The translations under genes were made by a program, and so were the position numbers. Of a stretch of 64,000 bases of DNA, positions 1-64,000 are shown in pieces. The notes under the pieces are model-generated. The model ran no database searches, was not told where the DNA came from, and worked only from the letters and a program-made list of their open reading frames with translations. Source of the DNA: Kribbella sp. CA-293567 (lineage in GTDB: Bacteria; Actinomycetota; Actinomycetes; Propionibacteriales; Kribbellaceae); contig NZ_CP114065.1 in the NCBI RefSeq assembly GCF_027627575.1, positions 7,068,001-7,132,000 on the forward strand. The letters are read 5' to 3'. Each line of letters opens with the position of its first letter. Within the stretch, counting starts at the first letter, position 1.

Positions 1-2
1 CC

Positions 3-701
3 GGCGTTGCGCTGCTGCCGTATGCCCGCCGCGCCTTGGGCGCCATCGACGAGTTCCATCACGCTGCCGTGGCGCAGGACCCCGACGGCCAGGAGATTCG
101 TCTCGGACTGGCCCCCGAGGTGCCTGCCTCAGTGGGCGCCGCAGTAGCGGCCGCCTGTGGTGAGGCAGTCCGGGGCAGCCGCGTCACGGCCGTCTCGGCC
201 CCGACCAGCTCTCTCGTCAACCAGGTCTCCTCGAGCCGCCTAGCGATGGCTGTAGTGCTCCACCCGACCGTCCTAGACGGTCTGCAGGCAGGGCCGGTCA
301 CCCTGCTGAGGAGCTGGGCGCTAGTGCCGACGTCCTTCCATCCGGACGACGGTCAGCCGCTGCCGCTCCGCAAGCTCAGCGGACTGCCGATCGCAGTACG
401 GCCTCGCCCTGAAGCTCCTGCTGCCAGGGATCTCTTCCTGGACACCATCGGCCTCCACCGGCCGAGCGGCGGCACAGTGGTCGTCACCGACGACCGAGCC
501 GCGCTGGCGATGGTGGCGGCCGGTCAGGCGATCCTGGTGACGCCGGACGACTCATTGCAAGCAGCGGGAGTCGGCAGACACCGGCTGGTCGACGATCCGC
601 TTCCGGTGCGCCTACGCCTCGTCTGGCCCCAATCCCGTACGCCGAACGCCCTGCCGCCCGAAGTCATGTCACAGCTGGCCCAGGCTCTGGTCGCGTCGTG
701 A
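3..701 (+). CDS. LysR-family transcriptional regulator, C-terminal part (cut by window edge)
   Basis: The reading frame is open from the first bases and its upstream part lies outside the window. The visible first residues (ALLPYARRALGAIDEF) look like the linker that joins the HTH to the effector domain in LysR proteins, and the rest resembles the two-lobed LysR substrate-binding domain. The DNA-binding domain itself is not visible, so the family call rests on the linker and effector domain only. It overlaps the next gene by 4 bases (GTGA), so the two are probably co-translated, which makes the downstream hydrolase a likely member of its regulon. Confidence 0.7.
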   Translation, partial: GVALLPYARRALGAIDEFHHAAVAQDPDGQEIRLGLAPEVPASVGAAVAAACGEAVRGSRVTAVSAPTSSLVNQVSSSRLAMAVVLHPTVLDGLQAGPVTLLRSWALVPTSFHPDDGQPLPLRKLSGLPIAVRPRPEAPAARDLFLDTIGLHRPSGGTVVVTDDRAALAMVAAGQAILVTPDDSLQAAGVGRHRLVDDPLPVRLRLVWPQSRTPNALPPEVMSQLAQALVAS

Positions 702-1570
702 CTGCCCGCATCCGCGCCACCTTCGACGACGCGGGCGCTCGTGGCTGGCTCCATGCCGTCTCGCTGGACCACCCGGACCAGACAGTCGACCTGGACGCCG
801 ACGCCGTCGTACCGATCGCCTCTGTCTACAAGCTCCCCCTCCTGGCCGCCTACTGCCACTTGGTCGACTCGCAGGAGCTGGACCCGCGAGAGCCACTGAC
901 TCTGCAGCCGGAAGACCGCATCCCTGGCGCTAGTGGTCTGTCGATCCTTCACGACCCAGTGACACTGTCTCTTCGCGATCTGGCCGTGATGATGATGGCC
1001 GTCTCCGACAACGCCGCGGCGGATGCCCTGCTCAACAAGGTTGGTGTGGAACGGCTTGCCGAGCTGTTGCGGTCGTTCGGCCTGCAACACACTTCAGTAC
1101 GCCGTGGGGCCGCCGGGAACCTCAGCGAGCTGCGACGGCGTACAGGTGCCAGCGACGTGGACGCAGCGTTCGCAGTACTGGCGGACAACGACCAGACGGA
1201 TCCAGTCGGCGTGTACGACGCTGCCGGGATGGCTGCTAGCAGCGGGAGGGACATGACCACGCTGCTGGCAGAGCTGTGGTCCGGGCGGCTGTTGTCGGAC
1301 GAGCAGACGGCGTTCGCGCAGAAAGTCATGCAGCAGCAGGTGTTCTCGCAGCGGATCGCCTCGGGCTTCCCGTATGACGGCGTACGGGTCGCGGGCAAGA
1401 CAGGGACCTTCGGCGCCCTCCGGCACGAGGTGGGAGTGGTCGTGATGCCCGGTGGCGACGCCTACGCCCTTGCGGTGTTCACGCATGCCGCAAGGGGCGA
1501 CTATCGCCTGCCACGCGTCGACGCGGCCATCGGCGAGGCAGCACGTCTCGCCGTCGACCAGCTGCGCTGA
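698..1570 (+). CDS. Class A beta-lactamase-fold serine hydrolase (cytoplasmic-looking)
   Basis: The protein has 290 residues. It carries the serine-hydrolase motifs of class A beta-lactamases: S42-V-Y-K45 (SxxK), S103-D-N105 (SDN) and K234-T-G236 (KTG). Spacing between the motifs is close to the family norm. Two things are missing: an N-terminal signal peptide, which is usual for secreted beta-lactamases, and a clear E-x-x-L-N omega-loop motif supplying the deacylating glutamate. It may therefore be an intracellular esterase or penicillin-binding relative rather than a true resistance enzyme. The GTG start overlaps the stop of the LysR gene by 4 bases. Confidence 0.75.
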   Translation: MTARIRATFDDAGARGWLHAVSLDHPDQTVDLDADAVVPIASVYKLPLLAAYCHLVDSQELDPREPLTLQPEDRIPGASGLSILHDPVTLSLRDLAVMMMAVSDNAAADALLNKVGVERLAELLRSFGLQHTSVRRGAAGNLSELRRRTGASDVDAAFAVLADNDQTDPVGVYDAAGMAASSGRDMTTLLAELWSGRLLSDEQTAFAQKVMQQQVFSQRIASGFPYDGVRVAGKTGTFGALRHEVGVVVMPGGDAYALAVFTHAARGDYRLPRVDAAIGEAARLAVDQLR

Positions 1571-1575
1571 CGGTC

Positions 1576-1606
1576 TTGACTTCAAGTCCACTGGAACTGT
1601 TGGGAT
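1576..1606 (+). promoter_or_regulatory. MerR-type promoter with 19-bp spacer upstream of nat
   Basis: A -35 TTGACT (1576-1581) and a -10-like TGGGAT (1601-1606) are separated by 19 bases, the overlong spacer typical of promoters activated by MerR-family proteins. The spacer region contains an imperfect dyad, ACTTCAAGT then ACTGGAACT (7 of 9 positions complementary). The ATG lies 8 bases after the -10, so the transcript would be nearly leaderless. No merR gene is adjacent. Confidence 0.55.
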
Positions 1607-1613
1607 CAGCGGC

Positions 1614-2420
1614 ATGACCTGGCAGACCGAATCGCTCGACCTCGACGCCTATCTGCGCCGCATCGACCACCCGCCGGTGGAAGCCACCGTCGACGCACTG
1701 CACAGCTTGCACGCCGCGCACGTCCGGGCGATCCCGTTCGAGAACGTGGACGTGATCCTGGGCACCCATCCTGGGATCGGGTTCGACGCGATCCAGCGCA
1801 AACTGGTGGGCCGGCAGCGCGGCGGCTACTGCTATGAACACGCCTTGCTGTTCGCCGCGGCACTGGAAGCAGTCGGCTTCGAGGTGGAGCGCCGCGTCGC
1901 CCGGGTCCAGCCGCACAGGTCAGGCCCGCGAACCCACATGCTGTTGCTGGTCAGGGCGGAAGGGCAGGAGTTCCTGGCGGACGTGGGCTTCGGCGCCGGC
2001 CTGCTGCACCCGATGCCGCTGAAGGACGGCGCCGTGGTCGACCAGGCCGGCTGGGACCACCAACTGACCGTCGAGGCAGGCGTGTGGACGCTCTCGAGAC
2101 GAACGCCCGACGGCTGGGTCCCGCAGCACGCCTCCGGCGACGAGCCGCAGCGGCTGATCGACTTCCAGGTCTACCACCACTACGTCGCCACTCACCCCGA
2201 CTCCCCGTTCAGCTCCAAGCTCGTGGTGATGCGACTGTCCGAAGGGATCAGCCGTCGTCTGGTCGGCCCGGAGCTCACCACGGAGTACGCCGACGGCCGC
2301 GTCGTCACCCGGAACGTGAGTACCGACGAGCTGCCCGGCGTACTGCGGGAGCTGGACGTCGTCCTCGACGCCGAGGAGATCGACCGGCTGGAACTGGTCC
2401 TCCCGCCGCGCCCGGTGTGA
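1614..2420 (+). CDS. nat: Arylamine N-acetyltransferase
   Basis: The 268-residue protein is the usual length for bacterial NATs, which move an acetyl group from acetyl-CoA to arylamines and hydrazines. The IPFENVDV motif is at residues 40-47. The catalytic triad can be read as C73 (RGGYCYEH), H107 (THMLLL) and D122 (ADVGFG). A longer open frame exists upstream, but ATG 1614 matches the family's N-terminus and sits directly after the promoter described here. The gene is probably transcribed on its own, separate from the hydrolase 43 bases upstream. Confidence 0.88.
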   Translation: MTWQTESLDLDAYLRRIDHPPVEATVDALHSLHAAHVRAIPFENVDVILGTHPGIGFDAIQRKLVGRQRGGYCYEHALLFAAALEAVGFEVERRVARVQPHRSGPRTHMLLLVRAEGQEFLADVGFGAGLLHPMPLKDGAVVDQAGWDHQLTVEAGVWTLSRRTPDGWVPQHASGDEPQRLIDFQVYHHYVATHPDSPFSSKLVVMRLSEGISRRLVGPELTTEYADGRVVTRNVSTDELPGVLRELDVVLDAEEIDRLELVLPPRPV

Positions 2421-2473
2421 TCGAGAACACGCCGCAATGGGCAATTGTCGGCGATACGGCCTAGCCTTCGGCC

Positions 2474-2713
2474 ATGACTGAGTTCGAGCCCGACACCGAA
2501 CTGGTGTCCCGTCTCTCGTTGCCCAGCCACGTGATCGTCCAGGTGGACGGCCAGTGGCGGCGCGGCTGGCTGATCGGCCGCGAGCACGAGGACACGGGAT
2601 GGACCGGCACGGTGCAGTACGAGGACGACGACGGTGTCGAGCGGACGGAACGCCTTCCGGCGGACCGGATCGCGCTGCCGGAGCCGGACCGACCGACCGA
2701 GCACGCGAGCTGA
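2474..2713 (+). CDS. Small acidic protein of unknown function
   Basis: This 79-residue protein is not one I recognise. It is rich in Asp and Glu and has a central stretch, VQVDGQWRRGWLIGREHEDTGWTGTVQYED, that looks like a small beta-barrel (SH3/Tudor-like) alternation of glycine, aromatic and charged residues. A -10-like TAGCCT at 2462-2467 ends 7 bases before the ATG, which suggests a leaderless transcript. A strong intrinsic terminator follows at 2751. Codon use matches neighbouring genes, so I take it to be real. Confidence 0.6.
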   Translation: MTEFEPDTELVSRLSLPSHVIVQVDGQWRRGWLIGREHEDTGWTGTVQYEDDDGVERTERLPADRIALPEPDRPTEHAS

Positions 2714-2750
2714 GCAAGCGGTAGTTCTCAGAGGAGGAACACACAGGAAG

Positions 2751-2772
2751 GCCCCCGGGAGCATCCGGGGGC
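2751..2772 (+). terminator. Intrinsic terminator after the small protein
   Basis: GCCCCCGG (2751-2758) and CCGGGGGC (2765-2772) form a perfect 8-bp GC stem with a 6-base loop, followed by TTTCGTGTGT. It closes the transcript of the gene ending at 2713. Confidence 0.8.
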
Positions 2773-2821
2773 TTTCGTGTGTAACGACGTCGGGGCGCCT
2801 CGAGCGACGGGCGAGAACCCC

Positions 2822-2853
2822 GCCCCAGGCCCTTCGGGCGGTTGACCTGGGGC
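2822..2853. other. Nested inverted repeat 3' of the GAF-ANTAR gene
   Basis: GCCCCAGG (2822-2829) pairs with CCTGGGGC (2846-2853), and the loop holds a smaller hairpin, GCCC-TTC-GGGC. It lies 52 bases beyond the stop of the leftward regulator gene. It may be its terminator, though no T-run follows on that strand. Confidence 0.4.
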
Positions 2854-2904
2854 AGGATCCTCAGTGGCGTTACACACGGTGTATCGGCCGTTACCGGTCC
2901 GGCG

Positions 2905-3642
2905 TTACAGGTTTTCGCCAAGATTCCTGGTGGCGATCAGCCGCTGCGCCACATCGCGCAGTTTGATGTTGCTGTCCTGGGAGTAGCGGCGCAGTACGCC
3001 GAACGCCTGGTCGCCGGTCAGGTTGAACCTCTCCATCAGCATCCCCTGAGCTTGACCGATCAACTTGCGCGCCTCGATCGCCTCCCACAACGTCGCCTCG
3101 GTCCGCGCGTTGGCGACCGCGACCGCGGCGTGGTCGGCGTACACCTTGGCGACGACGGTGTCCCGGCTGGTGAAGCGGTCGGGAGTGGGGGCGTACAGGG
3201 TGAGCGCTCCGACCGTGCTCTCCGGCGTACGGAGTCGCACGCTGAGGGCGCTGCGCAGTCCCTGGACCGTCCAGGCCGGCCAGCGGGGGTCGGTGGTGAC
3301 GTCGGCGCTCACGACGATCAGCTGGTCGTTGACCGCGACCAGGGTCGGGCCCTGGCCGACTTCGAACTGCCGCCGGTCGGCCTCCTCGGCCAGCGCGCCG
3401 GTGACAGCTTCGGAATCCAGCCCGCCACCTCGCTGAACCAGCACCACGCTCGCGTGGTCGACGCCGATCGCGGTGCGCGCGTAGGTCAGGAAACGCTCAA
3501 CGGTCTGCTCGACATCGGGCTGCTCATAGAGTTCCAGCGCCATCCGAGCCAGCACCTGGGCCAGCTCGTCGTTCACCTCGCGGCCACCGGATGTGGCAGG
3601 GGAACTCTCACCGTGGGTCGTCCTCGTGGTCGGTGCGTTCAT
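2905..3642 (-). CDS. GAF-ANTAR RNA-binding antiterminator-type regulator
   Basis: Proteins with an N-terminal GAF sensor and a C-terminal ANTAR domain bind paired RNA hairpins and relieve termination. Here the GAF-like region spans roughly residues 20-165. The ANTAR helix bundle follows: the A-R-K-L-I-G-Q-A-Q-G-M-L-M-E-R run, then F-x-L-T-G-D-Q-A-F and the conserved R-Y-S-Q-D segment. The start is uncertain. The frame is open to ATG 3714, but a TAGGGT -10-like element lies inside that extension, so ATG 3642 or 3654 is more likely. Two further GAF-ANTAR genes lie in this window. Confidence 0.8.
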   Translation of the reverse strand: MNAPTTRTTHGESSPATSGGREVNDELAQVLARMALELYEQPDVEQTVERFLTYARTAIGVDHASVVLVQRGGGLDSEAVTGALAEEADRRQFEVGQGPTLVAVNDQLIVVSADVTTDPRWPAWTVQGLRSALSVRLRTPESTVGALTLYAPTPDRFTSRDTVVAKVYADHAAVAVANARTEATLWEAIEARKLIGQAQGMLMERFNLTGDQAFGVLRRYSQDSNIKLRDVAQRLIATRNLGENL

Positions 3643-3832
3643 CGCGGGCGGCATGCGTGGCCGCCCGGCTGACTTCCCAACCGGGACAAACCCTACCGGG
3701 TGCTGCCGGAGCATCCGGTGGACCGGGGGCCTGATGGTGCCCGGACAGTCAGCGACCCCGGCGCACGCCTCTGAACGCCGGGGCCTGGAACGGCCGGCCT
3801 CTCGAGCGGTCGGCCACTCCTGGCACTCAGGT

Positions 3833-3873
3833 GCCCTTTCACCCGGTGGTCAATCCCCATCGGGGGTGAGGGC
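3833..3873 (-). terminator. Probable terminator of the sigma/anti-sigma operon
   Basis: GCCCTTTCACCC and GGGGTGAGGGC form a long imperfect stem just 3' of the anti-sigma stop codon. No clear T-run is present, so it may be a weak or factor-assisted terminator. Confidence 0.45.
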
Positions 3874-3879
3874 AACAGT

Positions 3880-4542
3880 TCAGAAGGTGATCGCGAGCAG
3901 CACCCGGCCGGACTCGGCGCCGCGGATGTCCAGCCCCTTGATCTGATCGCGATGGAGCTTGGTCGTGGTGGCCGGCTTCACCGTCGTACCGGGGGCTGCC
4001 GTCCAAGTCGCGAGCAGCGTGGCCTTGCCCGTGTCGTCGGTGACATAGAGCTCGTAGCCGCGGGCCCGCTCGCTCGGCGTGGCCAGTTCGTCGTACCGGC
4101 AGCTGATCTCGATGGTCGTCCCCCACGGCTCGTCCACCAGCCGAGCGTCGGCGGTCAGCTTGCTCGCGACCGTCTGGGCGAGCACCACGGTGTCGCCGGC
4201 CGGCTCGTCCTTGCCCAGCGTCCCTTGCAGGACGACGCCGGCCACGGCCGCGGTGGCGGCTGTCGCAGCCACCACCGCAGCCAGCCGGTACCGCTTGCGT
4301 CGCTGGTCCCGCTGCACACTGCGCACCAGGCCGGGCAGCAGGTTCGGAGGCGGGGCAGTGATCGTGGCCAGCGCCCGGTCGTCCGGCAGTACCGCCAGAG
4401 TCCCCGGTACGCCGGCCAGCGACGCCACCTCCGCCGAACACTCCGGGCAGGTGCGCAGGTGCTCCTCGTAGGCCCGCCGATCACTCGCCGACAGCGCCCC
4501 GAGCAGGTAGGCCGCGTCCCACTGCCGGTACGGGTCACTCAT
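3880..4542 (-). CDS. Anti-sigma factor, RskA-like, membrane-anchored
   Basis: The 220-residue protein has an N-terminal anti-sigma zinc-binding motif, H28 with C32-x-x-C35. A basic stretch, RDQRRKRYR, leads into a single transmembrane helix (about residues 87-107). The extracytoplasmic C-terminal half is RskA-like, with the W-G-T-T-I-E-I-S segment. Such proteins hold the partner ECF sigma factor inactive at the membrane until proteolysis releases it. ATG 4542 overlaps the sigma stop by 4 bases (ATGA), which couples their translation. A longer upstream reading of the same frame lies inside the sigma gene and is not the real start. Confidence 0.87.
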   Translation of the reverse strand: MSDPYRQWDAAYLLGALSASDRRAYEEHLRTCPECSAEVASLAGVPGTLAVLPDDRALATITAPPPNLLPGLVRSVQRDQRRKRYRLAAVVAATAATAAVAGVVLQGTLGKDEPAGDTVVLAQTVASKLTADARLVDEPWGTTIEISCRYDELATPSERARGYELYVTDDTGKATLLATWTAAPGTTVKPATTTKLHRDQIKGLDIRGAESGRVLLAITF

Positions 4543-5048
4543 TCCTTGGTCACCCCCCTCTCCTGCAGCGCGAGCTTCAGCGCTCGCATCCCATAGTGCA
4601 GCCGCGACTTGACCGTGCCGGCCGGAATGTCGAGCTCCTTGGCGATGTCGGTGACCGTGCGGCGTCCGTAGTAGGCGCGCACGATCACCTGCCGATGGTC
4701 GTCCGACAGCTGGGCCAGCGAATCGGACACCAGCCACGCGTCCAGTACCGCGTTCGCGTGGTCGGCGCTCGGTCTCTCCGGCAGCTCGTCACTGGCCACC
4801 TCACGGGTGACCCGGGCACTGCGCCGGTCGTCGATGACGAGATTGCGCGCCACCGTGAACAGCCACGCCCGCGCCCCCGCCTCGTCCTCGGTCAGGATCT
4901 GCGGGCGCCGCCACGCCCGCAGCAGGGTCTCCTGGACGACATCCTCGGCGAACCGGTCGTCGCCGGTCAGCCGGACGACGAACCGCCACAACGAGGGAGC
5001 GTGCACGTCGTGCAGCTCCCGCAGCAGCGCCGCTCGATCGTCGGCCAT
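4539..5048 (-). CDS. ECF RNA polymerase sigma factor (SigK/RskA-type partner)
   Basis: This 169-residue ECF sigma factor has region 2 around residues 15-85, including RFAEDVVQETLLRAW and ARAWLFTVARNLVIDDRR. Region 4 is at about residues 115-160, with the HTH T-V-T-D-I-A-K-E-L-D-I-P-A-G-T-V-K-S-R-L-H. There is no C-terminal extension. The ATG at 5048 is preceded by a GGACGGGAG ribosome-binding site. It is co-transcribed with its membrane anti-sigma factor (4-base overlap) and with the doxX-like gene upstream. Confidence 0.9.
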   Translation of the reverse strand: MADDRAALLRELHDVHAPSLWRFVVRLTGDDRFAEDVVQETLLRAWRRPQILTEDEAGARAWLFTVARNLVIDDRRSARVTREVASDELPERPSADHANAVLDAWLVSDSLAQLSDDHRQVIVRAYYGRRTVTDIAKELDIPAGTVKSRLHYGMRALKLALQERGVTKE

Positions 5049-5098
5049 CGGCACTCCCGTCCTGTCGTCGAGATGATCATCCTCCGGCCGCCCCGGGG

Positions 5099-5521
5099 TC
5101 ACTCGGTCGCAGTTGCCAGCTGCCGTGCCTCCTGCTGCCTGAACACGGGCAGGCGCTCCACCGCCCAGGTCCCGGAGCCGAGAAACGCGATCAGCAGGAA
5201 CGCGAACGAGAACAACGCCGCCTTCTCCCCACCGTTCTGCACCGGCAACAGCGCGTCGGCCTGATGAACGGTGAAGTAGGCGTAGGCCATCGACCCCGAA
5301 CACAGCAGCGCGGCGTACCGGGTGCCGAGCCCGAGCATCACACACGCCCCACCGGCGAACTGGATCGCCGCCGCCCACCAACTCGGCCAGACCAGCGCCG
5401 CCACCCGCTCGGTCCCCAGCACCCCGAAGATCGCCGCCGCCCCATGACTGGCGAACAGAAACCCGATCACCACCCTGAAAACCGCCACCACCTGATCCTG
5501 CCAGCGCTCCAGCACACTCAT
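5099..5521 (-). CDS. DoxX-family membrane protein
   Basis: The 140-residue protein has four predicted membrane segments (about residues 13-33, 50-68, 72-88 and 102-120) and the family pattern GFLFASHGAAAIFG near the N-terminus. DoxX proteins are linked to redox and thiol stress defence at the membrane. ATG 5521 has a GAGGAG ribosome-binding site five bases upstream; a GTG six bases earlier is less well placed. It is first in an operon with the ECF sigma and anti-sigma genes, 50 bases ahead of sigma, so it may be both a target and a partner of that stress response. Confidence 0.82.
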   Translation of the reverse strand: MSVLERWQDQVVAVFRVVIGFLFASHGAAAIFGVLGTERVAALVWPSWWAAAIQFAGGACVMLGLGTRYAALLCSGSMAYAYFTVHQADALLPVQNGGEKAALFSFAFLLIAFLGSGTWAVERLPVFRQQEARQLATATE

Positions 5522-5731
5522 GATCACTCCTCACGTGAACGGACGGGTCCACGCACCCCCACCCCCGGCTCCCCGGCAGCGACGATGCCCTCACCCCCGG
5601 AGAACGACCCACCACCCCATCCGGTTCAACACCCGGTGATCTCCCCACTACCCTCCGAAACCAGCAAACTCGCTGGTCTACCCATTCGCGATCCACCCCT
5701 CCCACCTGCCAGACTGTCCCCAACACACCCA

Positions 5732-5804
5732 GGGCCTCTAGCTCAATTGGCAGAGCAGCGGACTTTTAATCCGCGGGTTGTCGGTTCGAGTCCGACGGGG
5801 CCCA
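5732..5804 (+). tRNA. tRNA-Lys (anticodon TTT)
   Basis: The 73-base cloverleaf folds well. Acceptor GGGCCTC pairs with GGGGCCC (one T-G pair). The anticodon stem GCGGA/TCCGC encloses loop CTTTTAA with anticodon TTT. The T arm is GTCGG-TTCGAGT-CCGAC. The discriminator base is A5804 and the CCA end is not encoded. Confidence 0.93.
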
Positions 5805-6261
5805 CCCTGTACGTCGTACGCCCACGCCGGCTCCTTCGTCGCCTGCTCCCCACCCCCCGGCTACCTCGCTCCTTCGTCGCTCGTCCCGCCGCCGCGAAGG
5901 CAAGGCGTGTCGGGGCGCGCGTTTATCCATGGCGGGAGCGTCGACGAGTTATCCAACGGCGCCTTCCGGGCGTGTGGCTACGCGGCGTCGCAGTGATCCC
6001 ATCGAACTTCCCCGCCCGGCGCGACAGCCCGAGAGGTTTCAGGCAGAGCCGGGCGCGGCTCCTCGACCGATTTGTCCCAACCCAGCCCGCGAACGTACCG
6101 CCAACTGCGGCCTCGGTGACAGCGACGGCGACGGCGACGGTGACGGTGACGCGAAGTACGGGTGCGGTACGGGCAGAGACGCGACGGCGACAACTCGTAC
6201 TGTCGCGACACATTCAACGGGCAGGCGCGAGCCTGCTCGAAACATCTCTCTCGGAGGACTG
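5805..6261. other. Gene-free stretch downstream of tRNA-Lys
   Basis: I see no supported gene in these 457 bases. The stretch includes two copies of GCTCCTTCGTCGC (5830 and 5866), two TTATCCA heptamers (5923 and 5949), and the hexamer array at 6115-6150. A ribosome-binding site GGAGG for the next gene lies at its right end. There is no integrase gene or repeated tRNA end to suggest a mobile element. Confidence 0.5.
6115..6150 (+). repeat. Six tandem hexamers (GGYGAC type)
   Basis: Six consecutive 6-base units: GGTGAC, AGCGAC, GGCGAC, GGCGAC, GGTGAC, GGTGAC. The array lies 112 bases upstream of the secreted-protein gene. If it is not translated it is a simple-sequence repeat able to vary in copy number. 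Confidence 0.8.
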
Positions 6262-6633
6262 ATGAAGGCACGTGCACTGGGGGCACTGGTAGGAGTCGCA
6301 GTGATGGCGAGCGGGGTGTTGGTGGCAACTCCGGCGCATGCCGTCTCGGCGTCGGTGACCTCGCCGGACGGCGGGGCGTTCGGGCGGGTGTACATCGCGG
6401 CCAGCGAGGCCTACACCCTGGTCGTCGACGACCAGAGCTGTGACGCGCGAGGGGCGACGCTGCACTACAGGGCTTCCATCGTCTGGCAGACGCTCTCGGA
6501 CAGCAGTTGCCACGGAGGCGATGTCGTCGAGGGGCCCTTCATGTCGACGGACCGGATCGACTTCTATGTGTGCAATACGAACACGCGCACCGGTTACAAG
6601 AGTTGTTCGTCGACGAAAACTATCCGCATCTGA
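6262..6633 (+). CDS. Small secreted protein of unknown function
   Basis: The 123-residue product starts with a clear Sec signal peptide: MKAR, then a hydrophobic run (ALGALVGVAVMASGVLVA) ending at T-P-A-H-A, with cleavage expected after about residue 28. The mature part has four cysteines (in DDQSCDARG, DSSCHGG, DFYVCNTN and KSCSS), so two disulfides are possible. I do not recognise a family. The ATG has a GGAGG ribosome-binding site five bases upstream. It is probably transcribed alone. Confidence 0.75.
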   Translation: MKARALGALVGVAVMASGVLVATPAHAVSASVTSPDGGAFGRVYIAASEAYTLVVDDQSCDARGATLHYRASIVWQTLSDSSCHGGDVVEGPFMSTDRIDFYVCNTNTRTGYKSCSSTKTIRI

Positions 6634-6725
6634 GCAACGCGACACCTGGAGTCGCAACCTGCTGCCCGGTCCGCGGACGAGCGAACATTGTCATGCACCT
6701 CCGCTCCTGGCGTCGGCCGGGCAGG

Positions 6726-6985
6726 TCACAGGTAGAGCAGAAAACAGAAGCGCTGCCACTGCGTGTCTAGATCGATCCCGTCAGGCCACATCTCGCGGGC
6801 ATTGGTGAGTAGCAGCGCAAGGTCGGCGTACGGGGTCGGCGACGCCGAGACGGTCCAGGTCCAATCAGTCAAGCCACACCCAAGGTGTCGGGTCGATGAA
6901 GATCTTCGGCAGGCAGAGGTCGCTGTGGCGGTTGGTCAGTCGGTCGGCAGGACCGTGAGGTCGATCGTGTCGCGCTGTTTGACCC
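6726..6985 (-). pseudogene. Relic of an APH(3')-like aminoglycoside phosphotransferase
   Basis: Reading leftward, the DNA encodes H-S-D-L-C-L-P-K-I-F-I-D-P, matching the catalytic HGDxxxPN region of APH(3') kinases. After an in-frame stop comes L-D-L-D-R-L-G-V-A-D-P (family: DLGRLGVAD). A frameshift then leads to YADLALLLTNAREMWPD and GIDLDTQWQRFCFLLYL, matching the family's C-terminus. The fragments fall in different frames, contain stops, and lack a stretch between the last two blocks. The N-terminal two thirds of the gene are absent. No intact protein can be made. The call is by motif recognition only. Confidence 0.7.
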
Positions 6986-7076
6986 CTTTTGGAGGGCTGG
7001 ATTCTGTGTCGTGCACTGTCCGCACTTGAAGTGGGTTTTCAGGCGGTGTACGACACTCGCGTGCGGCCACGGAGGA

Positions 7077-7580
7077 TCAGGCCTGGCCGGAGTTCGTCCC
7101 GTGGCGGACATCCACCCCCTGTTCGGCGAATGCCTTGAAGTCCTGCATGTGCTGTCGCGACTGCTTGCGGAACGAACCGGGCATCACAAGGCCCACCAGC
7201 CGCATCAGCAATCCGTCGAACCGAAACTCGCTCTCGCTCTCCCACAGCGTGGTGTCCGGACCGGTTTCGAACAGCCGGTCGCGCTGGGCCTGCCACATGC
7301 CATCGGCGGCAATCTCGCGTTCGTAGTGCACGACGACCGAGCTGGGTACTGCGTGCAGGTCCGCGGGCTCTAGGCGTGTAATGGTCTCGGTGGCCTCCAT
7401 CCGCTGCTTGCCCAGCTGGAACACGACCCGCGAGGTGGTGCCGACCTGGCCGTGCGCACCATTCAGTGGCTCGTGCATCACCAGGCCCCGCAGCCACTTC
7501 GGCGTCTGGGCGGGGTCGACGATCAGCTGGAGCACTTCGGCGCGAGGCAGGGCGATCTCGATCGAGGTGGTGTACTTCAT
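7077..7580 (-). CDS. SRPBCC-fold protein (polyketide cyclase/dehydrase-like)
   Basis: The 167-residue protein begins MKYTTSIEIALPRAEVLQLIVDPAQTPKWLRG, the usual opening of SRPBCC (START-like) ligand-binding proteins. It continues with alternating strands and a long C-terminal helix containing MPGSFRKQSRQHMQDFKAFAE. These proteins form a hydrophobic cavity; the ligand here is unknown. The ATG overlaps the upstream SRPBCC gene by 4 bases, so the two are co-translated. Confidence 0.78.
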   Translation of the reverse strand: MKYTTSIEIALPRAEVLQLIVDPAQTPKWLRGLVMHEPLNGAHGQVGTTSRVVFQLGKQRMEATETITRLEPADLHAVPSSVVVHYEREIAADGMWQAQRDRLFETGPDTTLWESESEFRFDGLLMRLVGLVMPGSFRKQSRQHMQDFKAFAEQGVDVRHGTNSGQA

Positions 7581-8227
7581 CGCGCGTCCCCGGTTGGCAG
7601 GTAGAACGCGGTAGTGGCCTCGACCGCCGCCGCGACAAGGTCCGGTTCGCCGCCGCCGGCCAAGTGAGCCTCGCCCCAGGCTGCAGCGCTGCGCCGGCTG
7701 AACTCGTGTCCGGCAGGCGATGCTTGGAACGTCTCGTGATCAAGAACCTCACCGTCGCCTAGGAACCTGGCGAGGGCGAGGAGGTGCAGGTCCCAGCCGA
7801 CGCCGCCGGCACCGGGGCCGTAGATGGGAAACATAGGCTCTCCGACGGCCGCGGCGTGGACCAGCTCGAACTCGGTGCCCCCGGCCGAATCAGGAGACAG
7901 GCGTACCTCGACCTCGCTCGTGCCTGGCCACTCGTCAGCCCCGGGCCCGAACATCCAGGACACCCGCAGCAGGCGCGGCGGCTCGCAACGGAGGATCTCG
8001 CCGTGCTCGCCGCCGTCCAGCTCGAAGGCCCCGCCGAGACGTAGGTCGCCGGTGACTGGCTTCATCCAGCGACTCAGACGCTCGGGGCTGGTGATCGCCT
8101 CCCACACGTCGTCGAGGTGCGCGTCGTAGCGACGCCTCAGCTCCATGGTGTACGCCGCACCGGCGGGCAGGGTCGCCGTACCCATCTTCCGGCGAGCGGC
8201 GGCCAGTTCGTCGAGTACGTCCTTCAT
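7577..8227 (-). CDS. SRPBCC / AHSA1-like protein
   Basis: The protein has 216 residues. The AHSA1-like segment starts at Y-T-M-E-L-R-R-R-Y-D-A-H-L-D-D-V-W-E-A-I-T-S-P-E-R-L-S-R-W, followed by GDLRLGGAFELD and the C-terminal W-D-L-H-L helix. ATG 8227 is preferred over ATG 8233 because the GGAG ribosome-binding site is 8 bases before it and only 2 bases before the other. Genes of this type usually follow an arsR-type repressor gene in one operon; here only a 26-codon stub of such a gene remains just upstream. Confidence 0.8.
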   Translation of the reverse strand: MKDVLDELAAARRKMGTATLPAGAAYTMELRRRYDAHLDDVWEAITSPERLSRWMKPVTGDLRLGGAFELDGGEHGEILRCEPPRLLRVSWMFGPGADEWPGTSEVEVRLSPDSAGGTEFELVHAAAVGEPMFPIYGPGAGGVGWDLHLLALARFLGDGEVLDHETFQASPAGHEFSRRSAAAWGEAHLAGGGEPDLVAAAVEATTAFYLPTGDAR

Positions 8228-8244
8228 CGTCATGGCTCCGTCCG

Positions 8245-8325
8245 TCAGGGGATTTCCTCGTGCCTAAGCTTCTTCGCCGAGCCTGGTCGGCTGGCCGGGT
8301 CGCCGAGGACATCGAACGCGTGCAC
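8245..8325 (-). pseudogene. Stub of an ArsR-family repressor gene
   Basis: A GTG-started frame of 26 codons begins V-H-A-F-D-V-L-G-D-P, the characteristic opening of ArsR repressors that precede AHSA1/SRPBCC genes. Similarity ends after residue 10, where the DNA-binding helices should start, and a stop comes 16 codons later. The stop lies 17 bases before the SRPBCC start, where a full arsR gene would normally end. This looks like an internal deletion that removed nearly the whole repressor but kept its promoter and start. It could alternatively be a short leader peptide. Confidence 0.55.
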
Positions 8326-8330
8326 GGAAC

Positions 8331-8358
8331 CACTATATACCAGGGCTCACTTATATAA
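8331..8358 (-). promoter_or_regulatory. AT-rich promoter/operator upstream of the ArsR stub
   Basis: On the + strand CACTATATA (8331-8339) and CACTTATATA (8348-8357) form a direct repeat about 17 bases apart, and TTATATAA (8351-8358) is a palindrome. Such AT-rich sites stand out strongly in this GC-rich DNA. They lie just upstream of the ArsR stub start at 8325, where the operator of an autoregulated arsR-SRPBCC operon would be. Confidence 0.5.
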
Positions 8359-8497
8359 GCCTTGACTGGGGTAACCCGAATATCCCCTTCGCGGCGCCCG
8401 GGCGCGTCGCACAGGCCCGACCCCGCGGAACCGCAGGAATCGTTGCCAGCCGCGGCGCGATCCGACAGACTGCCCCTCCGACAAGGGGGTGGGGCCC

Positions 8498-8767
8498 ATG
8501 GGGGGCCAAGAGTTCGGGGACACCGCAGGAGACCGCGTCCTGATCGTCCTGCTCGTGATCGGCGGGCTGATCGCCGCAGCCGGCGTTCTGTTCGTGATCG
8601 CTATGGTGCTGGCGGGGATCTATGAGTACCGGAAGCCGCTCGCCATTGCCGGCAGCATTCTGCTGACCGCGGGAAGCCTGGTTGGGTTCATTGCCGGAGG
8701 CGGGCAGTGGTACGTCGTCGGCATCTTCGCGGGCATCGCCTTGACCGTGGGCGCGTTCTCTCTCTGA
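8498..8767 (+). CDS. Small membrane protein of unknown function
   Basis: The 89-residue protein has three predicted membrane helices: roughly residues 14-40 (VLIVLLVIGGLIAAAG region), 47-68 and 72-89. The last ends at the C-terminus. I do not recognise a family. ATG 8498 follows a GGGGGTGGGG purine run that can serve as ribosome-binding site; a GTG at 8489 is the alternative start. A strong terminator follows 4 bases after the stop, so it is a single-gene transcript. Confidence 0.65.
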   Translation: MGGQEFGDTAGDRVLIVLLVIGGLIAAAGVLFVIAMVLAGIYEYRKPLAIAGSILLTAGSLVGFIAGGGQWYVVGIFAGIALTVGAFSL

Positions 8768-8771
8768 ATAC

Positions 8772-8809
8772 AGCGAAGGGCCCGACTACCGCGGTCGGTG
8801 CCCTTCGCT
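8772..8809 (+). terminator. Strong hairpin terminator
   Basis: AGCGAAGGGC (8772-8781) pairs perfectly with GCCCTTCGCT (8800-8809), and an inner CCGAC/GTCGG stem extends it. It lies 4 bases after the stop of the small membrane protein. It has no long T-run, which is common for terminators in this group. Confidence 0.8.
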
Positions 8810-8989
8810 ATGTTCCGGGCCGGTGGTTGAGGATTCACAGCGTGCCGCGAAACCCCGCTAACCGGGTTCAGCCCATCCAGGTACAGCGTCGGGTAGTTGA
8901 ATGCGCGTGGAACGCATCCTGGTTCGTCCGGGATCGCCCCCCATGAGCCTGCTTGGGCGGAAAGTGTCTGTGGTGCCGGGTCGGCGACA

Positions 8990-9019
8990 GGCCGGTCGAG
9001 ACTCAACGGAGGACCGGCC
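8990..9019 (-). terminator. Probable terminator of the kinase-fold gene
   Basis: GGCCGGTC (8990-8997) and GACCGGCC (9012-9019) form a perfect 8-bp stem with a 14-base loop. The stem is 36 bases beyond the stop codon of the leftward gene at 9056. Confidence 0.5.
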
Positions 9020-9055
9020 GTTGCAGCGGATCTTCACGTTGGTTGCTCAGGTCAC

Positions 9056-10219
9056 CTAAATATTGGTGGCTGTTAGCAACAGTTCTAAGGACTCGCGGGT
9101 GATCGGGTGCGCCAGCAGGTCGGGCACGCCTCGGTCGGTGGCGTCGGCCTGGTCCGGATCGGCCGGGTCGAGGGATTCGCAGATGGTGTTGTAGGTCCAG
9201 TTGAGCCAGGCCGTGGTGGCGCAGGCGAAGGAGGAGAGATTGAGGGTGGGCCAGGTGCCGGTGGCTTCGAGGTAGCCGTCGCGGAAGGCGGTGGCGGCTT
9301 GGGGGTTGGAGGTGGGGCGGAGGGTCCATTGGCAGAGGGCCATGCCGATTTCGAGGGCCGGGGTGAGGGGGCCGGCGAAATCCCATTCGGTAATGACGAG
9401 ATGGTCGTGGTGGCCGATGCGGACGTGTTCTGGAATGACGTTGCTGTTGCAGAGGATGAGGTCGGTGGGGTCGACGTTTGGTTCGATTCGGCGCAGGTCG
9501 GTCAGTACAGGCAGGGTTTGGGCGAGTTGGTCGGCCCAGGGCTTTTGAGCGGACCGGGCTCGGGCGAGGAGGTCGGTCCAGTCGGCGTCGGACTTATGGG
9601 TCGTCAGGTACCAGTTGATCGGGAGTTCGCTTGGGATGGCCAGCGCGTGCAGTTTCCCGTACGCCGTACCGACGCCGCGGGCCACTGCCAAAGGTGTCGG
9701 CAGCACGGGCGATGGACCGACCTCGATCCATTCGTGGACCCGCCAGTTCTGGTCTTGCACCGTCTCGATCAAACAGCCTCGTGGACTGCGGACGGGAGTT
9801 GGAGCGGCAACCCCGACGGCGACCGCCGCGTCGCGAAGCCGGGCGCCGAGCTCGGCTTGCTCGTTCGTGATCCAGTCGAAGACGGTGACGGCCAGCCAGC
9901 GGCCGCGGTCGGTCACGAGTGACCAGCAACGGCCCATCGGCGTGAACGAAACAGGCGACGCAGTACCGGTGACGGCGCCGAGGTCGAAGGTGGAAGCCAA
10001 CGCTTCGGCGAGGCCCGCCGGAGCAACCGGTACGGCGTTGGCGCGCCGCTCGACCTCGGACTTCAGTTCGGCCCAGTCCCGCATCCCGTACTCCGCTGCC
10101 AGCGCCCGCTGCGCATCGGTCAGCGATGCCGCCGGACTCGATTCGCGGAGCGCGGCCAGCAGGTCCTTGGCCTCTTTGCGCAGGAATCCCAGGCTCGGCT
10201 TGTCAGGCAGAAATCTCAC
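9056..10219 (-). CDS. APH-fold protein lacking kinase catalytic residues
   Basis: The 387-residue protein has two parts. Residues 1-60 (FLPDKPSLGFLRKEAKDLLAAL, then LAAEYGMRDWAELKSEVE) match a short leader found on several actinobacterial proteins. The rest is an aminoglycoside-phosphotransferase-like fold. In the catalytic loop, where the family has H-x-D-x-x-x-x-N, this protein has N-S-N-V-I-P-E-H. The metal-binding D-W-D is E-W-D. It is therefore probably a pseudokinase or binding protein. GTG 10219 was chosen because it directly precedes the conserved VRFLPDKPSL; an ATG 45 bases upstream is possible. Confidence 0.65.
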   Translation of the reverse strand: MRFLPDKPSLGFLRKEAKDLLAALRESSPAASLTDAQRALAAEYGMRDWAELKSEVERRANAVPVAPAGLAEALASTFDLGAVTGTASPVSFTPMGRCWSLVTDRGRWLAVTVFDWITNEQAELGARLRDAAVAVGVAAPTPVRSPRGCLIETVQDQNWRVHEWIEVGPSPVLPTPLAVARGVGTAYGKLHALAIPSELPINWYLTTHKSDADWTDLLARARSAQKPWADQLAQTLPVLTDLRRIEPNVDPTDLILCNSNVIPEHVRIGHHDHLVITEWDFAGPLTPALEIGMALCQWTLRPTSNPQAATAFRDGYLEATGTWPTLNLSSFACATTAWLNWTYNTICESLDPADPDQADATDRGVPDLLAHPITRESLELLLTATNI

Positions 10220-10423
10220 AACGCATCCTCTCGCGCCTGGACTCGCACAGGCCACAAGGAGCACGATGCCCTGGCCGGTGAGTGGATCAACGGGGTGGCT
10301 TCCAGCCTTCCGGCGAGTCTCGGCGCGGCCCCAACCACGCTGCGCAAGACGTTAGCCGAACCTCCGCAACCCGGTCAACGGACGCAGGCCCGCAACAAGA
10401 TGCTGGGATTGGACTCAAGCCAG

Positions 10424-10990
10424 TCAGTCGGTGAGGTCGCCGAGGATGAGTCCTGTCAAGGCCGCGCTTGCGTCGGCGGCGGTGGTGCGGCCGGAGGTGA
10501 GTTCAGCGGCCAAGGCTTCGGCGGCGCCGAGGAGACCGATGCAGCGGAGCCGGAGAGTTGCCAGAGGCAACGATGAGTACGGCGTGAGCGCACGCGCCAT
10601 CGTTCCTACGTACTCCGCGTCGAGCGCCTGCTGCGCCGCTTCTGTCTCCGGATTGCCTTTGAGCGCAGCGGAAAGCGCGCCGGACTCGGGGAGGTCGGTG
10701 ACGCAGGCGAAGTACGCCGTACTCATCACTCGAGCGGTTGCGGCGACGGTGGGGTCGGCGGCCGCCAGAGCTTTGTCCAGTGCGGTTCGGTGGTGCTCGT
10801 CGAGCTGCCGGTAGAGCGCCAGCAGGAGGCCTGCGCGGGTGCCGAAGTGGTCGTAGACGATCGGCCTGCTGACCCCGGCTGCCTCTGCCAGCGTCACCAG
10901 GGTGAGGCCGTCGGCGCCTCGCCGGCGGACCACGCCGAGGGCAGCGTCGAGCAACTGCTCGCGGCGAGCGTCCTTGGAAAGCCGGATCAT
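10424..10990 (-). CDS. TetR-family transcriptional repressor
   Basis: The 188-residue protein has a standard TetR N-terminal HTH (residues 10-55): RREQLLDAALGVVRRRGADGLTLVTLAEAAGVSRPIVYDHFGTRAGLL. The C-terminal ligand domain is all-helical. It is divergent from the saccharopine-dehydrogenase-like gene at 11070. Two adjacent palindromes fill the intergenic space, so it most likely represses that gene and itself. Confidence 0.9.
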   Translation of the reverse strand: MIRLSKDARREQLLDAALGVVRRRGADGLTLVTLAEAAGVSRPIVYDHFGTRAGLLLALYRQLDEHHRTALDKALAAADPTVAATARVMSTAYFACVTDLPESGALSAALKGNPETEAAQQALDAEYVGTMARALTPYSSLPLATLRLRCIGLLGAAEALAAELTSGRTTAADASAALTGLILGDLTD

Positions 10991-11022
10991 CGTTCTCCCT
11001 TGAATCTGACCTCCACTCTAGG

Positions 11023-11049
11023 CTACAAAGTGTAGGTTACAAAATGTAG
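11023..11049. promoter_or_regulatory. Tandem TetR operators in the divergent intergenic region
   Basis: CTACAAAGTGTAG (11023-11035) and TTACAAAATGTAG (11037-11049) are 13-bp palindromic sites repeated with a 14-bp period. They share the TACA-n3-TGTA core. They sit between the divergent tetR and oxidoreductase starts. Confidence 0.75.
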
Positions 11050-11069
11050 CTACGAGAGGGAGCGTTCAG

Positions 11070-12071
11070 ATGAAACCCGTACTGGTCCTCGGCGGATCCG
11101 GCCAAGCAGGCGCCGACACCACTGCCCTGCTGCGGCGATGGCATCCCGACCTGCCGCTGACGATCGCCGCGCGCAATCTCGAACGCGCTCAGCGAGTAGC
11201 GGACGACCTTGGTACCGCGACCGTCGTCACCGTCGATCTCGGGCGTAGCGATCTCGGCCTGCCGGCCGGCGCCACTTACTCAGCAGTGGTGGCGTTGCTG
11301 CGCGACGAAAGCTACAACGCCTTGCGGTACGCGCAGGACCATGAACTGCCGTACTTCGGTATCTCCAGCGGCCCGGTCGAGATCGCGCCGGAAGTTGTCG
11401 CGGTGGCCCACCGCCCGACCGCGTCTCCGGTCATGCTCGCCAGCCACTTCTTCGCCGGAGCTGTCGTGCTCGCTGCGCTGCAGGCGACTGGGGAGTTCAG
11501 CCGCGTCGACAGCATCCGCGTCAGCGCCGTACTTGACGAGCAGGACATCGGCGGCCCGGCAGCCCTGGCCGACCTCGAGCGTTGGGCGGCGATCACCTCG
11601 GCAGGACTGGTACGCCGCGACGGCGCCTTCACCTGGTTGCCTGACACCGAGACGGCAGCCGAGGTGGAGCGCAGGGACGGGTCCACTCTCCCCGGCCAGA
11701 CCGTCGCCGTGCTCGACGTACCGAGTCTCGCGTTCGCGACCGACGCGGCCAACGTCCAACTCGACTTCGCCGTCAATCCGGCGGATGCCCTTGACGGCTC
11801 CCAGCCGGCCGCGGAACTCCGCATAGACCTGACAGGAACCGACCAAGCCGGCGCACCGCTCCGGACCACTCACTTCCTCACCCACTCAGCAGGTCAGCGC
11901 CCGCTGACCGCGGTGGGTATCGCCCTCGGCGTCGAACGCCTACTTGCCCTCCGCGGCGCTTCGGTCCCCCCAGGCATTCACACCCCCGAGTCCCTGATCG
12001 ACCCGGCCTACGCCACCGCGCGGCTTCAGGAGGCAGGCGCCGAGTTCGTGGAGGCGGCCGTCGTCAGGTGA
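11070..12071 (+). CDS. Saccharopine dehydrogenase-like NAD(P)-binding protein
   Basis: The 333-residue protein begins with a Rossmann motif, VLGGSGQAGADTTALL, and the strand-helix pattern of the saccharopine dehydrogenase NADP domain (IAARNLERAQRVADDLG). The C-terminal half has the extended mixed domain of that superfamily. In actinobacteria such proteins act as NAD(P)-linked oxidoreductases or trans-acting enoyl reductases of unknown substrate. A GAGGGAG ribosome-binding site precedes the ATG. It is controlled by the divergent TetR through the tandem operator. Confidence 0.75.
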   Translation: MKPVLVLGGSGQAGADTTALLRRWHPDLPLTIAARNLERAQRVADDLGTATVVTVDLGRSDLGLPAGATYSAVVALLRDESYNALRYAQDHELPYFGISSGPVEIAPEVVAVAHRPTASPVMLASHFFAGAVVLAALQATGEFSRVDSIRVSAVLDEQDIGGPAALADLERWAAITSAGLVRRDGAFTWLPDTETAAEVERRDGSTLPGQTVAVLDVPSLAFATDAANVQLDFAVNPADALDGSQPAAELRIDLTGTDQAGAPLRTTHFLTHSAGQRPLTAVGIALGVERLLALRGASVPPGIHTPESLIDPAYATARLQEAGAEFVEAAVVR

Positions 12072-12093
12072 GTCGTTGTGTTACCACTGATGG

Positions 12094-13083
12094 ATGGTGG
12101 ATGAAGAAGGCGGGCGCCGGGAGTTGCTGGCAGATGTGCCTGGCGCCGGGGCGGCGGGTGGGTCCGAGAGCCTGACGACGGTACTGGTCGCGTTCGTTGC
12201 CAATGTGCTGATCGCGATCGCGAAGTCGGTGGCGGCCGTACTGACCGCGTCGGCGTCGTTGCTGGCCGAGGCAGCCCACTCCTGGGCCGATGCGGGCAAC
12301 GAGATCTTTCTGCTGATCGCCAATCGCCGGGCGCACAAACCCGCCGACGAGCTGCATCCGCTCGGGCACGGGCGGGAGGCGTACGTCTGGTCGTTGTTCG
12401 CCGCCCTCGGACTGTTCGTCGCGGGCGCCGCGGTCTCGATCACCCACGGCGTCCAGGAACTCATCTCGCCGGAGCCGGCCGAGCGCTTCGCCATCGGGTA
12501 CGTCGTCCTCGGGGTCGCCTTCGTCCTGGAAGGGATCTCCTTCCTGCAGTCCGCCCGGCAGGCTCGCGCCGAGGCGAACACGCTCGACCGGGATCTGATC
12601 GAGCACGTCCTCGCGACCTCCGACCCGACTCTCCGGGCGGTGTTCGTGGAGGACGCTGCCGCGCTGGCCGGTCTGCTCATCGCCGGCGCCGGCCTGCTCG
12701 CACACCAGCTGACCGGTTCCTCGATCCCCGACGCCATCGGCTCGATCCTCGTCGGTCTGCTGCTCGCCTGGGTCGCACTGCTGCTGATCAACCGCAACCG
12801 CAGGTTCCTGGTCGGCCAGGAGGCCGATCCGAAGGTCCGGCAAGCCGCCCTGCAAGCTCTCCTGGCGGCGCCGGAAGTTGCCCGGGTCACCTATCTCCGG
12901 CTCGAGGTGGTCGGCCCGCGGATGATCTCGGTGATCGGCGACGTCGACCTCACCGGCGATGACGACGAGTCCCACGTGGCCGTCCGCCTCCGCGCCCTGG
13001 AGGCCAGGATCAGCGCTTCCCCCGCCGTGGCCGGCGCAGTACTGAGCCTCTCCGCCCCCGACGAACCGAGCCTCGGTGCCTGA
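12094..13083 (+). CDS. Cation diffusion facilitator (CDF) family transporter
   Basis: The 329-residue membrane protein has the CDF metal-site pattern LLAEAAHSWADAGNE in its second helix, followed by HKPADELHPLGHGREAY. Later helices include FVEDAAALAGLLIAGAGLL and the IPDAIGSILVGLLL segment, which has the second metal-site Asp. The C-terminal cytoplasmic ferredoxin-like domain follows (LRLEVVGPRMISVIGDVDL). These proteins export divalent cations such as Zn, Fe or Mn using the proton gradient; the substrate is not readable here. It overlaps the next gene by 8 bases. Confidence 0.87.
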   Translation: MVDEEGGRRELLADVPGAGAAGGSESLTTVLVAFVANVLIAIAKSVAAVLTASASLLAEAAHSWADAGNEIFLLIANRRAHKPADELHPLGHGREAYVWSLFAALGLFVAGAAVSITHGVQELISPEPAERFAIGYVVLGVAFVLEGISFLQSARQARAEANTLDRDLIEHVLATSDPTLRAVFVEDAAALAGLLIAGAGLLAHQLTGSSIPDAIGSILVGLLLAWVALLLINRNRRFLVGQEADPKVRQAALQALLAAPEVARVTYLRLEVVGPRMISVIGDVDLTGDDDESHVAVRLRALEARISASPAVAGAVLSLSAPDEPSLGA

Positions 13084-13927
13084 CGTCCCGCACGCTGTCC
13101 GGCAGGCCGTCGAAGGCGCTGAGATCTTGACAGCGGAACAGCTCACCGGCGGCTTCGCCAACCAGACCTGGCGAGTACGGCTGACCGGCCGGACCGTGAT
13201 CGTGAAGTTCGCCGAGGACGATCAACCGGGTGTGTTCGCCACAGAGGCCGCAGGTCTCGCCGTACTCCGGGCCGAGGGTCTCCGAACCCCCGACGTCATC
13301 GGCGTGACCGACCACTCGCTGACGTTGCAGGCCCTTGAGCCGGCCCCGCCCGGAAGCAACCAGTTCTGGGAGGCTGCCGGACGAGCCGTCGCGGCCCTGC
13401 ACACGAAGACCTCGCCGCGGCACGGTTGGCCGGCGGACGGCTGGCTGGGCCGGCTCCCGCAGGAGAACGCGTGGGACACCAACGGACGGCGGTTCTTCGC
13501 GACCAACCGAGTACTGCGCTACCTCCGCGAACCGAAGGCACAAGAGGTTCTCACCGCCTCCGACCGCACCGGGATCGAGAAGCTCTGCGCCCGGTTTCCC
13601 CAGTTGCTCCCTGAGGCCCCGGCCGTGCTGACGCATGGCGACCTCTGGAGGTCGAACGTGATCGCCACCGCCGACGGGCTTCCGGTCTTCATCGACCCGG
13701 CGGTGAGCTGGACCTGGGCGGAGGTCGATCTCAGCATGATGTTCTGCTCCGGCGGCGTACCGGAGCGGTTCTTCGCGGCGTACCACGAACTGCGTCCACC
13801 CGAGCCCGGATGGCAGCAGCGGATGCGGCTGCTGAACCTGCGCGAGCTGCTGAGCATGGTCGCCCACTTCGGGGCGATCGGGGACTGCCTCGCGCAGATC
13901 AGGGGCGTCGTCGCGGCCTATCGGTAG
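13076..13927 (+). CDS. Fructosamine kinase / APH-family phosphotransferase
   Basis: The protein has 283 residues. It has the glycine-rich loop LTGGFANQTWRVRL, the ATP lysine in VIVKFAE, the catalytic loop LTHGDLWRSNVI (H-x-D-x-x-x-x-N intact) and the metal-binding VFIDPAVS, as in fructosamine-3-kinases. Those enzymes phosphorylate glycated amines to trigger deglycation. Its GTG start overlaps the CDF stop by 8 bases, so the pair is an operon. Its 3' end overlaps the convergent LysR gene by 10 bases. Confidence 0.78.
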   Translation: MPDVPHAVRQAVEGAEILTAEQLTGGFANQTWRVRLTGRTVIVKFAEDDQPGVFATEAAGLAVLRAEGLRTPDVIGVTDHSLTLQALEPAPPGSNQFWEAAGRAVAALHTKTSPRHGWPADGWLGRLPQENAWDTNGRRFFATNRVLRYLREPKAQEVLTASDRTGIEKLCARFPQLLPEAPAVLTHGDLWRSNVIATADGLPVFIDPAVSWTWAEVDLSMMFCSGGVPERFFAAYHELRPPEPGWQQRMRLLNLRELLSMVAHFGAIGDCLAQIRGVVAAYR

Positions 13928-14829
13928 GGGTCGTCGGCGGGCAGCCAGCAGGTGGAGAGGTCGGCGCAGAGGGCTGGGACGTCGTCGGTCAGGGCGTGGA
14001 TGCTCGACTGGATCGCAGCTCGTGGATCGGACCTGCGGGAGATCAGCGACCAGGTCCAGTACGGCGCCGGGTCGACGACCGGGCGTTCGATCAGGTCGGG
14101 CGGGGTCGGCGTGGTGGTGCGCTTGGGGTTGTTGAGCACCGGACGGCGGAGGCGCCGGACGTGTTCGTGGAACGCGGGTCCGGTGAGCCCGCCGTCATCG
14201 ACGTACTCGAGGCGGGCACCGCTGGCGTGGGCCCACTCCTCCGCATAGTCGTTCCACGACGACCAGGTCGCGAGGTCGGCGTCGACCAGGACGACGACGT
14301 CCTTCGCCCGGACCGGTGAGTCGTCGGAGCCGGGCGCCACGGCGTACAGGCGGTCGGCGCCGATGAACCGAGCCTCCAGGCCCTGCTCGGTCAGGGCCGG
14401 TGTCTTGATCCACGCGATCGCGAGGTCGACGCTGCCGTCGGCCACCCGCGCGGCCTGGGTGTGGGACGGCAGGACCCAGGCGTCGATCCGCAGTTGCGCG
14501 ATCCCCGAAACCCGGGTGAGCAGGTCCGGCGGGTGCCAGCTGACGTAGCCGAGACGGACCGGTTCGGCCTTCGAGAGCCCGGCAGCGGAGCGGCGGAGCT
14601 CGTCGGCCTGCTTCAGCAGCTCGCGGGCCGGTGCCAGCAGCGCCTCGCCGGACGCCGTCAGGGTGACCGAGCGACGGTCGCGATCGAACAGCCGGAGGCC
14701 GAGGTCGCGCTCCAGCGCCTTGATCTGCTGGGACAGCGAAGGCCCCGCGATGTGCAGGGTGGCGGCGGCGCGACCGAAGTTGAGCTCCTCGGCGACCGCG
14801 ACGAAGTACCGCAGCTGCCGCAGTTCCAT
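13918..14829 (-). CDS. LysR-family transcriptional regulator
   Basis: The 303-residue protein has a typical LysR N-terminal HTH: MELRQLRYFVAVAEELNFGRAAATLHIAGPSLSQQIKALERDLG (residues 1-44). A linker helix and substrate-binding domain follow, with LRLGY-type and AIAWIKTP segments. It is divergent from an SDR gene and probably controls the SDR / SnoaL-like pair. An imperfect dyad (GTTGCCTCTC, then GGGAGAGAAC, at 14845-14868) just upstream of its start is a candidate binding site. Confidence 0.9.
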   Translation of the reverse strand: MELRQLRYFVAVAEELNFGRAAATLHIAGPSLSQQIKALERDLGLRLFDRDRRSVTLTASGEALLAPARELLKQADELRRSAAGLSKAEPVRLGYVSWHPPDLLTRVSGIAQLRIDAWVLPSHTQAARVADGSVDLAIAWIKTPALTEQGLEARFIGADRLYAVAPGSDDSPVRAKDVVVLVDADLATWSSWNDYAEEWAHASGARLEYVDDGGLTGPAFHEHVRRLRRPVLNNPKRTTTPTPPDLIERPVVDPAPYWTWSLISRRSDPRAAIQSSIHALTDDVPALCADLSTCWLPADDPYR

Positions 14830-14954
14830 GGGCTGATCGTAGGCGTTGCCTCTCAGCAGGGAGAGAACAAGTCGTGGAAAGCCGGCCGGCGCCGAGCCAC
14901 CATCGAGTCAACGGAGAACGATCGCTCTCCCTGATCCCGGAAAAGAGCAGCACA

Positions 14955-15662
14955 GTGAGCACGCAGAAAGTCGCAGTCGTCACCGGAGCGTCCCAGGGCA
15001 TCGGCGCCGGCCTGGTCACCGCCTACCGCAAGCTCGGGTACGCCGTCGTGGCGAACTCGAGATCCATCCAGCCCTCCGACGACCCGTTCGTCCTGACCGT
15101 CCCCGGCGACGTCGCCGTTCCGGGCGTCGGCAAGGAGATCATCCGGCAGGGCCTGGCCGCCTTCGGCCGGATCGACACCCTCGTCAACAACGCCGGGGTG
15201 TTCATCGCCAAGCCCTTCACCGACTACACCGACGAGGAGTTCGACCTCGTCACCGGCGTGAACCTGCGCGGCTTCTTCGAGGTCACCCAGGCCGCGGCCA
15301 AGGCGATGCTGACCCAGGAGGGCGGCCACATCGTCAACGTGTCGACCAGCCTGGTCGAGCACGCCAACGTCAACGTACCGTCCGCGTTCGCCTCGCTGAC
15401 CAAGGGCGGCCTGAACGCCGTCACCAAGTCGCTGGCGATCGAGTACGCCGCCCGCGGCATCCGCGTCAACACCGTTGCCCTCGGCATCATCCGGACGCCG
15501 ATGCACCCGGAGGAGACGCACCAGGCGCTGGCCGGCCTGCACCCGGTCGGCGAGATCGGCGAGGTCTCCGACGCCGTCGGTGCCGTCACCTACCTCGAGG
15601 ACGCGCCCTTCGTCACCGGCGTCATCCTGCACGTCGACGGTGGCCAGAGCGCCGGCCACTAG
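14955..15662 (+). CDS. Short-chain dehydrogenase/reductase with altered active site
   Basis: The 235-residue SDR has TGASQGIG (cofactor glycine motif), DVAVPGVG, NNAG, and the C-terminal VTGVILHVDGGQS typical of FabG-like enzymes. The active-site segment reads P-S-A-F-A-S-L-T-K, so alanine occupies the place of the catalytic tyrosine (Y-x-x-x-K). Either a neighbouring residue substitutes or the enzyme is not a normal reductase. GTG 14955 starts at the natural N-terminus; the frame is open further upstream. It is followed by a SnoaL-like gene and diverges from lysR. Confidence 0.83.
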   Translation: MSTQKVAVVTGASQGIGAGLVTAYRKLGYAVVANSRSIQPSDDPFVLTVPGDVAVPGVGKEIIRQGLAAFGRIDTLVNNAGVFIAKPFTDYTDEEFDLVTGVNLRGFFEVTQAAAKAMLTQEGGHIVNVSTSLVEHANVNVPSAFASLTKGGLNAVTKSLAIEYAARGIRVNTVALGIIRTPMHPEETHQALAGLHPVGEIGEVSDAVGAVTYLEDAPFVTGVILHVDGGQSAGH

Positions 15663-15746
15663 TTCCCGCTCCGGGCGGGCGGTCCTCCCACTGCCCGCCC
15701 ACCCGAGAAAGCGATCCGATGAACAGCACCTCGAGGAGCCCCGAAC

Positions 15747-16106
15747 ATGAACACCACCAGCACTCTCACCAGCCTGCTCGACCAGTGGAAGACGGGGATC
15801 GCCGCCCACGATTCGGCCGCCGTGGCCAAGCTCTTCACCGATGACGCGATCTTCCAAGGCCTGCGTCCCTACACCATCGGGCCGGTAGGCGTAGCGGAGT
15901 ACTACGAATCGCAGCCGCTGGGCCTGACAGCCGACTACGACCTGCTGGAGACCAGGCAACTGAGCGACGACCTGGTGCTGGGCTATCTCGAGGTCGCCTT
16001 CTCGTTCGTCGACCGGCCGACCGTCGAGGTCTTCCTCAGCATCGTTGCCCGCCGCAACGACACCGGCTGGAAGCTCGACCACTACCAGGTCTCCAAGCTG
16101 GCCTAA
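15747..16106 (+). CDS. SnoaL/NTF2-like small protein
   Basis: The 119-residue protein has the cone-shaped SnoaL/SgcJ-type signature: a helix (LTSLLDQWKTGIAAHDSAAVAKLFTDDAIF), a GVAEYYESQP turn, and a curved sheet ending FLSIVARRNDTGWKLDHYQVSKL. Members are isomerases, hydratases or simple binding proteins. A GAGGAG ribosome-binding site lies 9 bases before the ATG. It is 84 bases after the SDR gene and probably belongs to the same transcript. Confidence 0.78.
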   Translation: MNTTSTLTSLLDQWKTGIAAHDSAAVAKLFTDDAIFQGLRPYTIGPVGVAEYYESQPLGLTADYDLLETRQLSDDLVLGYLEVAFSFVDRPTVEVFLSIVARRNDTGWKLDHYQVSKLA

Positions 16107-16128
16107 CCACATGGTGTTCAGCCAACTC

Positions 16129-16196
16129 TAATGCCTTATCGGTACATTTCTCATTAGGTTCAGCTGTTGATTTCTGAACTACTTAATGCCTACAGT
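16129..16196 (+). promoter_or_regulatory. Promoter with three TAATG boxes upstream of the CGNR gene
   Basis: TTGATT (16167-16172) and TACAGT (16191-16196) are spaced 18 bases apart, and the ATG is 7 bases after the -10. TAATGCCT occurs at 16129-16136 and again at 16184-16191, overlapping the -10. The reverse motif CATTAGG is at 16152-16158. Such repeats in and around a promoter suggest an operator. Confidence 0.6.
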
Positions 16197-16202
16197 CACT
16201 CC

Positions 16203-16796
16203 ATGAGCATGCAGCCGACTGCCGGGGAGCTGATCGCGGACGGGTTCGCGATGGGTGGGGAGCGGCTGGTCGCGCTCGATCTGGTCGACACCGAGCTGCT
16301 GGCCGTCGATCCGCCGGTGGATCTGATCGGAACGCCCGAGCAGCTGGCCAGGTGGTGGGCGCTTCAGCAGGTGCGGTTGCCTGCGGGACCGGTCCCGGAC
16401 GGTACGGCGGTGCGCCGGTTGCGGACCGCCGTACGTGAGCTGCTCGGTTCACACCTGGAGGGCCGGGAGCCTTCGGCGACCTCGGTCGACGACGTGAACG
16501 CTGCCGCGGCCGGTGCGCCGCAGAGTCTGCGACTGGCCGCGACCACGGACGGGCTGCGGGTGGCGACGCGCTGGCATCCGGAGTACGGCGGGAACGCGGC
16601 GCTGGCGATGATCGCGCGCGAGACGATCGAGCTGATGGCCGACGCGGCCGGGTTGAGCCGGCTCAGGCGGTGCGCCAACCCGAACTGCTCGATGCTGTTC
16701 CTGGCCGAGCACAAACGACGCCAGTGGTGCGTCGGCAGCGTCTGCGGCAACCGGACCCGGGTCGCCCGCCACTACGAGAAGACGAGGCGATCATGA
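16203..16796 (+). CDS. CGNR zinc-finger protein (putative transcriptional regulator)
   Basis: The 197-residue protein ends in the CGNR zinc finger: C-A-N-P-N-C-S-M-L-F-L, then W-C-V-G-S-V-C-G-N-R-T-R-V-A-R-H-Y, with four cysteines placed to bind zinc. The N-terminal stress-response-type ABATE-like domain contains DLVDTELLAVDPPVDL. ATG 16203 fits the promoter exactly and gives a leaderless message. It overlaps the downstream flavin-binding gene by 4 bases (ATGA). Confidence 0.85.
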   Translation: MSMQPTAGELIADGFAMGGERLVALDLVDTELLAVDPPVDLIGTPEQLARWWALQQVRLPAGPVPDGTAVRRLRTAVRELLGSHLEGREPSATSVDDVNAAAAGAPQSLRLAATTDGLRVATRWHPEYGGNAALAMIARETIELMADAAGLSRLRRCANPNCSMLFLAEHKRRQWCVGSVCGNRTRVARHYEKTRRS

Positions 16797-17614
16797 CCGG
16801 CTTCCATGAAGGCGAACTGGCGGTTCAGGCCAAGGCCGGGGTCGCCCACGACGCTTCCCGGCTGGAGGGGATGCTGCGGCCGGCGTCGCTGGAGGGTGGC
16901 GCGAAGAAGTTCCTCGCGCAGCGCGATTTCGTCGCGATCACGGCACGCGACAGCGACGGAAGGTTGTGGACGACGGCGATGTCCGGACCACTCGGCTTCC
17001 TCGACTCGCGGGACAGCACCTTGACGATCCGTACGGCGCCCGGCGCGGGCGATCCGCTGCACGGCGTACCGGCCTGGCAGCCGGTCGGCGTGCTGGTGAT
17101 CGACCTGGCGCTGCGGCGACGGGTGCGGATCAACGGCGACCTGGTTCGCAGTACCGGGGGTGAGCTGGAGATCGCGGCTGAGCAGGCGTACGGGAACTGC
17201 CCGCAGTACATCCATCCGCACGAGGTGACGCAGCCCGCGTCGAGTCTGCCGGTCGTCACCGACGGGACGCTCGGGGCCGCGGAGACGGCGCTGATCGAGG
17301 GTGCCGACACCTTCTTCCTCGGCACCGCGCATCCGACCCGCGGCACCGACACCTCGCACAAGGGCGGCGAGCCGGGCTTCGTCCGGGTCGAGGGCGGAGA
17401 CCTGGTGTGGCCGGACTTCCCGGGCAACAACATGTTCAACAGCCTCGGCAACATCTCGGTGGACCCGGCGGCGGCGTTGCTCTTCCTCGACTTCGCGACC
17501 GGTACGGCGTTGCACCTGTCCGGTACGGCGACGATCGACTGGGACGCCGACGGCGAGACCGGCCGGGCCGTCCGCTTCCACCCGACCCGCGCGGTACTCA
17601 ACAGCTGGGGCTGA
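16793..17614 (+). CDS. Pyridoxamine 5'-phosphate oxidase-like flavin-binding protein
   Basis: The 273-residue protein resembles PPOX-type split-barrel proteins. It has FVAITARDSDGRLWTTAMSGPLGFL and a later RGTDTSHKGGEPGFVRVEGGDLVWPDFPGNNMFNSLGNI, the pattern of the flavin-nucleotide-binding family often annotated as pyridoxamine oxidase-like. It is longer than true PdxH and unlikely to make pyridoxal phosphate. It is translationally coupled to the CGNR regulator. Confidence 0.77.
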   Translation: MTGFHEGELAVQAKAGVAHDASRLEGMLRPASLEGGAKKFLAQRDFVAITARDSDGRLWTTAMSGPLGFLDSRDSTLTIRTAPGAGDPLHGVPAWQPVGVLVIDLALRRRVRINGDLVRSTGGELEIAAEQAYGNCPQYIHPHEVTQPASSLPVVTDGTLGAAETALIEGADTFFLGTAHPTRGTDTSHKGGEPGFVRVEGGDLVWPDFPGNNMFNSLGNISVDPAAALLFLDFATGTALHLSGTATIDWDADGETGRAVRFHPTRAVLNSWG

Positions 17615-17660
17615 TGCAGCACCGGAGAACCACGTTGTCCTTGATGGGCGCAGCGCGCAG

Positions 17661-18071
17661 TCAGCCGGGGGTGATGCCGAACCGTGCGCGGACCTCGCCG
17701 ACCCTCGGCGTACCGTTGAAGCCGAGCGAGCCCGCCGCGACCACGATCGCAGGATCCTGGGTGGTGTACTTCTGCGGCGTGGACCAACGGTCCAGCAGGT
17801 CAGGGGAGGCGGCGAAAGCCCGCAGCAGGGTCTCCATCACGTTCTCGGCCTCGGCCTTGGTGTCCACGTCGAGCACGACAGTGCCTCGCTGCCAGCCGCC
17901 ACCGAACTGTTCGCTGCAGTCCCAGTGAGCCGACGCCACGCCATCGACCGAGTTCGCCACTGCCGCGAAGGCCTTCTCGCACTGGGACGCCTTGCTCGAA
18001 CACGCTACCGCGAACGGCAGCAGAAGCAGCGCGACGACCATGGTCGCCCCCTGCCTGACTCGCTTCGACAC
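17661..18071 (-). CDS. Small putative lipoprotein
   Basis: The 136-residue protein starts with a basic region, a hydrophobic stretch (MVVALLLLPFAVA) and C24, which fits a lipoprotein signal, though the lipobox F-A-V-A-C is slightly atypical. The mature part is soluble; three further cysteines are seen if C24 is excluded. I do not recognise the family. The GTG start has an AGGGGA ribosome-binding site. One copy of the SARP-type repeat lies 78-96 bases upstream. Confidence 0.7.
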   Translation of the reverse strand: MSKRVRQGATMVVALLLLPFAVACSSKASQCEKAFAAVANSVDGVASAHWDCSEQFGGGWQRGTVVLDVDTKAEAENVMETLLRAFAASPDLLDRWSTPQKYTTQDPAIVVAAGSLGFNGTPRVGEVRARFGITPG

Positions 18072-18148
18072 TGTGTCCCCTGAACCGCCGTAATGGGTGG
18101 CGGAAGTCGCCGATCCCCAACGCTAGGCGGTCAGCTCGTCAACGCTCT

Positions 18149-18167
18149 GCCCGTACTTCGCCCGTAC
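18149..18167 (+). promoter_or_regulatory. SARP-like direct repeat, left copy
   Basis: GCCCGTAC at 18149-18156 is repeated at 18160-18167, an 11-bp period, preceded by CTCT. SARP/AfsR proteins bind direct repeats spaced one helical turn apart. A nearly identical site lies at 21525-21543, beyond the start of the SARP gene. Confidence 0.6.
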
Positions 18168-18173
18168 CTCTCG

Positions 18174-21100
18174 TCACGGTTCGGAGGCACGAAGTGCGCC
18201 CAGGGCAGCAGTGGCTTCAGCTTGGAGGAGGTCGAAGCCGCACGTGGCAGCGATCGACTCGGCCTCGGCAGCGAGCTCGAGCGCGGAGACCTGATTCCCG
18301 GTGTGGTGCAGGGCCGTGGCCAGGGTGAGCAGCGCCTCCGTCTCGACGTACGGGTAGAAGCCGCGGGCGATCTTGAGGCACTTCTCGCCGTACCTGATCG
18401 CCGCCGCGGTATCGCCGAACACGAGATGGGCCTGAGCGACGGTCGCGACGGTCTGTGCCTGCGCTTTGCGGTCGCGACCGGCAATCGCGAGGTCGTGCGC
18501 GCGCAGGGCCAGTTCCAGGGCGGTGGCGCCTTCGCCGCGCTGCAGGTGCAGCCGGGCCAGCTCGTCCAGCGTCGACAACTCACCGCGCGGGTAGGACTCC
18601 TGCCGGTAGGCGTCCAGCACGTCGCCCAGTAGGTCCGCGGCACGGTCGATCTGGCCCAGTTGACGTAGCGCACTCGCCAGATTCCCCTGAACGATCAGCG
18701 GGGACGCCGGGCGGCCGATTCCCTTGCTCTGGAGGGCCTCGGCGAAGAGGTCGGCGGCCTCGCCCACCCTGCCCTGGTAGAGGCGCGTCATCCCGAGGCC
18801 GTTGAGAGCGATCGCCCGGACATGGCTGCACGACTCGTCCTGGGTCCACTCGATGGAGCGGCTCATCCAGTGGTCGGCCTCGCGCAGGGTCCCTCGCTCG
18901 AGGTGGTGCCAGCCGACCTGGTGGGCTGTGTAGCCGGCTGCCGCGGTCCAGTCGACGGCGACAGCGAGGACATGACCGGCCAGCGAGTCCGCCAACGAGT
19001 CGTCGTCGCGGCCGGCGGCTGCCAACGCCTGGCTGCGACAGATCAGCATCGCCACCTGCGCGACTTCGTCGCCGGCCTCGATCGCGGCCGCGCTACCGGC
19101 CTGGGCCACCTGCATCCAGCCGTCGGCCTCGCGGCACATCAGGAAGTGGCCACGGAGCTGGTCGGCGATCCGCCAGGACAACCGCGGGTCGCCGGAGGCC
19201 TCGTCCGTCACCACCGCCACCAGCGCACGCAACTCGTCACCCAGCCAGGTGAGGGCAGCCTCTTCCGATGCGAAGAACCTGTCCGGCTCGCCGTGGGTCT
19301 CGAGCCGGACGAGTTTCGGGTAGGCCCAGTCGGTCGCGGCCGTGACCGCTTCGGCGTACCAGGAGTGCAACCTCGTCCGGGCAGCGTCGGCCTCGCGGTC
19401 CTCGGCCAGCAGGCGGCGGGCGTACAGACCGAGCAGGTCATGGAACCGATAGCGATTCTTGGTGTGCTGCAGCAGCATGTTCGCCTCGAGCAGGTCCTCG
19501 AGGATCCGTTCGGCGTCGACGGCGGGCAGGCCGAGCAGGATCGCGGTGCTGTCGGCACTGAAGTCGTCGCCGGGATGCAGGCTGCAGAGCCGGAACGCTC
19601 GCTGGGCGTCGGGTCCGAGGTCGGCGTAGCTGAGCTGGAAACTGTTGAGCACGCTGGATTCGCCGAGGCTGAGCTCGGACAACCGACGGTTGCTGTCGTC
19701 GAGCCGGCGGGCCAGGTCGGCGACCGTCCACTCGCGGCGGGTCGCGAGCCGCGCGCCGGCGATGCGAAGCGCGAGCGGAAGGCGGCCACACGCCTCCGCG
19801 AGCGCCGCCACGTCCTCCGCGAGCGCGTCCAGCGATCGGGCGGTGGAGGTGATCAGCTGAGCCGCATCGGCGTGGGCAAGCGGTTCGAGATCGACGACCT
19901 CCGCCGCTACCAGATCCGGTAGTCGCCGTCGGCTGGTCACGATCACGTCGCTCCGGCCGGCGCCCGGCAGCAGGGAACGGACCTGTGCCGCGTCCTGAGC
20001 GTTGTCGAGCAGCACGAGGACGCGCCGGTCGGCGAGCTCGCTGCGGAACAGCGCGGCCGCCTCCGCCTCGGTGCTGATCCGCCTGGTGGGCACTCCGAGA
20101 GCACGGAGGAACCGGCCCAGTACCTGCAGCGGCGCCGGGGCGACAGCGTCCGCGCCGCGGAGGTCGGCGTACAGCTGGCCGTCGGGGTACTCCGCGTGGA
20201 GGTGATGGGCGGCGGTGAGCGCGAGCGCGGTCTTGCCGACGCCGGCGATGCCGTTGACGAGAACGGCTCGCGACGAGACAGCGCCCGGTCGCCTGAGCGC
20301 TCCGCAGATCGTCGCCAGCTCTTCGACGCGGCCGACGAAGTCCGGGGGTGCCGAGGGTGTCTGCTGGACGACGACCTGTTGCGGAGAGCTCTGCCGGCGG
20401 AGAACTGCCAACTGCACCGCACGCAGCCGCTCACCCGGATCGATGCCGAGCTGGTCGGCGAGCGCCTCGCGGATGCGTTCGTACGCCGCCAGCGCCTCGG
20501 CCTGCCGCCCGGCCGCCGCGAGGGTCTGGATCAGCTCCGCGTGCAGCGGCTCGTCGAGCTCGTGCCGCGACACAGAGCCCCGCAGGGCTTTCAGAGCCCG
20601 CTCCGGTACGCCGACCTCGCGGGCCAGCGCGGCGTACGCGCGAACGGCCTCGGCGTGCTCGTTCGCAATGCTCAGGTGGAGTGGATCGGCCGCCTCGGGG
20701 TCGCCACGCCAGAGCGCCAGGGCGTCCGCGAGCCCGGCCAGCGCGGTTTCCGGATCGGCGTCGGCGGCCTTCGCGACGAGCTCGCGGAACGCCAGCAGGT
20801 CCAAGGTCTCGGGAGTCGCTTCCAGCCGGTAGCCGGTCGGGCTGCTGACGATCGCCGGGCCGGACGCACCACCCGACTCCAGCAGTCGGCGTAGCCGGGC
20901 GATCCGGGTCCGCAGCAGGGCGCCCGCGTGGGCCGGTGGGTGCTGCGGCAGGAGAAGCTCGGCGAGCTCGCGCTGACCGACCGTCGTACCGGCGGCGAGG
21001 GCGAGGTGGAGGAGAAGGCTGCGCTGCGGCACCGAGTTGATGGTGAGCGGCGCATCGCCGTACCGGATTTCCAGCGGACCCAGGACGCCGATCCACAGCG

Positions 21101-21401
21101 CGCCGGTGGTGGGCGCGGCGGGCGAACGGTGGGACCTGGCCGCGGCGTGCAGCTTGCCCGCGTCGTCGCTGCCGAGCGCGAGAACCGCGGCGATGGCGTC
21201 GACCGAGTCCGGTTTCGGGCTCCTGGTCCGGCCCTGCTCCAGGTCACGGATCGCCGCCGTACTGAGTCCGGCGCGGTCGGCCAGCTCGCGTTGGGTCAGG
21301 TCCGCCTGCCACCGGAGGGATCGCAGCAGCTCGCCGAGCCGGCCCGGCGGCCCGTGGGCAGGCGCATCACCCGCGAAGTCGTGGGGAGACCGTCCGGACA
21401 C
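18174..21401 (-). CDS. AfsR/SARP-type STAND regulator (HTH + BTAD + NB-ARC + TPR)
   Basis: The 1075-residue protein has a clear domain order. An XRE-type HTH comes first (about 22-76: LRWQADLTQRELADRAGLSTAAI). An OmpR-like winged helix follows (about 100-190), then a BTAD domain (about 198-333). The NB-ARC ATPase has P-loop GIAGVGKT near residue 385 and VLVLLDNA as Walker B. The C-terminal part is TPR repeats. It resembles AfsR but adds the N-terminal XRE domain. A TAAGGT -10-like element ends 8 bases before the GTG start, so a leaderless transcript is likely. Repeats with an 11-bp period lie on both sides of the gene. The role, probably control of secondary metabolism or differentiation, is inferred from the family. 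Confidence 0.9.
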   Translation of the reverse strand: MSGRSPHDFAGDAPAHGPPGRLGELLRSLRWQADLTQRELADRAGLSTAAIRDLEQGRTRSPKPDSVDAIAAVLALGSDDAGKLHAAARSHRSPAAPTTGALWIGVLGPLEIRYGDAPLTINSVPQRSLLLHLALAAGTTVGQRELAELLLPQHPPAHAGALLRTRIARLRRLLESGGASGPAIVSSPTGYRLEATPETLDLLAFRELVAKAADADPETALAGLADALALWRGDPEAADPLHLSIANEHAEAVRAYAALAREVGVPERALKALRGSVSRHELDEPLHAELIQTLAAAGRQAEALAAYERIREALADQLGIDPGERLRAVQLAVLRRQSSPQQVVVQQTPSAPPDFVGRVEELATICGALRRPGAVSSRAVLVNGIAGVGKTALALTAAHHLHAEYPDGQLYADLRGADAVAPAPLQVLGRFLRALGVPTRRISTEAEAAALFRSELADRRVLVLLDNAQDAAQVRSLLPGAGRSDVIVTSRRRLPDLVAAEVVDLEPLAHADAAQLITSTARSLDALAEDVAALAEACGRLPLALRIAGARLATRREWTVADLARRLDDSNRRLSELSLGESSVLNSFQLSYADLGPDAQRAFRLCSLHPGDDFSADSTAILLGLPAVDAERILEDLLEANMLLQHTKNRYRFHDLLGLYARRLLAEDREADAARTRLHSWYAEAVTAATDWAYPKLVRLETHGEPDRFFASEEAALTWLGDELRALVAVVTDEASGDPRLSWRIADQLRGHFLMCREADGWMQVAQAGSAAAIEAGDEVAQVAMLICRSQALAAAGRDDDSLADSLAGHVLAVAVDWTAAAGYTAHQVGWHHLERGTLREADHWMSRSIEWTQDESCSHVRAIALNGLGMTRLYQGRVGEAADLFAEALQSKGIGRPASPLIVQGNLASALRQLGQIDRAADLLGDVLDAYRQESYPRGELSTLDELARLHLQRGEGATALELALRAHDLAIAGRDRKAQAQTVATVAQAHLVFGDTAAAIRYGEKCLKIARGFYPYVETEALLTLATALHHTGNQVSALELAAEAESIAATCGFDLLQAEATAALGALRASEP

Positions 21402-21524
21402 GGTCCGTACCTTACCGTCATCGACGGCTCACCGCAGGCCGCCCGGACCGCAGATCATTGCGTCAGGCAACAGTGCGGACGAGCTCGGCGAACGCTCTCT
21501 AGCGCGGGCAGAGCTCGTCGCTCT

Positions 21525-21543
21525 GCCCGTACCTCGCCCGTAC
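21525..21543 (+). promoter_or_regulatory. SARP-like direct repeat, right copy
   Basis: GCCCGTAC at 21525-21532 is repeated at 21536-21543 (11-bp period), again preceded by CTCT. GGGCAGAG (21506-21513) and CTCTGCCC (21521-21528) also form a dyad. The site lies between the divergent SARP gene (start 21401) and RDD gene (start 21580). Confidence 0.6.
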
Positions 21544-21579
21544 TCGCGGCAGGCCCGCGAAGCGGTACGGTGCCGGGTC

Positions 21580-22101
21580 ATGAACAGGTATGTGAACCCG
21601 GTGGACGTCCTCGGACCGGACGTTGCCAAACGAGTGGAACCACTCGGCAACGGGCGACGGTACGTCCGCCCGGGAGCGTGGACGTTGTTCGCGTCCTGGC
21701 TGGTGGACTCGATGGTGGTCGGGGTCGGCGTGCTGGCCGGGACAGCCGCTCTCGTGACGGCACCGACTCTCGACGACGGGACGGTCGGGGTGGGCGTGAT
21801 CGCCCTGATCTTCGGAGTTCCCTTGCTGTACGGCGTTTTCTACGGCAACGGCCGGGCGCTCGGCGCGCTGCTGACCGGCACCCGGCTAGTTCAGCTCAAG
21901 GACGGCGGCCGCCCGGGCTTCCGGGGCCCGTGGGCGATGCTGGTGCGGGTCACGCTGCTTCCACTGCTGATCATCATGTTCCTGGTCGGCTCCCTGAATG
22001 GTGGCGGGACCGGGTCGCCACCCGGTTCGCTCCGCCGGGGAAGCATGGACGTCGCCCCCACCTACTACCTCTGGGCCGCCGAAGCCGCCGCGAACAGTTG
22101 A
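21580..22101 (+). CDS. RDD-family membrane protein
   Basis: The 173-residue protein starts with the RDD-type helix W-T-L-F-A-S-W-L-V-D-S-M-V-V-G-V-G, then LLYGVFYGNGRALGALLTGTRLVQLKDG, in which the second conserved segment is recognisable. Three hydrophobic helices are visible. The function of RDD proteins is mostly unknown; some are transporters. ATG 21580 is 9 bases after a TACGGT -10-like element. The SARP-type repeat lies 37-55 bases upstream. Confidence 0.78.
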   Translation: MNRYVNPVDVLGPDVAKRVEPLGNGRRYVRPGAWTLFASWLVDSMVVGVGVLAGTAALVTAPTLDDGTVGVGVIALIFGVPLLYGVFYGNGRALGALLTGTRLVQLKDGGRPGFRGPWAMLVRVTLLPLLIIMFLVGSLNGGGTGSPPGSLRRGSMDVAPTYYLWAAEAAANS

Positions 22102-22117
22102 CCGCTCACAGACGACC

Positions 22118-22585
22118 TCAGCAGGCGCAGGCGATGCCCGTGGGAGCGGTCAGCGGGTCCGAAGGGCGGCGGGTGACGCCGTCGACGGTCTCGACCGGCA
22201 GCCCTTCACGGGTCCAGTACTCCATGCCGCCGATCATCTCCTTGACCGGATAGCCGAGTTTGGCGAACTCGAGGGCAGCCTTGGTGCCACCGTTGCACGC
22301 CGGGCCCCAGCAATAGGTGACCACTGGAGTGCCCTCCGGTACTGCGAGTGCCGCACGCGCCGCGATTTCCCGGGTCGGCAGGTGGATCGCTCCGGGCACG
22401 TGTCCCTGGTCCCAGCTTTCCTGGCTTCTGCTGTCCACGAGAACCCAGCCGCCGACTCCGGCGCCGAGGTCTGCGGCGACATCCGACGGGTCCGTCTCGA
22501 AGGCGAGTTTGCCGGCGAAGTGAGCGATCGCCCGCTCCTGCTCGGCGGCCGCTGTCCGCAGTACCGCTGAAACCACCGTGGCCAT
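22118..22585 (-). CDS. Rhodanese-domain sulfurtransferase
   Basis: The 155-residue protein has a single rhodanese domain with LVDSRSQESWDQGHVPGAIHLP and the active-site loop Y-C-W-G-P-A-C-N-G-G-T-K-A-A. The first cysteine there is the likely persulfide carrier. The C-terminus ends in C-A-C. ATG 22585 has a GGAG ribosome-binding site 7 bases upstream. A prominent inverted repeat 64-104 bases upstream suggests that it is regulated. Its 3' end faces the RDD gene, 16 bases away. Confidence 0.87.
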   Translation of the reverse strand: MATVVSAVLRTAAAEQERAIAHFAGKLAFETDPSDVAADLGAGVGGWVLVDSRSQESWDQGHVPGAIHLPTREIAARAALAVPEGTPVVTYCWGPACNGGTKAALEFAKLGYPVKEMIGGMEYWTREGLPVETVDGVTRRPSDPLTAPTGIACAC

Positions 22586-22648
22586 TGCCTTCTCCTTCGC
22601 CGCGCGCAATCCGGAGCCACCAGCGTCGACCACCGGCTCCCGCCTGAC

Positions 22649-22689
22649 CAGTGGCAGTAAAGACCTCCTGCAACAAATTACTGCCAGTG
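22649..22689 (-). promoter_or_regulatory. Inverted repeat upstream of the rhodanese gene
   Basis: CAGTGGCAGTAA (22649-22660) and TTACTGCCAGTG (22678-22689) pair at 11 of 12 positions across a 17-base gap; GGCAGTAA/TTACTGCC is perfect. The spacing fits two half-sites on one face of the helix. The remaining bases up to 22939 hold no gene that I can support. Confidence 0.55.
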
Positions 22690-22939
22690 AGGCGGTGGTG
22701 CCGCGCACGCGGTGGCAACGGCCTAACACCCTGCTGACAAAGGTTTTCTGCCACCGCGGGACAGCGATATCTCCGCCGGGAGAAGCAGCTATCCGGCGGG
22801 TAGGACAAGCCTTGGCAACAGCCCGCACAAGATCGGGGGTTCGGCTACCACTTCGGGCGGATCAGGCTGCATGATGTCCGCTGAGGACCACTCCAGCCAC
22901 GGGGTACCCCTGACGATGACTCATGTCTGGAGCCCCTTG

Positions 22940-23644
22940 ATGGCTGACTTCGAGGTTGCCGCGGCGACGTCCGCGGACGCCTTCGCGCGACTCGCTGTCG
23001 AACTGCACGACGCACCCGGCGTCGAGGAGACGGTCGACGCGGTGGTGCAGTTCGCCCTGCAGGCGCTGAACTGCACGTTCGCCGGAATCGCGCTCTATGT
23101 GCGGGGCTCGCAACCCGAGGTGGCGGCGGTCACCGATCCCGTGGTCGGCGACGTGTTCGGGTTGCAGATCAGCTCCGAGACCGGCCCGTTGATCACCTCC
23201 CTGCGGGAGCGCAGCACCGTGCTCATCCGGGACACCAGCGAGGACACGCGGTGGCCGGAGTGGGCGGCGAAGGTGGCGGGGCTGGGAGTGCGGAGCGTGC
23301 TGGACGTGCCGCTGGCCACCGGTGGGGGCAGCCGGGCGACGGTCGGCGTACTGGGGCTGTACTCGCCCGAGCCGAACGCGTTCGGTGAGGACGACGAGGC
23401 GATCGCGCACATCCTCGCCCGGCACGCGTCGGTGGCGGTCGCGTCGGCGCGGCACGAGGAGACGATGGCGCAGGCGGTCGACGCCCGGAAGCTGGTCGGT
23501 CAGGCGATGGGGATCCTGATGGAGCGCTTCGATGTCGACGGCGATCGGGCGTTCGCGATCCTGAAGCGCTACTCGCAGGACACCAACACCAAACTTCGCG
23601 ACGTGGCCCAGCAGTTGATCGACACCCGCAAGCTTCCGCACTGA
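22940..23644 (+). CDS. GAF-ANTAR RNA-binding antiterminator-type regulator
   Basis: The 234-residue protein has a GAF-like sensor (about residues 15-150) and a C-terminal ANTAR domain: DARKLVGQAMGILMERFDVDGDRAFAILKRYSQDTNTKLRDVAQQLI. The ANTAR end is very close to that of the protein at 2905-3642 (RYSQD-x-N-x-KLRDVAQ), so the two are recent paralogs. ATG 22940 has a GGAG site 7 bases upstream and gives a protein the same size as the third paralog; the frame is open back to 22871. Confidence 0.82.
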   Translation: MADFEVAAATSADAFARLAVELHDAPGVEETVDAVVQFALQALNCTFAGIALYVRGSQPEVAAVTDPVVGDVFGLQISSETGPLITSLRERSTVLIRDTSEDTRWPEWAAKVAGLGVRSVLDVPLATGGGSRATVGVLGLYSPEPNAFGEDDEAIAHILARHASVAVASARHEETMAQAVDARKLVGQAMGILMERFDVDGDRAFAILKRYSQDTNTKLRDVAQQLIDTRKLPH

Positions 23645-23676
23645 TCGGTTCGGCGCGGCGACGGTAGGGTCGTGGC

Positions 23677-24828
23677 GTGGGAGGTACGGCGGGGACGGGG
23701 GCTTGGCGGCCGTTGGGTGGGCCGTCCCAGCAGGTTGCGTTGGAGATCCTGCTGGACGGGCCGTTGTCGAGGGCCGAGCTGGCTCGGCGGGTGGAGCTGT
23801 CGGCCGGGAGCCTGACCCGGTTGACGAAGCCGATGGTGGAGTCGGGGCTGCTGGTCGAGGTGGCGGGTGGCCCGGCCGATCCCCGGGTGGGGCGGCCTTC
23901 GCAGCCGTTGGACATCGTGCCGGCTTCGCACCACTTCGTCGGGGTGAAGCTGACCGGGGACGCGGCGCTGGGGGTGTTGACCACACTGCGGGCCGAGGTG
24001 ATCGCCACCGAGGAGCGGGTGCTGCCGGACCACTCCCCCGAGGCGGTGGCCGAGCTGGTGGTGGAGATCGCGCGTTCGCTGGGTGCCGGGCGGCCGAGGA
24101 TCACCGGGCTCGGGATCAGTCTCGGCGGGCACGTCGACGCTACCGGCGACGTACTGCACGGTGACTTCCTCGGCTGGGAGGACGTGAAGTTCCAGCAGCT
24201 CGTCGCTGACCGGACCGACGCCCAGGTGGTCGTCGCCAACGACGTCACCGCCGTCACCGAGGCGATCCACTGGTTCGGTGCCGGCCGCGGGATCAGCCGG
24301 TTCTGCCTGCTCACCATCGGTGCGGGGGTCGGCTACGGGCTGGTCGTCCACGACAAGCTGGTCGACACGACGGAGGCCGGGCTCGGTCTGATCGGCCACG
24401 TCCAGCTCGACCCGAACGGCCCCCGCTGCGAGCGCGGCCACCGCGGCTGCGCCGACTCGATGCTCACCACAGCGGCGATCACCAGCCAGGTCGGCCAGGC
24501 TCTGGGCCGCCCGGTCGGGTACGACGAATGTCTCGACCTGGCCGCCGGCGGTGATCCCGAGGCACGTCGCGTGGTCGGCGCCGCGGGACACGCTCTCGGC
24601 CGGCTCATCGCGGCCGCTTGCAACTTCACCATGCCCGAGGTGGTCATGCTCGGCGGCGAAGGCGTCCGGCTGGCCGCTGTCGCTCAGGACGAACTTCAGG
24701 CGGGCCTCCGGGCCGACCGCCACCCTGCGGCCGTCCCGCCACCGGTCGTCCTGCAGGACGCGTCCTTCACTCAGTGGGCCCGCGGCGCCGCCGTGATCGC
24801 CATCCAGACCTTCGTCCTCGGCAAGTAG
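23677..24828 (+). CDS. ROK-family regulator/sugar kinase
   Basis: The 383-residue protein has an N-terminal winged HTH (residues 18-60: QVALEILLDGPLSRAELARRVELS) and a ROK domain with GLGISLGGHVD, the VVVANDVTAVTEAIHWFG substrate segment and LTIGAGVGYGLVV. The ROK zinc motif C-x-C-G-x-x-G-C is altered to C-E-R-G-H-R-G-C, and the usual G-E-x-G-H is G-L-I-G-H. It is probably a sugar-responsive repressor rather than an active kinase. TAGGGT at 23665-23670 ends 7 bases before the GTG start (leaderless). Confidence 0.82.
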   Translation: MGGTAGTGAWRPLGGPSQQVALEILLDGPLSRAELARRVELSAGSLTRLTKPMVESGLLVEVAGGPADPRVGRPSQPLDIVPASHHFVGVKLTGDAALGVLTTLRAEVIATEERVLPDHSPEAVAELVVEIARSLGAGRPRITGLGISLGGHVDATGDVLHGDFLGWEDVKFQQLVADRTDAQVVVANDVTAVTEAIHWFGAGRGISRFCLLTIGAGVGYGLVVHDKLVDTTEAGLGLIGHVQLDPNGPRCERGHRGCADSMLTTAAITSQVGQALGRPVGYDECLDLAAGGDPEARRVVGAAGHALGRLIAAACNFTMPEVVMLGGEGVRLAAVAQDELQAGLRADRHPAAVPPPVVLQDASFTQWARGAAVIAIQTFVLGK

Positions 24829-24857
24829 GCACCTGCGCCTGACGTCACGCGCCCAGC

Positions 24858-24903
24858 CCTCGGCTGGTCGAGAGCGGCGATGAGACCGCTGAACCAGCCG
24901 AGG
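24858..24903. terminator. Bidirectional terminator between ROK and AhpD-like genes
   Basis: CCTCGGCTGGT (24858-24868) and ACCAGCCGAGG (24893-24903) are perfect inverted repeats, and an inner AGCGG/CCGCT stem forms in the loop. It sits between the 3' ends of two convergent genes. Confidence 0.7.
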
Positions 24904-24922
24904 AGTCAGTGCGGGCGACAGC

Positions 24923-25396
24923 TCAGCTGAACTGTCCGGCCACGTAGTCGCCGGCCGGCTGGCGGGTGATCACGTTGAGCCGGTTGAAGCTGTTGATCAG
25001 AGCGATCTGCGACACCAGCGCGAAGAGCTGCTCCTCGTCGTAGTGCTTGGCCGCGTTGGCCCAAACCTCGTCCGAGACCCCGCCACTGGCGTCGGCGAGG
25101 CGGGTGCCCTCTTCGGCCAACTCCAGCGCGGCGCGCTCGGCCTCGGTGAAGCAGGTGGCCTCGCGCCACGCTGCCACCAGGTTGAGCCGCAGCTGCGACT
25201 CACCGGCGGCGACGGCGTCCTTGATGTGCATGTCGGTGCAGAAACCGCAGCCGTTGATCTGGCTGCAGCGCAGGTTCACCAACTCGAGTGTCAGGTAGGG
25301 CACGGTCGACCCGCCGACCACCTTGGCCGCGGAGACGAGGTGCTTCATCAGCTTGCCCGCGGCCGGAGAACTGAAGACGTTCAGACGCGCATCCAT
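24923..25396 (-). CDS. AhpD-like / carboxymuconolactone decarboxylase-fold protein
   Basis: The 157-residue all-helical protein has the redox motif C-G-F-C preceded by LRCSQINGC and followed by the conserved histidine in DMHIKDA, as in alkylhydroperoxidase AhpD. AhpD proteins pass electrons to peroxiredoxins or reduce peroxides through the CxxC pair. ATG 25396 has a GAGGAG ribosome-binding site 8 bases upstream; the frame is open 11 codons further. It is transcribed alone. Confidence 0.85.
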   Translation of the reverse strand: MDARLNVFSSPAAGKLMKHLVSAAKVVGGSTVPYLTLELVNLRCSQINGCGFCTDMHIKDAVAAGESQLRLNLVAAWREATCFTEAERAALELAEEGTRLADASGGVSDEVWANAAKHYDEEQLFALVSQIALINSFNRLNVITRQPAGDYVAGQFS

Positions 25397-25618
25397 GGCT
25401 GGACTCCTCTGTCGGATTCGGATGTACACACTTACGACAGAACAACGCGGCGGAGTGTGACTCCCGGCGGGCGTGATCTACGTCTCCCGCGCCGGAGCGC
25501 GGTCCGGGACTCGGCCGAAAGGACGAGCCGGACGACGCGGCGTCGTACCAGGGTCGTACGTGGCGGTGGGACAACATCCGACCGCGAAACGATGTGGCGA
25601 CCGTTGCCGGAAACAACA

Positions 25619-26755
25619 ATGAACGGCATGAACCTGGTGCAGCGCCCGACCCGCCCCTTCGTGGGGCTGGCAGAGGCCGTGGTCGACCTGTCGGCCGTCA
25701 GGGACAACGTACAAACCCTGCACAAGCGCATTCGGCCCGGCACCGAGATCATGGCGGTCGTCAAGGCCGATGCCTTCGGCCACGGCGCGATCCAGGTCGC
25801 CCGGGCCGCCGTCGAGGCGGGCGCGACCTGGCTCGGCGTCGCTCGCGCCGACGAGGCTCTGCAACTGCGCGCCGCCGGCCTGACCGAACCCATCCTGATC
25901 TGGCTGTACGACGCGAGCGAACTGCTGCTCCTGTCCGACATCGACGTCAGCGTCTCCACGGTCGCCGAACTGCAGCAGGCCGTCTCGGCCCCGAACGTGC
26001 GGCACGTGCACCTCAAGCTCGACACCGGCATGCATCGTGGCGGCAGCGCGCCCGGCCAGTGGATCGAGCTGACCCGAGCCGCGGCCCACTACGAGGCACT
26101 CGGCGCCGTCAAGGTTCGAGGCATCTGGTCCCATCTGTCCCATGGCGACGAGCCGGACGCCACGCACAGCAAGAAGCAGCTCGCGCTCCTGCGCACCGGG
26201 GTCAGCCTGGCTCGCCGCGCAGGTCTGGACCCCGAGGTGATCCACCTGGCGAACTCGGCCGGCGCGCTCACCCTGGATGCCCCGGACTGCAACCTGGTCC
26301 GGATCGGCGCCGGGCTGTTCGGTATCGACGAGGCCGGTGCCGGCCTGCGGCAGCCGATGCGGCTCGTCACCAAGGTCGCCCAGGTTCGCCGGATCCCAGC
26401 CGGCGAAGGCGTTTCGTACGGGCACGACTTCGTGGCCGAGCGGGACACCACCGTCGCGCTGATCCCGATCGGGTACGCCGACGGCGTCCCGCGGACCGCG
26501 TCCGGCCGGGCGAGCGTACTGGTCCGGGGTGTCCGGCTGCCGGTGATCGGCCGGATCACGATGGACCAGTTCGTCGTCGACGCCGGTGACCTGGCGATCG
26601 AGCCCGGTACGCCGGTCGTGGTCTTCGGCAACGGTGACGCCGGCGAACCGGTCACCGAGGACTGGGCCGAGTGGGCCGGAACCATTCCACACGAGATCTA
26701 CTGCGGGCTCGGTTCCCGGGTCCCGCGCCGTTACGTCGAGGGGACGAGTTCGTGA
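25619..26755 (+). CDS. alr: Alanine racemase (PLP-dependent)
   Basis: The 378-residue enzyme has the PLP lysine in AVVKADAFGHG, the catalytic tyrosine region GVSYGHDF, and the conserved IGYADGVPR and GRITMDQFVVD motifs. It interconverts L- and D-alanine for peptidoglycan. No membrane domain is present, unlike VanT serine racemases. The start could be ATG 25619 or ATG 25628. Its stop overlaps the D-Ala ligase start by 4 bases. It may be a second racemase dedicated to this operon; whether another alr exists elsewhere cannot be seen here. Confidence 0.88.
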   Translation: MNGMNLVQRPTRPFVGLAEAVVDLSAVRDNVQTLHKRIRPGTEIMAVVKADAFGHGAIQVARAAVEAGATWLGVARADEALQLRAAGLTEPILIWLYDASELLLLSDIDVSVSTVAELQQAVSAPNVRHVHLKLDTGMHRGGSAPGQWIELTRAAAHYEALGAVKVRGIWSHLSHGDEPDATHSKKQLALLRTGVSLARRAGLDPEVIHLANSAGALTLDAPDCNLVRIGAGLFGIDEAGAGLRQPMRLVTKVAQVRRIPAGEGVSYGHDFVAERDTTVALIPIGYADGVPRTASGRASVLVRGVRLPVIGRITMDQFVVDAGDLAIEPGTPVVVFGNGDAGEPVTEDWAEWAGTIPHEIYCGLGSRVPRRYVEGTSS

Positions 26756-27723
26756 AGGTCGTCGTGATCAGTGGCGGAGCCAGCCCGGAGCACCAGGTCT
26801 CGCTGGCCAGTGGGCGCGGGATCGCCAAGGCAGCGGAGCTGTCCGGGCACACCGTCGTACCGCTGGTGATCGATGCCTCAGGCAACTGGCAGGACGGTCA
26901 GCACGAGGCGATCGCGTTGCTGCAGGACAGCGACGTGGCGATCCCCGCCCTGCACGGCGAAGGCGGGGAGGACGGCGTCATCCAGGGTTTCCTGGAACAA
27001 CTGCGCGTCCCGTACGTCGGCAGCGGCGTGGCAGCCAGCGCGGTCGGGCTCGACAAGCACCTGACCAAGGCCGTACTGCGCGCGCACGGCATCCCGGTCA
27101 CCCCGGGCATCACCGTGCGCGGCGCGGATCTTCGCGACACCGAAGCGGTCGTCCAGCGACTCAAGGCGGTCGGCATCGAGTTTCCGGTCTTCGTCAAGCC
27201 AGGCAGTGGCGGCTCGAGCTTCGGGGTCGCGCGGGCCACTGACCTGCAGTCGCTGGCTGCCGCCCTGGCCGTCGCGGCCGAACTGGATCCGCAGGTCCTG
27301 GTGGAGCAGGAGGTCCAGGGTCGTGAGATCGACCTGGCGGTGATGGAGTTCCCCGACGGCAGAGTCGACGTCGCGCCCGCGCTGGAGATCCATGCCGATC
27401 CGGACCAGCCCTTCTTCAACGCGGCCGCCAAGTACGACAGCGGCCGGACGCGATTCGTCGTACCGGCACCGTTGGAGGCCGCGCTGGCCGAGCGGCTTCG
27501 GCGAACGGCGCTGGAGGTGTTCGAGGCACTCGGCTGCCGAGGTCTTGCCCGGGTCGACTTCTTCGTGCCGGCCGACGGCAACCCGCTGGTCAACGAGATC
27601 AACACCTTCCCCGGCTTCACGCCCGCGTCGCAGTTCCCGCGCATGTGGGCAGCGGCCGGCCTCTCGTACGCCGACGTGATCGAGACCCTGCTGACCACCG
27701 CTGCCCGGAAGAAGGCCGCATGA
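26752..27723 (+). CDS. D-alanine-D-alanine ligase-family enzyme
   Basis: This 323-residue ATP-grasp ligase has the N-terminal ISGGASPEHQVSLASG, HGEGGEDG, the P-loop-like KPGSGGSSFGVARA and the end motif LVNEINTFPGFTP. The specificity loop reads A-A-A-K-Y-D-S-G-R-T-R-F, keeping the tyrosine that favours D-Ala-D-Ala over D-Ala-D-Lac. GTG 26752 begins at the first beta strand; upstream codons belong to alr. It joins the racemase and the dipeptidase by 4-base overlaps on each side. Confidence 0.87.
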   Translation: MKVVVISGGASPEHQVSLASGRGIAKAAELSGHTVVPLVIDASGNWQDGQHEAIALLQDSDVAIPALHGEGGEDGVIQGFLEQLRVPYVGSGVAASAVGLDKHLTKAVLRAHGIPVTPGITVRGADLRDTEAVVQRLKAVGIEFPVFVKPGSGGSSFGVARATDLQSLAAALAVAAELDPQVLVEQEVQGREIDLAVMEFPDGRVDVAPALEIHADPDQPFFNAAAKYDSGRTRFVVPAPLEAALAERLRRTALEVFEALGCRGLARVDFFVPADGNPLVNEINTFPGFTPASQFPRMWAAAGLSYADVIETLLTTAARKKAA

Positions 27724-28370
27724 CCGTCCTGCTGAGTGACGAGCGCATCACCCGGCTGCCGGCCATCGACAGCGGTGAACCGCTGGTCGACCTCCACACC
27801 CGCGGCATCTCCGCCCAGGGCCGCCAGTTCGTCCGGGAGAGTTTGGCCGACCGACTCGCGGTCGCCGACAGCTTCCTGCCCGCGGGCGTCCGGCTGCACG
27901 TCGTCGAGGGACTGCGCGCGATCGAGAGCCAGCAGGAGATCTACCACAGCTACTTGTCCGAACTGCGAGCCCTGAACCCCGGCATCTCCGACGCCGAGAC
28001 GCACGTCCTCGCAAGCCGGTTCGTGTCACCGGTGGAGGTCGCCCCGCACGTCGCGGGCGCGGCGGTGGACCTGACGCTGATGGGCGAGCACGGCCCGTTC
28101 GACCTCGGTACGCCGATCGACGCGACTCCCGAGCAGAGCAACGGCGCCTGTTTCTTCGACGCCACCAACATCAGCCGGGAGGCCCGGACGAACCGTTCCC
28201 TGCTGGCCGATGTGCTGGCCTCGGCCGGCTTGGTCAACTACCCCACAGAGTGGTGGCACTGGTCCTTCGGCGACCGCTACTGGGCCTTCGTCGAAGGTCG
28301 TGACCACGCCATCTACGGGCCCGCGAACCGCGATGAAGTGGCCGGGCTGGTCGCCGGCGCCAGTTGGTAG
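27720..28370 (+). CDS. D-Ala-D-Ala dipeptidase (VanX-like, M15 family)
   Basis: The 216-residue zinc peptidase has the VanX motif arginine in VVEGLRAIESQQEI, the first zinc ligands in PHVAGAAVDLTL (H and D), and E-W-W-H for the catalytic glutamate and third ligand. It should cleave D-Ala-D-Ala or related dipeptides in the cytoplasm; no signal peptide is seen. It is the last gene of the alr-ligase-dipeptidase operon (ATGA overlap), so one transcript can both make and destroy the same dipeptide. Confidence 0.87.
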   Translation: MTVLLSDERITRLPAIDSGEPLVDLHTRGISAQGRQFVRESLADRLAVADSFLPAGVRLHVVEGLRAIESQQEIYHSYLSELRALNPGISDAETHVLASRFVSPVEVAPHVAGAAVDLTLMGEHGPFDLGTPIDATPEQSNGACFFDATNISREARTNRSLLADVLASAGLVNYPTEWWHWSFGDRYWAFVEGRDHAIYGPANRDEVAGLVAGASW

Positions 28371-28402
28371 CTGCGGGCTATCACGTCATAGGGAGGTTTG
28401 CT

Positions 28403-28431
28403 TTGACGCCTTGCTGACCGCCCGGGACAGT
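28403..28431 (+). promoter_or_regulatory. Leaderless promoter of the formate dehydrogenase operon
   Basis: TTGACG (28403-28408) and GACAGT (28426-28431) are spaced 17 bases apart, and the ATG of the first gene begins 7 bases after the -10. There is no good ribosome-binding site. Confidence 0.6.
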
Positions 28432-28437
28432 CGAGGT

Positions 28438-28932
28438 ATGACGACCGAAGTCATCCCCCCTGCCTCCGTCCCGGCCCCCGGGCGAGCCGTGCGTGTTCGT
28501 GGGATCGCGGCCGGGTTGCGCGGTCTGCGTGGCGCGCTGATCCCGATTCTCCATGCGGTGCAGGAGGAACTCGGCTACGTCGACCAGACCGACATCGCCG
28601 TGATCGCCGACGTGCTCAACCTGGCGGTGGCCGAGGTCCATGGTGTCGTCACCTTCTACCGCGACTTCCGGCGCGAGCCGGCCGGCCGGACCACCGTGCG
28701 GATCTGCCAGGCCGAGGCCTGCCGATCGGTCGGCGCGGAAGAGCTTGCCGCGCACGTGAAACGGCGGACAGGGGCTGGGTTCGGGGAGACGACGTACGAC
28801 CGCCGGCTGACCGTCGACGAGGTCTTCTGTCTCGGCAACTGTGCTCTGGGGCCGGCGGTTCAGGTGAGCGGCAAACTGCACGGCCGGGTCACGCCGGCCC
28901 GGCTGGACGCACTGCTCGGGGAAGCGCGATGA
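28438..28932 (+). CDS. fdsG: Formate dehydrogenase gamma subunit (NuoE-like, 2Fe-2S)
   Basis: This 164-residue thioredoxin-fold [2Fe-2S] protein has the ligand pattern C-Q-A-E-A-C, then C-L-G-N-C-A-L-G-P, and the N-terminal helical part (LIPILHAVQEELGYVDQ) typical of NuoE. In soluble NAD-dependent formate dehydrogenases it sits next to the FMN-carrying beta subunit. It is first in a six-gene operon and overlaps fdsB by 4 bases. Confidence 0.9.
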   Translation: MTTEVIPPASVPAPGRAVRVRGIAAGLRGLRGALIPILHAVQEELGYVDQTDIAVIADVLNLAVAEVHGVVTFYRDFRREPAGRTTVRICQAEACRSVGAEELAAHVKRRTGAGFGETTYDRRLTVDEVFCLGNCALGPAVQVSGKLHGRVTPARLDALLGEAR

Positions 28933-30464
28933 GAGTCTTCGTACCGCGCGACGCAGCGGCCCGGTCGGTCGGCGCGGACGAGGTCGCCGAGCGGATCGTG
29001 ACCGCGACTGCCGGCCGGGACGTCGAAGTGGTTCGCAACGGTTCGCGGGGCATGTTGTGGCTCGAACCGCTGGTCGAGGTGGAGACGACGGACGGGCGGG
29101 TCGGCTACGGGCCGGTCGTTCCGGAAGACGTCGACGGGCTGATCGCGGGCGGGATGCTCGACGGTCTGGGGGCGAGTCTCGGACTGGTGGAGGAGCTGCC
29201 CTGGATGCGGCGGCAGCAGCGGTTGACGTTCGCACGGGTCGGGGTGATCGACCCGCGGTCCGGTGACGACCACACGGAACACCAAGGAAACAAGGGACTT
29301 CGGGCCGCACTGGCGATGTCACCGGCCGACGTGGTGGAGGCGGTCGTCGCGAGCGGCCTGCGGGGACGCGGCGGTGCCGGCTTCCCGACCGGGATCAAGT
29401 GGCGCACGGTGCTCGGCGCGGAGTCGGACCAGAAGTTCGTCTGCTGCAACGCCGACGAGGGCGACTCGGGCACGTTCGCCGACCGGATGCTGATCGAGGG
29501 TGATCCGTTCACGCTGATCGAGGGCATGACGATCGCCGCGTACGCCGTCGGCGCCACCGAAGGCTACGTGTACCTGCGCTCGGAGTACCCCGACGCCGTC
29601 GAGGCGCTCGACGCCGCCATCCGTACCGCCCGCGAGAGCGGCTGGCTCGGGCCGGACATCCTCGGCTCGGGTCTGGACTTCGACCTGCACGTCCGGGTCG
29701 GCGCCGGTGCCTACATCTGCGGCGAGGAGACCTCGATGCTGGAGAGCCTCGAGGGCAAACGCGGGATGGTCCGGGCCAAGCCGCCGATCCCTGCCCTGGA
29801 AGGGCTCTTCGGCCGGCCGACCGTCGTCAACAACGTGTTGTCACTGGCCACGATCCCGACCATCCTGGCGAACGGTGCCGCGGCCTACGCGGCATACGGA
29901 ACCGGCCGGTCGCTCGGCACCAACGTCTTCCAGCTGGGCGGCAACATCGCCCGTGGTGGCATCGTCGAGACCGCGTTCGGCATCACTCTGGGTGAGCTGG
30001 TCAACGAACTGGGCGGTGGTACGGCCACCCGGCGGCCGGTCCGCGCGGTCCAGGTCGGCGGGCCGCTCGGCGCCTATCTACCGGTCGAACAGTTCGGCCT
30101 GCCGATGGACTACGAGGCGTTCGCGGCCGCCGGCGCGATGGTCGGCCACGGCGGGATCGTGGTGTTCGACGAGACCGTCGACATGGCCGCGATGGCCCGG
30201 TTCGCCTTCGCGTTCTGCGCCGAGGAATCCTGCGGCAAGTGCACGCCCTGCCGGGTCGGCGCCGTCCGCGGCGTCGAGACGATCGACCGGATCCGCCGCG
30301 GCGAGGACCGCCGACAGAACCTGGTCCTGCTCGACGACCTGTGCGACCTGATGACCGACGGCTCGCTGTGCGCGATGGGCGGCCTCACCCCGCTGCCGGT
30401 ACGCAGCGCCGTCCGCCACTTCGGAAAGGACTTCGGTCTGTATGACGCTCCTCAAGGAACCTGA
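28929..30464 (+). CDS. fdsB: Formate dehydrogenase beta subunit (NuoF-like, FMN, NAD-reducing)
   Basis: The 511-residue protein has an N-terminal ferredoxin-like extension, the FMN/NAD motif GLRGRGGAGFPTGIKW, NADEGDSGTF, GAYICGEETSMLESLEG, and the C-terminal 4Fe-4S motif E-S-C-G-K-C-T-P-C-R. It transfers electrons from the iron-sulfur chain to NAD. The ATG overlaps fdsG, and its 3' end overlaps fdsA by 23 bases. Confidence 0.92.
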   Translation: MRVFVPRDAAARSVGADEVAERIVTATAGRDVEVVRNGSRGMLWLEPLVEVETTDGRVGYGPVVPEDVDGLIAGGMLDGLGASLGLVEELPWMRRQQRLTFARVGVIDPRSGDDHTEHQGNKGLRAALAMSPADVVEAVVASGLRGRGGAGFPTGIKWRTVLGAESDQKFVCCNADEGDSGTFADRMLIEGDPFTLIEGMTIAAYAVGATEGYVYLRSEYPDAVEALDAAIRTARESGWLGPDILGSGLDFDLHVRVGAGAYICGEETSMLESLEGKRGMVRAKPPIPALEGLFGRPTVVNNVLSLATIPTILANGAAAYAAYGTGRSLGTNVFQLGGNIARGGIVETAFGITLGELVNELGGGTATRRPVRAVQVGGPLGAYLPVEQFGLPMDYEAFAAAGAMVGHGGIVVFDETVDMAAMARFAFAFCAEESCGKCTPCRVGAVRGVETIDRIRRGEDRRQNLVLLDDLCDLMTDGSLCAMGGLTPLPVRSAVRHFGKDFGLYDAPQGT

Positions 30465-33255
30465 CTTCGGTACGCCGGCCCGCGACGGCGAGCCCACTGT
30501 CACGCTCACCATCGACGGCGTGGGCGTCGCCGTCCCACCCGGTACGTCGGTGATGCGCGCGGCCAAGCAGGCCGGACTCGACATCCCCAAACTGTGTGCC
30601 ACCGACAGCCTGGAGGCCTTCGGGTCCTGCCGGCTCTGCATCGTCGAGATCGACGGCGCCCGTGGCACCCCCGCCTCCTGCACGACGCCCGTCGCGCCCG
30701 GCATGGTGGTGCGCACCCAGAACGAGAAGCTGGGCAAGCTGCGCCGGGGCGTGATGGAGCTCTACATCTCCGACCACCCGCTGGACTGCCTGACCTGCTC
30801 GGCCAACGGTGACTGCGAGTTGCAGGACATGGCCGGGGTCACCGGACTGCGCGAAGTACGGTACGGCGCCGGCGTCGACGCCGGCGCCAACCACCTCGAC
30901 GCGCCGACCGACAGCTCCAACCCCTACTTCGACTTCGACGCCTCGAAGTGCATCGCCTGCTCGCGCTGCGTCCGCGCCTGTGACGAGGTCCAGGGCACGC
31001 TGGCGCTGACGATCGAGGGCCGCGGTTTCGACTCCAAGATCGCGGCCGGCGCGGGCGTCTCCTTCATGGAGTCGGACTGCGTGTCGTGCGGCGCCTGCGT
31101 ACAGGCGTGCCCGACGGCGACCCTGCAGGAGAAGACCGTCATCCAGCTCGGGATGCCGACCCGCTCGGTCGTCACCACCTGCGCGTACTGCGGCGTCGGC
31201 TGCTCCTTCAAGGCCGAGCTGCGGGGTGACGAGCTGGTCCGGATGGTGCCGTACAAGGACGGTGGCGCGAACGAGGGCCACTCGTGCGTCAAGGGCCGGT
31301 TCGCCTTCGGCTACGCGAGTCACCCGGACCGGGTGCTGGAGCCGATGGTCCGCGCCGCGATCACCGACCCCTGGCGGAAGGTCTCGTGGGACGAGGCGAT
31401 CGGTTTCACCGCGCGCCGGCTGCGCGAGATCCAGACGGAGTACGGGCAGGGCTCGATCGGCGCGATCACCTCGTCGCGGACCACGAACGAGGAGGTGTAC
31501 GCGGTCCAGAAGATGGTCCGGGCCGTGTTCGGCAACAACAACGTCGACACCTGCGCCCGGGTCTGTCACTCGCCCACGGGGTACGGGCTGAAGCAGACCT
31601 TCGGTGAGTCGGCCGGTACGCAGGACTTCAAGTCGGTCGAGAAGTCCGACGTGATCCTGCTGATCGGCGCGAACCCGACCGACGGGCATCCGGTGTTCGC
31701 GTCCCGGATGAAGAAGCGGCTGCGGCAGGGCGCGAAGCTGATCGTGATCGACCCACGGCGGATCGACCTGGTCCGGTCGCCGCACATCGAGGCCGCCCAC
31801 CATCTGCAGCTGGCGCCGGGCACGAATGTCGCCGTGGTCAACGCGATCGCGCACGTCGTGGTCACCGAAGGGCTGGTCGACCGGGCTTTCGTCGAGCAGC
31901 GGTGCGAGGACTTCGGGCAGTGGGAGACCTTCATCGCGCAGCCGGAGCACAGCCCGGAGGCGGTCGCGTCGATCACCGGCGTCGATGCCGGGGAACTACG
32001 CGCGGCGGCCCGGCTGTTCGCGACCGGCGGGAACGGCGCCATCTACTACGGTCTCGGCGTCACCGAGCACAGTCAGGGATCGACCACCGTGATGGGGATG
32101 GCCAACCTGGCGATGGCGACCGGCAACATCGGCCGGCGCGGCGTCGGGGTCAACCCGCTGCGGGGCCAGAACAACGTGCAGGGCTCCTGCGACATGGGCT
32201 CCTTCCCGCACGAACTTCCGGGGTACCGGCACGTCTCCGACGACGGCGCCCGGGACGTCTACGAACAGCTCTGGGGTACGCCGATCCTGAACGAGCCGGG
32301 GCTGCGCATCCCCAACATGTTCGACTCCGCGATCGACGGGTCGTTCAAGGCACTGTTCGTGCAGGGTGAGGACATCGCGCAGTCCGACCCGAACACCGCG
32401 CACGTGTTCGCCGCGCTCGGCGCGCTCGACCTACTCGTCGTCCAGGACCTGTTCGAGAACGAGACGGCCAAATGGGCGCACGTGCTGCTGCCCGGGACGT
32501 CGTTCCTGGAGAAGGACGGCACCTTCACCAACGCGGAACGGCGGATCAACCGGGTCCGGCCGGTGATGGCACCGCAGACCGGCAAGCAGGAGTGGCAGAT
32601 CGTCTGCGAGATCGCGCAGGCGATGGGCTATCCGATGCACTACGACTCGGCGGCGCAGATCATGGACGAGATCGCGCTGACCACGCCGACCTTCAGGGGG
32701 GTGTCGTTCCAGCACCTCGACGCGGTCGGGTCGGTGCAGTGGCCGTGCAACCTGGAGCATCCCGACGGCACGCCGATCATGCACGAGGACGAGTTCACCC
32801 GCGGCAAGGGACGGTTCATGGAGACCGTCTACGTGCCGACGACGGAGCGGTCGACCCGCAAGTACCCGTTGATCCTCACCACCGGACGGATCCTGTCGCA
32901 GTACAACGTGGGAGCGCAGACCCGGCGGACCGCGAACGTCGCCTGGCATCCGGAGGACATCCTGGAGCTGCATCCGCACGACGCCGAGGTGCGGGGTATC
33001 GAGGACGGCTCGATGGTGGCGTTGTCCAGCCGGGTCGGGAGGACGTCGCTGCGGGCCAGGCTGTCGGAGCGGATGCCGGTGGGGGTCTGCTACACCACCT
33101 TCCACCACCCGGTGACGGGGGCGAACGTGATCACCACGAACAACTCCGACTGGGCGACCAACTGCCCGGAGTACAAGGTCACCGCGGTGCAGGTGGATCT
33201 GCTGGTGGAGACGGTGGCCACGGACGAAGTACTCGAGGCGGTGCCGGCGCCGTGA
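30442..33255 (+). CDS. fdsA: Formate dehydrogenase alpha subunit (Mo-bis-MGD catalytic)
   Basis: This 937-residue molybdoenzyme has a chain of clusters. A 2Fe-2S domain comes first (CRLCIVEIDG). Next are an H-x-C-type site (HPLDCLTCSANGDC) and two 4Fe-4S motifs (CIACSRCVRAC and CVSCGACVQAC). The molybdopterin domain has its own cluster (CAYCGVGC). The catalytic residue is C375 in N-T-C-A-R-V-C-H-S-P-T-G-Y (TGT codon), so it is a cysteine, not a selenocysteine, enzyme. It oxidises formate to CO2 in the cytoplasm. C-terminal molybdopterin-binding segments (TGRILSQYN, HPVTGANVITTN) complete the fold. Confidence 0.94.
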   Translation: MTLLKEPDFGTPARDGEPTVTLTIDGVGVAVPPGTSVMRAAKQAGLDIPKLCATDSLEAFGSCRLCIVEIDGARGTPASCTTPVAPGMVVRTQNEKLGKLRRGVMELYISDHPLDCLTCSANGDCELQDMAGVTGLREVRYGAGVDAGANHLDAPTDSSNPYFDFDASKCIACSRCVRACDEVQGTLALTIEGRGFDSKIAAGAGVSFMESDCVSCGACVQACPTATLQEKTVIQLGMPTRSVVTTCAYCGVGCSFKAELRGDELVRMVPYKDGGANEGHSCVKGRFAFGYASHPDRVLEPMVRAAITDPWRKVSWDEAIGFTARRLREIQTEYGQGSIGAITSSRTTNEEVYAVQKMVRAVFGNNNVDTCARVCHSPTGYGLKQTFGESAGTQDFKSVEKSDVILLIGANPTDGHPVFASRMKKRLRQGAKLIVIDPRRIDLVRSPHIEAAHHLQLAPGTNVAVVNAIAHVVVTEGLVDRAFVEQRCEDFGQWETFIAQPEHSPEAVASITGVDAGELRAAARLFATGGNGAIYYGLGVTEHSQGSTTVMGMANLAMATGNIGRRGVGVNPLRGQNNVQGSCDMGSFPHELPGYRHVSDDGARDVYEQLWGTPILNEPGLRIPNMFDSAIDGSFKALFVQGEDIAQSDPNTAHVFAALGALDLLVVQDLFENETAKWAHVLLPGTSFLEKDGTFTNAERRINRVRPVMAPQTGKQEWQIVCEIAQAMGYPMHYDSAAQIMDEIALTTPTFRGVSFQHLDAVGSVQWPCNLEHPDGTPIMHEDEFTRGKGRFMETVYVPTTERSTRKYPLILTTGRILSQYNVGAQTRRTANVAWHPEDILELHPHDAEVRGIEDGSMVALSSRVGRTSLRARLSERMPVGVCYTTFHHPVTGANVITTNNSDWATNCPEYKVTAVQVDLLVETVATDEVLEAVPAP

Positions 33256-33479
33256 GCGGGCCGGCCCTGCCGCCGCCGGTGCGGTTGGCGAACGAGATCG
33301 CGCGGCAGTTCGAGCACAGGGCGCCGGCCGATGCCGCGACGGCGATCGCGAACCACATCGGCACGGTCTGGGATCCCCGGATGAAGCGGGCGCTGATCGC
33401 CCATGTGGACGCCGGCGCCGATGACCTGGCTCCGCTGGCTGTCCTGGCCGCCAACCAGGTCCGGGCGACGTTGCGGTGA
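33252..33479 (+). CDS. fdsD: Formate dehydrogenase delta subunit
   Basis: The 75-residue helical protein matches the small FdsD family: VRLANEIARQFEHRAP, NHIGTVWDPRMKRAL and a C-terminal LAVLAANQVRATL. FdsD is needed for cofactor insertion and activity in related soluble formate dehydrogenases. Its GTG overlaps the fdsA stop and its stop overlaps the next start (GTGA at each junction), so it is fully coupled in the operon. Confidence 0.88.
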   Translation: MSGPALPPPVRLANEIARQFEHRAPADAATAIANHIGTVWDPRMKRALIAHVDAGADDLAPLAVLAANQVRATLR

Positions 33480-34807
33480 CTCAGGTCGAGGAGGAAGTCG
33501 CGCAGCTCGGACGTGAACCGGCCACGGATGATGGTGAGGTGGCGCAGGTCGACGGCGAGATGACGCGGGCTGCCAGGGGGCCTGACGCGGCCGCGGTGTC
33601 CTGGGATGTGGCCCGGGCACTGGCGCATACGGCGGTCGCGCCGCTTGCCCCGCGGCGGCTTCCACTTGAGGAGGCGGTCGGCTGTGTTCTCGCCACCCCG
33701 CTCGTCGCCCCCACGGCAGTGCCACCGGTGGATCGCTCAGCCATGGACGGGTACGCCGTACGCGGGTCCGGCCCGTGGCGGATAGTCGGCGCTGTCCTCG
33801 CCGGCTCAGCTCTCCCCGCGCCTCTCGAAGAAGGCCAGGCTTGCACCATCGTCACCGGTGCGTCCATCCCGCCCGGGACGACTACTGTGCTGCCCGACGA
33901 GCAAGCGACCCGTCTTGCCGACGAGGTAGCCGGGCCGGCCGAGCTCGGCCGGCACATCCGCCGAGCGGGCGAAGAATGCGCGGCAGGCGAAACGCTGCTC
34001 CCAGCAGGGACTCTGGTGCTCCCCCAACTTCTCGGTCTCGCCGCAACGCTCGGCCTGAACCAGCTCTCGGTGATCCCCAAACCCCGAGTGGTCGCCCTGA
34101 TCACCGGTGACGAACTGGTTCACCAGGGCCCCTCCGCCCCGGGTCGGGTCCGGGACGCGATCGGCCCGATGCTGCCGGCCCTGATCACCAGAGCGGGCGC
34201 GACCTTCGGCGCAGTACCGCGCACCGGCGCTGCTTCCGGCTGCACACCTTCGCTCTCCTCCGCCGTGGTGCACCTGCCGGATTCCAGGGACGGGCTGCTG
34301 GCGGCGATCGCTGGTGCCGAGGCGGAGATCATCCTGGTGTCCGGGTCGTCGGCAGCAGGACCGGCTGATCACCTGCGAGGAGCCTTGGCCGAGCTGGGTG
34401 CGGAGCTGATCGTGAATGGGGTCGCGTGCCGGCCTGGGCATCCTCAGGCGCTGGCCCGACTGGCCGACGGGCGGCTGGTGGCCGGTTTGCCGGGCAACCC
34501 GCTGGCCGCGTTGACGGCGTTTCTCACGCTGGGAGTCGCGGCCGTCAGGCGGTTGCGGGGTGAAGGGCTGGACGCGCTTGCGGTGGCGTCGGTGCCTGGT
34601 GGGCTCGCGTGCCATCCGCGCAGTACCAGGTTGGTACCGGTGCGGGTGACGACACAGGGCGCGGTACCGGTCGGGCATGGCGGCTCGGCCATGTTGCGAG
34701 GTGCTGCTGCCGCCGACGCGTTGGCCGTGATCGAGCCAGGCCCGGGCGCCGCTATCGCCGCGAGACTGCTGCCACTGGATCCGGGAGTCCGCCCATGGGT
34801 CGTCTGA
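33476..34807 (+). CDS. moeA: MoeA-like molybdopterin molybdotransferase
   Basis: The 443-residue protein has MoeA motifs VPPVDRSAMDGYAV, ALITGDELV and LVAGLPGNPLAALTAFLTL. MoeA inserts molybdenum into molybdopterin, which fdsA requires. An acidic N-terminal extension of about 40 residues precedes the domain. The active-site loop, usually S-G-G-x-S-x-G, reads S-G-S-S-A-A-G-P-A-D-H, a notable change. It lies between fdsD and fdhD and overlaps both. Confidence 0.85.
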   Translation: MTQVEEEVAQLGREPATDDGEVAQVDGEMTRAARGPDAAAVSWDVARALAHTAVAPLAPRRLPLEEAVGCVLATPLVAPTAVPPVDRSAMDGYAVRGSGPWRIVGAVLAGSALPAPLEEGQACTIVTGASIPPGTTTVLPDEQATRLADEVAGPAELGRHIRRAGEECAAGETLLPAGTLVLPQLLGLAATLGLNQLSVIPKPRVVALITGDELVHQGPSAPGRVRDAIGPMLPALITRAGATFGAVPRTGAASGCTPSLSSAVVHLPDSRDGLLAAIAGAEAEIILVSGSSAAGPADHLRGALAELGAELIVNGVACRPGHPQALARLADGRLVAGLPGNPLAALTAFLTLGVAAVRRLRGEGLDALAVASVPGGLACHPRSTRLVPVRVTTQGAVPVGHGGSAMLRGAAAADALAVIEPGPGAAIAARLLPLDPGVRPWVV

Positions 34808-35631
34808 TCGCCCGCAAGAAGGTCCTGCGTCTCACGCCTGACGGCGAGCGCTCGCGCCCCGACTCGATCGCCGTCGAAGATCCGCTCGAGCTCCGGGTCG
34901 ACGGCCGTCCGCTGGCCGTGACGATGCGAACGCCGGGACACGACGTCGAACTCGCGCACGGCTTCCTGCACACCGAAGGCGTGATCGGCAGTGCCGGCGA
35001 CCTCCGCGACGCCCGGTACTGCGATTCGCGGGACGCCGAAGGCCGCAACACCTACAACGTCCTCGATCTCGGGCTGTCCCCCGGTGTCCCGGCGCCGGAA
35101 ACCGGGGTCGAGCGGAACTTCTACACCACCTCGTCCTGCGGCGTCTGCGGCAAGGCGTCGCTGGACGCCGTCCGGGTGAAGTCGCGCTACTCGCCCGCGG
35201 GTGACCCACTGCGGGTGTCCTTGGAGGTCCTCGCGAGCCTTCCGGACCGGCTGCGGGAGCAGCAGGAGGTGTTCGAGCGCACCGGCGGCCTGCACGCGGC
35301 CGGACTCTTCACTCCCGACGGCGAACTGCTGGTCGTGCGGGAGGACGTCGGCCGCCACAACGCGGTCGACAAGGTGATCGGCTGGGCCCTGCTCGGCGGC
35401 CTGATCCCCGCCCGCGGCCACATCCTCATCGTCTCCGGCCGGACGTCGTTCGAGCTGGCCCAGAAGGCCGTGATGGCAGGCATCCCGCTCCTGGGCGCCG
35501 TCTCGGCTCCCTCGTCACTGGCCGTCGAGCTGGCCGACGAGTGCGGGCTGACCCTCGCCGGCTTCATCCGCAACGGCTCGCTGAACGTCTACTCCCACCC
35601 CGACCGCATCACGGTGCCGGCGCGCGTCTGA
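34795..35631 (+). CDS. fdhD: Formate dehydrogenase accessory sulfurtransferase FdhD
   Basis: The 278-residue protein has FdhD features: PLAVTMRTPGHDVELAHGFLHTEGVI, the conserved C-G-V-C-G-K-A-S loop that carries sulfur to the Mo cofactor, GGLHAAGLFTPDGELLVVREDVGRHNAVDKVIG, and FIRNGSLNVYS near the end. It sulfurates bis-MGD before insertion into FdsA. ATG 34795 overlaps moeA by 13 bases. It is the last gene of the operon and faces the MerR gene, 10 bases away. Confidence 0.93.
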   Translation: MGRLIARKKVLRLTPDGERSRPDSIAVEDPLELRVDGRPLAVTMRTPGHDVELAHGFLHTEGVIGSAGDLRDARYCDSRDAEGRNTYNVLDLGLSPGVPAPETGVERNFYTTSSCGVCGKASLDAVRVKSRYSPAGDPLRVSLEVLASLPDRLREQQEVFERTGGLHAAGLFTPDGELLVVREDVGRHNAVDKVIGWALLGGLIPARGHILIVSGRTSFELAQKAVMAGIPLLGAVSAPSSLAVELADECGLTLAGFIRNGSLNVYSHPDRITVPARV

Positions 35632-35641
35632 CCGACCGGCG

Positions 35642-36076
35642 TCAGACCGCCTGGCCGGTCGCTTCCTGGACCATCGACGGCGCGACCCACAGGCTGTCGG
35701 CGGTACCGCGATCGAGGTGGTCGGTGTAGATGTCGACCTTGTACGTGATCACCCGGAGGCACTCGGTGAGCTCCTCGATCTGCGCGGCGACCGCCTCCTG
35801 GTGACTCTTCAGCAACGCCAGTCTGGCCGCCTCGTTGCCGGCGCCCTGCCGGACCAGGTCCGTGTACCGGCGAATGGTCTCCAGCGGCATCCCCGACGAG
35901 CGGAACTTGATGCACATGTCCAGCCAGTCGACGTCGTCCTGGCTGTAGACGCGACGCCCGTTGGCCTCCCGGCGTACCGGGTCGGCGAGGATGCCTTCCC
36001 GCTCGTAGAAGCGCAGCGCGTGCACGCTCAGCCCCGTGCGTTCGGAGACCTGCCCGATGCTCAACCCGTCAGCCAT
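35642..36076 (-). CDS. MerR-family transcriptional regulator
   Basis: The 144-residue protein has the MerR HTH (LSIGQVSERTGLSVHALRFYEREGIL) and the second wing (RREANGRRVYSQDDVDWLDMCIKFRSSGMPLETIRRY), followed by a coiled-coil dimer helix. No metal-binding cysteine cluster is seen, so it probably senses an organic or redox signal. ATG 36076 is 8 bases after a TAGGGT -10. A perfect palindrome lies upstream. It is divergent from an aldo/keto reductase, its likely target. Confidence 0.88.
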   Translation of the reverse strand: MADGLSIGQVSERTGLSVHALRFYEREGILADPVRREANGRRVYSQDDVDWLDMCIKFRSSGMPLETIRRYTDLVRQGAGNEAARLALLKSHQEAVAAQIEELTECLRVITYKVDIYTDHLDRGTADSLWVAPSMVQEATGQAV

Positions 36077-36095
36077 GCGGCTCACCCTAACCGCG

Positions 36096-36113
36096 CCTGG
36101 AGTCAACTCCAGG
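36096..36113. promoter_or_regulatory. Palindromic MerR operator at the merR promoter
   Basis: CCTGGAGT (36096-36103), a 2-base gap and ACTCCAGG (36106-36113) form a perfect dyad. It lies 7 bases upstream of the TAGGGT -10 (36084-36089, minus strand) of the merR gene, where autoregulation would act. Confidence 0.7.
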
Positions 36114-36152
36114 AGCTTCGCAGCCCTCCCAGCGCGGCCGAGCGGAAGCACC

Positions 36153-36183
36153 TTGACCTAGACAGCGGTCCAGCTCGTAGGTT
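36153..36183 (+). promoter_or_regulatory. MerR-type promoter with 19-bp spacer for the aldo/keto reductase
   Basis: TTGACC (36153-36158) and TAGGTT (36178-36183) are 19 bases apart, the elongated spacing that MerR activators correct by DNA distortion. The divergent merR gene is the obvious regulator. Confidence 0.65.
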
Positions 36184-36215
36184 CTGCACCAGACCACAAC
36201 GGCTAGGAGCTGGAC

Positions 36216-37271
36216 ATGCGCTACCGCACTCTCGGCGGGACCGGTATCGAGGTGAGCGTGCACTGCCTCGGCACGATGATGTTCGGCGCGGTCGGCAATC
36301 CCGATCACGCCGACTCCGCCCGGATCATCCACGCGGCCCTGGACCAGGGCATCAACTTCGTCGACACCGCCGACATGTACTCCGCGGGCGAGTCGGAGGA
36401 GATTGTCGGCAAGGCGCTGCAGGGGCGCCGGGAGGACGTCGTACTGGCGACGAAGGTGCACTTCCCGATGGGGAAGGGCCCCAACCGCGGCGGCAACTCG
36501 CGGCGCTGGATCACCCACGAGGTCGAGCAGAGCCTGCGGCGGCTCGGCACGGACTGGATCGACCTCTACCAGGTGCACCGGCCGGACCCGGCGACGGAGA
36601 TCGAGGAGACGCTGTCGGTGCTGACCGACCTGGTCAGCCAGGGCAAGATCCGGGCGTTCGGCTGCTCGACCTTCCCGGCCGAGGAGATTGTCGAGGCATA
36701 CCACGTCGCCGAGCGGCGCGGCTTCGGCAAGTTCCGGACCGAGCAACCGCCGTACTCGCTGGTCACCCGCGGGATCGAGCGGTCGCTGCTGCCGACCGCG
36801 CAGCGGCTGAACATGGGCGTGCTGACCTGGAGCCCGCTGGCTTCCGGCTTCCTGTCCGGCAAGGTGCGCAAGGACCGGCCGGTGGATCTGGCCGCCGGCC
36901 GGGCGGCTCTGACACCACACCGGTTCGACCCGTCGATCCCGGCCAACGCCTCGAAGTTCGAGGCACTGGAGCAGTTCACCGCGCTGGCCGAGAGCATCGG
37001 CCGGACGCTGCCCGAGCTCGCGCTGGCGTTCGTCACCTCGCACCCGGCGGTGACGTCGGTGATCATCGGCCCACGCACGATGGAGCACCTGGACAGCTCA
37101 CTGCAGGGCGCCGACCTGACCCTGGAGGACGACGTACTGGACCGGATCGACGAGATCGTTGCCCCTGGCACCGATCTTCACCACTACCAGCCGGACGGTC
37201 TCTGGTCCTCGCCCGCCCTCACCGATCCGGCCGAACGCCGCCGCCCGGCGGCGGATCGCTCCGCCGCCTGA
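36216..37271 (+). CDS. Aldo/keto reductase
   Basis: The 351-residue (alpha/beta)8-barrel enzyme has the catalytic residues D50 (NFVDTADMY), Y55, K80 (LATKV) and the histidine in IDLYQVHRPD. The C-terminal NADPH-binding segment is AVTSVIIGPRTMEHL. It belongs to the YghZ/Tas-like AKR branch and reduces aldehydes or ketones of unknown identity. An AGGAG ribosome-binding site precedes the ATG. The C-terminus beyond about residue 335 is a charged tail, AERRRPAADRSAA. Confidence 0.87.
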   Translation: MRYRTLGGTGIEVSVHCLGTMMFGAVGNPDHADSARIIHAALDQGINFVDTADMYSAGESEEIVGKALQGRREDVVLATKVHFPMGKGPNRGGNSRRWITHEVEQSLRRLGTDWIDLYQVHRPDPATEIEETLSVLTDLVSQGKIRAFGCSTFPAEEIVEAYHVAERRGFGKFRTEQPPYSLVTRGIERSLLPTAQRLNMGVLTWSPLASGFLSGKVRKDRPVDLAAGRAALTPHRFDPSIPANASKFEALEQFTALAESIGRTLPELALAFVTSHPAVTSVIIGPRTMEHLDSSLQGADLTLEDDVLDRIDEIVAPGTDLHHYQPDGLWSSPALTDPAERRRPAADRSAA

Positions 37272-37339
37272 TCTCCGCACCGCATCGGACCTGCAGCGAT
37301 GGGTACTGGACGGGTTCAGCCCCGTCCACAGGAGGACCG

Positions 37340-37624
37340 ATGAGCTTCGATCGACCTGGACTGCCGTTACCCGGCCACCGAGCCGATGAGGTGGAGATCA
37401 ACGAGGACCTGCGGGCCGAGGGGCTCGAACTCAACCCCGACGGTGAGCTCGACGGGCTGGACCACCCGGGCGCGGCCTCGGCCGGCCCGCAGCCGAACCC
37501 GCCGCGCCGCCCGCACCAGGCGACGGCCGATCCGGCGGCGGGCCGGCCGGTCGAGGCGTTCCAACCGGTCGAGGCCGCGGAGCCGGTCGACGATCCTGCG
37601 CACGAAGATCCCGCGCGCGACTGA
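37340..37624 (+). CDS. Small acidic, proline-rich protein of unknown function
   Basis: The 94-residue protein looks disordered. It has an acidic N-terminal part (DEVEINEDLRAEGLELNPDGELDGLD) and a proline/alanine-rich tail with repeated P-V-E-A and P-V-D-D phrases. No family is recognised. It has a good GGAGG ribosome-binding site. It may share the aldo/keto reductase transcript, 68 bases upstream. Confidence 0.6.
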   Translation: MSFDRPGLPLPGHRADEVEINEDLRAEGLELNPDGELDGLDHPGAASAGPQPNPPRRPHQATADPAAGRPVEAFQPVEAAEPVDDPAHEDPARD

Positions 37625-37629
37625 CAGGG

Positions 37630-38094
37630 CTACCGATCCGGTCGTCGCGTACGGCGGAAGTTGGTGATCGTGACGCCCGGCGCTATCTCGACCTGGCCGG
37701 TGGCGGTGTAGCCGCGGGCCAGGTAGAGCGTGGTCGCCGGGACGTTCGCGGTACCGGTCGAGACGAGGCTGGTCGCCCTTGGCTCCAACTCGTCGAGATG
37801 GTCGAGCAGCGCTCGACCGTGACCGCGGCGGGCTTGGGCCGGGTCGACCACCAGGCGGCTGATGTCGACCGTGTCGGCGTCGGGAAGCTCGTAGGCGACA
37901 GCGGCGACCAGTTCGCCGTCGGAGTACCGGCCGAGCCAGTGTTCCGTCGACGACCTCAGCGCTGCCAGGTCCTCGTGCAGTGGCGGGATGCCGTCGAACC
38001 CGATCAGCTCGGCCTCGACCGCGTAGGCCAGCCGCTGGACGGCCAGCACCCGTTCGGCGGTGGGCAGGTCGGTCAGGTCGAGCGCGCGGATCAT
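37630..38094 (-). CDS. GNAT-family N-acetyltransferase
   Basis: The 154-residue protein has the GNAT core. The ISRLVVDPAQARRGHGRALLDHL segment matches the acetyl-CoA pyrophosphate loop (R-R-G-H-G-R-A). Motif B is LVSTGTANVPATTLYLARGYTATG. It transfers an acetyl group from acetyl-CoA to an unknown amine. It faces the acidic small protein at its 3' end and is divergent from the penicillin-acylase-like gene. Confidence 0.85.
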   Translation of the reverse strand: MIRALDLTDLPTAERVLAVQRLAYAVEAELIGFDGIPPLHEDLAALRSSTEHWLGRYSDGELVAAVAYELPDADTVDISRLVVDPAQARRGHGRALLDHLDELEPRATSLVSTGTANVPATTLYLARGYTATGQVEIAPGVTITNFRRTRRPDR

Positions 38095-38155
38095 CCCGCC
38101 ACGCTAGCCTGACTTGTCAGATCGCTGCCCAACCCAGCCAGAGCGAGGATGACGA

Positions 38156-40204
38156 GTGGACGCCAAGGTCGACCGGGACGCCTGGGGCGTGCCACAGCTG
38201 ACGGCCGGAGATCCTCTCGCCCTCGCCTACCTGCAAGGACAGAACGCCGCCACCGACCGGGCCTGGCAGCTCGAACTCGAGCATCACCGCGCGCTCGGCA
38301 CGAGCGCGGCCTTCCTCGGCCGGGAGGCGCTGGCCTGGGACGTCTTCGCCCGCCAGGCACGTCTCGACGACACCGCGCAGCGTTGCTGGGAGCAGCTCGA
38401 CGACGGCACCCGCGCCTGGACCTCGGCGTACGTGGACGGCGTCAACCGCAGCCTTCCCGGCGCCGCCGGCAGCGCGCCCGAGTTCGCCGCGACCGGCCTC
38501 GTCCCGTCGCGGTGGCAGCCCTGGGCTCCGATCAGCAACTGGCTCGCGATCCACATCCTGTTCGCCGGCTTCCCGACCAAGCTCTGGCGCGAGCACGTCG
38601 CCCGCCGGCTCGGCGAACCCTTCCTCGATCTCTTCAACGCCGAAGGCCCGGACACCGCCGGCAGCAACGGCTGGCTGATCCCGGGCAGCAGAACAGCCAC
38701 CGGTACGCCGATCATCGCCGGTGACCCGCACCGCTATGTCGAGAGCCCCGGCGTCTACCAGCAAGTCCGTCTCACCTGCCCCGAGTACGACGTCATCGGT
38801 CTCGCGGTCCCCGGCGTTCCCGGGATCGCCCATTTCGGCCACACCGGCGGCGTCGCCTGGGCGATCACCAACGCGATGGCCGACTACCAGGACCTGTACT
38901 CCGAACAGCTCCGGCGCACCGGATCCACGGTCGAAGCGCTCGGCCCCGACGGCTGGCAACCGGCCGCTCGGCACACCGAGGTGGTCGAGGTGGCCGGTGC
39001 GGACCCGGTCGAGATCGAGGTGATCGAGACGGCCCGCGGCCCGGTGATCATCGGCGGACCCGGCGAATCCCGGGCGATCAGCCTGCGCTACCCACCCCGG
39101 GTGACCCACCGGATCGGCTTCGAGGCGCTCCCTCAGTTGCTGGCGGCAACTACAGTCGAGGACGTCGATCGCGCCGTCGACCGGTGGGTCGAGCCGGTCA
39201 ACGTGGTGATGGCCGCCGACACCGCGGGCGGTCTGCTGCACCGGACCGCGGGGCTGGTCCCGACTCGGCACCAGGACAACCGCCTGCGCGTCGTACCGGG
39301 GTCGGAGGCGGAGCACCAGTGGCAGGGCTGGCACGATCCGATGCCTCGGGCCACTGTCGGCGAGGTGGCCGTGATGGCCAACAGCCGCGAGCTGGCCGAG
39401 CCGCTCGGCGTCGACTTCGCCGCCCCGCACCGCTTCCGCCGGATCCGCGAACTCCTGCTCGAGCGCGACGACTGGACCGTCGGCGAGATGCCGGTGATCC
39501 ACACCGACACCCTGCTGGGCTCGTCCGCCGCGCTGCTCGACCTGCTCGTCGACCTCGAGAACCTGTCGCCGGAGGCAACCGATCTCCGGCAGCAACTCCT
39601 GGCCTGGGACCGGCGCATGGACGCGGCCAGCACGATCGCCTCCAGCTACGCCGCGGTTCGCAAAGCCCTGGTACGCCGGCTCGCGGAGCACCCGGCTCTC
39701 GCCGTACTCGACCAGGGCCTCGACGTCCCCGAGCTCTTCGTCCCGTACCTCGACACGCTCGCCCACGCCTACTTCGCGCTGGAGAACCTGATCGCCACCG
39801 AACTCCTGCCGGACGTCAACCTCTCCTGGTTGACCCAGGAGGCTCTGGAGGAGGTGGCCCACCGCAAACCTCGCGGCCCGTGGGGCGACACTCACCACCT
39901 GACCCCGCTCCACGCACTACGAAGCCCGATTTTCGCTCCAGGTGAGGAACACTACGACCTTTCGGTCTCCGGCGACCACCACTGCGTCTGGTCCACCTCG
40001 GCCGTCCCCGGCCTGACCGACACCTGCATCCGGGCCTCCGCCGCCCGCTACGCCTGGGACGTCGCCGACCGCGACAACAGCGCCTGGATCGTCCCGCTGG
40101 GCGCGTCCGGCGTTCTCGGCGATCCCCATCACCACGATCAGCTGCCGCTCTGGCTCCGCGGCGAACTGGCCCCGGTCAACAGCGAGGTGCCCGTGGAAGG
40201 GTGA
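38156..40204 (+). CDS. Penicillin acylase-family Ntn hydrolase, without signal peptide
   Basis: The 682-residue protein has the S45-type acylase order. A short alpha part begins VDRDAWGVPQLTAGDPLALAYLQGQNAATDR. The self-cleavage site is G|S170-N-G-W, where Ser170 becomes the N-terminal nucleophile. The beta chain has the HTGGVAWAITNAMADYQDLYSE motif. Substrates in this family include penicillins, cephalosporins and acyl-homoserine lactones. Family members are normally secreted, but this one begins directly at the domain. GTG 38156 was chosen because the natural N-terminus starts there. Confidence 0.87.
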   Translation: MDAKVDRDAWGVPQLTAGDPLALAYLQGQNAATDRAWQLELEHHRALGTSAAFLGREALAWDVFARQARLDDTAQRCWEQLDDGTRAWTSAYVDGVNRSLPGAAGSAPEFAATGLVPSRWQPWAPISNWLAIHILFAGFPTKLWREHVARRLGEPFLDLFNAEGPDTAGSNGWLIPGSRTATGTPIIAGDPHRYVESPGVYQQVRLTCPEYDVIGLAVPGVPGIAHFGHTGGVAWAITNAMADYQDLYSEQLRRTGSTVEALGPDGWQPAARHTEVVEVAGADPVEIEVIETARGPVIIGGPGESRAISLRYPPRVTHRIGFEALPQLLAATTVEDVDRAVDRWVEPVNVVMAADTAGGLLHRTAGLVPTRHQDNRLRVVPGSEAEHQWQGWHDPMPRATVGEVAVMANSRELAEPLGVDFAAPHRFRRIRELLLERDDWTVGEMPVIHTDTLLGSSAALLDLLVDLENLSPEATDLRQQLLAWDRRMDAASTIASSYAAVRKALVRRLAEHPALAVLDQGLDVPELFVPYLDTLAHAYFALENLIATELLPDVNLSWLTQEALEEVAHRKPRGPWGDTHHLTPLHALRSPIFAPGEEHYDLSVSGDHHCVWSTSAVPGLTDTCIRASAARYAWDVADRDNSAWIVPLGASGVLGDPHHHDQLPLWLRGELAPVNSEVPVEG

Positions 40205-40215
40205 GTGCTGACCGT

Positions 40216-40242
40216 GCCCGGGGGCCGGCGTTGCTCCCGGGC
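40216..40242. terminator. Probable terminator after the acylase gene
   Basis: GCCCGGG (40216-40222) and CCCGGGC (40236-40242) form a 7-bp GC stem just after the acylase stop. The convergent small gene ends 14 bases further on. No T-run is present. Confidence 0.5.
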
Positions 40243-40255
40243 GGTTGGCGTGAGA

Positions 40256-40441
40256 TCAGCTGGAGACCTTGGCGTCCTTGGCAGTGCGGTGGTCTCGGGG
40301 TCTGCGTTCGGTGGGGATCTGGGACGAGGAGCGTGGCGATGGGCAGACCGGGCCGCGGTCGATAGGACCGCCGCCCAGCCTCCTGCTCTTCCACTGCTTC
40401 TCTTCGTAGTCGTAGTAGGTGTCAACGCCTCCGACGGTCAT
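40256..40441 (-). CDS. Putative small basic protein
   Basis: This 61-residue frame begins MTVGGVDTYYDYEEKQWKS, with tyrosine-rich and later arginine/serine-rich parts, and has a single cysteine. The ribosome-binding site GGGAGG is 6 bases before the ATG, which is why I keep it. No family is recognised, and codon use is only partly convincing. It is upstream of nothing else on its strand and its 3' end faces the acylase. Confidence 0.45.
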   Translation of the reverse strand: MTVGGVDTYYDYEEKQWKSRRLGGGPIDRGPVCPSPRSSSQIPTERRPRDHRTAKDAKVSS

Positions 40442-40566
40442 AGGTGTCCTCCCGGTTGTCCCCCCGGTCACGGCTCCCTGCTCGGCCTTCTCTACAGTCC
40501 GTCACCAAGCGCCACAAGACAAGCGATTCTTGAACTACCTGCACCATCCGGACAGGTAAAGATCTT

Positions 40567-42288
40567 TCAGTTCGCGTAGATGGCGACGGTATGTCCCGCC
40601 AGCCGCACACCATCGGTGACGATCGCGGCGTCGCCGAAAGCCATCACCTGGTACGCCGGTGCGTCGGCGAGCGGGACCGTCACCTCGGCGTCGTCGAGGT
40701 TGACCACCACCCGGTGAGCTCCGCGCCGCACGACCAGCCACGCATCGGCGTACGAGACGTCGACCGACGAGAGCTCTCCGCTGCGCAGGTCGTCGCTCCG
40801 GGACCGCAGGGCGAGCAGATCGCGGTACCAGCGCAGCAGTTCCGCGTGCGGCGCCTGGTCCACCTCGGTCCAGTCGAGCACCGAGCTCTGCCAGGTGGCC
40901 GGGTCCTGCGGGTCGGGGATCTCCTCCGCATCCCATCCGTACGCCGCGAACTCCCGTCGCCGCCCGGCCCGGACCGCCTCGGCCAGGTCCGGCTCGGTGT
41001 GGTCGGTGAAGTACCGCCAGGGCGTCGAGGCGCCCCACTCCTCCCCCATGAAGAGCATCGGCGTGTACGGCGATGTGAGTACCAGCGCGGCCCCGATCGC
41101 CAGCTGCCCCGGGGTGAGGGCCGGCCGATCGCCGAGCGCCCGGTTGCCGACCTGATCGTGGTTCGACGTGTAGGCGAGGAACTGCCAGCCGCTGTGCCGC
41201 TCCCGGTCGACCGGCCGCCCCCAGTCCTTCTCCCGGAAGGTGGAGTACGACCCGTCGTGCAGGAAGACCTGGGTCAACGTCTTCGCGAAGACGGCCGGAT
41301 CGCCGAAGTCCACGTAGTAGCCGGCCTTCTCGCCGGTCAGCAGAGAGTGCAGCGCATGGTGGAAGTCGTCGCTCCACTGCGCGGTCATGCCGAGCCCGCC
41401 CTCGCCCGCCGGCTCCACCATGCGCGGGTCGTTGAGGTCCGACTCCGCCACCAGGCCGAGCGGACGGCCCAGCTCCGAGGCCAGCGCGGAGGTCTCCGTC
41501 GAGAGCTGGGCCAGCAGGTGCTGTGGGCTGTCGTCGACCAGTGCGTGCACCGCGTCGAGCCGGAGGGCGTCGATGTGGAAGTCGCGGAACCACCGCAGCG
41601 CGTTGTCGCAGATCCACCGGCGTACTTCGTGACTGCCCTCGTCGTCCAGATTGACCGCGGGGCCCCACGGAGTGGTGTGCTTCGAGGTGAAGTAGGGCCC
41701 GAAGGAGTCCAGGTAGTTCCCGCTCGGCCCGAGGTGGTTGTAGACGACGTCCAGACACACGGCCAGGCCGACCGCGTGACAGCGGTCCACGAAACGCTGC
41801 AGCTCGGCAGGCCCGCCGTACGGCTCGTGCACCGCGTAGAGGTCGACACCGTCGTACCCCCAGCCGTGCCGACCCGGGAACGCGGCCACCGGCATCAGCG
41901 AGACGACCTCGACTCCCAGCGCCACCAGGTAGTCGAGGTGGCCGGCTGCCGCCTCCAACGTGCCTTCGGGAGTGAACGTGCCGAGGTGCAACTCATAGAA
42001 GACAGCACCTCGTACGTCGCGCCCTGCCCACTCCGCGTCGCTCCACTCGAACTGGCTCGAGTCGAACACCCGGCTGGAGCCATGCACCCCGTCAGGCTGC
42101 CAAGGGCTCCGCGGATCAGGCATCGGCTCGCTGCCGTCGACAGAGAAAGCGTAGGACGTGCCGTGCCCAGCCGAAGCCACCTCCAACGACCACCACCCGC
42201 CGTCGCCCTTCCGCATCTCCTGCGACGAGTCCGAAAGGACCAGTGCAACGGCGGAAGCACCGGGTGCCCAGACGGTGAACGTGTGCAA
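40567..42288 (-). CDS. treZ: Malto-oligosyltrehalose trehalohydrolase TreZ
   Basis: This 573-residue GH13 enzyme has an N-terminal E-set domain (FTVWAPGASAVALVLSD) and the barrel motifs VCLDVVYNHLGPSGNY, IDALRLDAVHAL (nucleophile D) and LVAESDLND (acid E). TreZ cuts trehalose off the end of maltooligosyl-trehalose. The start is TTG 42288, with a GGAG site six bases upstream inside the treY end; the gap to treY is 2 bases. It is the last gene of treX-treY-treZ. Confidence 0.92.
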   Translation of the reverse strand: MHTFTVWAPGASAVALVLSDSSQEMRKGDGGWWSLEVASAGHGTSYAFSVDGSEPMPDPRSPWQPDGVHGSSRVFDSSQFEWSDAEWAGRDVRGAVFYELHLGTFTPEGTLEAAAGHLDYLVALGVEVVSLMPVAAFPGRHGWGYDGVDLYAVHEPYGGPAELQRFVDRCHAVGLAVCLDVVYNHLGPSGNYLDSFGPYFTSKHTTPWGPAVNLDDEGSHEVRRWICDNALRWFRDFHIDALRLDAVHALVDDSPQHLLAQLSTETSALASELGRPLGLVAESDLNDPRMVEPAGEGGLGMTAQWSDDFHHALHSLLTGEKAGYYVDFGDPAVFAKTLTQVFLHDGSYSTFREKDWGRPVDRERHSGWQFLAYTSNHDQVGNRALGDRPALTPGQLAIGAALVLTSPYTPMLFMGEEWGASTPWRYFTDHTEPDLAEAVRAGRRREFAAYGWDAEEIPDPQDPATWQSSVLDWTEVDQAPHAELLRWYRDLLALRSRSDDLRSGELSSVDVSYADAWLVVRRGAHRVVVNLDDAEVTVPLADAPAYQVMAFGDAAIVTDGVRLAGHTVAIYAN

Positions 42289-42290
42289 GC

Positions 42291-44692
42291 TCAGCTCCTT
42301 GCGAGTAACGCCACCGGAAGATCTGCCAGTAGCTCTGCGATCCGAGTCGCTCCACTACCCACCGAGCGCCCGGTCAACACGTCCTGCCAGTCCCCCTCGG
42401 GCAGTACGACGGTGCTGTCGCCCCAGCCGCCCAGCCGATGCAGAGCCACCGGCAGCCGAGTAGCGACCGTCACCACCGAGTCACCTCGGCAGAAGGCGAC
42501 CGCATGGCCACTGGACGTCGGAAGCGGCTTGTAGCTCCCCGCGAAGGCCTCCGCGTTCTGCCTGCGCAGCCGCAGCGCCTTCGCCGTCACCAGCAGCTTC
42601 TCCTCGGCCAGCCCGTGCGGCCGGGCACCGGCGTCCAGACGAGCCAGCCGCTCGATCCGCCGCCCGTAGTCGACCGGTCGGCGGTTGTCCGGGTCCACCA
42701 GCGACAGGTCGACCAGCTCCGTGCCCTGATAGACGTCAGGAACGCCGGGCATGGTGAGCTGCACCAACTTCTGCCCGAGCGTCGCCGCCCGGATGTGCTC
42801 GGACTGCCCATCGGCGAACCGGCCGATCGCCGCCAGCAGGGTCTCGTCGCCGAGCACCCCGGTGATGAACGACGCCACGGCCTCCTCGTACTCCGAGTTC
42901 GACGACGTCCAGCTCGTGTGCCGCTTGGCCTCTCGCGTGGCCTTCAGAACATAGGCCTGCAGGCGCTCCTCGGCGATCGGGCCATCGTCCCAGGTCCCGA
43001 AGATCGTCTGCCAGACCAGGTACTCCGTACTGCCGTCCAGCTCCGAGTCGCGATGCTGCTCGCTCAGCGACCGCCACGACCGAACTGCCTCCGTCCAGGC
43101 GGCCGGCTGCTCCGACAGCACTCCCAGCCGGGCCCGGACATCCTCCGACCGCTTGGTGTCGTGGGTGGACAGCGTGGTCATCGTGCGCGGCCAGCGATCG
43201 TTCAGCCGGGCGGCGAAGGCATGGAACTCCTCCGGCGAGACCCCGAAGTGCTGCGGATCTCCGCCGACCTCGTTCAGCGACGTGAGCCGGAACCAGCGGT
43301 AGAAGGCGGTGTCCTCGATCCCCTTGGCCATCACCGGTCCGCAGGTCTGCTGGAACCGCACGATCAGTTCGTGCCTGGCTTGCTCGTCGATCCGGCTCGC
43401 GGTACCGGCCTCGCGGCCGAGCAGCAGGTCGCGGACCAGTTCGAGCGTCTCCTGCTGGTCCTCGTCCAGGTTGCGCCGAGCCTTCTCGACCGCGTGCTCC
43501 AGCGCCCGGATCGACGTCGGATCAGGCTGCTCCCCCGGTACGACGTACGCGCGGTACCGGTCGAAGTTCACCAGGAGCTCGACGACCACCAGGTGGAAGG
43601 CGCGGCGCGTGTGGTCGCGCAGACGCACGTCGTCCTGGCAGATACGCGCCAGCAACTCGACCAGCCGGTGCACCTCGGCGTACTGGCCGTGCTTCACGAC
43701 CTCACGCTTCGCCTGCTCCACCACCGATCCGAAGTCGGCGGGCTCGCCCGTCAGCTCCGAGTGGAGGGCCGACAGCGGCGCTGCTCCAGCGGGATCCACG
43801 AACAGCCCACCCACACGCAGGAGGGCGTCGTACCCGGTAGTGCCGGCGCAGGGCCAGTCCCCGGGCAGCTCTTCGTCGCCTTCGAGGATCTTCTCGACCA
43901 CGACCCAGGCGCCGCCGGTGCGCTCGGCCAGGCGCCGCAGGTAGCCCCGCGGGTCGGCCAGGCCGTCCGGGTGATCGATGCGGAACCCGTTGAGCTTCCC
44001 CTCGTGCAGCAAGGAGAACAGCAGCTCGTGGGTGGCCTCGAAGACCTCCTGGTTCTCCACCCGGACAGCGGCCAGGGTGTCGACGTCGAAGAAGCGCCGG
44101 TAGTTCAGCTCCTCGTCCGCGACCCGCCAGTGCGCCAGCCGGTACCACTGCTCGGTCACCAGCTCCGCGATCGGCAGCGACTCCGTGCCGGGCCGCAGCG
44201 GGAACTCGTGGTCGTAGTAGCGCAGGACGTCGTTGTCCACGGACAGCTCGCCGTCGGCCAGCACCTTGCCGATCCGCTGGCCGAGCACCGCCATCAGGAG
44301 CGGCTGGTTGCCCGACCCCCAGTCGACGTCGAACCAGTCCGCGTAGGGCGAGCCGGGGCCGTCCCGCAGTACGGACCAGAGGGCGGTGTTGAGCCGGGCC
44401 GGGGTCGGCACCGCCACATGGTTCGGTACGACGTCCGCGATCGCGCCCATCCGCTGGTCGTCCAGCCGCGCAGAGAGCCGGTCGAAGGCCTCGCGGCCCC
44501 CGGCCGGCTCGGACAACCTGCTGTGATCCACCACGTCGTACCCGTGCATGGAGCCGGGTGCGGCCTGCAGGATCGGGGACAGGTAGAGGTGCGAGATCCC
44601 GAGGCTGTGCAGGTACGAAACGATCTCGGCGGCCGCGTCGAAACCGAACTCCGCGTGCACCTGCACCCGGTACGTGGCCTGCGGGACCGCTG

Positions 44693-44696
<4 letters not shown>
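42291..44696 (-). CDS. treY: Malto-oligosyltrehalose synthase TreY
   Basis: The 801-residue GH13 enzyme has the TreY signature ATYRVQVHAEFGFDAAAEIVSYLHSLGISHLYLSPI, then GAIADVVPNHVA, FRIDHPDGLADPRGYL (nucleophile D) and VVVEKILEGDEELP (acid E). It turns the reducing end of maltodextrin into a trehalose linkage in the cytoplasm. It overlaps treX by 4 bases. The trehalose made here probably serves osmotic or desiccation tolerance. Confidence 0.93.
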
Positions 44697-46810
<2,114 letters not shown>

Positions 46811-46887
46811 TCGACGACGGTACCCACCCCTACCCCCTTCCGAAGAACGGCGGGGTGTTTCGTCCCGATGAATTCACCTGGCCGGAG

Positions 46888-46926
46888 CACCGGAAAGTTG
46901 CAGCAAGCTGCAGCAGAGATCCGGTG
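46888..46926. other. Nested hairpin in the intergenic region before the DUF1906 gene
   Basis: An outer stem CACCGGA/TCCGGTG (46888-46894, 46920-46926) encloses a perfect inner stem TGCAGC-AA-GCTGCA (46899-46912). It is 159 bases before the start of the secreted-protein gene and 78 bases upstream of the treX start. It could be an RNA structure in a leader or a protein-binding site. The rest of the 274-base gap shows no gene. Confidence 0.45.
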
Positions 46927-47084
46927 TGGGCCTGGTCAGGAGCCGATAGGGTCCGCGGATCGGGGTGATTGCCGGGGGCTCTTCGACAAGTCGCTGCTGC
47001 TCGCCTTGGATGGCGTCGGGGCTGGGGATGTGGGGGCAGGCAGTCACGTCCCGGAGCAGCCGTCCGTCGTTGTGAGGAGCTTTG

Positions 47085-49115
47085 GTGAGGCTAGTCAGAC
47101 CTGTTGTGTTTTCGGTCGCAGTGGCGCTGGTGGGTGGCGTGGTCGCCACGGCGGCGGCTCAGGGGGCGGGTGACCGGACCGTTTCCTATCGAGGATACGA
47201 AGTGACCGTGCCGGCGAACTGGCCGGTGGTGGACCTGGCGAAGGACCCGACGGCTTGTGTCCGGTTCGACCGGCCGGCGGTGTACCTGGGGCGCAGTACG
47301 GGGCAGGCGGACTGTCCTTCGCGCTTGGTCGGCCGCAGCGAGGGGCTGGTGCTGGAGCCGTTGACCAGGGCGGCTCGGTCGAGTGACGGCGAGCTCCAGA
47401 TCGCCGTGGCAGACGCGGGCGTGCTGGCGACGGCGTACCACGCTCCGGGCGCCGAGCAGGTCGCCCGGAAGGTGCTGAAGTCGGGCAAGGTCACCTCCAA
47501 GGCGCAGGCCGTTCAGCAGCCGCGGCAGGCTCAAGCGGCACCCTCGATCGTGGCGACCGGGACCATCGGCGCTCCCGGGTTCGACACCTGCGCGGCTCCG
47601 AGCCAGGCAGCGATGGACGCCTGGAAGTACCCGGCTTCGCCGTACCGGGCGGTCGGGATCTACACCAGCGGCGCCCTCCGTGCCTGTGACCAGCCGAACC
47701 TGACGCCGGAGTGGGTCGCCGCGAACGCGGCGAAGGGCTGGCAGTTCCTGCTGATCGATGTCGGCATGCAGGCCCCCTGCACCACCTTCAGCAGCAAGAT
47801 GTCGACGGACCCCGCCATCGCCTTGACCGAGGGCCGTACTGCAGCGGCCAACGCCGTTGTGGCGGCGCAGGCGCTCGGGTTCGCGCCGCGGAGCGCGATC
47901 TACAGCGACATCGAGAACTACCCGTCGACCGCGTCCTGCAAGGCCTCCGTGCTGTCCTATCTGAGCGGCTGGACGCAGGAGCTCAACTCCCACGGCTACG
48001 TCAGCGGTACGTACGTCAGTGCGAGCTCAGGCGGGGTTGACCTGTCCAGCGCCTACAACAGCACCGCCTACACCCGCCCGGACAACCTGTGGTTCGCCCA
48101 CTGGGGATCGACCCCGGCCGGCACCAGCCGCTTCATCCCGGCCACCTACTGGTCCAACCACCAGCGCGTGCACCAGAACGTCGGCAACGTCACCGAGACC
48201 CATGGCGGCGTCAGCATCACCATCGACAGCAACGCGTTGAACCTGACCGCGCCACCGGTCCCAGTGACCGGCTTCGACGCGACCGGCTCGAACGCCACAG
48301 CAGCGCTCCGCTGGACGGTCCCGACCGGCACCAAGCTGGGCCAGGTCATCGTGCGCCGCAACACCGGCGCCACCCCGCCCGCACTGCCCACCAGCGGTAC
48401 CGCGGTCTACGCCGGCACAGCCAGTACTGCGGGTGCCCCCGGCTTGGCGGCGGCGACCAGCTACACGTTCCGCGCCTGGATCAAGGACACCACCGGCAAG
48501 ATCGGCCCGGGAGCAGACACCTTCCTCGCCGGCACCCGGGCCACCATCGCCGCGAGTTCCGCCTCGATCATGTACACCGGCGGAGTCACCCTCAGCAGCA
48601 AAGCCACCCGGGTCGACACTGCGGCCGGGCTGGCCGGAGTACCGATGACGCTGTACTCGAAGGCGAAGAACGGGACCAAGTGGACGACCGTCACCACGGT
48701 CATGTCCTCCGCTACCGGCGACGCCACGTCCCTGCAGAAGCCTGCGGTCTCCACCTACTACATGTGGGGCTACAACGGCTCGGCCGACCTGCTCGGCTCG
48801 CGCAGCAGCGCAGTACTGGTGGAGGTCCGCCCGGCGATGTCGGGCTACCTGACACCGGCCGCGATCAAGCTCGGCGCAAGCACCCTGCTCTACGGCTACC
48901 TCAACCCCCCGCACGCCGGGACCACGGCCTACCTGCAGCGCAGATCCGGCACCACCTGGGTAGCCGTCACCACCGTCAAACTGACCACCAACGGCAAGTA
49001 CACCTTCAGCATCAAGCCAACAGCCCGAGGCACCTACACCTACCGAGTCGTCTGGCTGGCCGACGCGGACCACCAGGGCACCCAGACCCCGTCCAAGGTC
49101 CTCACCGTCAGCTGA
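47085..49115 (+). CDS. Large secreted protein with DUF1906 (glycoside-hydrolase-like) domain
   Basis: The protein has about 676 residues and a Sec signal peptide (VRPVVFSVAVALVGGVVATAAAQGA, cleavage near residue 26). Residues about 155-385 match the Rv2525c-like TIM-barrel domain: GAPGFDTCAAPSQAAMDAW, AVGIYTSGALRACDQPNL, and SAIYSDIENYPSTASCK with the acidic residues of the active-site region. Two or more Ig/fibronectin-like beta domains follow (FDATGSNATAALRWTVPTG and a later RGTYTYRVVWLAD repeat). It probably acts on the cell wall. GTG 47085 has a GAGGAG site five bases before it; TTG 47082 is possible. Confidence 0.82.
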   Translation: MRLVRPVVFSVAVALVGGVVATAAAQGAGDRTVSYRGYEVTVPANWPVVDLAKDPTACVRFDRPAVYLGRSTGQADCPSRLVGRSEGLVLEPLTRAARSSDGELQIAVADAGVLATAYHAPGAEQVARKVLKSGKVTSKAQAVQQPRQAQAAPSIVATGTIGAPGFDTCAAPSQAAMDAWKYPASPYRAVGIYTSGALRACDQPNLTPEWVAANAAKGWQFLLIDVGMQAPCTTFSSKMSTDPAIALTEGRTAAANAVVAAQALGFAPRSAIYSDIENYPSTASCKASVLSYLSGWTQELNSHGYVSGTYVSASSGGVDLSSAYNSTAYTRPDNLWFAHWGSTPAGTSRFIPATYWSNHQRVHQNVGNVTETHGGVSITIDSNALNLTAPPVPVTGFDATGSNATAALRWTVPTGTKLGQVIVRRNTGATPPALPTSGTAVYAGTASTAGAPGLAAATSYTFRAWIKDTTGKIGPGADTFLAGTRATIAASSASIMYTGGVTLSSKATRVDTAAGLAGVPMTLYSKAKNGTKWTTVTTVMSSATGDATSLQKPAVSTYYMWGYNGSADLLGSRSSAVLVEVRPAMSGYLTPAAIKLGASTLLYGYLNPPHAGTTAYLQRRSGTTWVAVTTVKLTTNGKYTFSIKPTARGTYTYRVVWLADADHQGTQTPSKVLTVS

Positions 49116-49150
49116 CTCGAGCGACGGATGCCGCGGCGTCCTGGTCGGAC

Positions 49151-49855
49151 TCAACTGTGTGACTTCTCGTTCACCTGTCTGACCAGCGCCGCGGCGATCG
49201 CGTTGAGCTTGGTGTTGCTGGTCTGGGAGAGGCGGGTCAGGAAGGCGAAGGCGCGGTCGGAGTCCAGGTGGTAGCGCTCCATCACGATGCCGACGGCCTG
49301 GCCGATCACGTTGCGGGTGGCCAGTGCCTCGGTCATCGTCTGGTCCTGGCGGGCCCACCCCATCGCCAGCGCGACCTGGCCGGCGAACATGCTGCCCAGC
49401 TGGATCGCGTCCTGGTCGATCGAGTTCGGCTCGGTCGCGTACAGGTTCAGTGCGCCGCGGACGTGCGGTACGGCGCGGAACTGGAAGGCGACCTGCGAGC
49501 CGAAGCCGAGTGCCGCCGCCTTCGGGCCGAAGTCCGGCCAGCGCGGGTCGGCGGCCAGGTCGTTCACCGCGACCACCGGCTCTTCGACCGCCGCCTCCAG
49601 ACAGGGGCCTTCACCCAGCTCGTACTGCAGGTGGTCGGCCCGGATCACCGTCGGCCCGGTCGGCGCCAGGGTCTGGATCCGGCCTTCCTTGGTGGTGATC
49701 GAGATACTCGCGTCGACGATCCCCGGGACGGTGTCGGCGGCCACCCGGGTGATCACCGCCAGCGTCTCGTCCAGGTCGATCGGAGCACGCAGCGAAGCGG
49801 CCACCTCGGCCATCGCGTCGGCGATCTCCAGGTGCAGGTCATCGTGTCCGGTCAT
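49151..49855 (-). CDS. GAF-ANTAR RNA-binding antiterminator-type regulator
   Basis: The 234-residue protein has a GAF sensor (about residues 25-165, with LGEGPCLEAAVEEPVVAVNDLAADPRWP) and an ANTAR domain at about 175-230 (TRNVIGQAVGIVMERYHLDSDRAFAFLTRLSQTSNTKLNAIA). It is the most divergent of the three GAF-ANTAR proteins in this window. The 3' end is close to the convergent DUF1906 gene. RNA targets are not identifiable here. Confidence 0.83.
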   Translation of the reverse strand: MTGHDDLHLEIADAMAEVAASLRAPIDLDETLAVITRVAADTVPGIVDASISITTKEGRIQTLAPTGPTVIRADHLQYELGEGPCLEAAVEEPVVAVNDLAADPRWPDFGPKAAALGFGSQVAFQFRAVPHVRGALNLYATEPNSIDQDAIQLGSMFAGQVALAMGWARQDQTMTEALATRNVIGQAVGIVMERYHLDSDRAFAFLTRLSQTSNTKLNAIAAALVRQVNEKSHS

Positions 49856-50135
49856 CCGTCAGCTCCTCCACGGAAGCCGATTCCCCCCAAGGAGTCGGCG
49901 CTTCCTGTCACCAGTGTGCGCCAGACCTGCCCGAACAGGACGACCCCGGCGCTGGTTTCCTCAACGCCGGGGCCTGAAAGCTGCAGAACCTCGAGTTCCT
50001 GCACCCTCGTGATCGTCCTGTGCCCGTCCGCGCCAGGCCTAAGCAGGATCCGCGGCGGCAACCCGATGTGTCCACGCCTGCGACGTTTCGATCACTTACC
50101 GCGTTCGAGAAGCCACATAGAGTAGGTTCTCCGGC

Positions 50136-50924
50136 ATGCTGAAACGCGCTGTTGCCATTGCCGGAGTACTGCTGCTCGCCTCCGCCGGCACCGCGACGGC
50201 CTCGATGGACCGTCAGGACCATGAACTGATCGTCGGCGGAACCCTCTCCAGTACGACCGAAGCGCCGTGGGCGATCGCGCTGACCAACTCGACGTCCTCG
50301 CGGTCGACCGGCCGCTGGTGCGGCGCCGCGCTGGTCAAGGCGGACAAGGTGATCACCGCCGCGCACTGCATGATCAAGCCGGCCTCCACCTACACGGCGG
50401 TCCAGGGCCGGCCCGACCTGACCGACACCACCGTCGGCCGGAGCTCGGGAATCAAGTCGATCTGGATCCACCCGGGGTACAACCGGACCGAGAACCGGTA
50501 CGACTTCGCCGTCCTCACCCTCAGCCGGCCGATCACCGGCGTACCGCTGCTGCCGCTGGAGACGGACCCGAAGGCCGACCGGAAGGGCGTCGTACCGACG
50601 GTCTTCGGCTGGGGTGACACGCAGGAGACGGGTCCCGCCGACACGTTGTCGAAGCTCGCCGTACCGAATCTGGGCGACGCCGCCTGCCTGGCCAACGAGG
50701 AGTACACCGCCAACGGGTACGCCGCTGCCACCAACGTCTGTGCGGGTTATGTCGACGGTGGCCGCGATGCGTGTCAGGGCGACTCGGGTGGTCCGCTGGT
50801 GCTGAACGGACGGCTGCTCGGGACGGTCTCGTGGGGCAAGGGGTGCGCCGAGCGTGGGTATCCGGGGGTCTACGCGCAGATCTCGTCGGCCACCAAGCTG
50901 CTGCAGGCCGAGCTCGCGCGGTAA
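50136..50924 (+). CDS. Secreted trypsin-like serine protease
   Basis: The 262-residue S1 protease has a signal peptide (LKRAVAIAGVLLLASAGTATA), a short propeptide, and a mature N-terminus at I32-V-G-G. The catalytic triad is visible: H in T-A-A-H-C, D in N-R-Y-D-F-A-V-L, and S in C-Q-G-D-S-G-G-P. The residue six before the catalytic Ser is Asp in G-R-D-A-C-Q-G-D-S, suggesting cleavage after Arg/Lys. Six cysteines can pair as in trypsin. It acts outside the cell. It is a single-gene transcript ahead of the MerR-like gene. Confidence 0.92.
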   Translation: MLKRAVAIAGVLLLASAGTATASMDRQDHELIVGGTLSSTTEAPWAIALTNSTSSRSTGRWCGAALVKADKVITAAHCMIKPASTYTAVQGRPDLTDTTVGRSSGIKSIWIHPGYNRTENRYDFAVLTLSRPITGVPLLPLETDPKADRKGVVPTVFGWGDTQETGPADTLSKLAVPNLGDAACLANEEYTANGYAAATNVCAGYVDGGRDACQGDSGGPLVLNGRLLGTVSWGKGCAERGYPGVYAQISSATKLLQAELAR

Positions 50925-50940
50925 CAGCGGCTCCCTGACA

Positions 50941-50969
50941 TTGACACTGTCATATGACAGTGTCATGAT
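50941..50969 (+). promoter_or_regulatory. Palindrome-covered promoter of the MerR-VIT/VWA operon
   Basis: TTGACA (50941-50946) and CATGAT (50964-50969) are 17 bases apart. A perfect 22-bp palindrome (50943-50964), with half-site GACACTGTCAT, covers the space from -35 to -10. The ATG at 50976 is 7 bases after the -10, so the message is leaderless. It is the likely operator for the MerR-like protein itself. Confidence 0.8.
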
Positions 50970-50975
50970 CCACAG

Positions 50976-51704
50976 ATGGAACTGTGGACCCTTGGCGAGC
51001 TGGCAGAACGGGTGGAGTCGGCATTGGCCGACTACCCGGGGCAGGCCAACGGCCGGGTGCGCGCCGTCCCGGACCAGCGCGCGATCCGCTGGTACACGAC
51101 CACCGGCCTGATCGACCGACCCACCGAGATGCGCGGCCGCACCGCCCTCTACAGCCACCGCCACCTCCTCCAACTGGTAGCCATCAAACGCCGCCAGTCC
51201 CAAGGCCGCACCCTCGCCGAGATCCAGTCCGAACTCACCGGCGCCACCAACGAAACCCTCCACCCCATCGCAGGCCTCCCAGCCACCCCGAGCGCCCCCG
51301 TCAACGGCAGCGCCGACGCTGCGGGTACGGCGAGCGCCGACGCTGCGGGTACGGCGAGCGCCGACGCTGCTGCTGCGGGTATCGCCAGCGGCGCGGGCGA
51401 CGGCAGCTCGGGTGATCCCGCCGACAGTCACTTCGCCGGGTCGCGTCAGTCGGCTCGTTCCCGTTTCTGGGCCGACCACCAACACCAACCATCCGCCGCC
51501 GCCTCGCCGCGCGAAGCGGCACCAGCAACGGACGCGTCAGCCGCTCTGGTCGCCGCCATTCGGCTGACCACCGGCGTGACCGTCGTGCTCGACCACCCCG
51601 GCCCCGTCGCCGACCCTGCCCGCCTGGCCGCCGCCGCAGCCCCGCTGCTCGCGGAGCTGACCCGCCAGGGGCTTGTCACCCGATCGTCAGGAGACGAGAG
51701 ATGA
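50976..51704 (+). CDS. MerR-like regulator with long disordered linker
   Basis: The 242-residue protein has a MerR-like N-terminal HTH, MELWTLGELAERVESAL, with an inserted stretch before RAIRWYTTTGLIDRP and RGRTALYSHRHLLQLVAIKRRQSQGRTLAEIQ. Residues about 95-185 are low-complexity and rich in Ala, Ser and Gly, including a tandem S-A-D-A-A-G-T-A repeat. The C-terminal segment, ALVAAIRLTTGVTVVLDHPGPVADPARLAAAAAPLLAEL, looks like a small dimer or sensor domain. It overlaps the VIT/VWA gene by 4 bases, so the two proteins are co-translated and probably act together. Confidence 0.75.
   Translation: MELWTLGELAERVESALADYPGQANGRVRAVPDQRAIRWYTTTGLIDRPTEMRGRTALYSHRHLLQLVAIKRRQSQGRTLAEIQSELTGATNETLHPIAGLPATPSAPVNGSADAAGTASADAAGTASADAAAAGIASGAGDGSSGDPADSHFAGSRQSARSRFWADHQHQPSAAASPREAAPATDASAALVAAIRLTTGVTVVLDHPGPVADPARLAAAAAPLLAELTRQGLVTRSSGDER
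51309..51386 (+). repeat. 24-bp tandem repeats within the MerR-like gene
   Basis: Two perfect copies of a 24-base unit (51309-51332, 51333-51356) are followed by a third, diverged copy with a GCT expansion (from 51357). They encode repeated S-A-D-A-A-G-T-A and are in frame, so copy-number change would lengthen the linker without breaking the protein. Confidence 0.8.
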
Positions 51705-54190
51705 CCGTTCTGCCCGCCCTCGAATCCGGCGACCGCCCCGACCTCAGCGACGACGCCGGTCTCGGTGCCCTGAGCACCGAACGCGGCAACCTCCCGCTGG
51801 AACGCATCGACGCCCACGCCACCATCACCGGCCTGGTCGCGGGCACCGTGCTCACCCAGGACTTCCGCAACCCGTACGACGTACCGCTGGAAGCGACCTA
51901 CATCTTCCCGCTCCCACCCCGCGCCGCCGTCACCACGCTCCGGATGACCGCCGACGGCCGCACGGTCGAGGCCGAGCTGCAAGAACGCGCTCAGGCCCGC
52001 GAGACCTACGACAACGCACTTGCGGCCGGCCAGCGAGCGTCGATCGCCGAAGAGGAACGGCCCGACGTCTTCACCCTTCGAGTCGGCAACATCCTCCCCG
52101 GCGAGCTCGTGACGATCCAGCTCACTCTCGTCATGCCGCTCCCGTACGAGGACGGCGAAGCGACGTACCGGCTGCCGTTGGTGGTCGCCCCGCGGTACAT
52201 CCCAGGCCACCCATTGACCGGCCCCAGCGTCGGCGACGGCGTCGTACCGGACACGGACGCAGTACCGGACGCCTCTCGCATCACCCCGCCGATCCTGCTC
52301 CCTGGTTTCCCCAACCCCGTCAGGTTGAGCATCACCGCCGACCTCGACCCCTCCGGCCTTCCGCTGCAGGGAATCCGCTCCAGCCTGCACGCGATCGCTA
52401 CTCAGCAAGGCGATCACGGCACCACCGTCGCGATCGAGCCGGGTGAGCGAGTGGACCGCGACTTCATCCTTAGACTCGCGTACGGCGAAGCCGAGGCAAC
52501 CGCGACCGCCTTCACCCTCCACCCGGACCCGATCAATCAGGCCACTCAGACGAACGTTGCTCAAAGCAACGACAGCGGCGAAGGCACCTTCGAGCTGACC
52601 ATCCTGCCGCCCCTCGGAACCACCCCACCGCGCGCCCGCGACGTCGTGCTGGTGCTGGACCGCTCCGGCAGCATGAGCGGCTGGAAGATGATCGCCGCCC
52701 GCCGGGCAGCCGCGCGGATCGTCGACACCCTGACCCCGGCCGATCGTTTCGCCGTCCTCAGCTTCGACACCTTCGTGGAGCGCCCGGCCGGCTTGCCCGA
52801 AGGCTTGTCCGCGGGCACCGATCGCCATCGTTTCCGGGCGGTCGAGCACCTGGCCGGCCTGACCGCACGCGGCGGCACCGAGATGCTCGCACCGCTGCGC
52901 GAAGCCGCCACCCTGCTCAGCGACGGCGGCGAGCGCGACCGCGTGGTCGTCCTGGTCACCGATGGTCAGGTCGGCAACGAGGACCAGCTCCTCTCCGAAC
53001 TCGCCGGCCCACTGACCGGCGTACGCATCCACACCGTCGGCATCGACCGCGCAGTGAACGCGGGATTCCTCAGTCGCCTGGCCGGCCTCGGCGGCGGCCG
53101 TTGCGAACTGGTCGAGAGCGAGGACCGCCTCGACGAGGCACTGGACCGCATCCACCTCCGGATCGGTACGCCGCTGCTGACCGGCCTCGAGCTGTCGGCC
53201 GACGGCCTGACCTTGCTGACCGACTCGATCAGCCCGGCCCGTACGCCGAACGCATTCGCCGGCGTCCCCCTCGTACTGCGCGGGCGCTATCGCGGTCGGG
53301 CCGACAATGCCACTGCCACTCTGCGCGGCATCACCGCGTCAGGCGACGAGTGGCATGCCGAGGTGCCTGCCGCCCAGTCGGAGAGCACCGCGGCAAGCGC
53401 AGTCTGGGCACGCGGCCACCTGCGTGACTTGGAGGACCGCTACTCCACCGCTGCCGGCGATGTGCAAGAACTGGAGCAGCGGATCGTCGCGGTGTCGTTG
53501 CGTCACCAGGTGCTCTGCCGCTTCACCGCCCTGGTCGCCGTGGATTCGCGAGTCGTCAACGATGGTGGCCCAAGGCATCAAGTAACGCAGCCGGTCGAGT
53601 TGCCGTCCGGTTGGGATCACCACGCCCTCGCCATGCCTGCCGCTTTCGCTGCCGCTCCCGGCGGTGCCCAGGCGGCATCTGATGCCGCCTTCCCCGCTGC
53701 CGCAGCGGGTGGCGCCGGCCGGCCGCTCCCACGAAGCTCGGCGCGACTCCGCCCGGGCCTCAACGCCATGAGCCGCAGCGCGATGCACAGCGCTCCGGCC
53801 GGCTTCTCGGAGGAGCTGCAGTCAGCCCACGACCCGCTGACCGAAGCTCGCGCACAAGCCGCTGCCGAGGCACAACTGCTCCGCACCGCCGGTACGCCGA
53901 CGCTGCTGCAGCGGCGGATCATCCTGTCCGATCTGGCCAGCCGCCTCGACGCGCTCCTCCGCACCACTGGCTCAGAAGCGGAGGCGCTGCGTCAGCTGAT
54001 CACCGAGCTGGCCGCGCTCGACAGTTCGACGGCGGTAGTCGAAGCCGAGCTAGACGCGTTGTGGGAGCGAGCGCTGCGGGTGCTCGACGAGTTCGCCGGC
54101 ACCACGCCGACCACAGGCGGGCCGGCTGACGACGCACACCCGGCTCCCGCGGACGCAGTACCGAAGCGGCAGTTCTGGAAACGCTCCTGA
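51701..54190 (+). CDS. VIT domain and von Willebrand factor A domain protein
   Basis: The 829-residue protein starts with a VIT domain (about residues 10-150: ERIDAHATITGLVAGTVLTQDFRNPYDVPLEATYIFPLPPRAAV). The VWA domain, about 310-490, has the MIDAS motif D-R-S-G-S-M-S after DVVLVL and the later TDGQVGNE. The C-terminal part is helical and alanine-rich. The VIT/VWA pairing is that of inter-alpha-trypsin inhibitor heavy chains. No signal peptide or membrane segment is seen, so it appears cytoplasmic. Its function is unknown. Confidence 0.83.
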   Translation: MTVLPALESGDRPDLSDDAGLGALSTERGNLPLERIDAHATITGLVAGTVLTQDFRNPYDVPLEATYIFPLPPRAAVTTLRMTADGRTVEAELQERAQARETYDNALAAGQRASIAEEERPDVFTLRVGNILPGELVTIQLTLVMPLPYEDGEATYRLPLVVAPRYIPGHPLTGPSVGDGVVPDTDAVPDASRITPPILLPGFPNPVRLSITADLDPSGLPLQGIRSSLHAIATQQGDHGTTVAIEPGERVDRDFILRLAYGEAEATATAFTLHPDPINQATQTNVAQSNDSGEGTFELTILPPLGTTPPRARDVVLVLDRSGSMSGWKMIAARRAAARIVDTLTPADRFAVLSFDTFVERPAGLPEGLSAGTDRHRFRAVEHLAGLTARGGTEMLAPLREAATLLSDGGERDRVVVLVTDGQVGNEDQLLSELAGPLTGVRIHTVGIDRAVNAGFLSRLAGLGGGRCELVESEDRLDEALDRIHLRIGTPLLTGLELSADGLTLLTDSISPARTPNAFAGVPLVLRGRYRGRADNATATLRGITASGDEWHAEVPAAQSESTAASAVWARGHLRDLEDRYSTAAGDVQELEQRIVAVSLRHQVLCRFTALVAVDSRVVNDGGPRHQVTQPVELPSGWDHHALAMPAAFAAAPGGAQAASDAAFPAAAAGGAGRPLPRSSARLRPGLNAMSRSAMHSAPAGFSEELQSAHDPLTEARAQAAAEAQLLRTAGTPTLLQRRIILSDLASRLDALLRTTGSEAEALRQLITELAALDSSTAVVEAELDALWERALRVLDEFAGTTPTTGGPADDAHPAPADAVPKRQFWKRS

Positions 54191-54229
54191 CCAGAGTGGG
54201 AGCTGTACACGGCGGACACGGAGTGTCAC

Positions 54230-54258
54230 GCTGACCCGACCGATCCGGTCGGAGGTCA
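54230..54258 (+). promoter_or_regulatory. Hairpin covering the ribosome-binding site of the permease gene
   Basis: CTGACCCGACCG and CGGTCG-GA-GGTCAG can pair as a long stem with a 3-base loop and a 2-base bulge. The 3' arm contains the GGAGG ribosome-binding site and ends 2 bases before the ATG of the amino acid permease. Folding would hide the site from ribosomes. Confidence 0.5.
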
Positions 54259-54260
54259 GC

Positions 54261-55715
54261 ATGAACCGAGCCACTCGTCCGCCGTCAGCCACGCATCCGC
54301 TGCTGCGCAAGAAGAGCATCGACGACATGCTCGCCGCCAGTCGCGGCGAGCATGGGTCCGAGCACCTGCAGCGCACGATGGGCACCTTCCAGCTGATGAT
54401 GTTCGGCGTCGGCGCCACCATCGGTACCGGCATCTTCTTCGTCCTCGCGGTAACGGTGCCCGAGGCCGGCCCGGCGGTGATGATCACCTTCCTGCTGGTC
54501 GGGGTGATCGCCGCGCTGACCGCGCTGTGCTACGCCGAGGTCGCCTCGACCATCCCGGTCTCCGGCTCCGCCTACTCGTACTCGTTCGCCTCGCTGGGCG
54601 AGCTGCCGGCGTACATCGTCGGCTGGTGCCTGATCCTCGAGTACGGCGTGGCCGCCGCTGCCACCTCGGTCGGCTGGGCGGAGTACTTCAACGCGCTGCT
54701 CGACGACGTCTTCGGCTTCCAGATCCCCGCCTCCCTGAGCGCCGGCCTGCTCGCGGAGGACCCCGGCATCGTCAACCTGCCCGCGGTCGTCCTGGTGGGT
54801 CTGTGCTGCCTGTTGCTGTTGCGCGGTGCAAAGGAGTCGGCCCGCGCGAACGCGATCATGGTGGTGATCAAGCTCTGCGTGCTGGCGCTGTTCGTGGTGA
54901 TCGCGCTGACCTGGTTCGAGTCGGGCAACCTCCGGCCGTTCGCGCCGGAGGGGATCAGCGGCGTCTCCGCCGCGATCCCGGCGATCTTCTTCACCTTCCT
55001 CGGCATCGACGCGGTCTCCACCGCCGGCGAGGAGGTCAAGGACCCCGGCCGGACCATCCCGCGGGCGGTCTTCGGCGCCGTCGCGATCGTGACGGTCTTC
55101 TACCTGCTGGTCGCCTTCGCCGCCGTCGGCGCCCAGCCGAGGTCGAGGTTCGAGGGACAGGACGCCGGCCTCGAAGCGATCCTGAACGACGTCACCGGGG
55201 TCGCGCTGCCCGGCATCATCATCGCCGTCGGCGCGGTCGTCTCGATCTTCTCGGTCACCCTGATCACCATCTACGGCCAGACCCGGATCCTGTTCGCGAT
55301 GGGCCGCGACGGGATGCTGCCGCCGTTGTTCAAGGAGGTGAACCGGAGCACCCTCTCGCCGAACCGGAACGTGCTCGTCACCAGCGCCTTCATCGCGATC
55401 CTGGCCGCGCTCGTACCGATCGACAAGCTGTTCGACCTGGTCAGCATCGGCACCCTGGCCGCCTTCATGGTGGTCTCCGCGACGGTGATCATCCTGCGCC
55501 GGACCCGGCCCGACCTGAAACGTGGCTTCCGGTTGCCGTTCGGCCCGGTGATCCCGATCCTCTCGATCGTCGCCTGCGCGTACGCCGCCAGCACGATCGC
55601 CGCCGTCACCTGGATCTCGGTCGCCCTCTGGCTGGTTCTCGCGCTCACTATCTACTTCCTCTACAGCCGCAAACACTCCGTCCTGGCCGATCGTGGCGAA
55701 AGTGCCGGCCAGTGA
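54261..55715 (+). CDS. APC-family amino acid permease (cationic amino acid transporter-like)
   Basis: This 484-residue protein has about 12 membrane helices. The conserved first-helix motif is FGVGATIGTGIFF, with TM3 YAEVASTIPVSGSAYSYSFASLGELPAYIVGW and the TM6 segment FFTFLGIDAVSTAGEEVKDPGRTIP. It belongs to the YfnA/CAT-like group and probably imports amino acids. The N-terminal 30 residues are cytoplasmic. It overlaps a universal stress protein gene by 4 bases, a common pairing for this transporter group. Confidence 0.9.
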   Translation: MNRATRPPSATHPLLRKKSIDDMLAASRGEHGSEHLQRTMGTFQLMMFGVGATIGTGIFFVLAVTVPEAGPAVMITFLLVGVIAALTALCYAEVASTIPVSGSAYSYSFASLGELPAYIVGWCLILEYGVAAAATSVGWAEYFNALLDDVFGFQIPASLSAGLLAEDPGIVNLPAVVLVGLCCLLLLRGAKESARANAIMVVIKLCVLALFVVIALTWFESGNLRPFAPEGISGVSAAIPAIFFTFLGIDAVSTAGEEVKDPGRTIPRAVFGAVAIVTVFYLLVAFAAVGAQPRSRFEGQDAGLEAILNDVTGVALPGIIIAVGAVVSIFSVTLITIYGQTRILFAMGRDGMLPPLFKEVNRSTLSPNRNVLVTSAFIAILAALVPIDKLFDLVSIGTLAAFMVVSATVIILRRTRPDLKRGFRLPFGPVIPILSIVACAYAASTIAAVTWISVALWLVLALTIYFLYSRKHSVLADRGESAGQ

Positions 55716-56614
55716 AAGCCGTGGTCGCCTACCGCGGCGGTGACGACACCCCCGAGGCACTCGAACTCGGCGCCACTCTTCGGCGTACGACGGGAGCCGA
55801 ACTGGTCGTGGCCGCCGTCCTGCCGGCCGGCTCCGAGCCCGGCACGGAGCGCGTCGATCTCGAGTACCGCCAATGGCTCGACTCCGTTGCCGAGCAGGCC
55901 CGGCGGGTCGCGGTCGACGCCTTGTCCCAGGGTGATCCGGACGCCCTCGAGTTTCGCCGGATCGCGTCGTCCTCGGTGGCTGACGGCCTGGTGCGGGTGG
56001 CCAGCGAGCCGGACGTCGACCTGCTGGTGCTCGGGTCGGCCCGTGCCGCCACCGAAGGCTCCTTGCTGGTCGGCAGCGTCAGCTCACGACTGCTGCACTC
56101 GTCGCCGGTCCCGATTCTCCTTGCACCGCAGGGCTACGGCGGTGATCCGCTCGCCACCTTCGGCTCACTGACCTGCGCCTACGCGGGCACCGATCAGTCT
56201 CGTGAGGCTCTCGCCGCGGCCTGCGCACTGGTCAAGCGGTACGCCGGACACCTGCGCGTGGCGACCTTCGTGCCGCGCGCGGACACCATGTACCCACCCG
56301 AGGGCGGCCTCGACGCCGAGGACCTGGTCGCCGCCCAGTGGGCCGAGCAAGCGGTCGAGCTGCATGAGGACGCCGTGGAGTTCTGCCGGAACCACGGCGT
56401 CACCGACGTCGAGACGGCGGTCGCCCGCGGCCGGGGCTGGGCGGGCGCGCTGACCGCGATCCCCTGGACCCCCGACGATCTCCTCGTCCTGGGCTCCAGC
56501 CGCCTCGGCCCGCTGGCCCGCGTCTTCCTGGGCTCGACCGCGACGAAGATCCTGCGACACACGCCCGTACCGACCCTGGTCGTCCCGTCGGGCAGCTACA
56601 CCTGGCCGGACTAG
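55712..56614 (+). CDS. Tandem universal stress protein (UspA-type)
   Basis: The 300-residue protein has two Usp domains. The first (about 1-145) ends with the ATP-loop-like pattern L-V-L-G-S-A-R-A-A-T-E-G-S-L-L-V-G-S-V-S. The second (about 150-300) ends with L-V-L-G-S-S-R-L-G-P-L-A-R-V-F-L-G-S-T-A-T. Both carry G-S near the phosphate-binding site. The start is GTG 55712, overlapping the permease stop. It may modulate the transporter, as proposed for other permease-Usp pairs. Confidence 0.88.
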   Translation: MKAVVAYRGGDDTPEALELGATLRRTTGAELVVAAVLPAGSEPGTERVDLEYRQWLDSVAEQARRVAVDALSQGDPDALEFRRIASSSVADGLVRVASEPDVDLLVLGSARAATEGSLLVGSVSSRLLHSSPVPILLAPQGYGGDPLATFGSLTCAYAGTDQSREALAAACALVKRYAGHLRVATFVPRADTMYPPEGGLDAEDLVAAQWAEQAVELHEDAVEFCRNHGVTDVETAVARGRGWAGALTAIPWTPDDLLVLGSSRLGPLARVFLGSTATKILRHTPVPTLVVPSGSYTWPD

Positions 56615-56617
56615 GCC

Positions 56618-57067
56618 TCAGTTCTGTGGCACACGCAGAGCCTGGACCGTAGGGCCGAGCTCCGGGTCGGCGGCGAAGACGTTCAACGCGGACGAGAGAA
56701 CCTCCGCGTACGTCGCGCGCGCCGACTGGTAGCGCTCCCGCCCCTGGTCCGTGATCACCGCGTAGACACCCCGCTTGTCCGACGGGCAGAGATCCTTGTA
56801 GGCGAAGCCTGCCGCCTCCAGCCGGCCGACCAGCCGAGTGACCGACGACTGCCCGAGGCCTACCTTGTCGGCGAGGTCCTGCATCCGCAGCTCGCTGCTC
56901 TCGGAGTGGGCGAGCTGCTCCAGAGAGCGGTACTCGGACAGACCGATCCCGTGCCGGCCCTGGAGCGCGGCGGCCAGTTCGCGCTCCACGCGGGCGTGCA
57001 GCATCAGGACCCGATCCCAGGCACTGCGATCGGACGCCCGCGGCGGCGCAAGGGGCGAAGGTGCCAT
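56618..57067 (-). CDS. MarR-family transcriptional regulator
   Basis: The 149-residue protein has a MarR winged helix: GIGLSEYRSLEQLAHSESSELRMQDLADKVGLGQSSVTRLVGRLEAAGF, then CPSDKRGVYAVITDQGRERYQSARATY (wing and dimer helix). It is divergent from a pair of small multidrug-resistance efflux genes. Two matching palindromes lie in the shared upstream region. It most likely represses the efflux pair and itself. Confidence 0.9.
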   Translation of the reverse strand: MAPSPLAPPRASDRSAWDRVLMLHARVERELAAALQGRHGIGLSEYRSLEQLAHSESSELRMQDLADKVGLGQSSVTRLVGRLEAAGFAYKDLCPSDKRGVYAVITDQGRERYQSARATYAEVLSSALNVFAADPELGPTVQALRVPQN

Positions 57068-57104
57068 GGCGACCGGTCTCCTGTCATCGACTCTCCGACC
57101 AAGA

Positions 57105-57120
57105 TTACATGCTCATGCAA
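57105..57120. promoter_or_regulatory. MarR operator, copy 1
   Basis: TTACATG (57105-57111), a 2-base gap and CATGCAA (57114-57120). It differs from copy 2 by one base in the arms. It is near the marR start. Confidence 0.7.
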
Positions 57121-57172
57121 AGTTCTACTGTTCCCTTCAGCGCGCCTCAGGAGATATGGTTCACTGCAGTAC

Positions 57173-57188
57173 TTGCATGCACATGCAA
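57173..57188. promoter_or_regulatory. MarR operator, copy 2
   Basis: TTGCATG (57173-57179), 2 bases and CATGCAA (57182-57188) form a perfect dyad, 68 bases from copy 1. It lies 27 bases before the first SMR gene. Confidence 0.75.
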
Positions 57189-57214
57189 CTTCATGAACGA
57201 TCGAGAGGCACCTC

Positions 57215-57535
57215 ATGCACTGGCTCCATCTCGGCGTCGCCGTCGTCTTCGAAGTCGTCGTCGCGATCGCGGCCGGCAAGGCCGAAGGTTTCACCAACCG
57301 CCGCTGGACGATCGTGACGCTGGTCAGCGGCGCCTTCGGCACCTACTTCCTCAGCCGGGCCCTGCTGACCTTCGACGTGGGCGTCGGTTACGCGCTGTGG
57401 ACCTCGGTCTCCGGGGTCGGCATCACGCTGCTCGGCGTCTGGCTGTTCGGTCAGCGCCTCAGTTGGCGCAAGGGACTCGGTGTCGCGGCGATCATCGCCG
57501 GGGTGGTCGGTCTCCAGCTCAGCGGCGCAGCCTGA
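57215..57535 (+). CDS. Small multidrug resistance (SMR) efflux protein, subunit 1
   Basis: The 106-residue protein has four membrane helices. The essential SMR glutamate is E13 in AVVFEVVVAIAAGK. The later GVGYALWTSVSGVGITLLG motif is conserved in the family. SMR proteins export lipophilic cations or guanidinium by proton exchange. It is 50 bases from a second SMR gene, so the active pump may be a heterodimer with opposite insertion. Confidence 0.9.
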   Translation: MHWLHLGVAVVFEVVVAIAAGKAEGFTNRRWTIVTLVSGAFGTYFLSRALLTFDVGVGYALWTSVSGVGITLLGVWLFGQRLSWRKGLGVAAIIAGVVGLQLSGAA

Positions 57536-57585
57536 CGCCTGCCCGCACCCGCCCAGTCCTCGAACCTCTCGAAAGGAAACTCCAG

Positions 57586-57987
57586 ATGTCCTCGACCACC
57601 CCCTCCGCGGCCCGCTCCTGGCTGATGCTCCTGCTGGCCGGCGTCTTCGAGATCGGCTACGCACTCTCGGTCGGCGGAAGCCACGGCTTCACCCGGCTGA
57701 CCTGGTCAGTGGTCGCCGTCGTCTTCTTCCTGCTGACCTTGTGGGCGCTGAGCGCCGCGCTGCGCACCATCGAGGTCGGCATCGGCTACGCCGTCTGGGC
57801 AGGGATCGGGGCGGCCGGAGCAGCGGCGCTGGGTCCCGTCTTCTTCGACGAACGCCTGACCCTGGTCCAGTCCCTGTGGCTCGGCTTGATCATCGCCGGT
57901 GTCATCTGGCTCAAGCTCGCCGACCGGCTGGACAGCGCCAGGAGTCCCGTCGAGCAGCCGCAGGTGGTGCAGGCCACCGGCGTCTGA
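57586..57987 (+). CDS. Small multidrug resistance (SMR) efflux protein, subunit 2
   Basis: This 133-residue SMR protein has E22 in LAGVFEIGYALSVGGSHGF, VGIGYAVWAGIGAAGAA, and a longer C-terminal tail, DRLDSARSPVEQPQVVQATGV. It carries a basic residue near its first helix, so its orientation may oppose that of subunit 1, as in paired SMR pumps. The ribosome-binding site is GAAAGGAAAC. It is in the same operon as subunit 1. Confidence 0.88.
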   Translation: MSSTTPSAARSWLMLLLAGVFEIGYALSVGGSHGFTRLTWSVVAVVFFLLTLWALSAALRTIEVGIGYAVWAGIGAAGAAALGPVFFDERLTLVQSLWLGLIIAGVIWLKLADRLDSARSPVEQPQVVQATGV

Positions 57988-58010
57988 CCGCCGGCGACCT
58001 CCACCGCCGC

Positions 58011-59582
58011 TCAGTCGAAGCGCTCGTACGCCGGGAGGGTGAGGAAGTCGACGTACTCGTCGGCCAGGGCGACCGCGAGGAAGGTCTCGCGGGCGGTCGC
58101 GTAGCCGGCCGGGTCGCCGTCGAGCTTCGCGATCTCCTCGTCGGCCAGGCCGGTCACCAGCTCCGTGGTGACGACCGCGCCGGTGTCCAGGACGACGCCG
58201 TTGTGCCGCCACTGCCAGATCTGGGAGCGCGAGATCTCGGCGGTCGCCGCGTCCTCCATCAGGTTGAAGATGCCGACCGCGCCGGTGCCCTCCAGCCAGG
58301 CCGCGAGGTACTGGATCGCGACGCTGATGTTGTTGCGCAGCCCGGCCTCGGTCACCTCACCGGGCGTCGACACCACGTCGAGCAACTGCTCGGCGGTCAC
58401 CTGCACGTCGCTTCGCAGTACGTCGAGCTGGTTCGGACGATCGCCCAGGACCGCGCTGAAGACGGTCTTGCAGATGTCGACCATGCCGGGGTGCGCGACC
58501 CACGACCCGTCGAAACCGTCGCCGGCCTCACGGGTCTTGTCGGCCTCGACCTTGGCGAACGCCTGCTCGTTGACCGCCGGGTCCTTGCTCGGGATGAACG
58601 CCGCCATCCCGCCGATCGCGTGCGCGCCGCGCTGGTGGCAGGTCCGGACGAGCAGCTCGGTGTAGGCGCGCATGAACGGCACCGTCATGGTGACCGAGTT
58701 CCGGTCGGGCAGCTGGAAGTCGGTACCGCGGGTCCGGTAGGTCTTGATCACGCTGAACATGAAGTCCCAGCGGCCCGCGTTCAGCCCGGCCGAGTGCTCC
58801 CGCAGCTCGTACAGGATCTCCGCCATCTCGAAGGCGGCCGGATAGGTCTCGATCAGCACGGTGGCGCGGATCGTGCCGCGCGGCAGCCCGAGGAAGTCCT
58901 GGGCCAGTACGAACGCGTCGTTCCACAGCCGCGCCTCGAGGTGCGACTCCATCTTCGGCAGGTAGAAGTACGGGCCCTGACCGCGGTCGAGCTGGAGTTG
59001 TCCACAGGCGACCAGGTAGAGCGCGAAGTCGACCAGCGACCCCGAGGTTCGCTCGCCGTCGACCAGCAGGTGTTTCTCCGGCAGGTGCCAGCCACGCGGC
59101 CGGACCACGATGGTGGCCAGCTCGTCGTCCGGCTTCAGCGCGTAGGTCTTGCCCGCGTCGCTGGTGAAGTCGATGGTGCGGGTGACCGCGTCGAGCAGGT
59201 TGAGCTGGCCGCCGACCACGTTCTCCCAGGTCGGCGTGTTCGCGTCCTCCTGGTCGGCCAGCCAGACCTTCGCGCCGGAGTTGAGCGCGTTGATCGTCAT
59301 CTTCCGGTCGGTCGGACCGGTGATCTCGACCCGCCGGTCGACCAGGCCGGGCGCCGGATCGGCCACTCGCCAGTCCGGATCCTCCCGCACGGCCGAGGTC
59401 TCGGCGAGGAAGCCGAGCGAACCGCCGTCCGCGATCTCCTGCACCCGGGTCCGGCGCCGCTCCAGCAGCTCCAGCCGGCGCGGGTTCAGCTCCCGGTGCA
59501 GCAGCCCGATGAGTTCCAGGGCCCGCTCGCTCAGGATCTCGTCGTACCGGTCGTGCTTCGGTCCGGTGACTTCTACCGACAC
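58011..59582 (-). CDS. aceB: Malate synthase A
   Basis: The 523-residue enzyme has the MSA segments TINALNSGAKVWLADQEDANTPTWENVVGGQ, VRPRGWHLPEKH (catalytic Arg), the signature LIETYPAAFEMAEILYELREHSAGLNAGRWDF, and AHPGMVDI near the C-terminal part. It condenses glyoxylate and acetyl-CoA to malate in the glyoxylate shunt. GTG 59582 is chosen because a GAGGAG site lies 9 bases upstream; the frame continues into non-homologous sequence. No isocitrate lyase gene is next to it. Confidence 0.93.
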   Translation of the reverse strand: MSVEVTGPKHDRYDEILSERALELIGLLHRELNPRRLELLERRRTRVQEIADGGSLGFLAETSAVREDPDWRVADPAPGLVDRRVEITGPTDRKMTINALNSGAKVWLADQEDANTPTWENVVGGQLNLLDAVTRTIDFTSDAGKTYALKPDDELATIVVRPRGWHLPEKHLLVDGERTSGSLVDFALYLVACGQLQLDRGQGPYFYLPKMESHLEARLWNDAFVLAQDFLGLPRGTIRATVLIETYPAAFEMAEILYELREHSAGLNAGRWDFMFSVIKTYRTRGTDFQLPDRNSVTMTVPFMRAYTELLVRTCHQRGAHAIGGMAAFIPSKDPAVNEQAFAKVEADKTREAGDGFDGSWVAHPGMVDICKTVFSAVLGDRPNQLDVLRSDVQVTAEQLLDVVSTPGEVTEAGLRNNISVAIQYLAAWLEGTGAVGIFNLMEDAATAEISRSQIWQWRHNGVVLDTGAVVTTELVTGLADEEIAKLDGDPAGYATARETFLAVALADEYVDFLTLPAYERFD

Positions 59583-59595
59583 AGGCAAACTCTCC

Positions 59596-60462
59596 TCAAC
59601 TGTCCTGCAGCAGCGGCAGGACGTCACGCAGTACGGCGGCATGGTCCTCGGGCCCGGCGAGACCCATGTTCATCGTATTCACTCCCAGATGGGTGGCGCC
59701 CAGCTCCCGCCAGCCCGCGACGAAGGCCGGCCACTCCTTCTCCGGCACCCTGCCCAGCGTGAGCCGTGCCTCGAACCCGATCTCGGCCGGATCGCGGCCC
59801 GCCTCGACCGCACTGGCCCGGACCAGCTCGACCTGCCGGCGGGCTTCGGCGTCCGGCCCGCTCTGCGGCATCCAGCCGTCACCGATCCGGCCGGTACGGC
59901 GCAGTACGGCGTCCGCGGTGCCACCGAACCAGATCGGGATCCGTCGCCGCGGCGGCAGCGGGTTGAGTCCCGCCTCGACCACCTCGTGGAAGCGGCCTTC
60001 GGCCGAGACGACCGGATCGGCCCACAGCTCGCGCAGCAGGCCGACCTGTTCGGTCAACCGCGCGCCGCGCTGCTCGAACGGTACGCCGAGCGCCTGGTAC
60101 TCGACCTGGTTCCAGCCGATCCCCACGCCCAGCCGCAGCCGGCCGCCGCTCAGCACGTCGACCTCGGCCGCCTGCTTCGCGACCAGCGCGGTCTGCCGCT
60201 GCGGCAGGACCAGGACACCGGTGACGAGCTCCAGAGAAGTGGTGATGGCGGCCATGAAGCCGAACAGCACGAAGACCTCGTGGAAGAGCGACTTGTCGGT
60301 GTAGCCCTGCCAGCCAGGCCGGTTGGCCGGATCGGCGCCGAGCACGTGGTCGTAGGCGAGGGCATGGGTGTAGCCGGCCGCTTCCACCGTCTGGGTCCAG
60401 TGCCGGACCACCTCTGGATCCGCGCCGATCTCGAGCTGCGGAAAGACTGCACCGATTCTCAT
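59596..60462 (-). CDS. LLM-class (F420-dependent type) oxidoreductase
   Basis: The 288-residue luciferase-like TIM-barrel protein has MRIGAVFPQLEIGADPEVVRHWTQTVEAAGYTHALAYDHVLG at the N-terminus, RLRLGVGIGWNQVEYQALG and PIWFGGTADAVLRRTGRIGDGWMPQ. In actinobacteria most such proteins use coenzyme F420. It follows TetR with a 4-base overlap and probably belongs to its regulon. Substrate unknown. Confidence 0.87.
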   Translation of the reverse strand: MRIGAVFPQLEIGADPEVVRHWTQTVEAAGYTHALAYDHVLGADPANRPGWQGYTDKSLFHEVFVLFGFMAAITTSLELVTGVLVLPQRQTALVAKQAAEVDVLSGGRLRLGVGIGWNQVEYQALGVPFEQRGARLTEQVGLLRELWADPVVSAEGRFHEVVEAGLNPLPPRRRIPIWFGGTADAVLRRTGRIGDGWMPQSGPDAEARRQVELVRASAVEAGRDPAEIGFEARLTLGRVPEKEWPAFVAGWRELGATHLGVNTMNMGLAGPEDHAAVLRDVLPLLQDS

Positions 60463-61022
60463 GCGGCAACTCCCTCGAGCAGCTCGATCAGGCCTTCGAC
60501 TGCCAGCTCGAACGGCTCGTCGGAGCCGGCCGCGCGGGCCAGTACGTAACCACCCTGCAGTACGGCGGCGACGGTCGCCGCAGTCCGGTCCGGATCGAGG
60601 CCGGCCGGGTACTCGCCGGACTCCTTGCCGTCGGCAATGACCTCGGCCAGCCGGGTGCGGAGCCAGCCGAGGGTCTCGGCCACCGGCGCCCGGAGTACCG
60701 GGTCGGCCAGCACGTCGGGATCGGCGGTCAGCCGGCCCATCCGGCAGCCCTTGAGCACCTCCCGATCGCGGCGCAGGTAGCCGGCGATCCGTTCGGTCGC
60801 CGGGCCGGCGCCGCTCAACTGCTCCTCGGCGGCCGCGCGCAACTCGCTGCCGGATCGCTCGATGGCCGCCTGGGCGAGCTGGGCCTTGCCGCTGAAGTGG
60901 TGGTACATGCTGCCCTGGCCGGCGTCCGCGGCCCGCTGGATCGCCTTCGGGCTGGTGCCGACATAACCCCGCTCCCAGAGCAGTTCCTGAGTACTGCGGA
61001 TCAACCGTTCGACCGTCTCCAC
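60459..61022 (-). CDS. TetR-family transcriptional repressor
   Basis: The 187-residue protein has the HTH ELLWERGYVGTSPKAIQRAADAGQGSMYHHFSGKAQL (residues 13-50) and a C-terminal LmrA/YxaF-like ligand domain. GTG 61022 is 7 bases after a TACAGT -10, which is part of its own palindromic operator. The LLM oxidoreductase gene overlaps its stop codon. It likely represses the pair in response to an unknown small molecule. Confidence 0.88.
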   Translation of the reverse strand: METVERLIRSTQELLWERGYVGTSPKAIQRAADAGQGSMYHHFSGKAQLAQAAIERSGSELRAAAEEQLSGAGPATERIAGYLRRDREVLKGCRMGRLTADPDVLADPVLRAPVAETLGWLRTRLAEVIADGKESGEYPAGLDPDRTAATVAAVLQGGYVLARAAGSDEPFELAVEGLIELLEGVAA

Positions 61023-61029
61023 CGCGCAA

Positions 61030-61051
61030 CTGTACCCACCTATAGGTACAG
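61030..61051. promoter_or_regulatory. TetR operator overlapping the tetR promoter
   Basis: CTGTACC (61030-61036) and GGTACAG (61045-61051) are perfect arms, and the centre holds the inner dyad ACCTATAGGT. The -10 TACAGT of the tetR-LLM transcript falls inside the right-hand end for that strand. Confidence 0.7.
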
Positions 61052-61147
61052 GAATCCGGATCGCTTCGTCACCAGCACATTTCTCCCGGCGCCCGACTCA
61101 CGGGCGACCTCACGCGCGGACCGGGTCTACAGATATTGTCGGCCTCC

Positions 61148-62197
61148 ATGAGTACCAGGGTCGCGATCGCCGTCATCACCTTTCGGCGACCCGCCCTGCT
61201 CGCGGCGCTGCTCGACAGTCTGCTGGCCCAGGAACTTCCGGCCGAGGAGGATTTCGCGGTCCGGATCATCGTGGTCGACAACGACGACGAGGGCAGCGCG
61301 ACCGACGTGATCCAGCGCGCGGCCAAGGAGTCCCGGTTTCCGGTCGAGGCCGCGGCCGAGCCCGAGCCGGGGATCCCGTTCGCCCGGGAGAAGTCGGTGC
61401 TGCTCGCCTGGGACGACGACGCGCTGATCTTCGTGGACGACGACGAGGTCGCTCCGCCCGGCTGGCTGTGCACGCTGCTGCGGGCCTGGCGCTCGTCCGG
61501 CGCCGACGTCGTCACCGGGCCGGTCCGGGGCATCCTGCCGCCCGGCGCCCCGGCCTGGAACCAGCACAGCGACGTCCACGACTCGACCGGACGGCACGCC
61601 ACCGGCGACAGCCGGAACAAGGCCTACACGAACAACACCCTGGTCGCGCAGCACGTCTTCCACTCGGTGACGCCCAGCTTCCACCCCGCCTTCCGCTACA
61701 CCGGCTCCAGCGACCTGCACTTCTTCCTGCGCGTGCACCGGGCCGGCTACCGGATCGTCTGGTGCGAGGAGGCGCAGATCCACGAGCACGTGCCGGCTTC
61801 ACGGACGACGCTGTCGTGGCTGGTCCGGCGGGCCTTCCGCTCGGGCAGCGGTGACACCATCAGCCGGCTGCTGATCCGGCCGGGGGTGCGTGGTTACGTC
61901 CTGGTACTGGCCTATTCTTTGGCCCGGATCGTGTCGGCGCTGGCCTTCGGCCTCGGCGGCCTGGTGCTGTTCCGGAGGTCCTACCTGCTGAAGGCGGTCC
62001 GCCGGTTCTTCTCCGGTATCGGGAGCCTCGCGGGGATAGTAGGGATCAACCATGACGAGTACCGGGAGCGGCACCATCCTGACCGTGAGGACGCTGTGCG
62101 AAGCGGTCTGGAAGGTGGAGCGGGAGCTGGACCTGCCGGCCTGGCAGATCGACGGGGTCCGTCCGTGGCCGATCATCCGGATGCGCGTCTTCCATGA
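61148..62197 (+). CDS. Family 2 glycosyltransferase
   Basis: This roughly 349-residue GT2 enzyme has VAIAVITFRRPALLAALLDSLL, the nucleotide-sugar motif VVDNDDEG, and D-D-D-E in ALIFVDDDEVAP. The C-terminal hydrophobic region YVLVLAYSLARIVSALAFGLGGLVLF may anchor it to the membrane. A TATTGT -10-like element lies 9 bases before the ATG. The last 48 or so codons run inside the next gene in another frame and look non-homologous. The GT2-like similarity appears to stop at about I-V-G-I-N-H-D-E-Y-R-E-R. Confidence 0.83.
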   Translation: MSTRVAIAVITFRRPALLAALLDSLLAQELPAEEDFAVRIIVVDNDDEGSATDVIQRAAKESRFPVEAAAEPEPGIPFAREKSVLLAWDDDALIFVDDDEVAPPGWLCTLLRAWRSSGADVVTGPVRGILPPGAPAWNQHSDVHDSTGRHATGDSRNKAYTNNTLVAQHVFHSVTPSFHPAFRYTGSSDLHFFLRVHRAGYRIVWCEEAQIHEHVPASRTTLSWLVRRAFRSGSGDTISRLLIRPGVRGYVLVLAYSLARIVSALAFGLGGLVLFRRSYLLKAVRRFFSGIGSLAGIVGINHDEYRERHHPDREDAVRSGLEGGAGAGPAGLADRRGPSVADHPDARLP

Positions 62198-63362
62198 ACT
62201 GACCCGCCGCGGCGGCCTGCACGGCGACCCCCACCCGGTACGCCGGACCCGTGCCGACCAGGCCCGGCTCGTCGGCAAGCACGTCGCCGGCACCGTCACC
62301 CGCAACCCGTTCCTGGCCCGCGGCTCGTTCGACTCGCTGGTGGTCCCGCATCCGCGCAAGCCCGGTGGCGTCGAGGTCTACACCGACTCGCTGCGCGCGG
62401 CACTCGGCAGTTCGGCCCTGGTGCTGGACTCGGGTATCAACGGCACCCCGCTGCCCGACAGCCGCAACCTGGACTTCTTCACCTCCGCGGCCGGGGCTGT
62501 CCGCAGCCGCAAGGCGCACGCGCGCTGCGAGGAGATCACCGCGGCCCTGGAGGCAGCGACCGGGGTGCGGGTGCCGATCGCGGCGCTCGTCGCGCGAGAG
62601 GTGCCGAAGCACGCCCGGCTCCGCGCGGTCTACCGGGCGTTGCTGAGGCGGCGGCGGATCAAGACCGTGTACGTCGTGGTCGCCTATTTCCACCAGCACC
62701 TCGTCGGGGCCGCCCGCGATCTCGGCATCCGGGTCGTGGAGCTCCAGCACGGCGTGATCAGCCCGTACCACCTGGGCTACAGCTATCCGGGCCGTCCTGA
62801 TGTCCCGGACCAGCCCGACGAACTCTGGTGCTTCGGCTCGTACTGGACCGATGTCGCCGAGTTGCCGGCCGGGATGAAGGCGTCGGTGGTCGGCGCCTCG
62901 TTCATCTCACCGCTGTCGCCGGCCGAGGTGGCGGCCAAAGACCCTCGGTCGGTCGTCTTCCTGTCGCAAGGCACCACCGGCCCGGCGCTTCTCGGCTACG
63001 CCGCGGCACTGGCTGCCGCTCGGCCGGACCTCGACGTGGCCTTCCAGCTGCACCCGAGCGAGCGCAGTACGGACTATGTCGCGCCTGCCGGTGTCCGGTT
63101 GGCAGCCGGCAACACCTTGGCGGTGCTGGCCGCCGCGACGTACCAGGTCGGGGTCTCCACCACCGCGCTCTTCGAGGGCATGGTGCTGGGCTGCCGGACC
63201 GCTGTCGCGAAGCTGCCCGGCCACGAATACCTGACCCCGGCCATCGATCGCGGCGACTCCGCTCTGGTCAGCAGCCCGGATGCGCTGGCCCCCGCCCTCA
63301 GCAGCCTCCCCAATGCCTCCGACCCCGCCACGTACTACGCCCCTCTGCGGCTGCCGCTCTAG
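62052..63362 (+). CDS. Capsular-polysaccharide/surface glycan glycosyltransferase-like protein
   Basis: The 436-residue protein has the GT-B-like layout of bacterial capsule and glycan transferases. The N-terminal part contains DLPAWQIDGVRPWPIIRMRVFHEL. A central VVELQHGVISPYHLGYSYPG is typical of the acceptor or nucleotide region. The C-terminal half has FLSQGTTGPALLGYAAALAAARPDLDVAFQLHPSE and YQVGVSTTALFEGMVLG, the donor-binding segment. It probably builds a cell-surface glycan with the GT2 protein. Its ATG starts 146 bases before the preceding gene's stop. Confidence 0.75.
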   Translation: MTSTGSGTILTVRTLCEAVWKVERELDLPAWQIDGVRPWPIIRMRVFHELTRRGGLHGDPHPVRRTRADQARLVGKHVAGTVTRNPFLARGSFDSLVVPHPRKPGGVEVYTDSLRAALGSSALVLDSGINGTPLPDSRNLDFFTSAAGAVRSRKAHARCEEITAALEAATGVRVPIAALVAREVPKHARLRAVYRALLRRRRIKTVYVVVAYFHQHLVGAARDLGIRVVELQHGVISPYHLGYSYPGRPDVPDQPDELWCFGSYWTDVAELPAGMKASVVGASFISPLSPAEVAAKDPRSVVFLSQGTTGPALLGYAAALAAARPDLDVAFQLHPSERSTDYVAPAGVRLAAGNTLAVLAAATYQVGVSTTALFEGMVLGCRTAVAKLPGHEYLTPAIDRGDSALVSSPDALAPALSSLPNASDPATYYAPLRLPL

Positions 63363-63385
63363 CTACTGCTCCGGCCGGCTGCCGC

Positions 63386-63955
63386 TCAGGGGTGCCTGCC
63401 GATGAAACCGAGCAGCCTGGCTTGCAGCGGTGCGTCCGCCGGCACCACGACCTCCGGGCCGAAGACCTCGATCCCGGGCCCGAAGGCGCCGGGGGTCCGG
63501 TACCGCTCGATCACCTCCGCCGGGATCGCCGAGTTGCTCGCCCACAGCCGCTCGACGTCGACCGGGTCCATCGTCTCGTCCTGGCCGGTCGCGCGGGCCA
63601 GATCCCAGCCGTGCAGCACCAGATCGTCACTGACGACCTGGTCGATCTGCTCCTCGACCGTCATTCGCCCTGCCGGGGTGTCGCACTCCTGGCCGGCCAG
63701 GTCCGGGGCGGCCAGCACCTGCTCCACCGCCGCCCGTGCGTTCCGGAACGCCGGCAGCGGATCCTCGTCCGGCGGCACGGTCCGGCCCACCGGCCTCAGC
63801 AGGTAACCGTGCATCGCCACGATGTGGTCCACGACGTCCCGCGCCGACCATTTGTCACACGGCGACTGGTTCCCCCACTGTTCCGGCCGCACGCCGGCGA
63901 TCTTCTGCTCGAACGCCTCCGCCCGCCGCCGGTACCGCTCCGCGACCTCGCCCAT
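63386..63955 (-). CDS. DinB/maleylpyruvate-isomerase-N-terminal-like protein (TIGR03086-type)
   Basis: The 189-residue protein has the family pattern YRRRAEAFEQKIAGVRPEQWGNQSPCDKWSARDVVDHIVAMHGYLL, with the metal-binding histidine in VDHIVAMH. The segment DLVLHGWDLARATGQDETMDPV holds the second and third histidines. Such helical-bundle proteins are mycothiol- or metal-dependent in actinobacteria. ATG 63955 starts close to the window end; any upstream operon is not visible. Confidence 0.8.
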   Translation of the reverse strand: MGEVAERYRRRAEAFEQKIAGVRPEQWGNQSPCDKWSARDVVDHIVAMHGYLLRPVGRTVPPDEDPLPAFRNARAAVEQVLAAPDLAGQECDTPAGRMTVEEQIDQVVSDDLVLHGWDLARATGQDETMDPVDVERLWASNSAIPAEVIERYRTPGAFGPGIEVFGPEVVVPADAPLQARLLGFIGRHP

Positions 63956-64000
63956 CGGTGGTGCCTCCCCAACATCTTCTGTGGTTCTGCTCGAACAGTC

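Follow-up and report, generated by a model that had tools for sequence, protein, structure and literature searches.

Most of what is known of SARPs concerns the activation of antibiotic clusters. The portions of three papers available to us describe SARPs with antibiotic-cluster targets, heptameric repeats and four size classes (PMC10972967, PMC5930380, PMC12224297), and these portions make no mention of an XRE-SARP or of an exported-protein regulon. For AfsR, the available portion of PMC10936776 places the SARP domains on two 11-bp repeats at -40 to -19, where they contact sigma region 4 and offset a poor -35 element, and describes the NOD and TPR parts as inhibitory, an effect relieved by ATP; for SARP sites it gives a distance of 8 bp between the 3' repeat and the -10 element. 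In the open-licence literature, judged by its listings, we recognised no report of the motif described below, of an exported-protein SARP regulon or of a Kribbella SARP study. We put at roughly 0.75 the probability that the repeats of this locus serve a dedicated promoter as its activator-binding part, that the XRE-SARP gene at 18174-21401 and its orthologues most likely supply this activator, and that the output is a set of scattered exported-protein genes.

The window is the whole 64-kb stretch analysed (positions 7068001-7132000 of a 7.61-Mb single-contig genome). An octamer pair preceded by CTCT had been noted on both sides of a regulator gene in the preliminary description, and it is present at exactly the positions given there: perfect copies of GCCCGTAC-n3-GCCCGTAC, each with CTCT before it, are found at 18149-18167 and 21525-21543, flanking the regulator open reading frame (18174-21401, minus strand). 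The window holds seven matches at three or fewer mismatches, which is above shuffle expectation (mean 1.59; seven reached in 0 of 100 shuffles). A further copy of the pair with one mismatch, missed in the preliminary description, lies at 6156-6174. The whole genome contains six exact and five one-mismatch copies; the eleventh of these (genome position 3080776), which has no AG after the repeat and lies inside long open frames, was dropped as a chance match. At two or fewer mismatches there are 33 matches in the genome (22 of them with two mismatches) versus 13 for a reversed-pattern control. When the search also requires CAG behind the second repeat, on the functional strand (exact pattern GTACGGG-n4-GTACGGGCAG), the genome has 10 sites, versus 0 for the reversed control.

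Judged from their sequence context, the repeats are a promoter element, operating on the strand opposite to the one read in the preliminary description. When reverse-complemented, good sites align as GTACGGGY-Gnn-GTACGGGC-AG, and the functional strand of both perfect window copies is the minus strand (GTACGGGC-n3-GTACGGGC-AG, with a -10-like hexamer 23 nt on). In the own genome, TAnnnT occurs exactly 23 nt after the second repeat in 7 of 10 sites, and in the other three the hexamer at this offset is one base off. The exact motif is found at 88 sites in 38 genomes of the genus, versus 1 for the reversed control; it is present in 19 of these 38 genomes and in none of 255 sampled genomes of the same order outside the genus, that is, among 293 genomes of the order it is confined to those 19. 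TAnnnT is seen at offset 23 in 71 of the 88 genus sites; of the 50 offsets scanned, only two more show it, once in each case. Of the remaining 17 sites, 11, counted by eye, have CAnnnT at offset 23. The 88 sites are not independent and were grouped by related downstream protein or similar DNA into 27 groups; with one site taken per group, TAnnnT stands at offset 23 in 23 of 27. Three columns outside the search pattern are conserved over the groups (numbering with the first base of the -10 as -12): G at -32 (85%), C or T at -28 (100%) and G at -27 (89%). A good -35 box is absent, and the predicted promoter layout is GTACGGGY-Gnn-GTACGGGC-AG, 21 nt, TAnnnT. Duplication has left a few sites with longer shared flanks, namely the window site at 6156 with genome position 5670137, and L141 with L142.

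Three such promoters are predicted in the window. The left one comprises the repeat GTACGGGC-GAA-GTACGGGC (18149-18167, minus strand), found by motif search, and the hexamer TAGCGT (18120-18125, minus strand) 23 nt after it; the whole promoter (18120-18167) scores 46.8 bits. The right one, also from the motif search, lies upstream of the regulator gene and comprises GTACGGGC-GAG-GTACGGGC (21525-21543, minus strand) and, again 23 nt on, TAGAGA (21496-21501, minus strand), whose last base is off consensus. With a score of 33.2 bits, it is predicted to be a weak promoter directed at the regulator gene. The third, at 58.4 bits, has the repeat GTACGGGT-GCG-GTACGGGC (6156-6174, plus strand) followed after 23 nt by TACTGT (6198-6203, plus strand; from the offset scan). 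These scores come from a position matrix trained on the 88 sites, the window sites included; in a scan of ten Markov shuffles of the window with the same matrix, nothing exceeded 5 bits.

The left promoter faces a gene for a 136-aa lipoprotein (17661-18071, minus strand; lipobox identified by eye and by the crude rule described below) and the third faces a gene for an exported 123-aa protein (6262-6633, plus strand; signal peptide by the same rule), neither with a Pfam family. The preliminary description had the lipoprotein gene, the regulator gene and a divergent "RDD" gene under control of the flanking repeats. The first two do lie downstream of the left and right sites, respectively; the divergent membrane-like gene (21580-22101, plus strand) is behind the right promoter, and none of the three window sites is directed at it. 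Its RDD label found no backing either: the product matches nothing in Pfam at E up to 0.01 or in NCBIfam at E up to 0.001. A homologue of this gene adjoins the SARP gene in five other genomes (G003, G010, G025, G028 and G035), and in G028 only, a site (L056) is directed at it; the gene may therefore be part of the circuit in some species.

The regulator gene (18174-21401, minus strand) is predicted from Pfam, NCBIfam and AfsR alignment to encode a 1075-aa protein with an XRE domain (HTH_31), a SARP DNA-binding domain, BTAD, NB-ARC and TPR. Pfam does not report Trans_reg_C at E 0.001; the order of an OmpR-type DNA-binding domain followed by BTAD, as in large SARPs, comes from the BTAD score (80.1 bits, cut-off 22.1) and from the alignment with AfsR, which begins at residue 97 and runs to residue 998. 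The C-terminal NB-ARC (28.8 bits, cut-off 23.5) and TPR_12 (37.9 bits, cut-off 30.1) matches are likewise as in large SARPs, and Pfam finds no receiver domain. Residues T165 and R169 correspond to the base-contacting T88 and R92 of AfsR and are unchanged in all 17 copies of an alignment restricted to those free of stops, splits and breaks. The presumed XRE recognition helix has a mean identity to the window protein of 0.86 versus 0.68 for the presumed SARP helix, the limits of both helices being assumed. With the AfsR equivalog model (NCBIfam NF053617), the protein scores 430.9 of 1430 bits, below the cut-off. By its predicted domains it is a large SARP, not AfsR, and it is likely to be a STAND-type sensor.

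The motif follows this regulator through the genus. The subfamily, AfsR-like SARPs with an extra XRE domain, is present in 20 of 38 genus genomes (in G007 only as a fragment), with 59-75% identity in the relatives' long matches; the next matches among those listed score below 360 bits at no more than 45% identity. The exact motif is found in 19 of the 20 carriers, one with only a broken remnant of the gene, versus 0 of 18 non-carriers (Fisher 1.1e-9; 2e-8 if G007 is counted as a non-carrier). In the 20th carrier, G036, the end of the SARP gene bears a site with one mismatch. Other SARPs (E up to 1e-60) occur in at least 15 of the 18 non-carriers, so that the link is to this subfamily. Five one-mismatch matches in 4 of the 18 non-carriers were taken as background, their number being equal to that of the control over all 38 genomes. 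On an rpoB tree, SARP state changes seven times. In five independent pairs on well-supported branches the motif changes in the same direction in an average of 4.7 (5.0 with G036 taken as a motif-bearing genome) and never in the opposite one; the sign test gives p 0.0625, the minimum attainable with five pairs. These results are consistent with the earlier suggestion that the likely reader of the repeat is the neighbouring SARP.

Sites are also found beside orthologues, whose lack of the repeat would have spoken against the preliminary description: 11 of 20 genomes have a site no more than 1.5 kb from the main SARP copy. The other nine showed none within that distance of the SARP gene, though two of these loci are cut short or broken (L079 and L092). 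The copy in G020 has an in-frame stop. G007 has two exact sites and a broken SARP remnant (what is left spans 338-507, in two frames, and 607-1009) that lacks the XRE, DNA-binding and BTAD parts, of which no close copy was found anywhere in its genome. Since a frameshift also seems to affect one of its two target genes (L065), recent loss of the SARP is likely. In a class-wide search of 246 genomes, with the best three candidates of each scored, a match at E 1e-130 was found only in the window's own genome. A search for related loci in genome contigs returned one distant Kutzneria locus (32% identity).

A coding-potential scan found a downstream open reading frame for 86 of the 88 sites; none was found for L055, and for the second site of L046 it is missing due to the locus end, L065 showing an exported, apparently frameshifted gene there. 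By a crude signal-peptide/membrane rule, 77 of the 86 downstream genes are flagged as exported or membrane, versus 14 of 57 control genes (p 1.3e-15); the controls are the genes called in the window, to which the same rule was applied. The rule gave a false flag for L117, which is the SARP itself; the first-chosen start of L148 is doubtful, an alternative start giving a membrane-like N-terminus; and in L114 and L129 the score is that of the second gene, the first encoding a small Cys-rich peptide. The 86 proteins form 30 sequence clusters. The largest comprises 20 proteins, small and mostly exported; the single one searched at full length in Pfam has PG_binding_1. The second large cluster consists of 17 members of a 292-aa exported family with no Pfam match. 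A peptidase-inhibitor I36 domain is found in another target, and several target proteins are without any known family; the Pfam search took in 10 of the 86 proteins and later two more sequences. A site lies 85-153 nt upstream of the 292-aa family gene in 18 of 30 loci, and the copies of non-carriers G018 and G030, the only two such copies, are without one. The "small local circuit" of the preliminary description is not borne out, since the genome has 10 scattered sites and the genus 88, most of them preceding exported-protein genes.

Taken together, the subfamily link, the fixed spacing and the exported targets suggest that the repeats and the XRE-SARP subfamily are probably one control system for exported proteins across the genus. 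By analogy with AfsR, the XRE-SARP would be kept inactive by its NB-ARC/TPR part; once freed by a signal and ATP, it would sit as two protomers on the two repeats, one helical turn apart, and recruit RNA polymerase to an otherwise weak promoter. The site positions suggest that the output would comprise scattered genes, mostly for exported proteins, some of them lipoproteins, and in some species the regulator itself.

Instead, a different co-inherited regulator, such as an OmpR/PhoP-type response regulator, could read the repeat, with the SARP gene just one target. Direct repeats of 11 bp just upstream of the -35 also fit OmpR-type regulators. The SARP gene is the downstream gene at only 3 of the 88 sites (G000, G003 and G010), and G007 retains its sites despite the broken SARP. 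However, presence of the motif matches that of the SARP subfamily in 19 of 20 carriers, the exact form being absent from every non-carrier, and sites cluster at SARP loci. Among the downstream genes of the 30 clusters, moreover, there is no other regulator. On balance we consider a different reader unlikely. It is very improbable that the repeats are a dispersed repeat or duplicated segment with no regulatory role: the few duplicated flanks (6156 with 5670137; L141 with L142) would fit this, but the TAnnnT spacing is constant over 27 unrelated groups whose intervening letters differ, and the sites face 30 different sequence clusters, mostly of exported proteins. Chance matches in a high-GC genome can practically be dismissed, as loose matches are indeed common (22 of the 33 above have two mismatches, and the control gives 13) but exact sites outnumber controls by 10 to 0 in the genome and 88 to 1 in the genus and are lacking in all 255 genomes from elsewhere in the order.

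Under the preferred reading, with the XRE-SARP as activator, the position of the repeats still has to be accommodated. The GTACGGG repeats span roughly -54 to -36, approximately 15 bp upstream of known SARP site positions, and end 23 nt, rather than 8 bp, before the -10 in 71 of 88 sites. The SARP domains may bind the GTACGGG repeats themselves, in a more class-II-like arrangement. A tentative, rather doubtful alternative is a composite site in which the XRE domains would occupy the GTACGGG repeats (-54 to -36) and the SARP domains a degenerate repeat at -40 to -19 (G-n-C at -38/-36 and -27/-25, the AfsR base-contact places). If this were true, SARP specificity would have moved to the added domain, which would run a genus-specific exported-protein regulon. 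An additional, third repeat of degenerate sequence, lying between the GTACGGG units and the -10, was considered but not accepted as an established element: its 11-bp periodicity is not significant (p 0.11, with lag 17 above lag 11; median p 0.08 in a second test), and it is kept as a hint only, with conserved columns at -32 (G), -28 (Y) and -27 (G).

Three known systems come closest to this one. OmpR/PhoP-type response regulators likewise use tandem direct repeats of 11 bp at an activator position; unlike them, the linked Kribbella regulator has no receiver domain. SARP-LAL regulators such as PimR also have direct repeats with a period of about 11 bp, and in the available portion of PMC5930380 the main PimR operator does not overlap the -35 either. 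PimR serves one gene in an antibiotic cluster and has a LuxR-type large ATPase part, whereas the Kribbella system is genome-wide and its regulator has NB-ARC/TPR and XRE parts. Targets in an antibiotic cluster are usual for SARPs, without being strictly defining, and are not what is seen here, the ten sites being scattered and mostly before exported-protein genes. A large SARP is here tied by sequence to scattered exported proteins, several of no known family, and the non-carrier genomes provide a built-in control.

AfsR of Streptomyces coelicolor (structures 8jke, 8k60 and 8hvr) is a large SARP with the same order of SARP DNA-binding, BTAD, NB-ARC and TPR domains. It shares with the Kribbella system two 11-bp direct repeats (GTACGGGY-n3-GTACGGGC in the 88 genus sites, an 11-bp period as expected of large SARPs), a poor -35 and the base-contacting T and R. 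The Kribbella system differs in the extra N-terminal XRE domain, in its repeat (GTACGGGY versus CGTT(T/C)ATCG), in the location of the repeats approximately 15 bp further upstream and in its mostly exported targets. By its predicted operator position, added domain and targets, the system is a SARP variant.

The genome to which the window belongs carries a second SARP regulator gene of the same subfamily (65% identity; G000:C1:3528176-3531373, loci L151 and L221); the sequence surrounding the upstream end of that second gene yielded no site. Within the window, a rhodanese-domain gene (22118-22585, minus strand) is located downstream of the membrane-like gene.

At the site L031 (G000:C1:55747-55794), the target gene encodes a protein with a peptidase-inhibitor I36 domain, and only 7 nt separate the -10 hexamer from the start codon of this gene; this spacing suggests that the transcript is leaderless. 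Called starts fall within 13 nt in 4 of 86 cases. The flanks of the site L034 (G000:C1:5670137-5670184) closely resemble those of the window 6156 site; no clear exported ORF was found behind L034, which is possibly a dead duplicate.

In genome G007, the SARP gene is present as a broken remnant (G007:C27:104000-112500, L222), yet two perfect sites are kept, one of which precedes an apparently frameshifted exported gene (L065, G007:C2:300996-304016). The regulon is perhaps in decay in this genome.

A gene for a Cys-rich peptide (69-70 aa, MTKLIQRMSDGLL...) lies downstream of four sites: L054 (G025), L114 (G001), L129 (G021) and L144 (G031). At L114 and L129, the next gene encodes a MauE-like membrane protein (88.3 bits against MauE for that of L114). 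This pair is reminiscent of methylamine-dehydrogenase or redox-peptide systems, and may represent a small secreted system of the redox or peptide kind.
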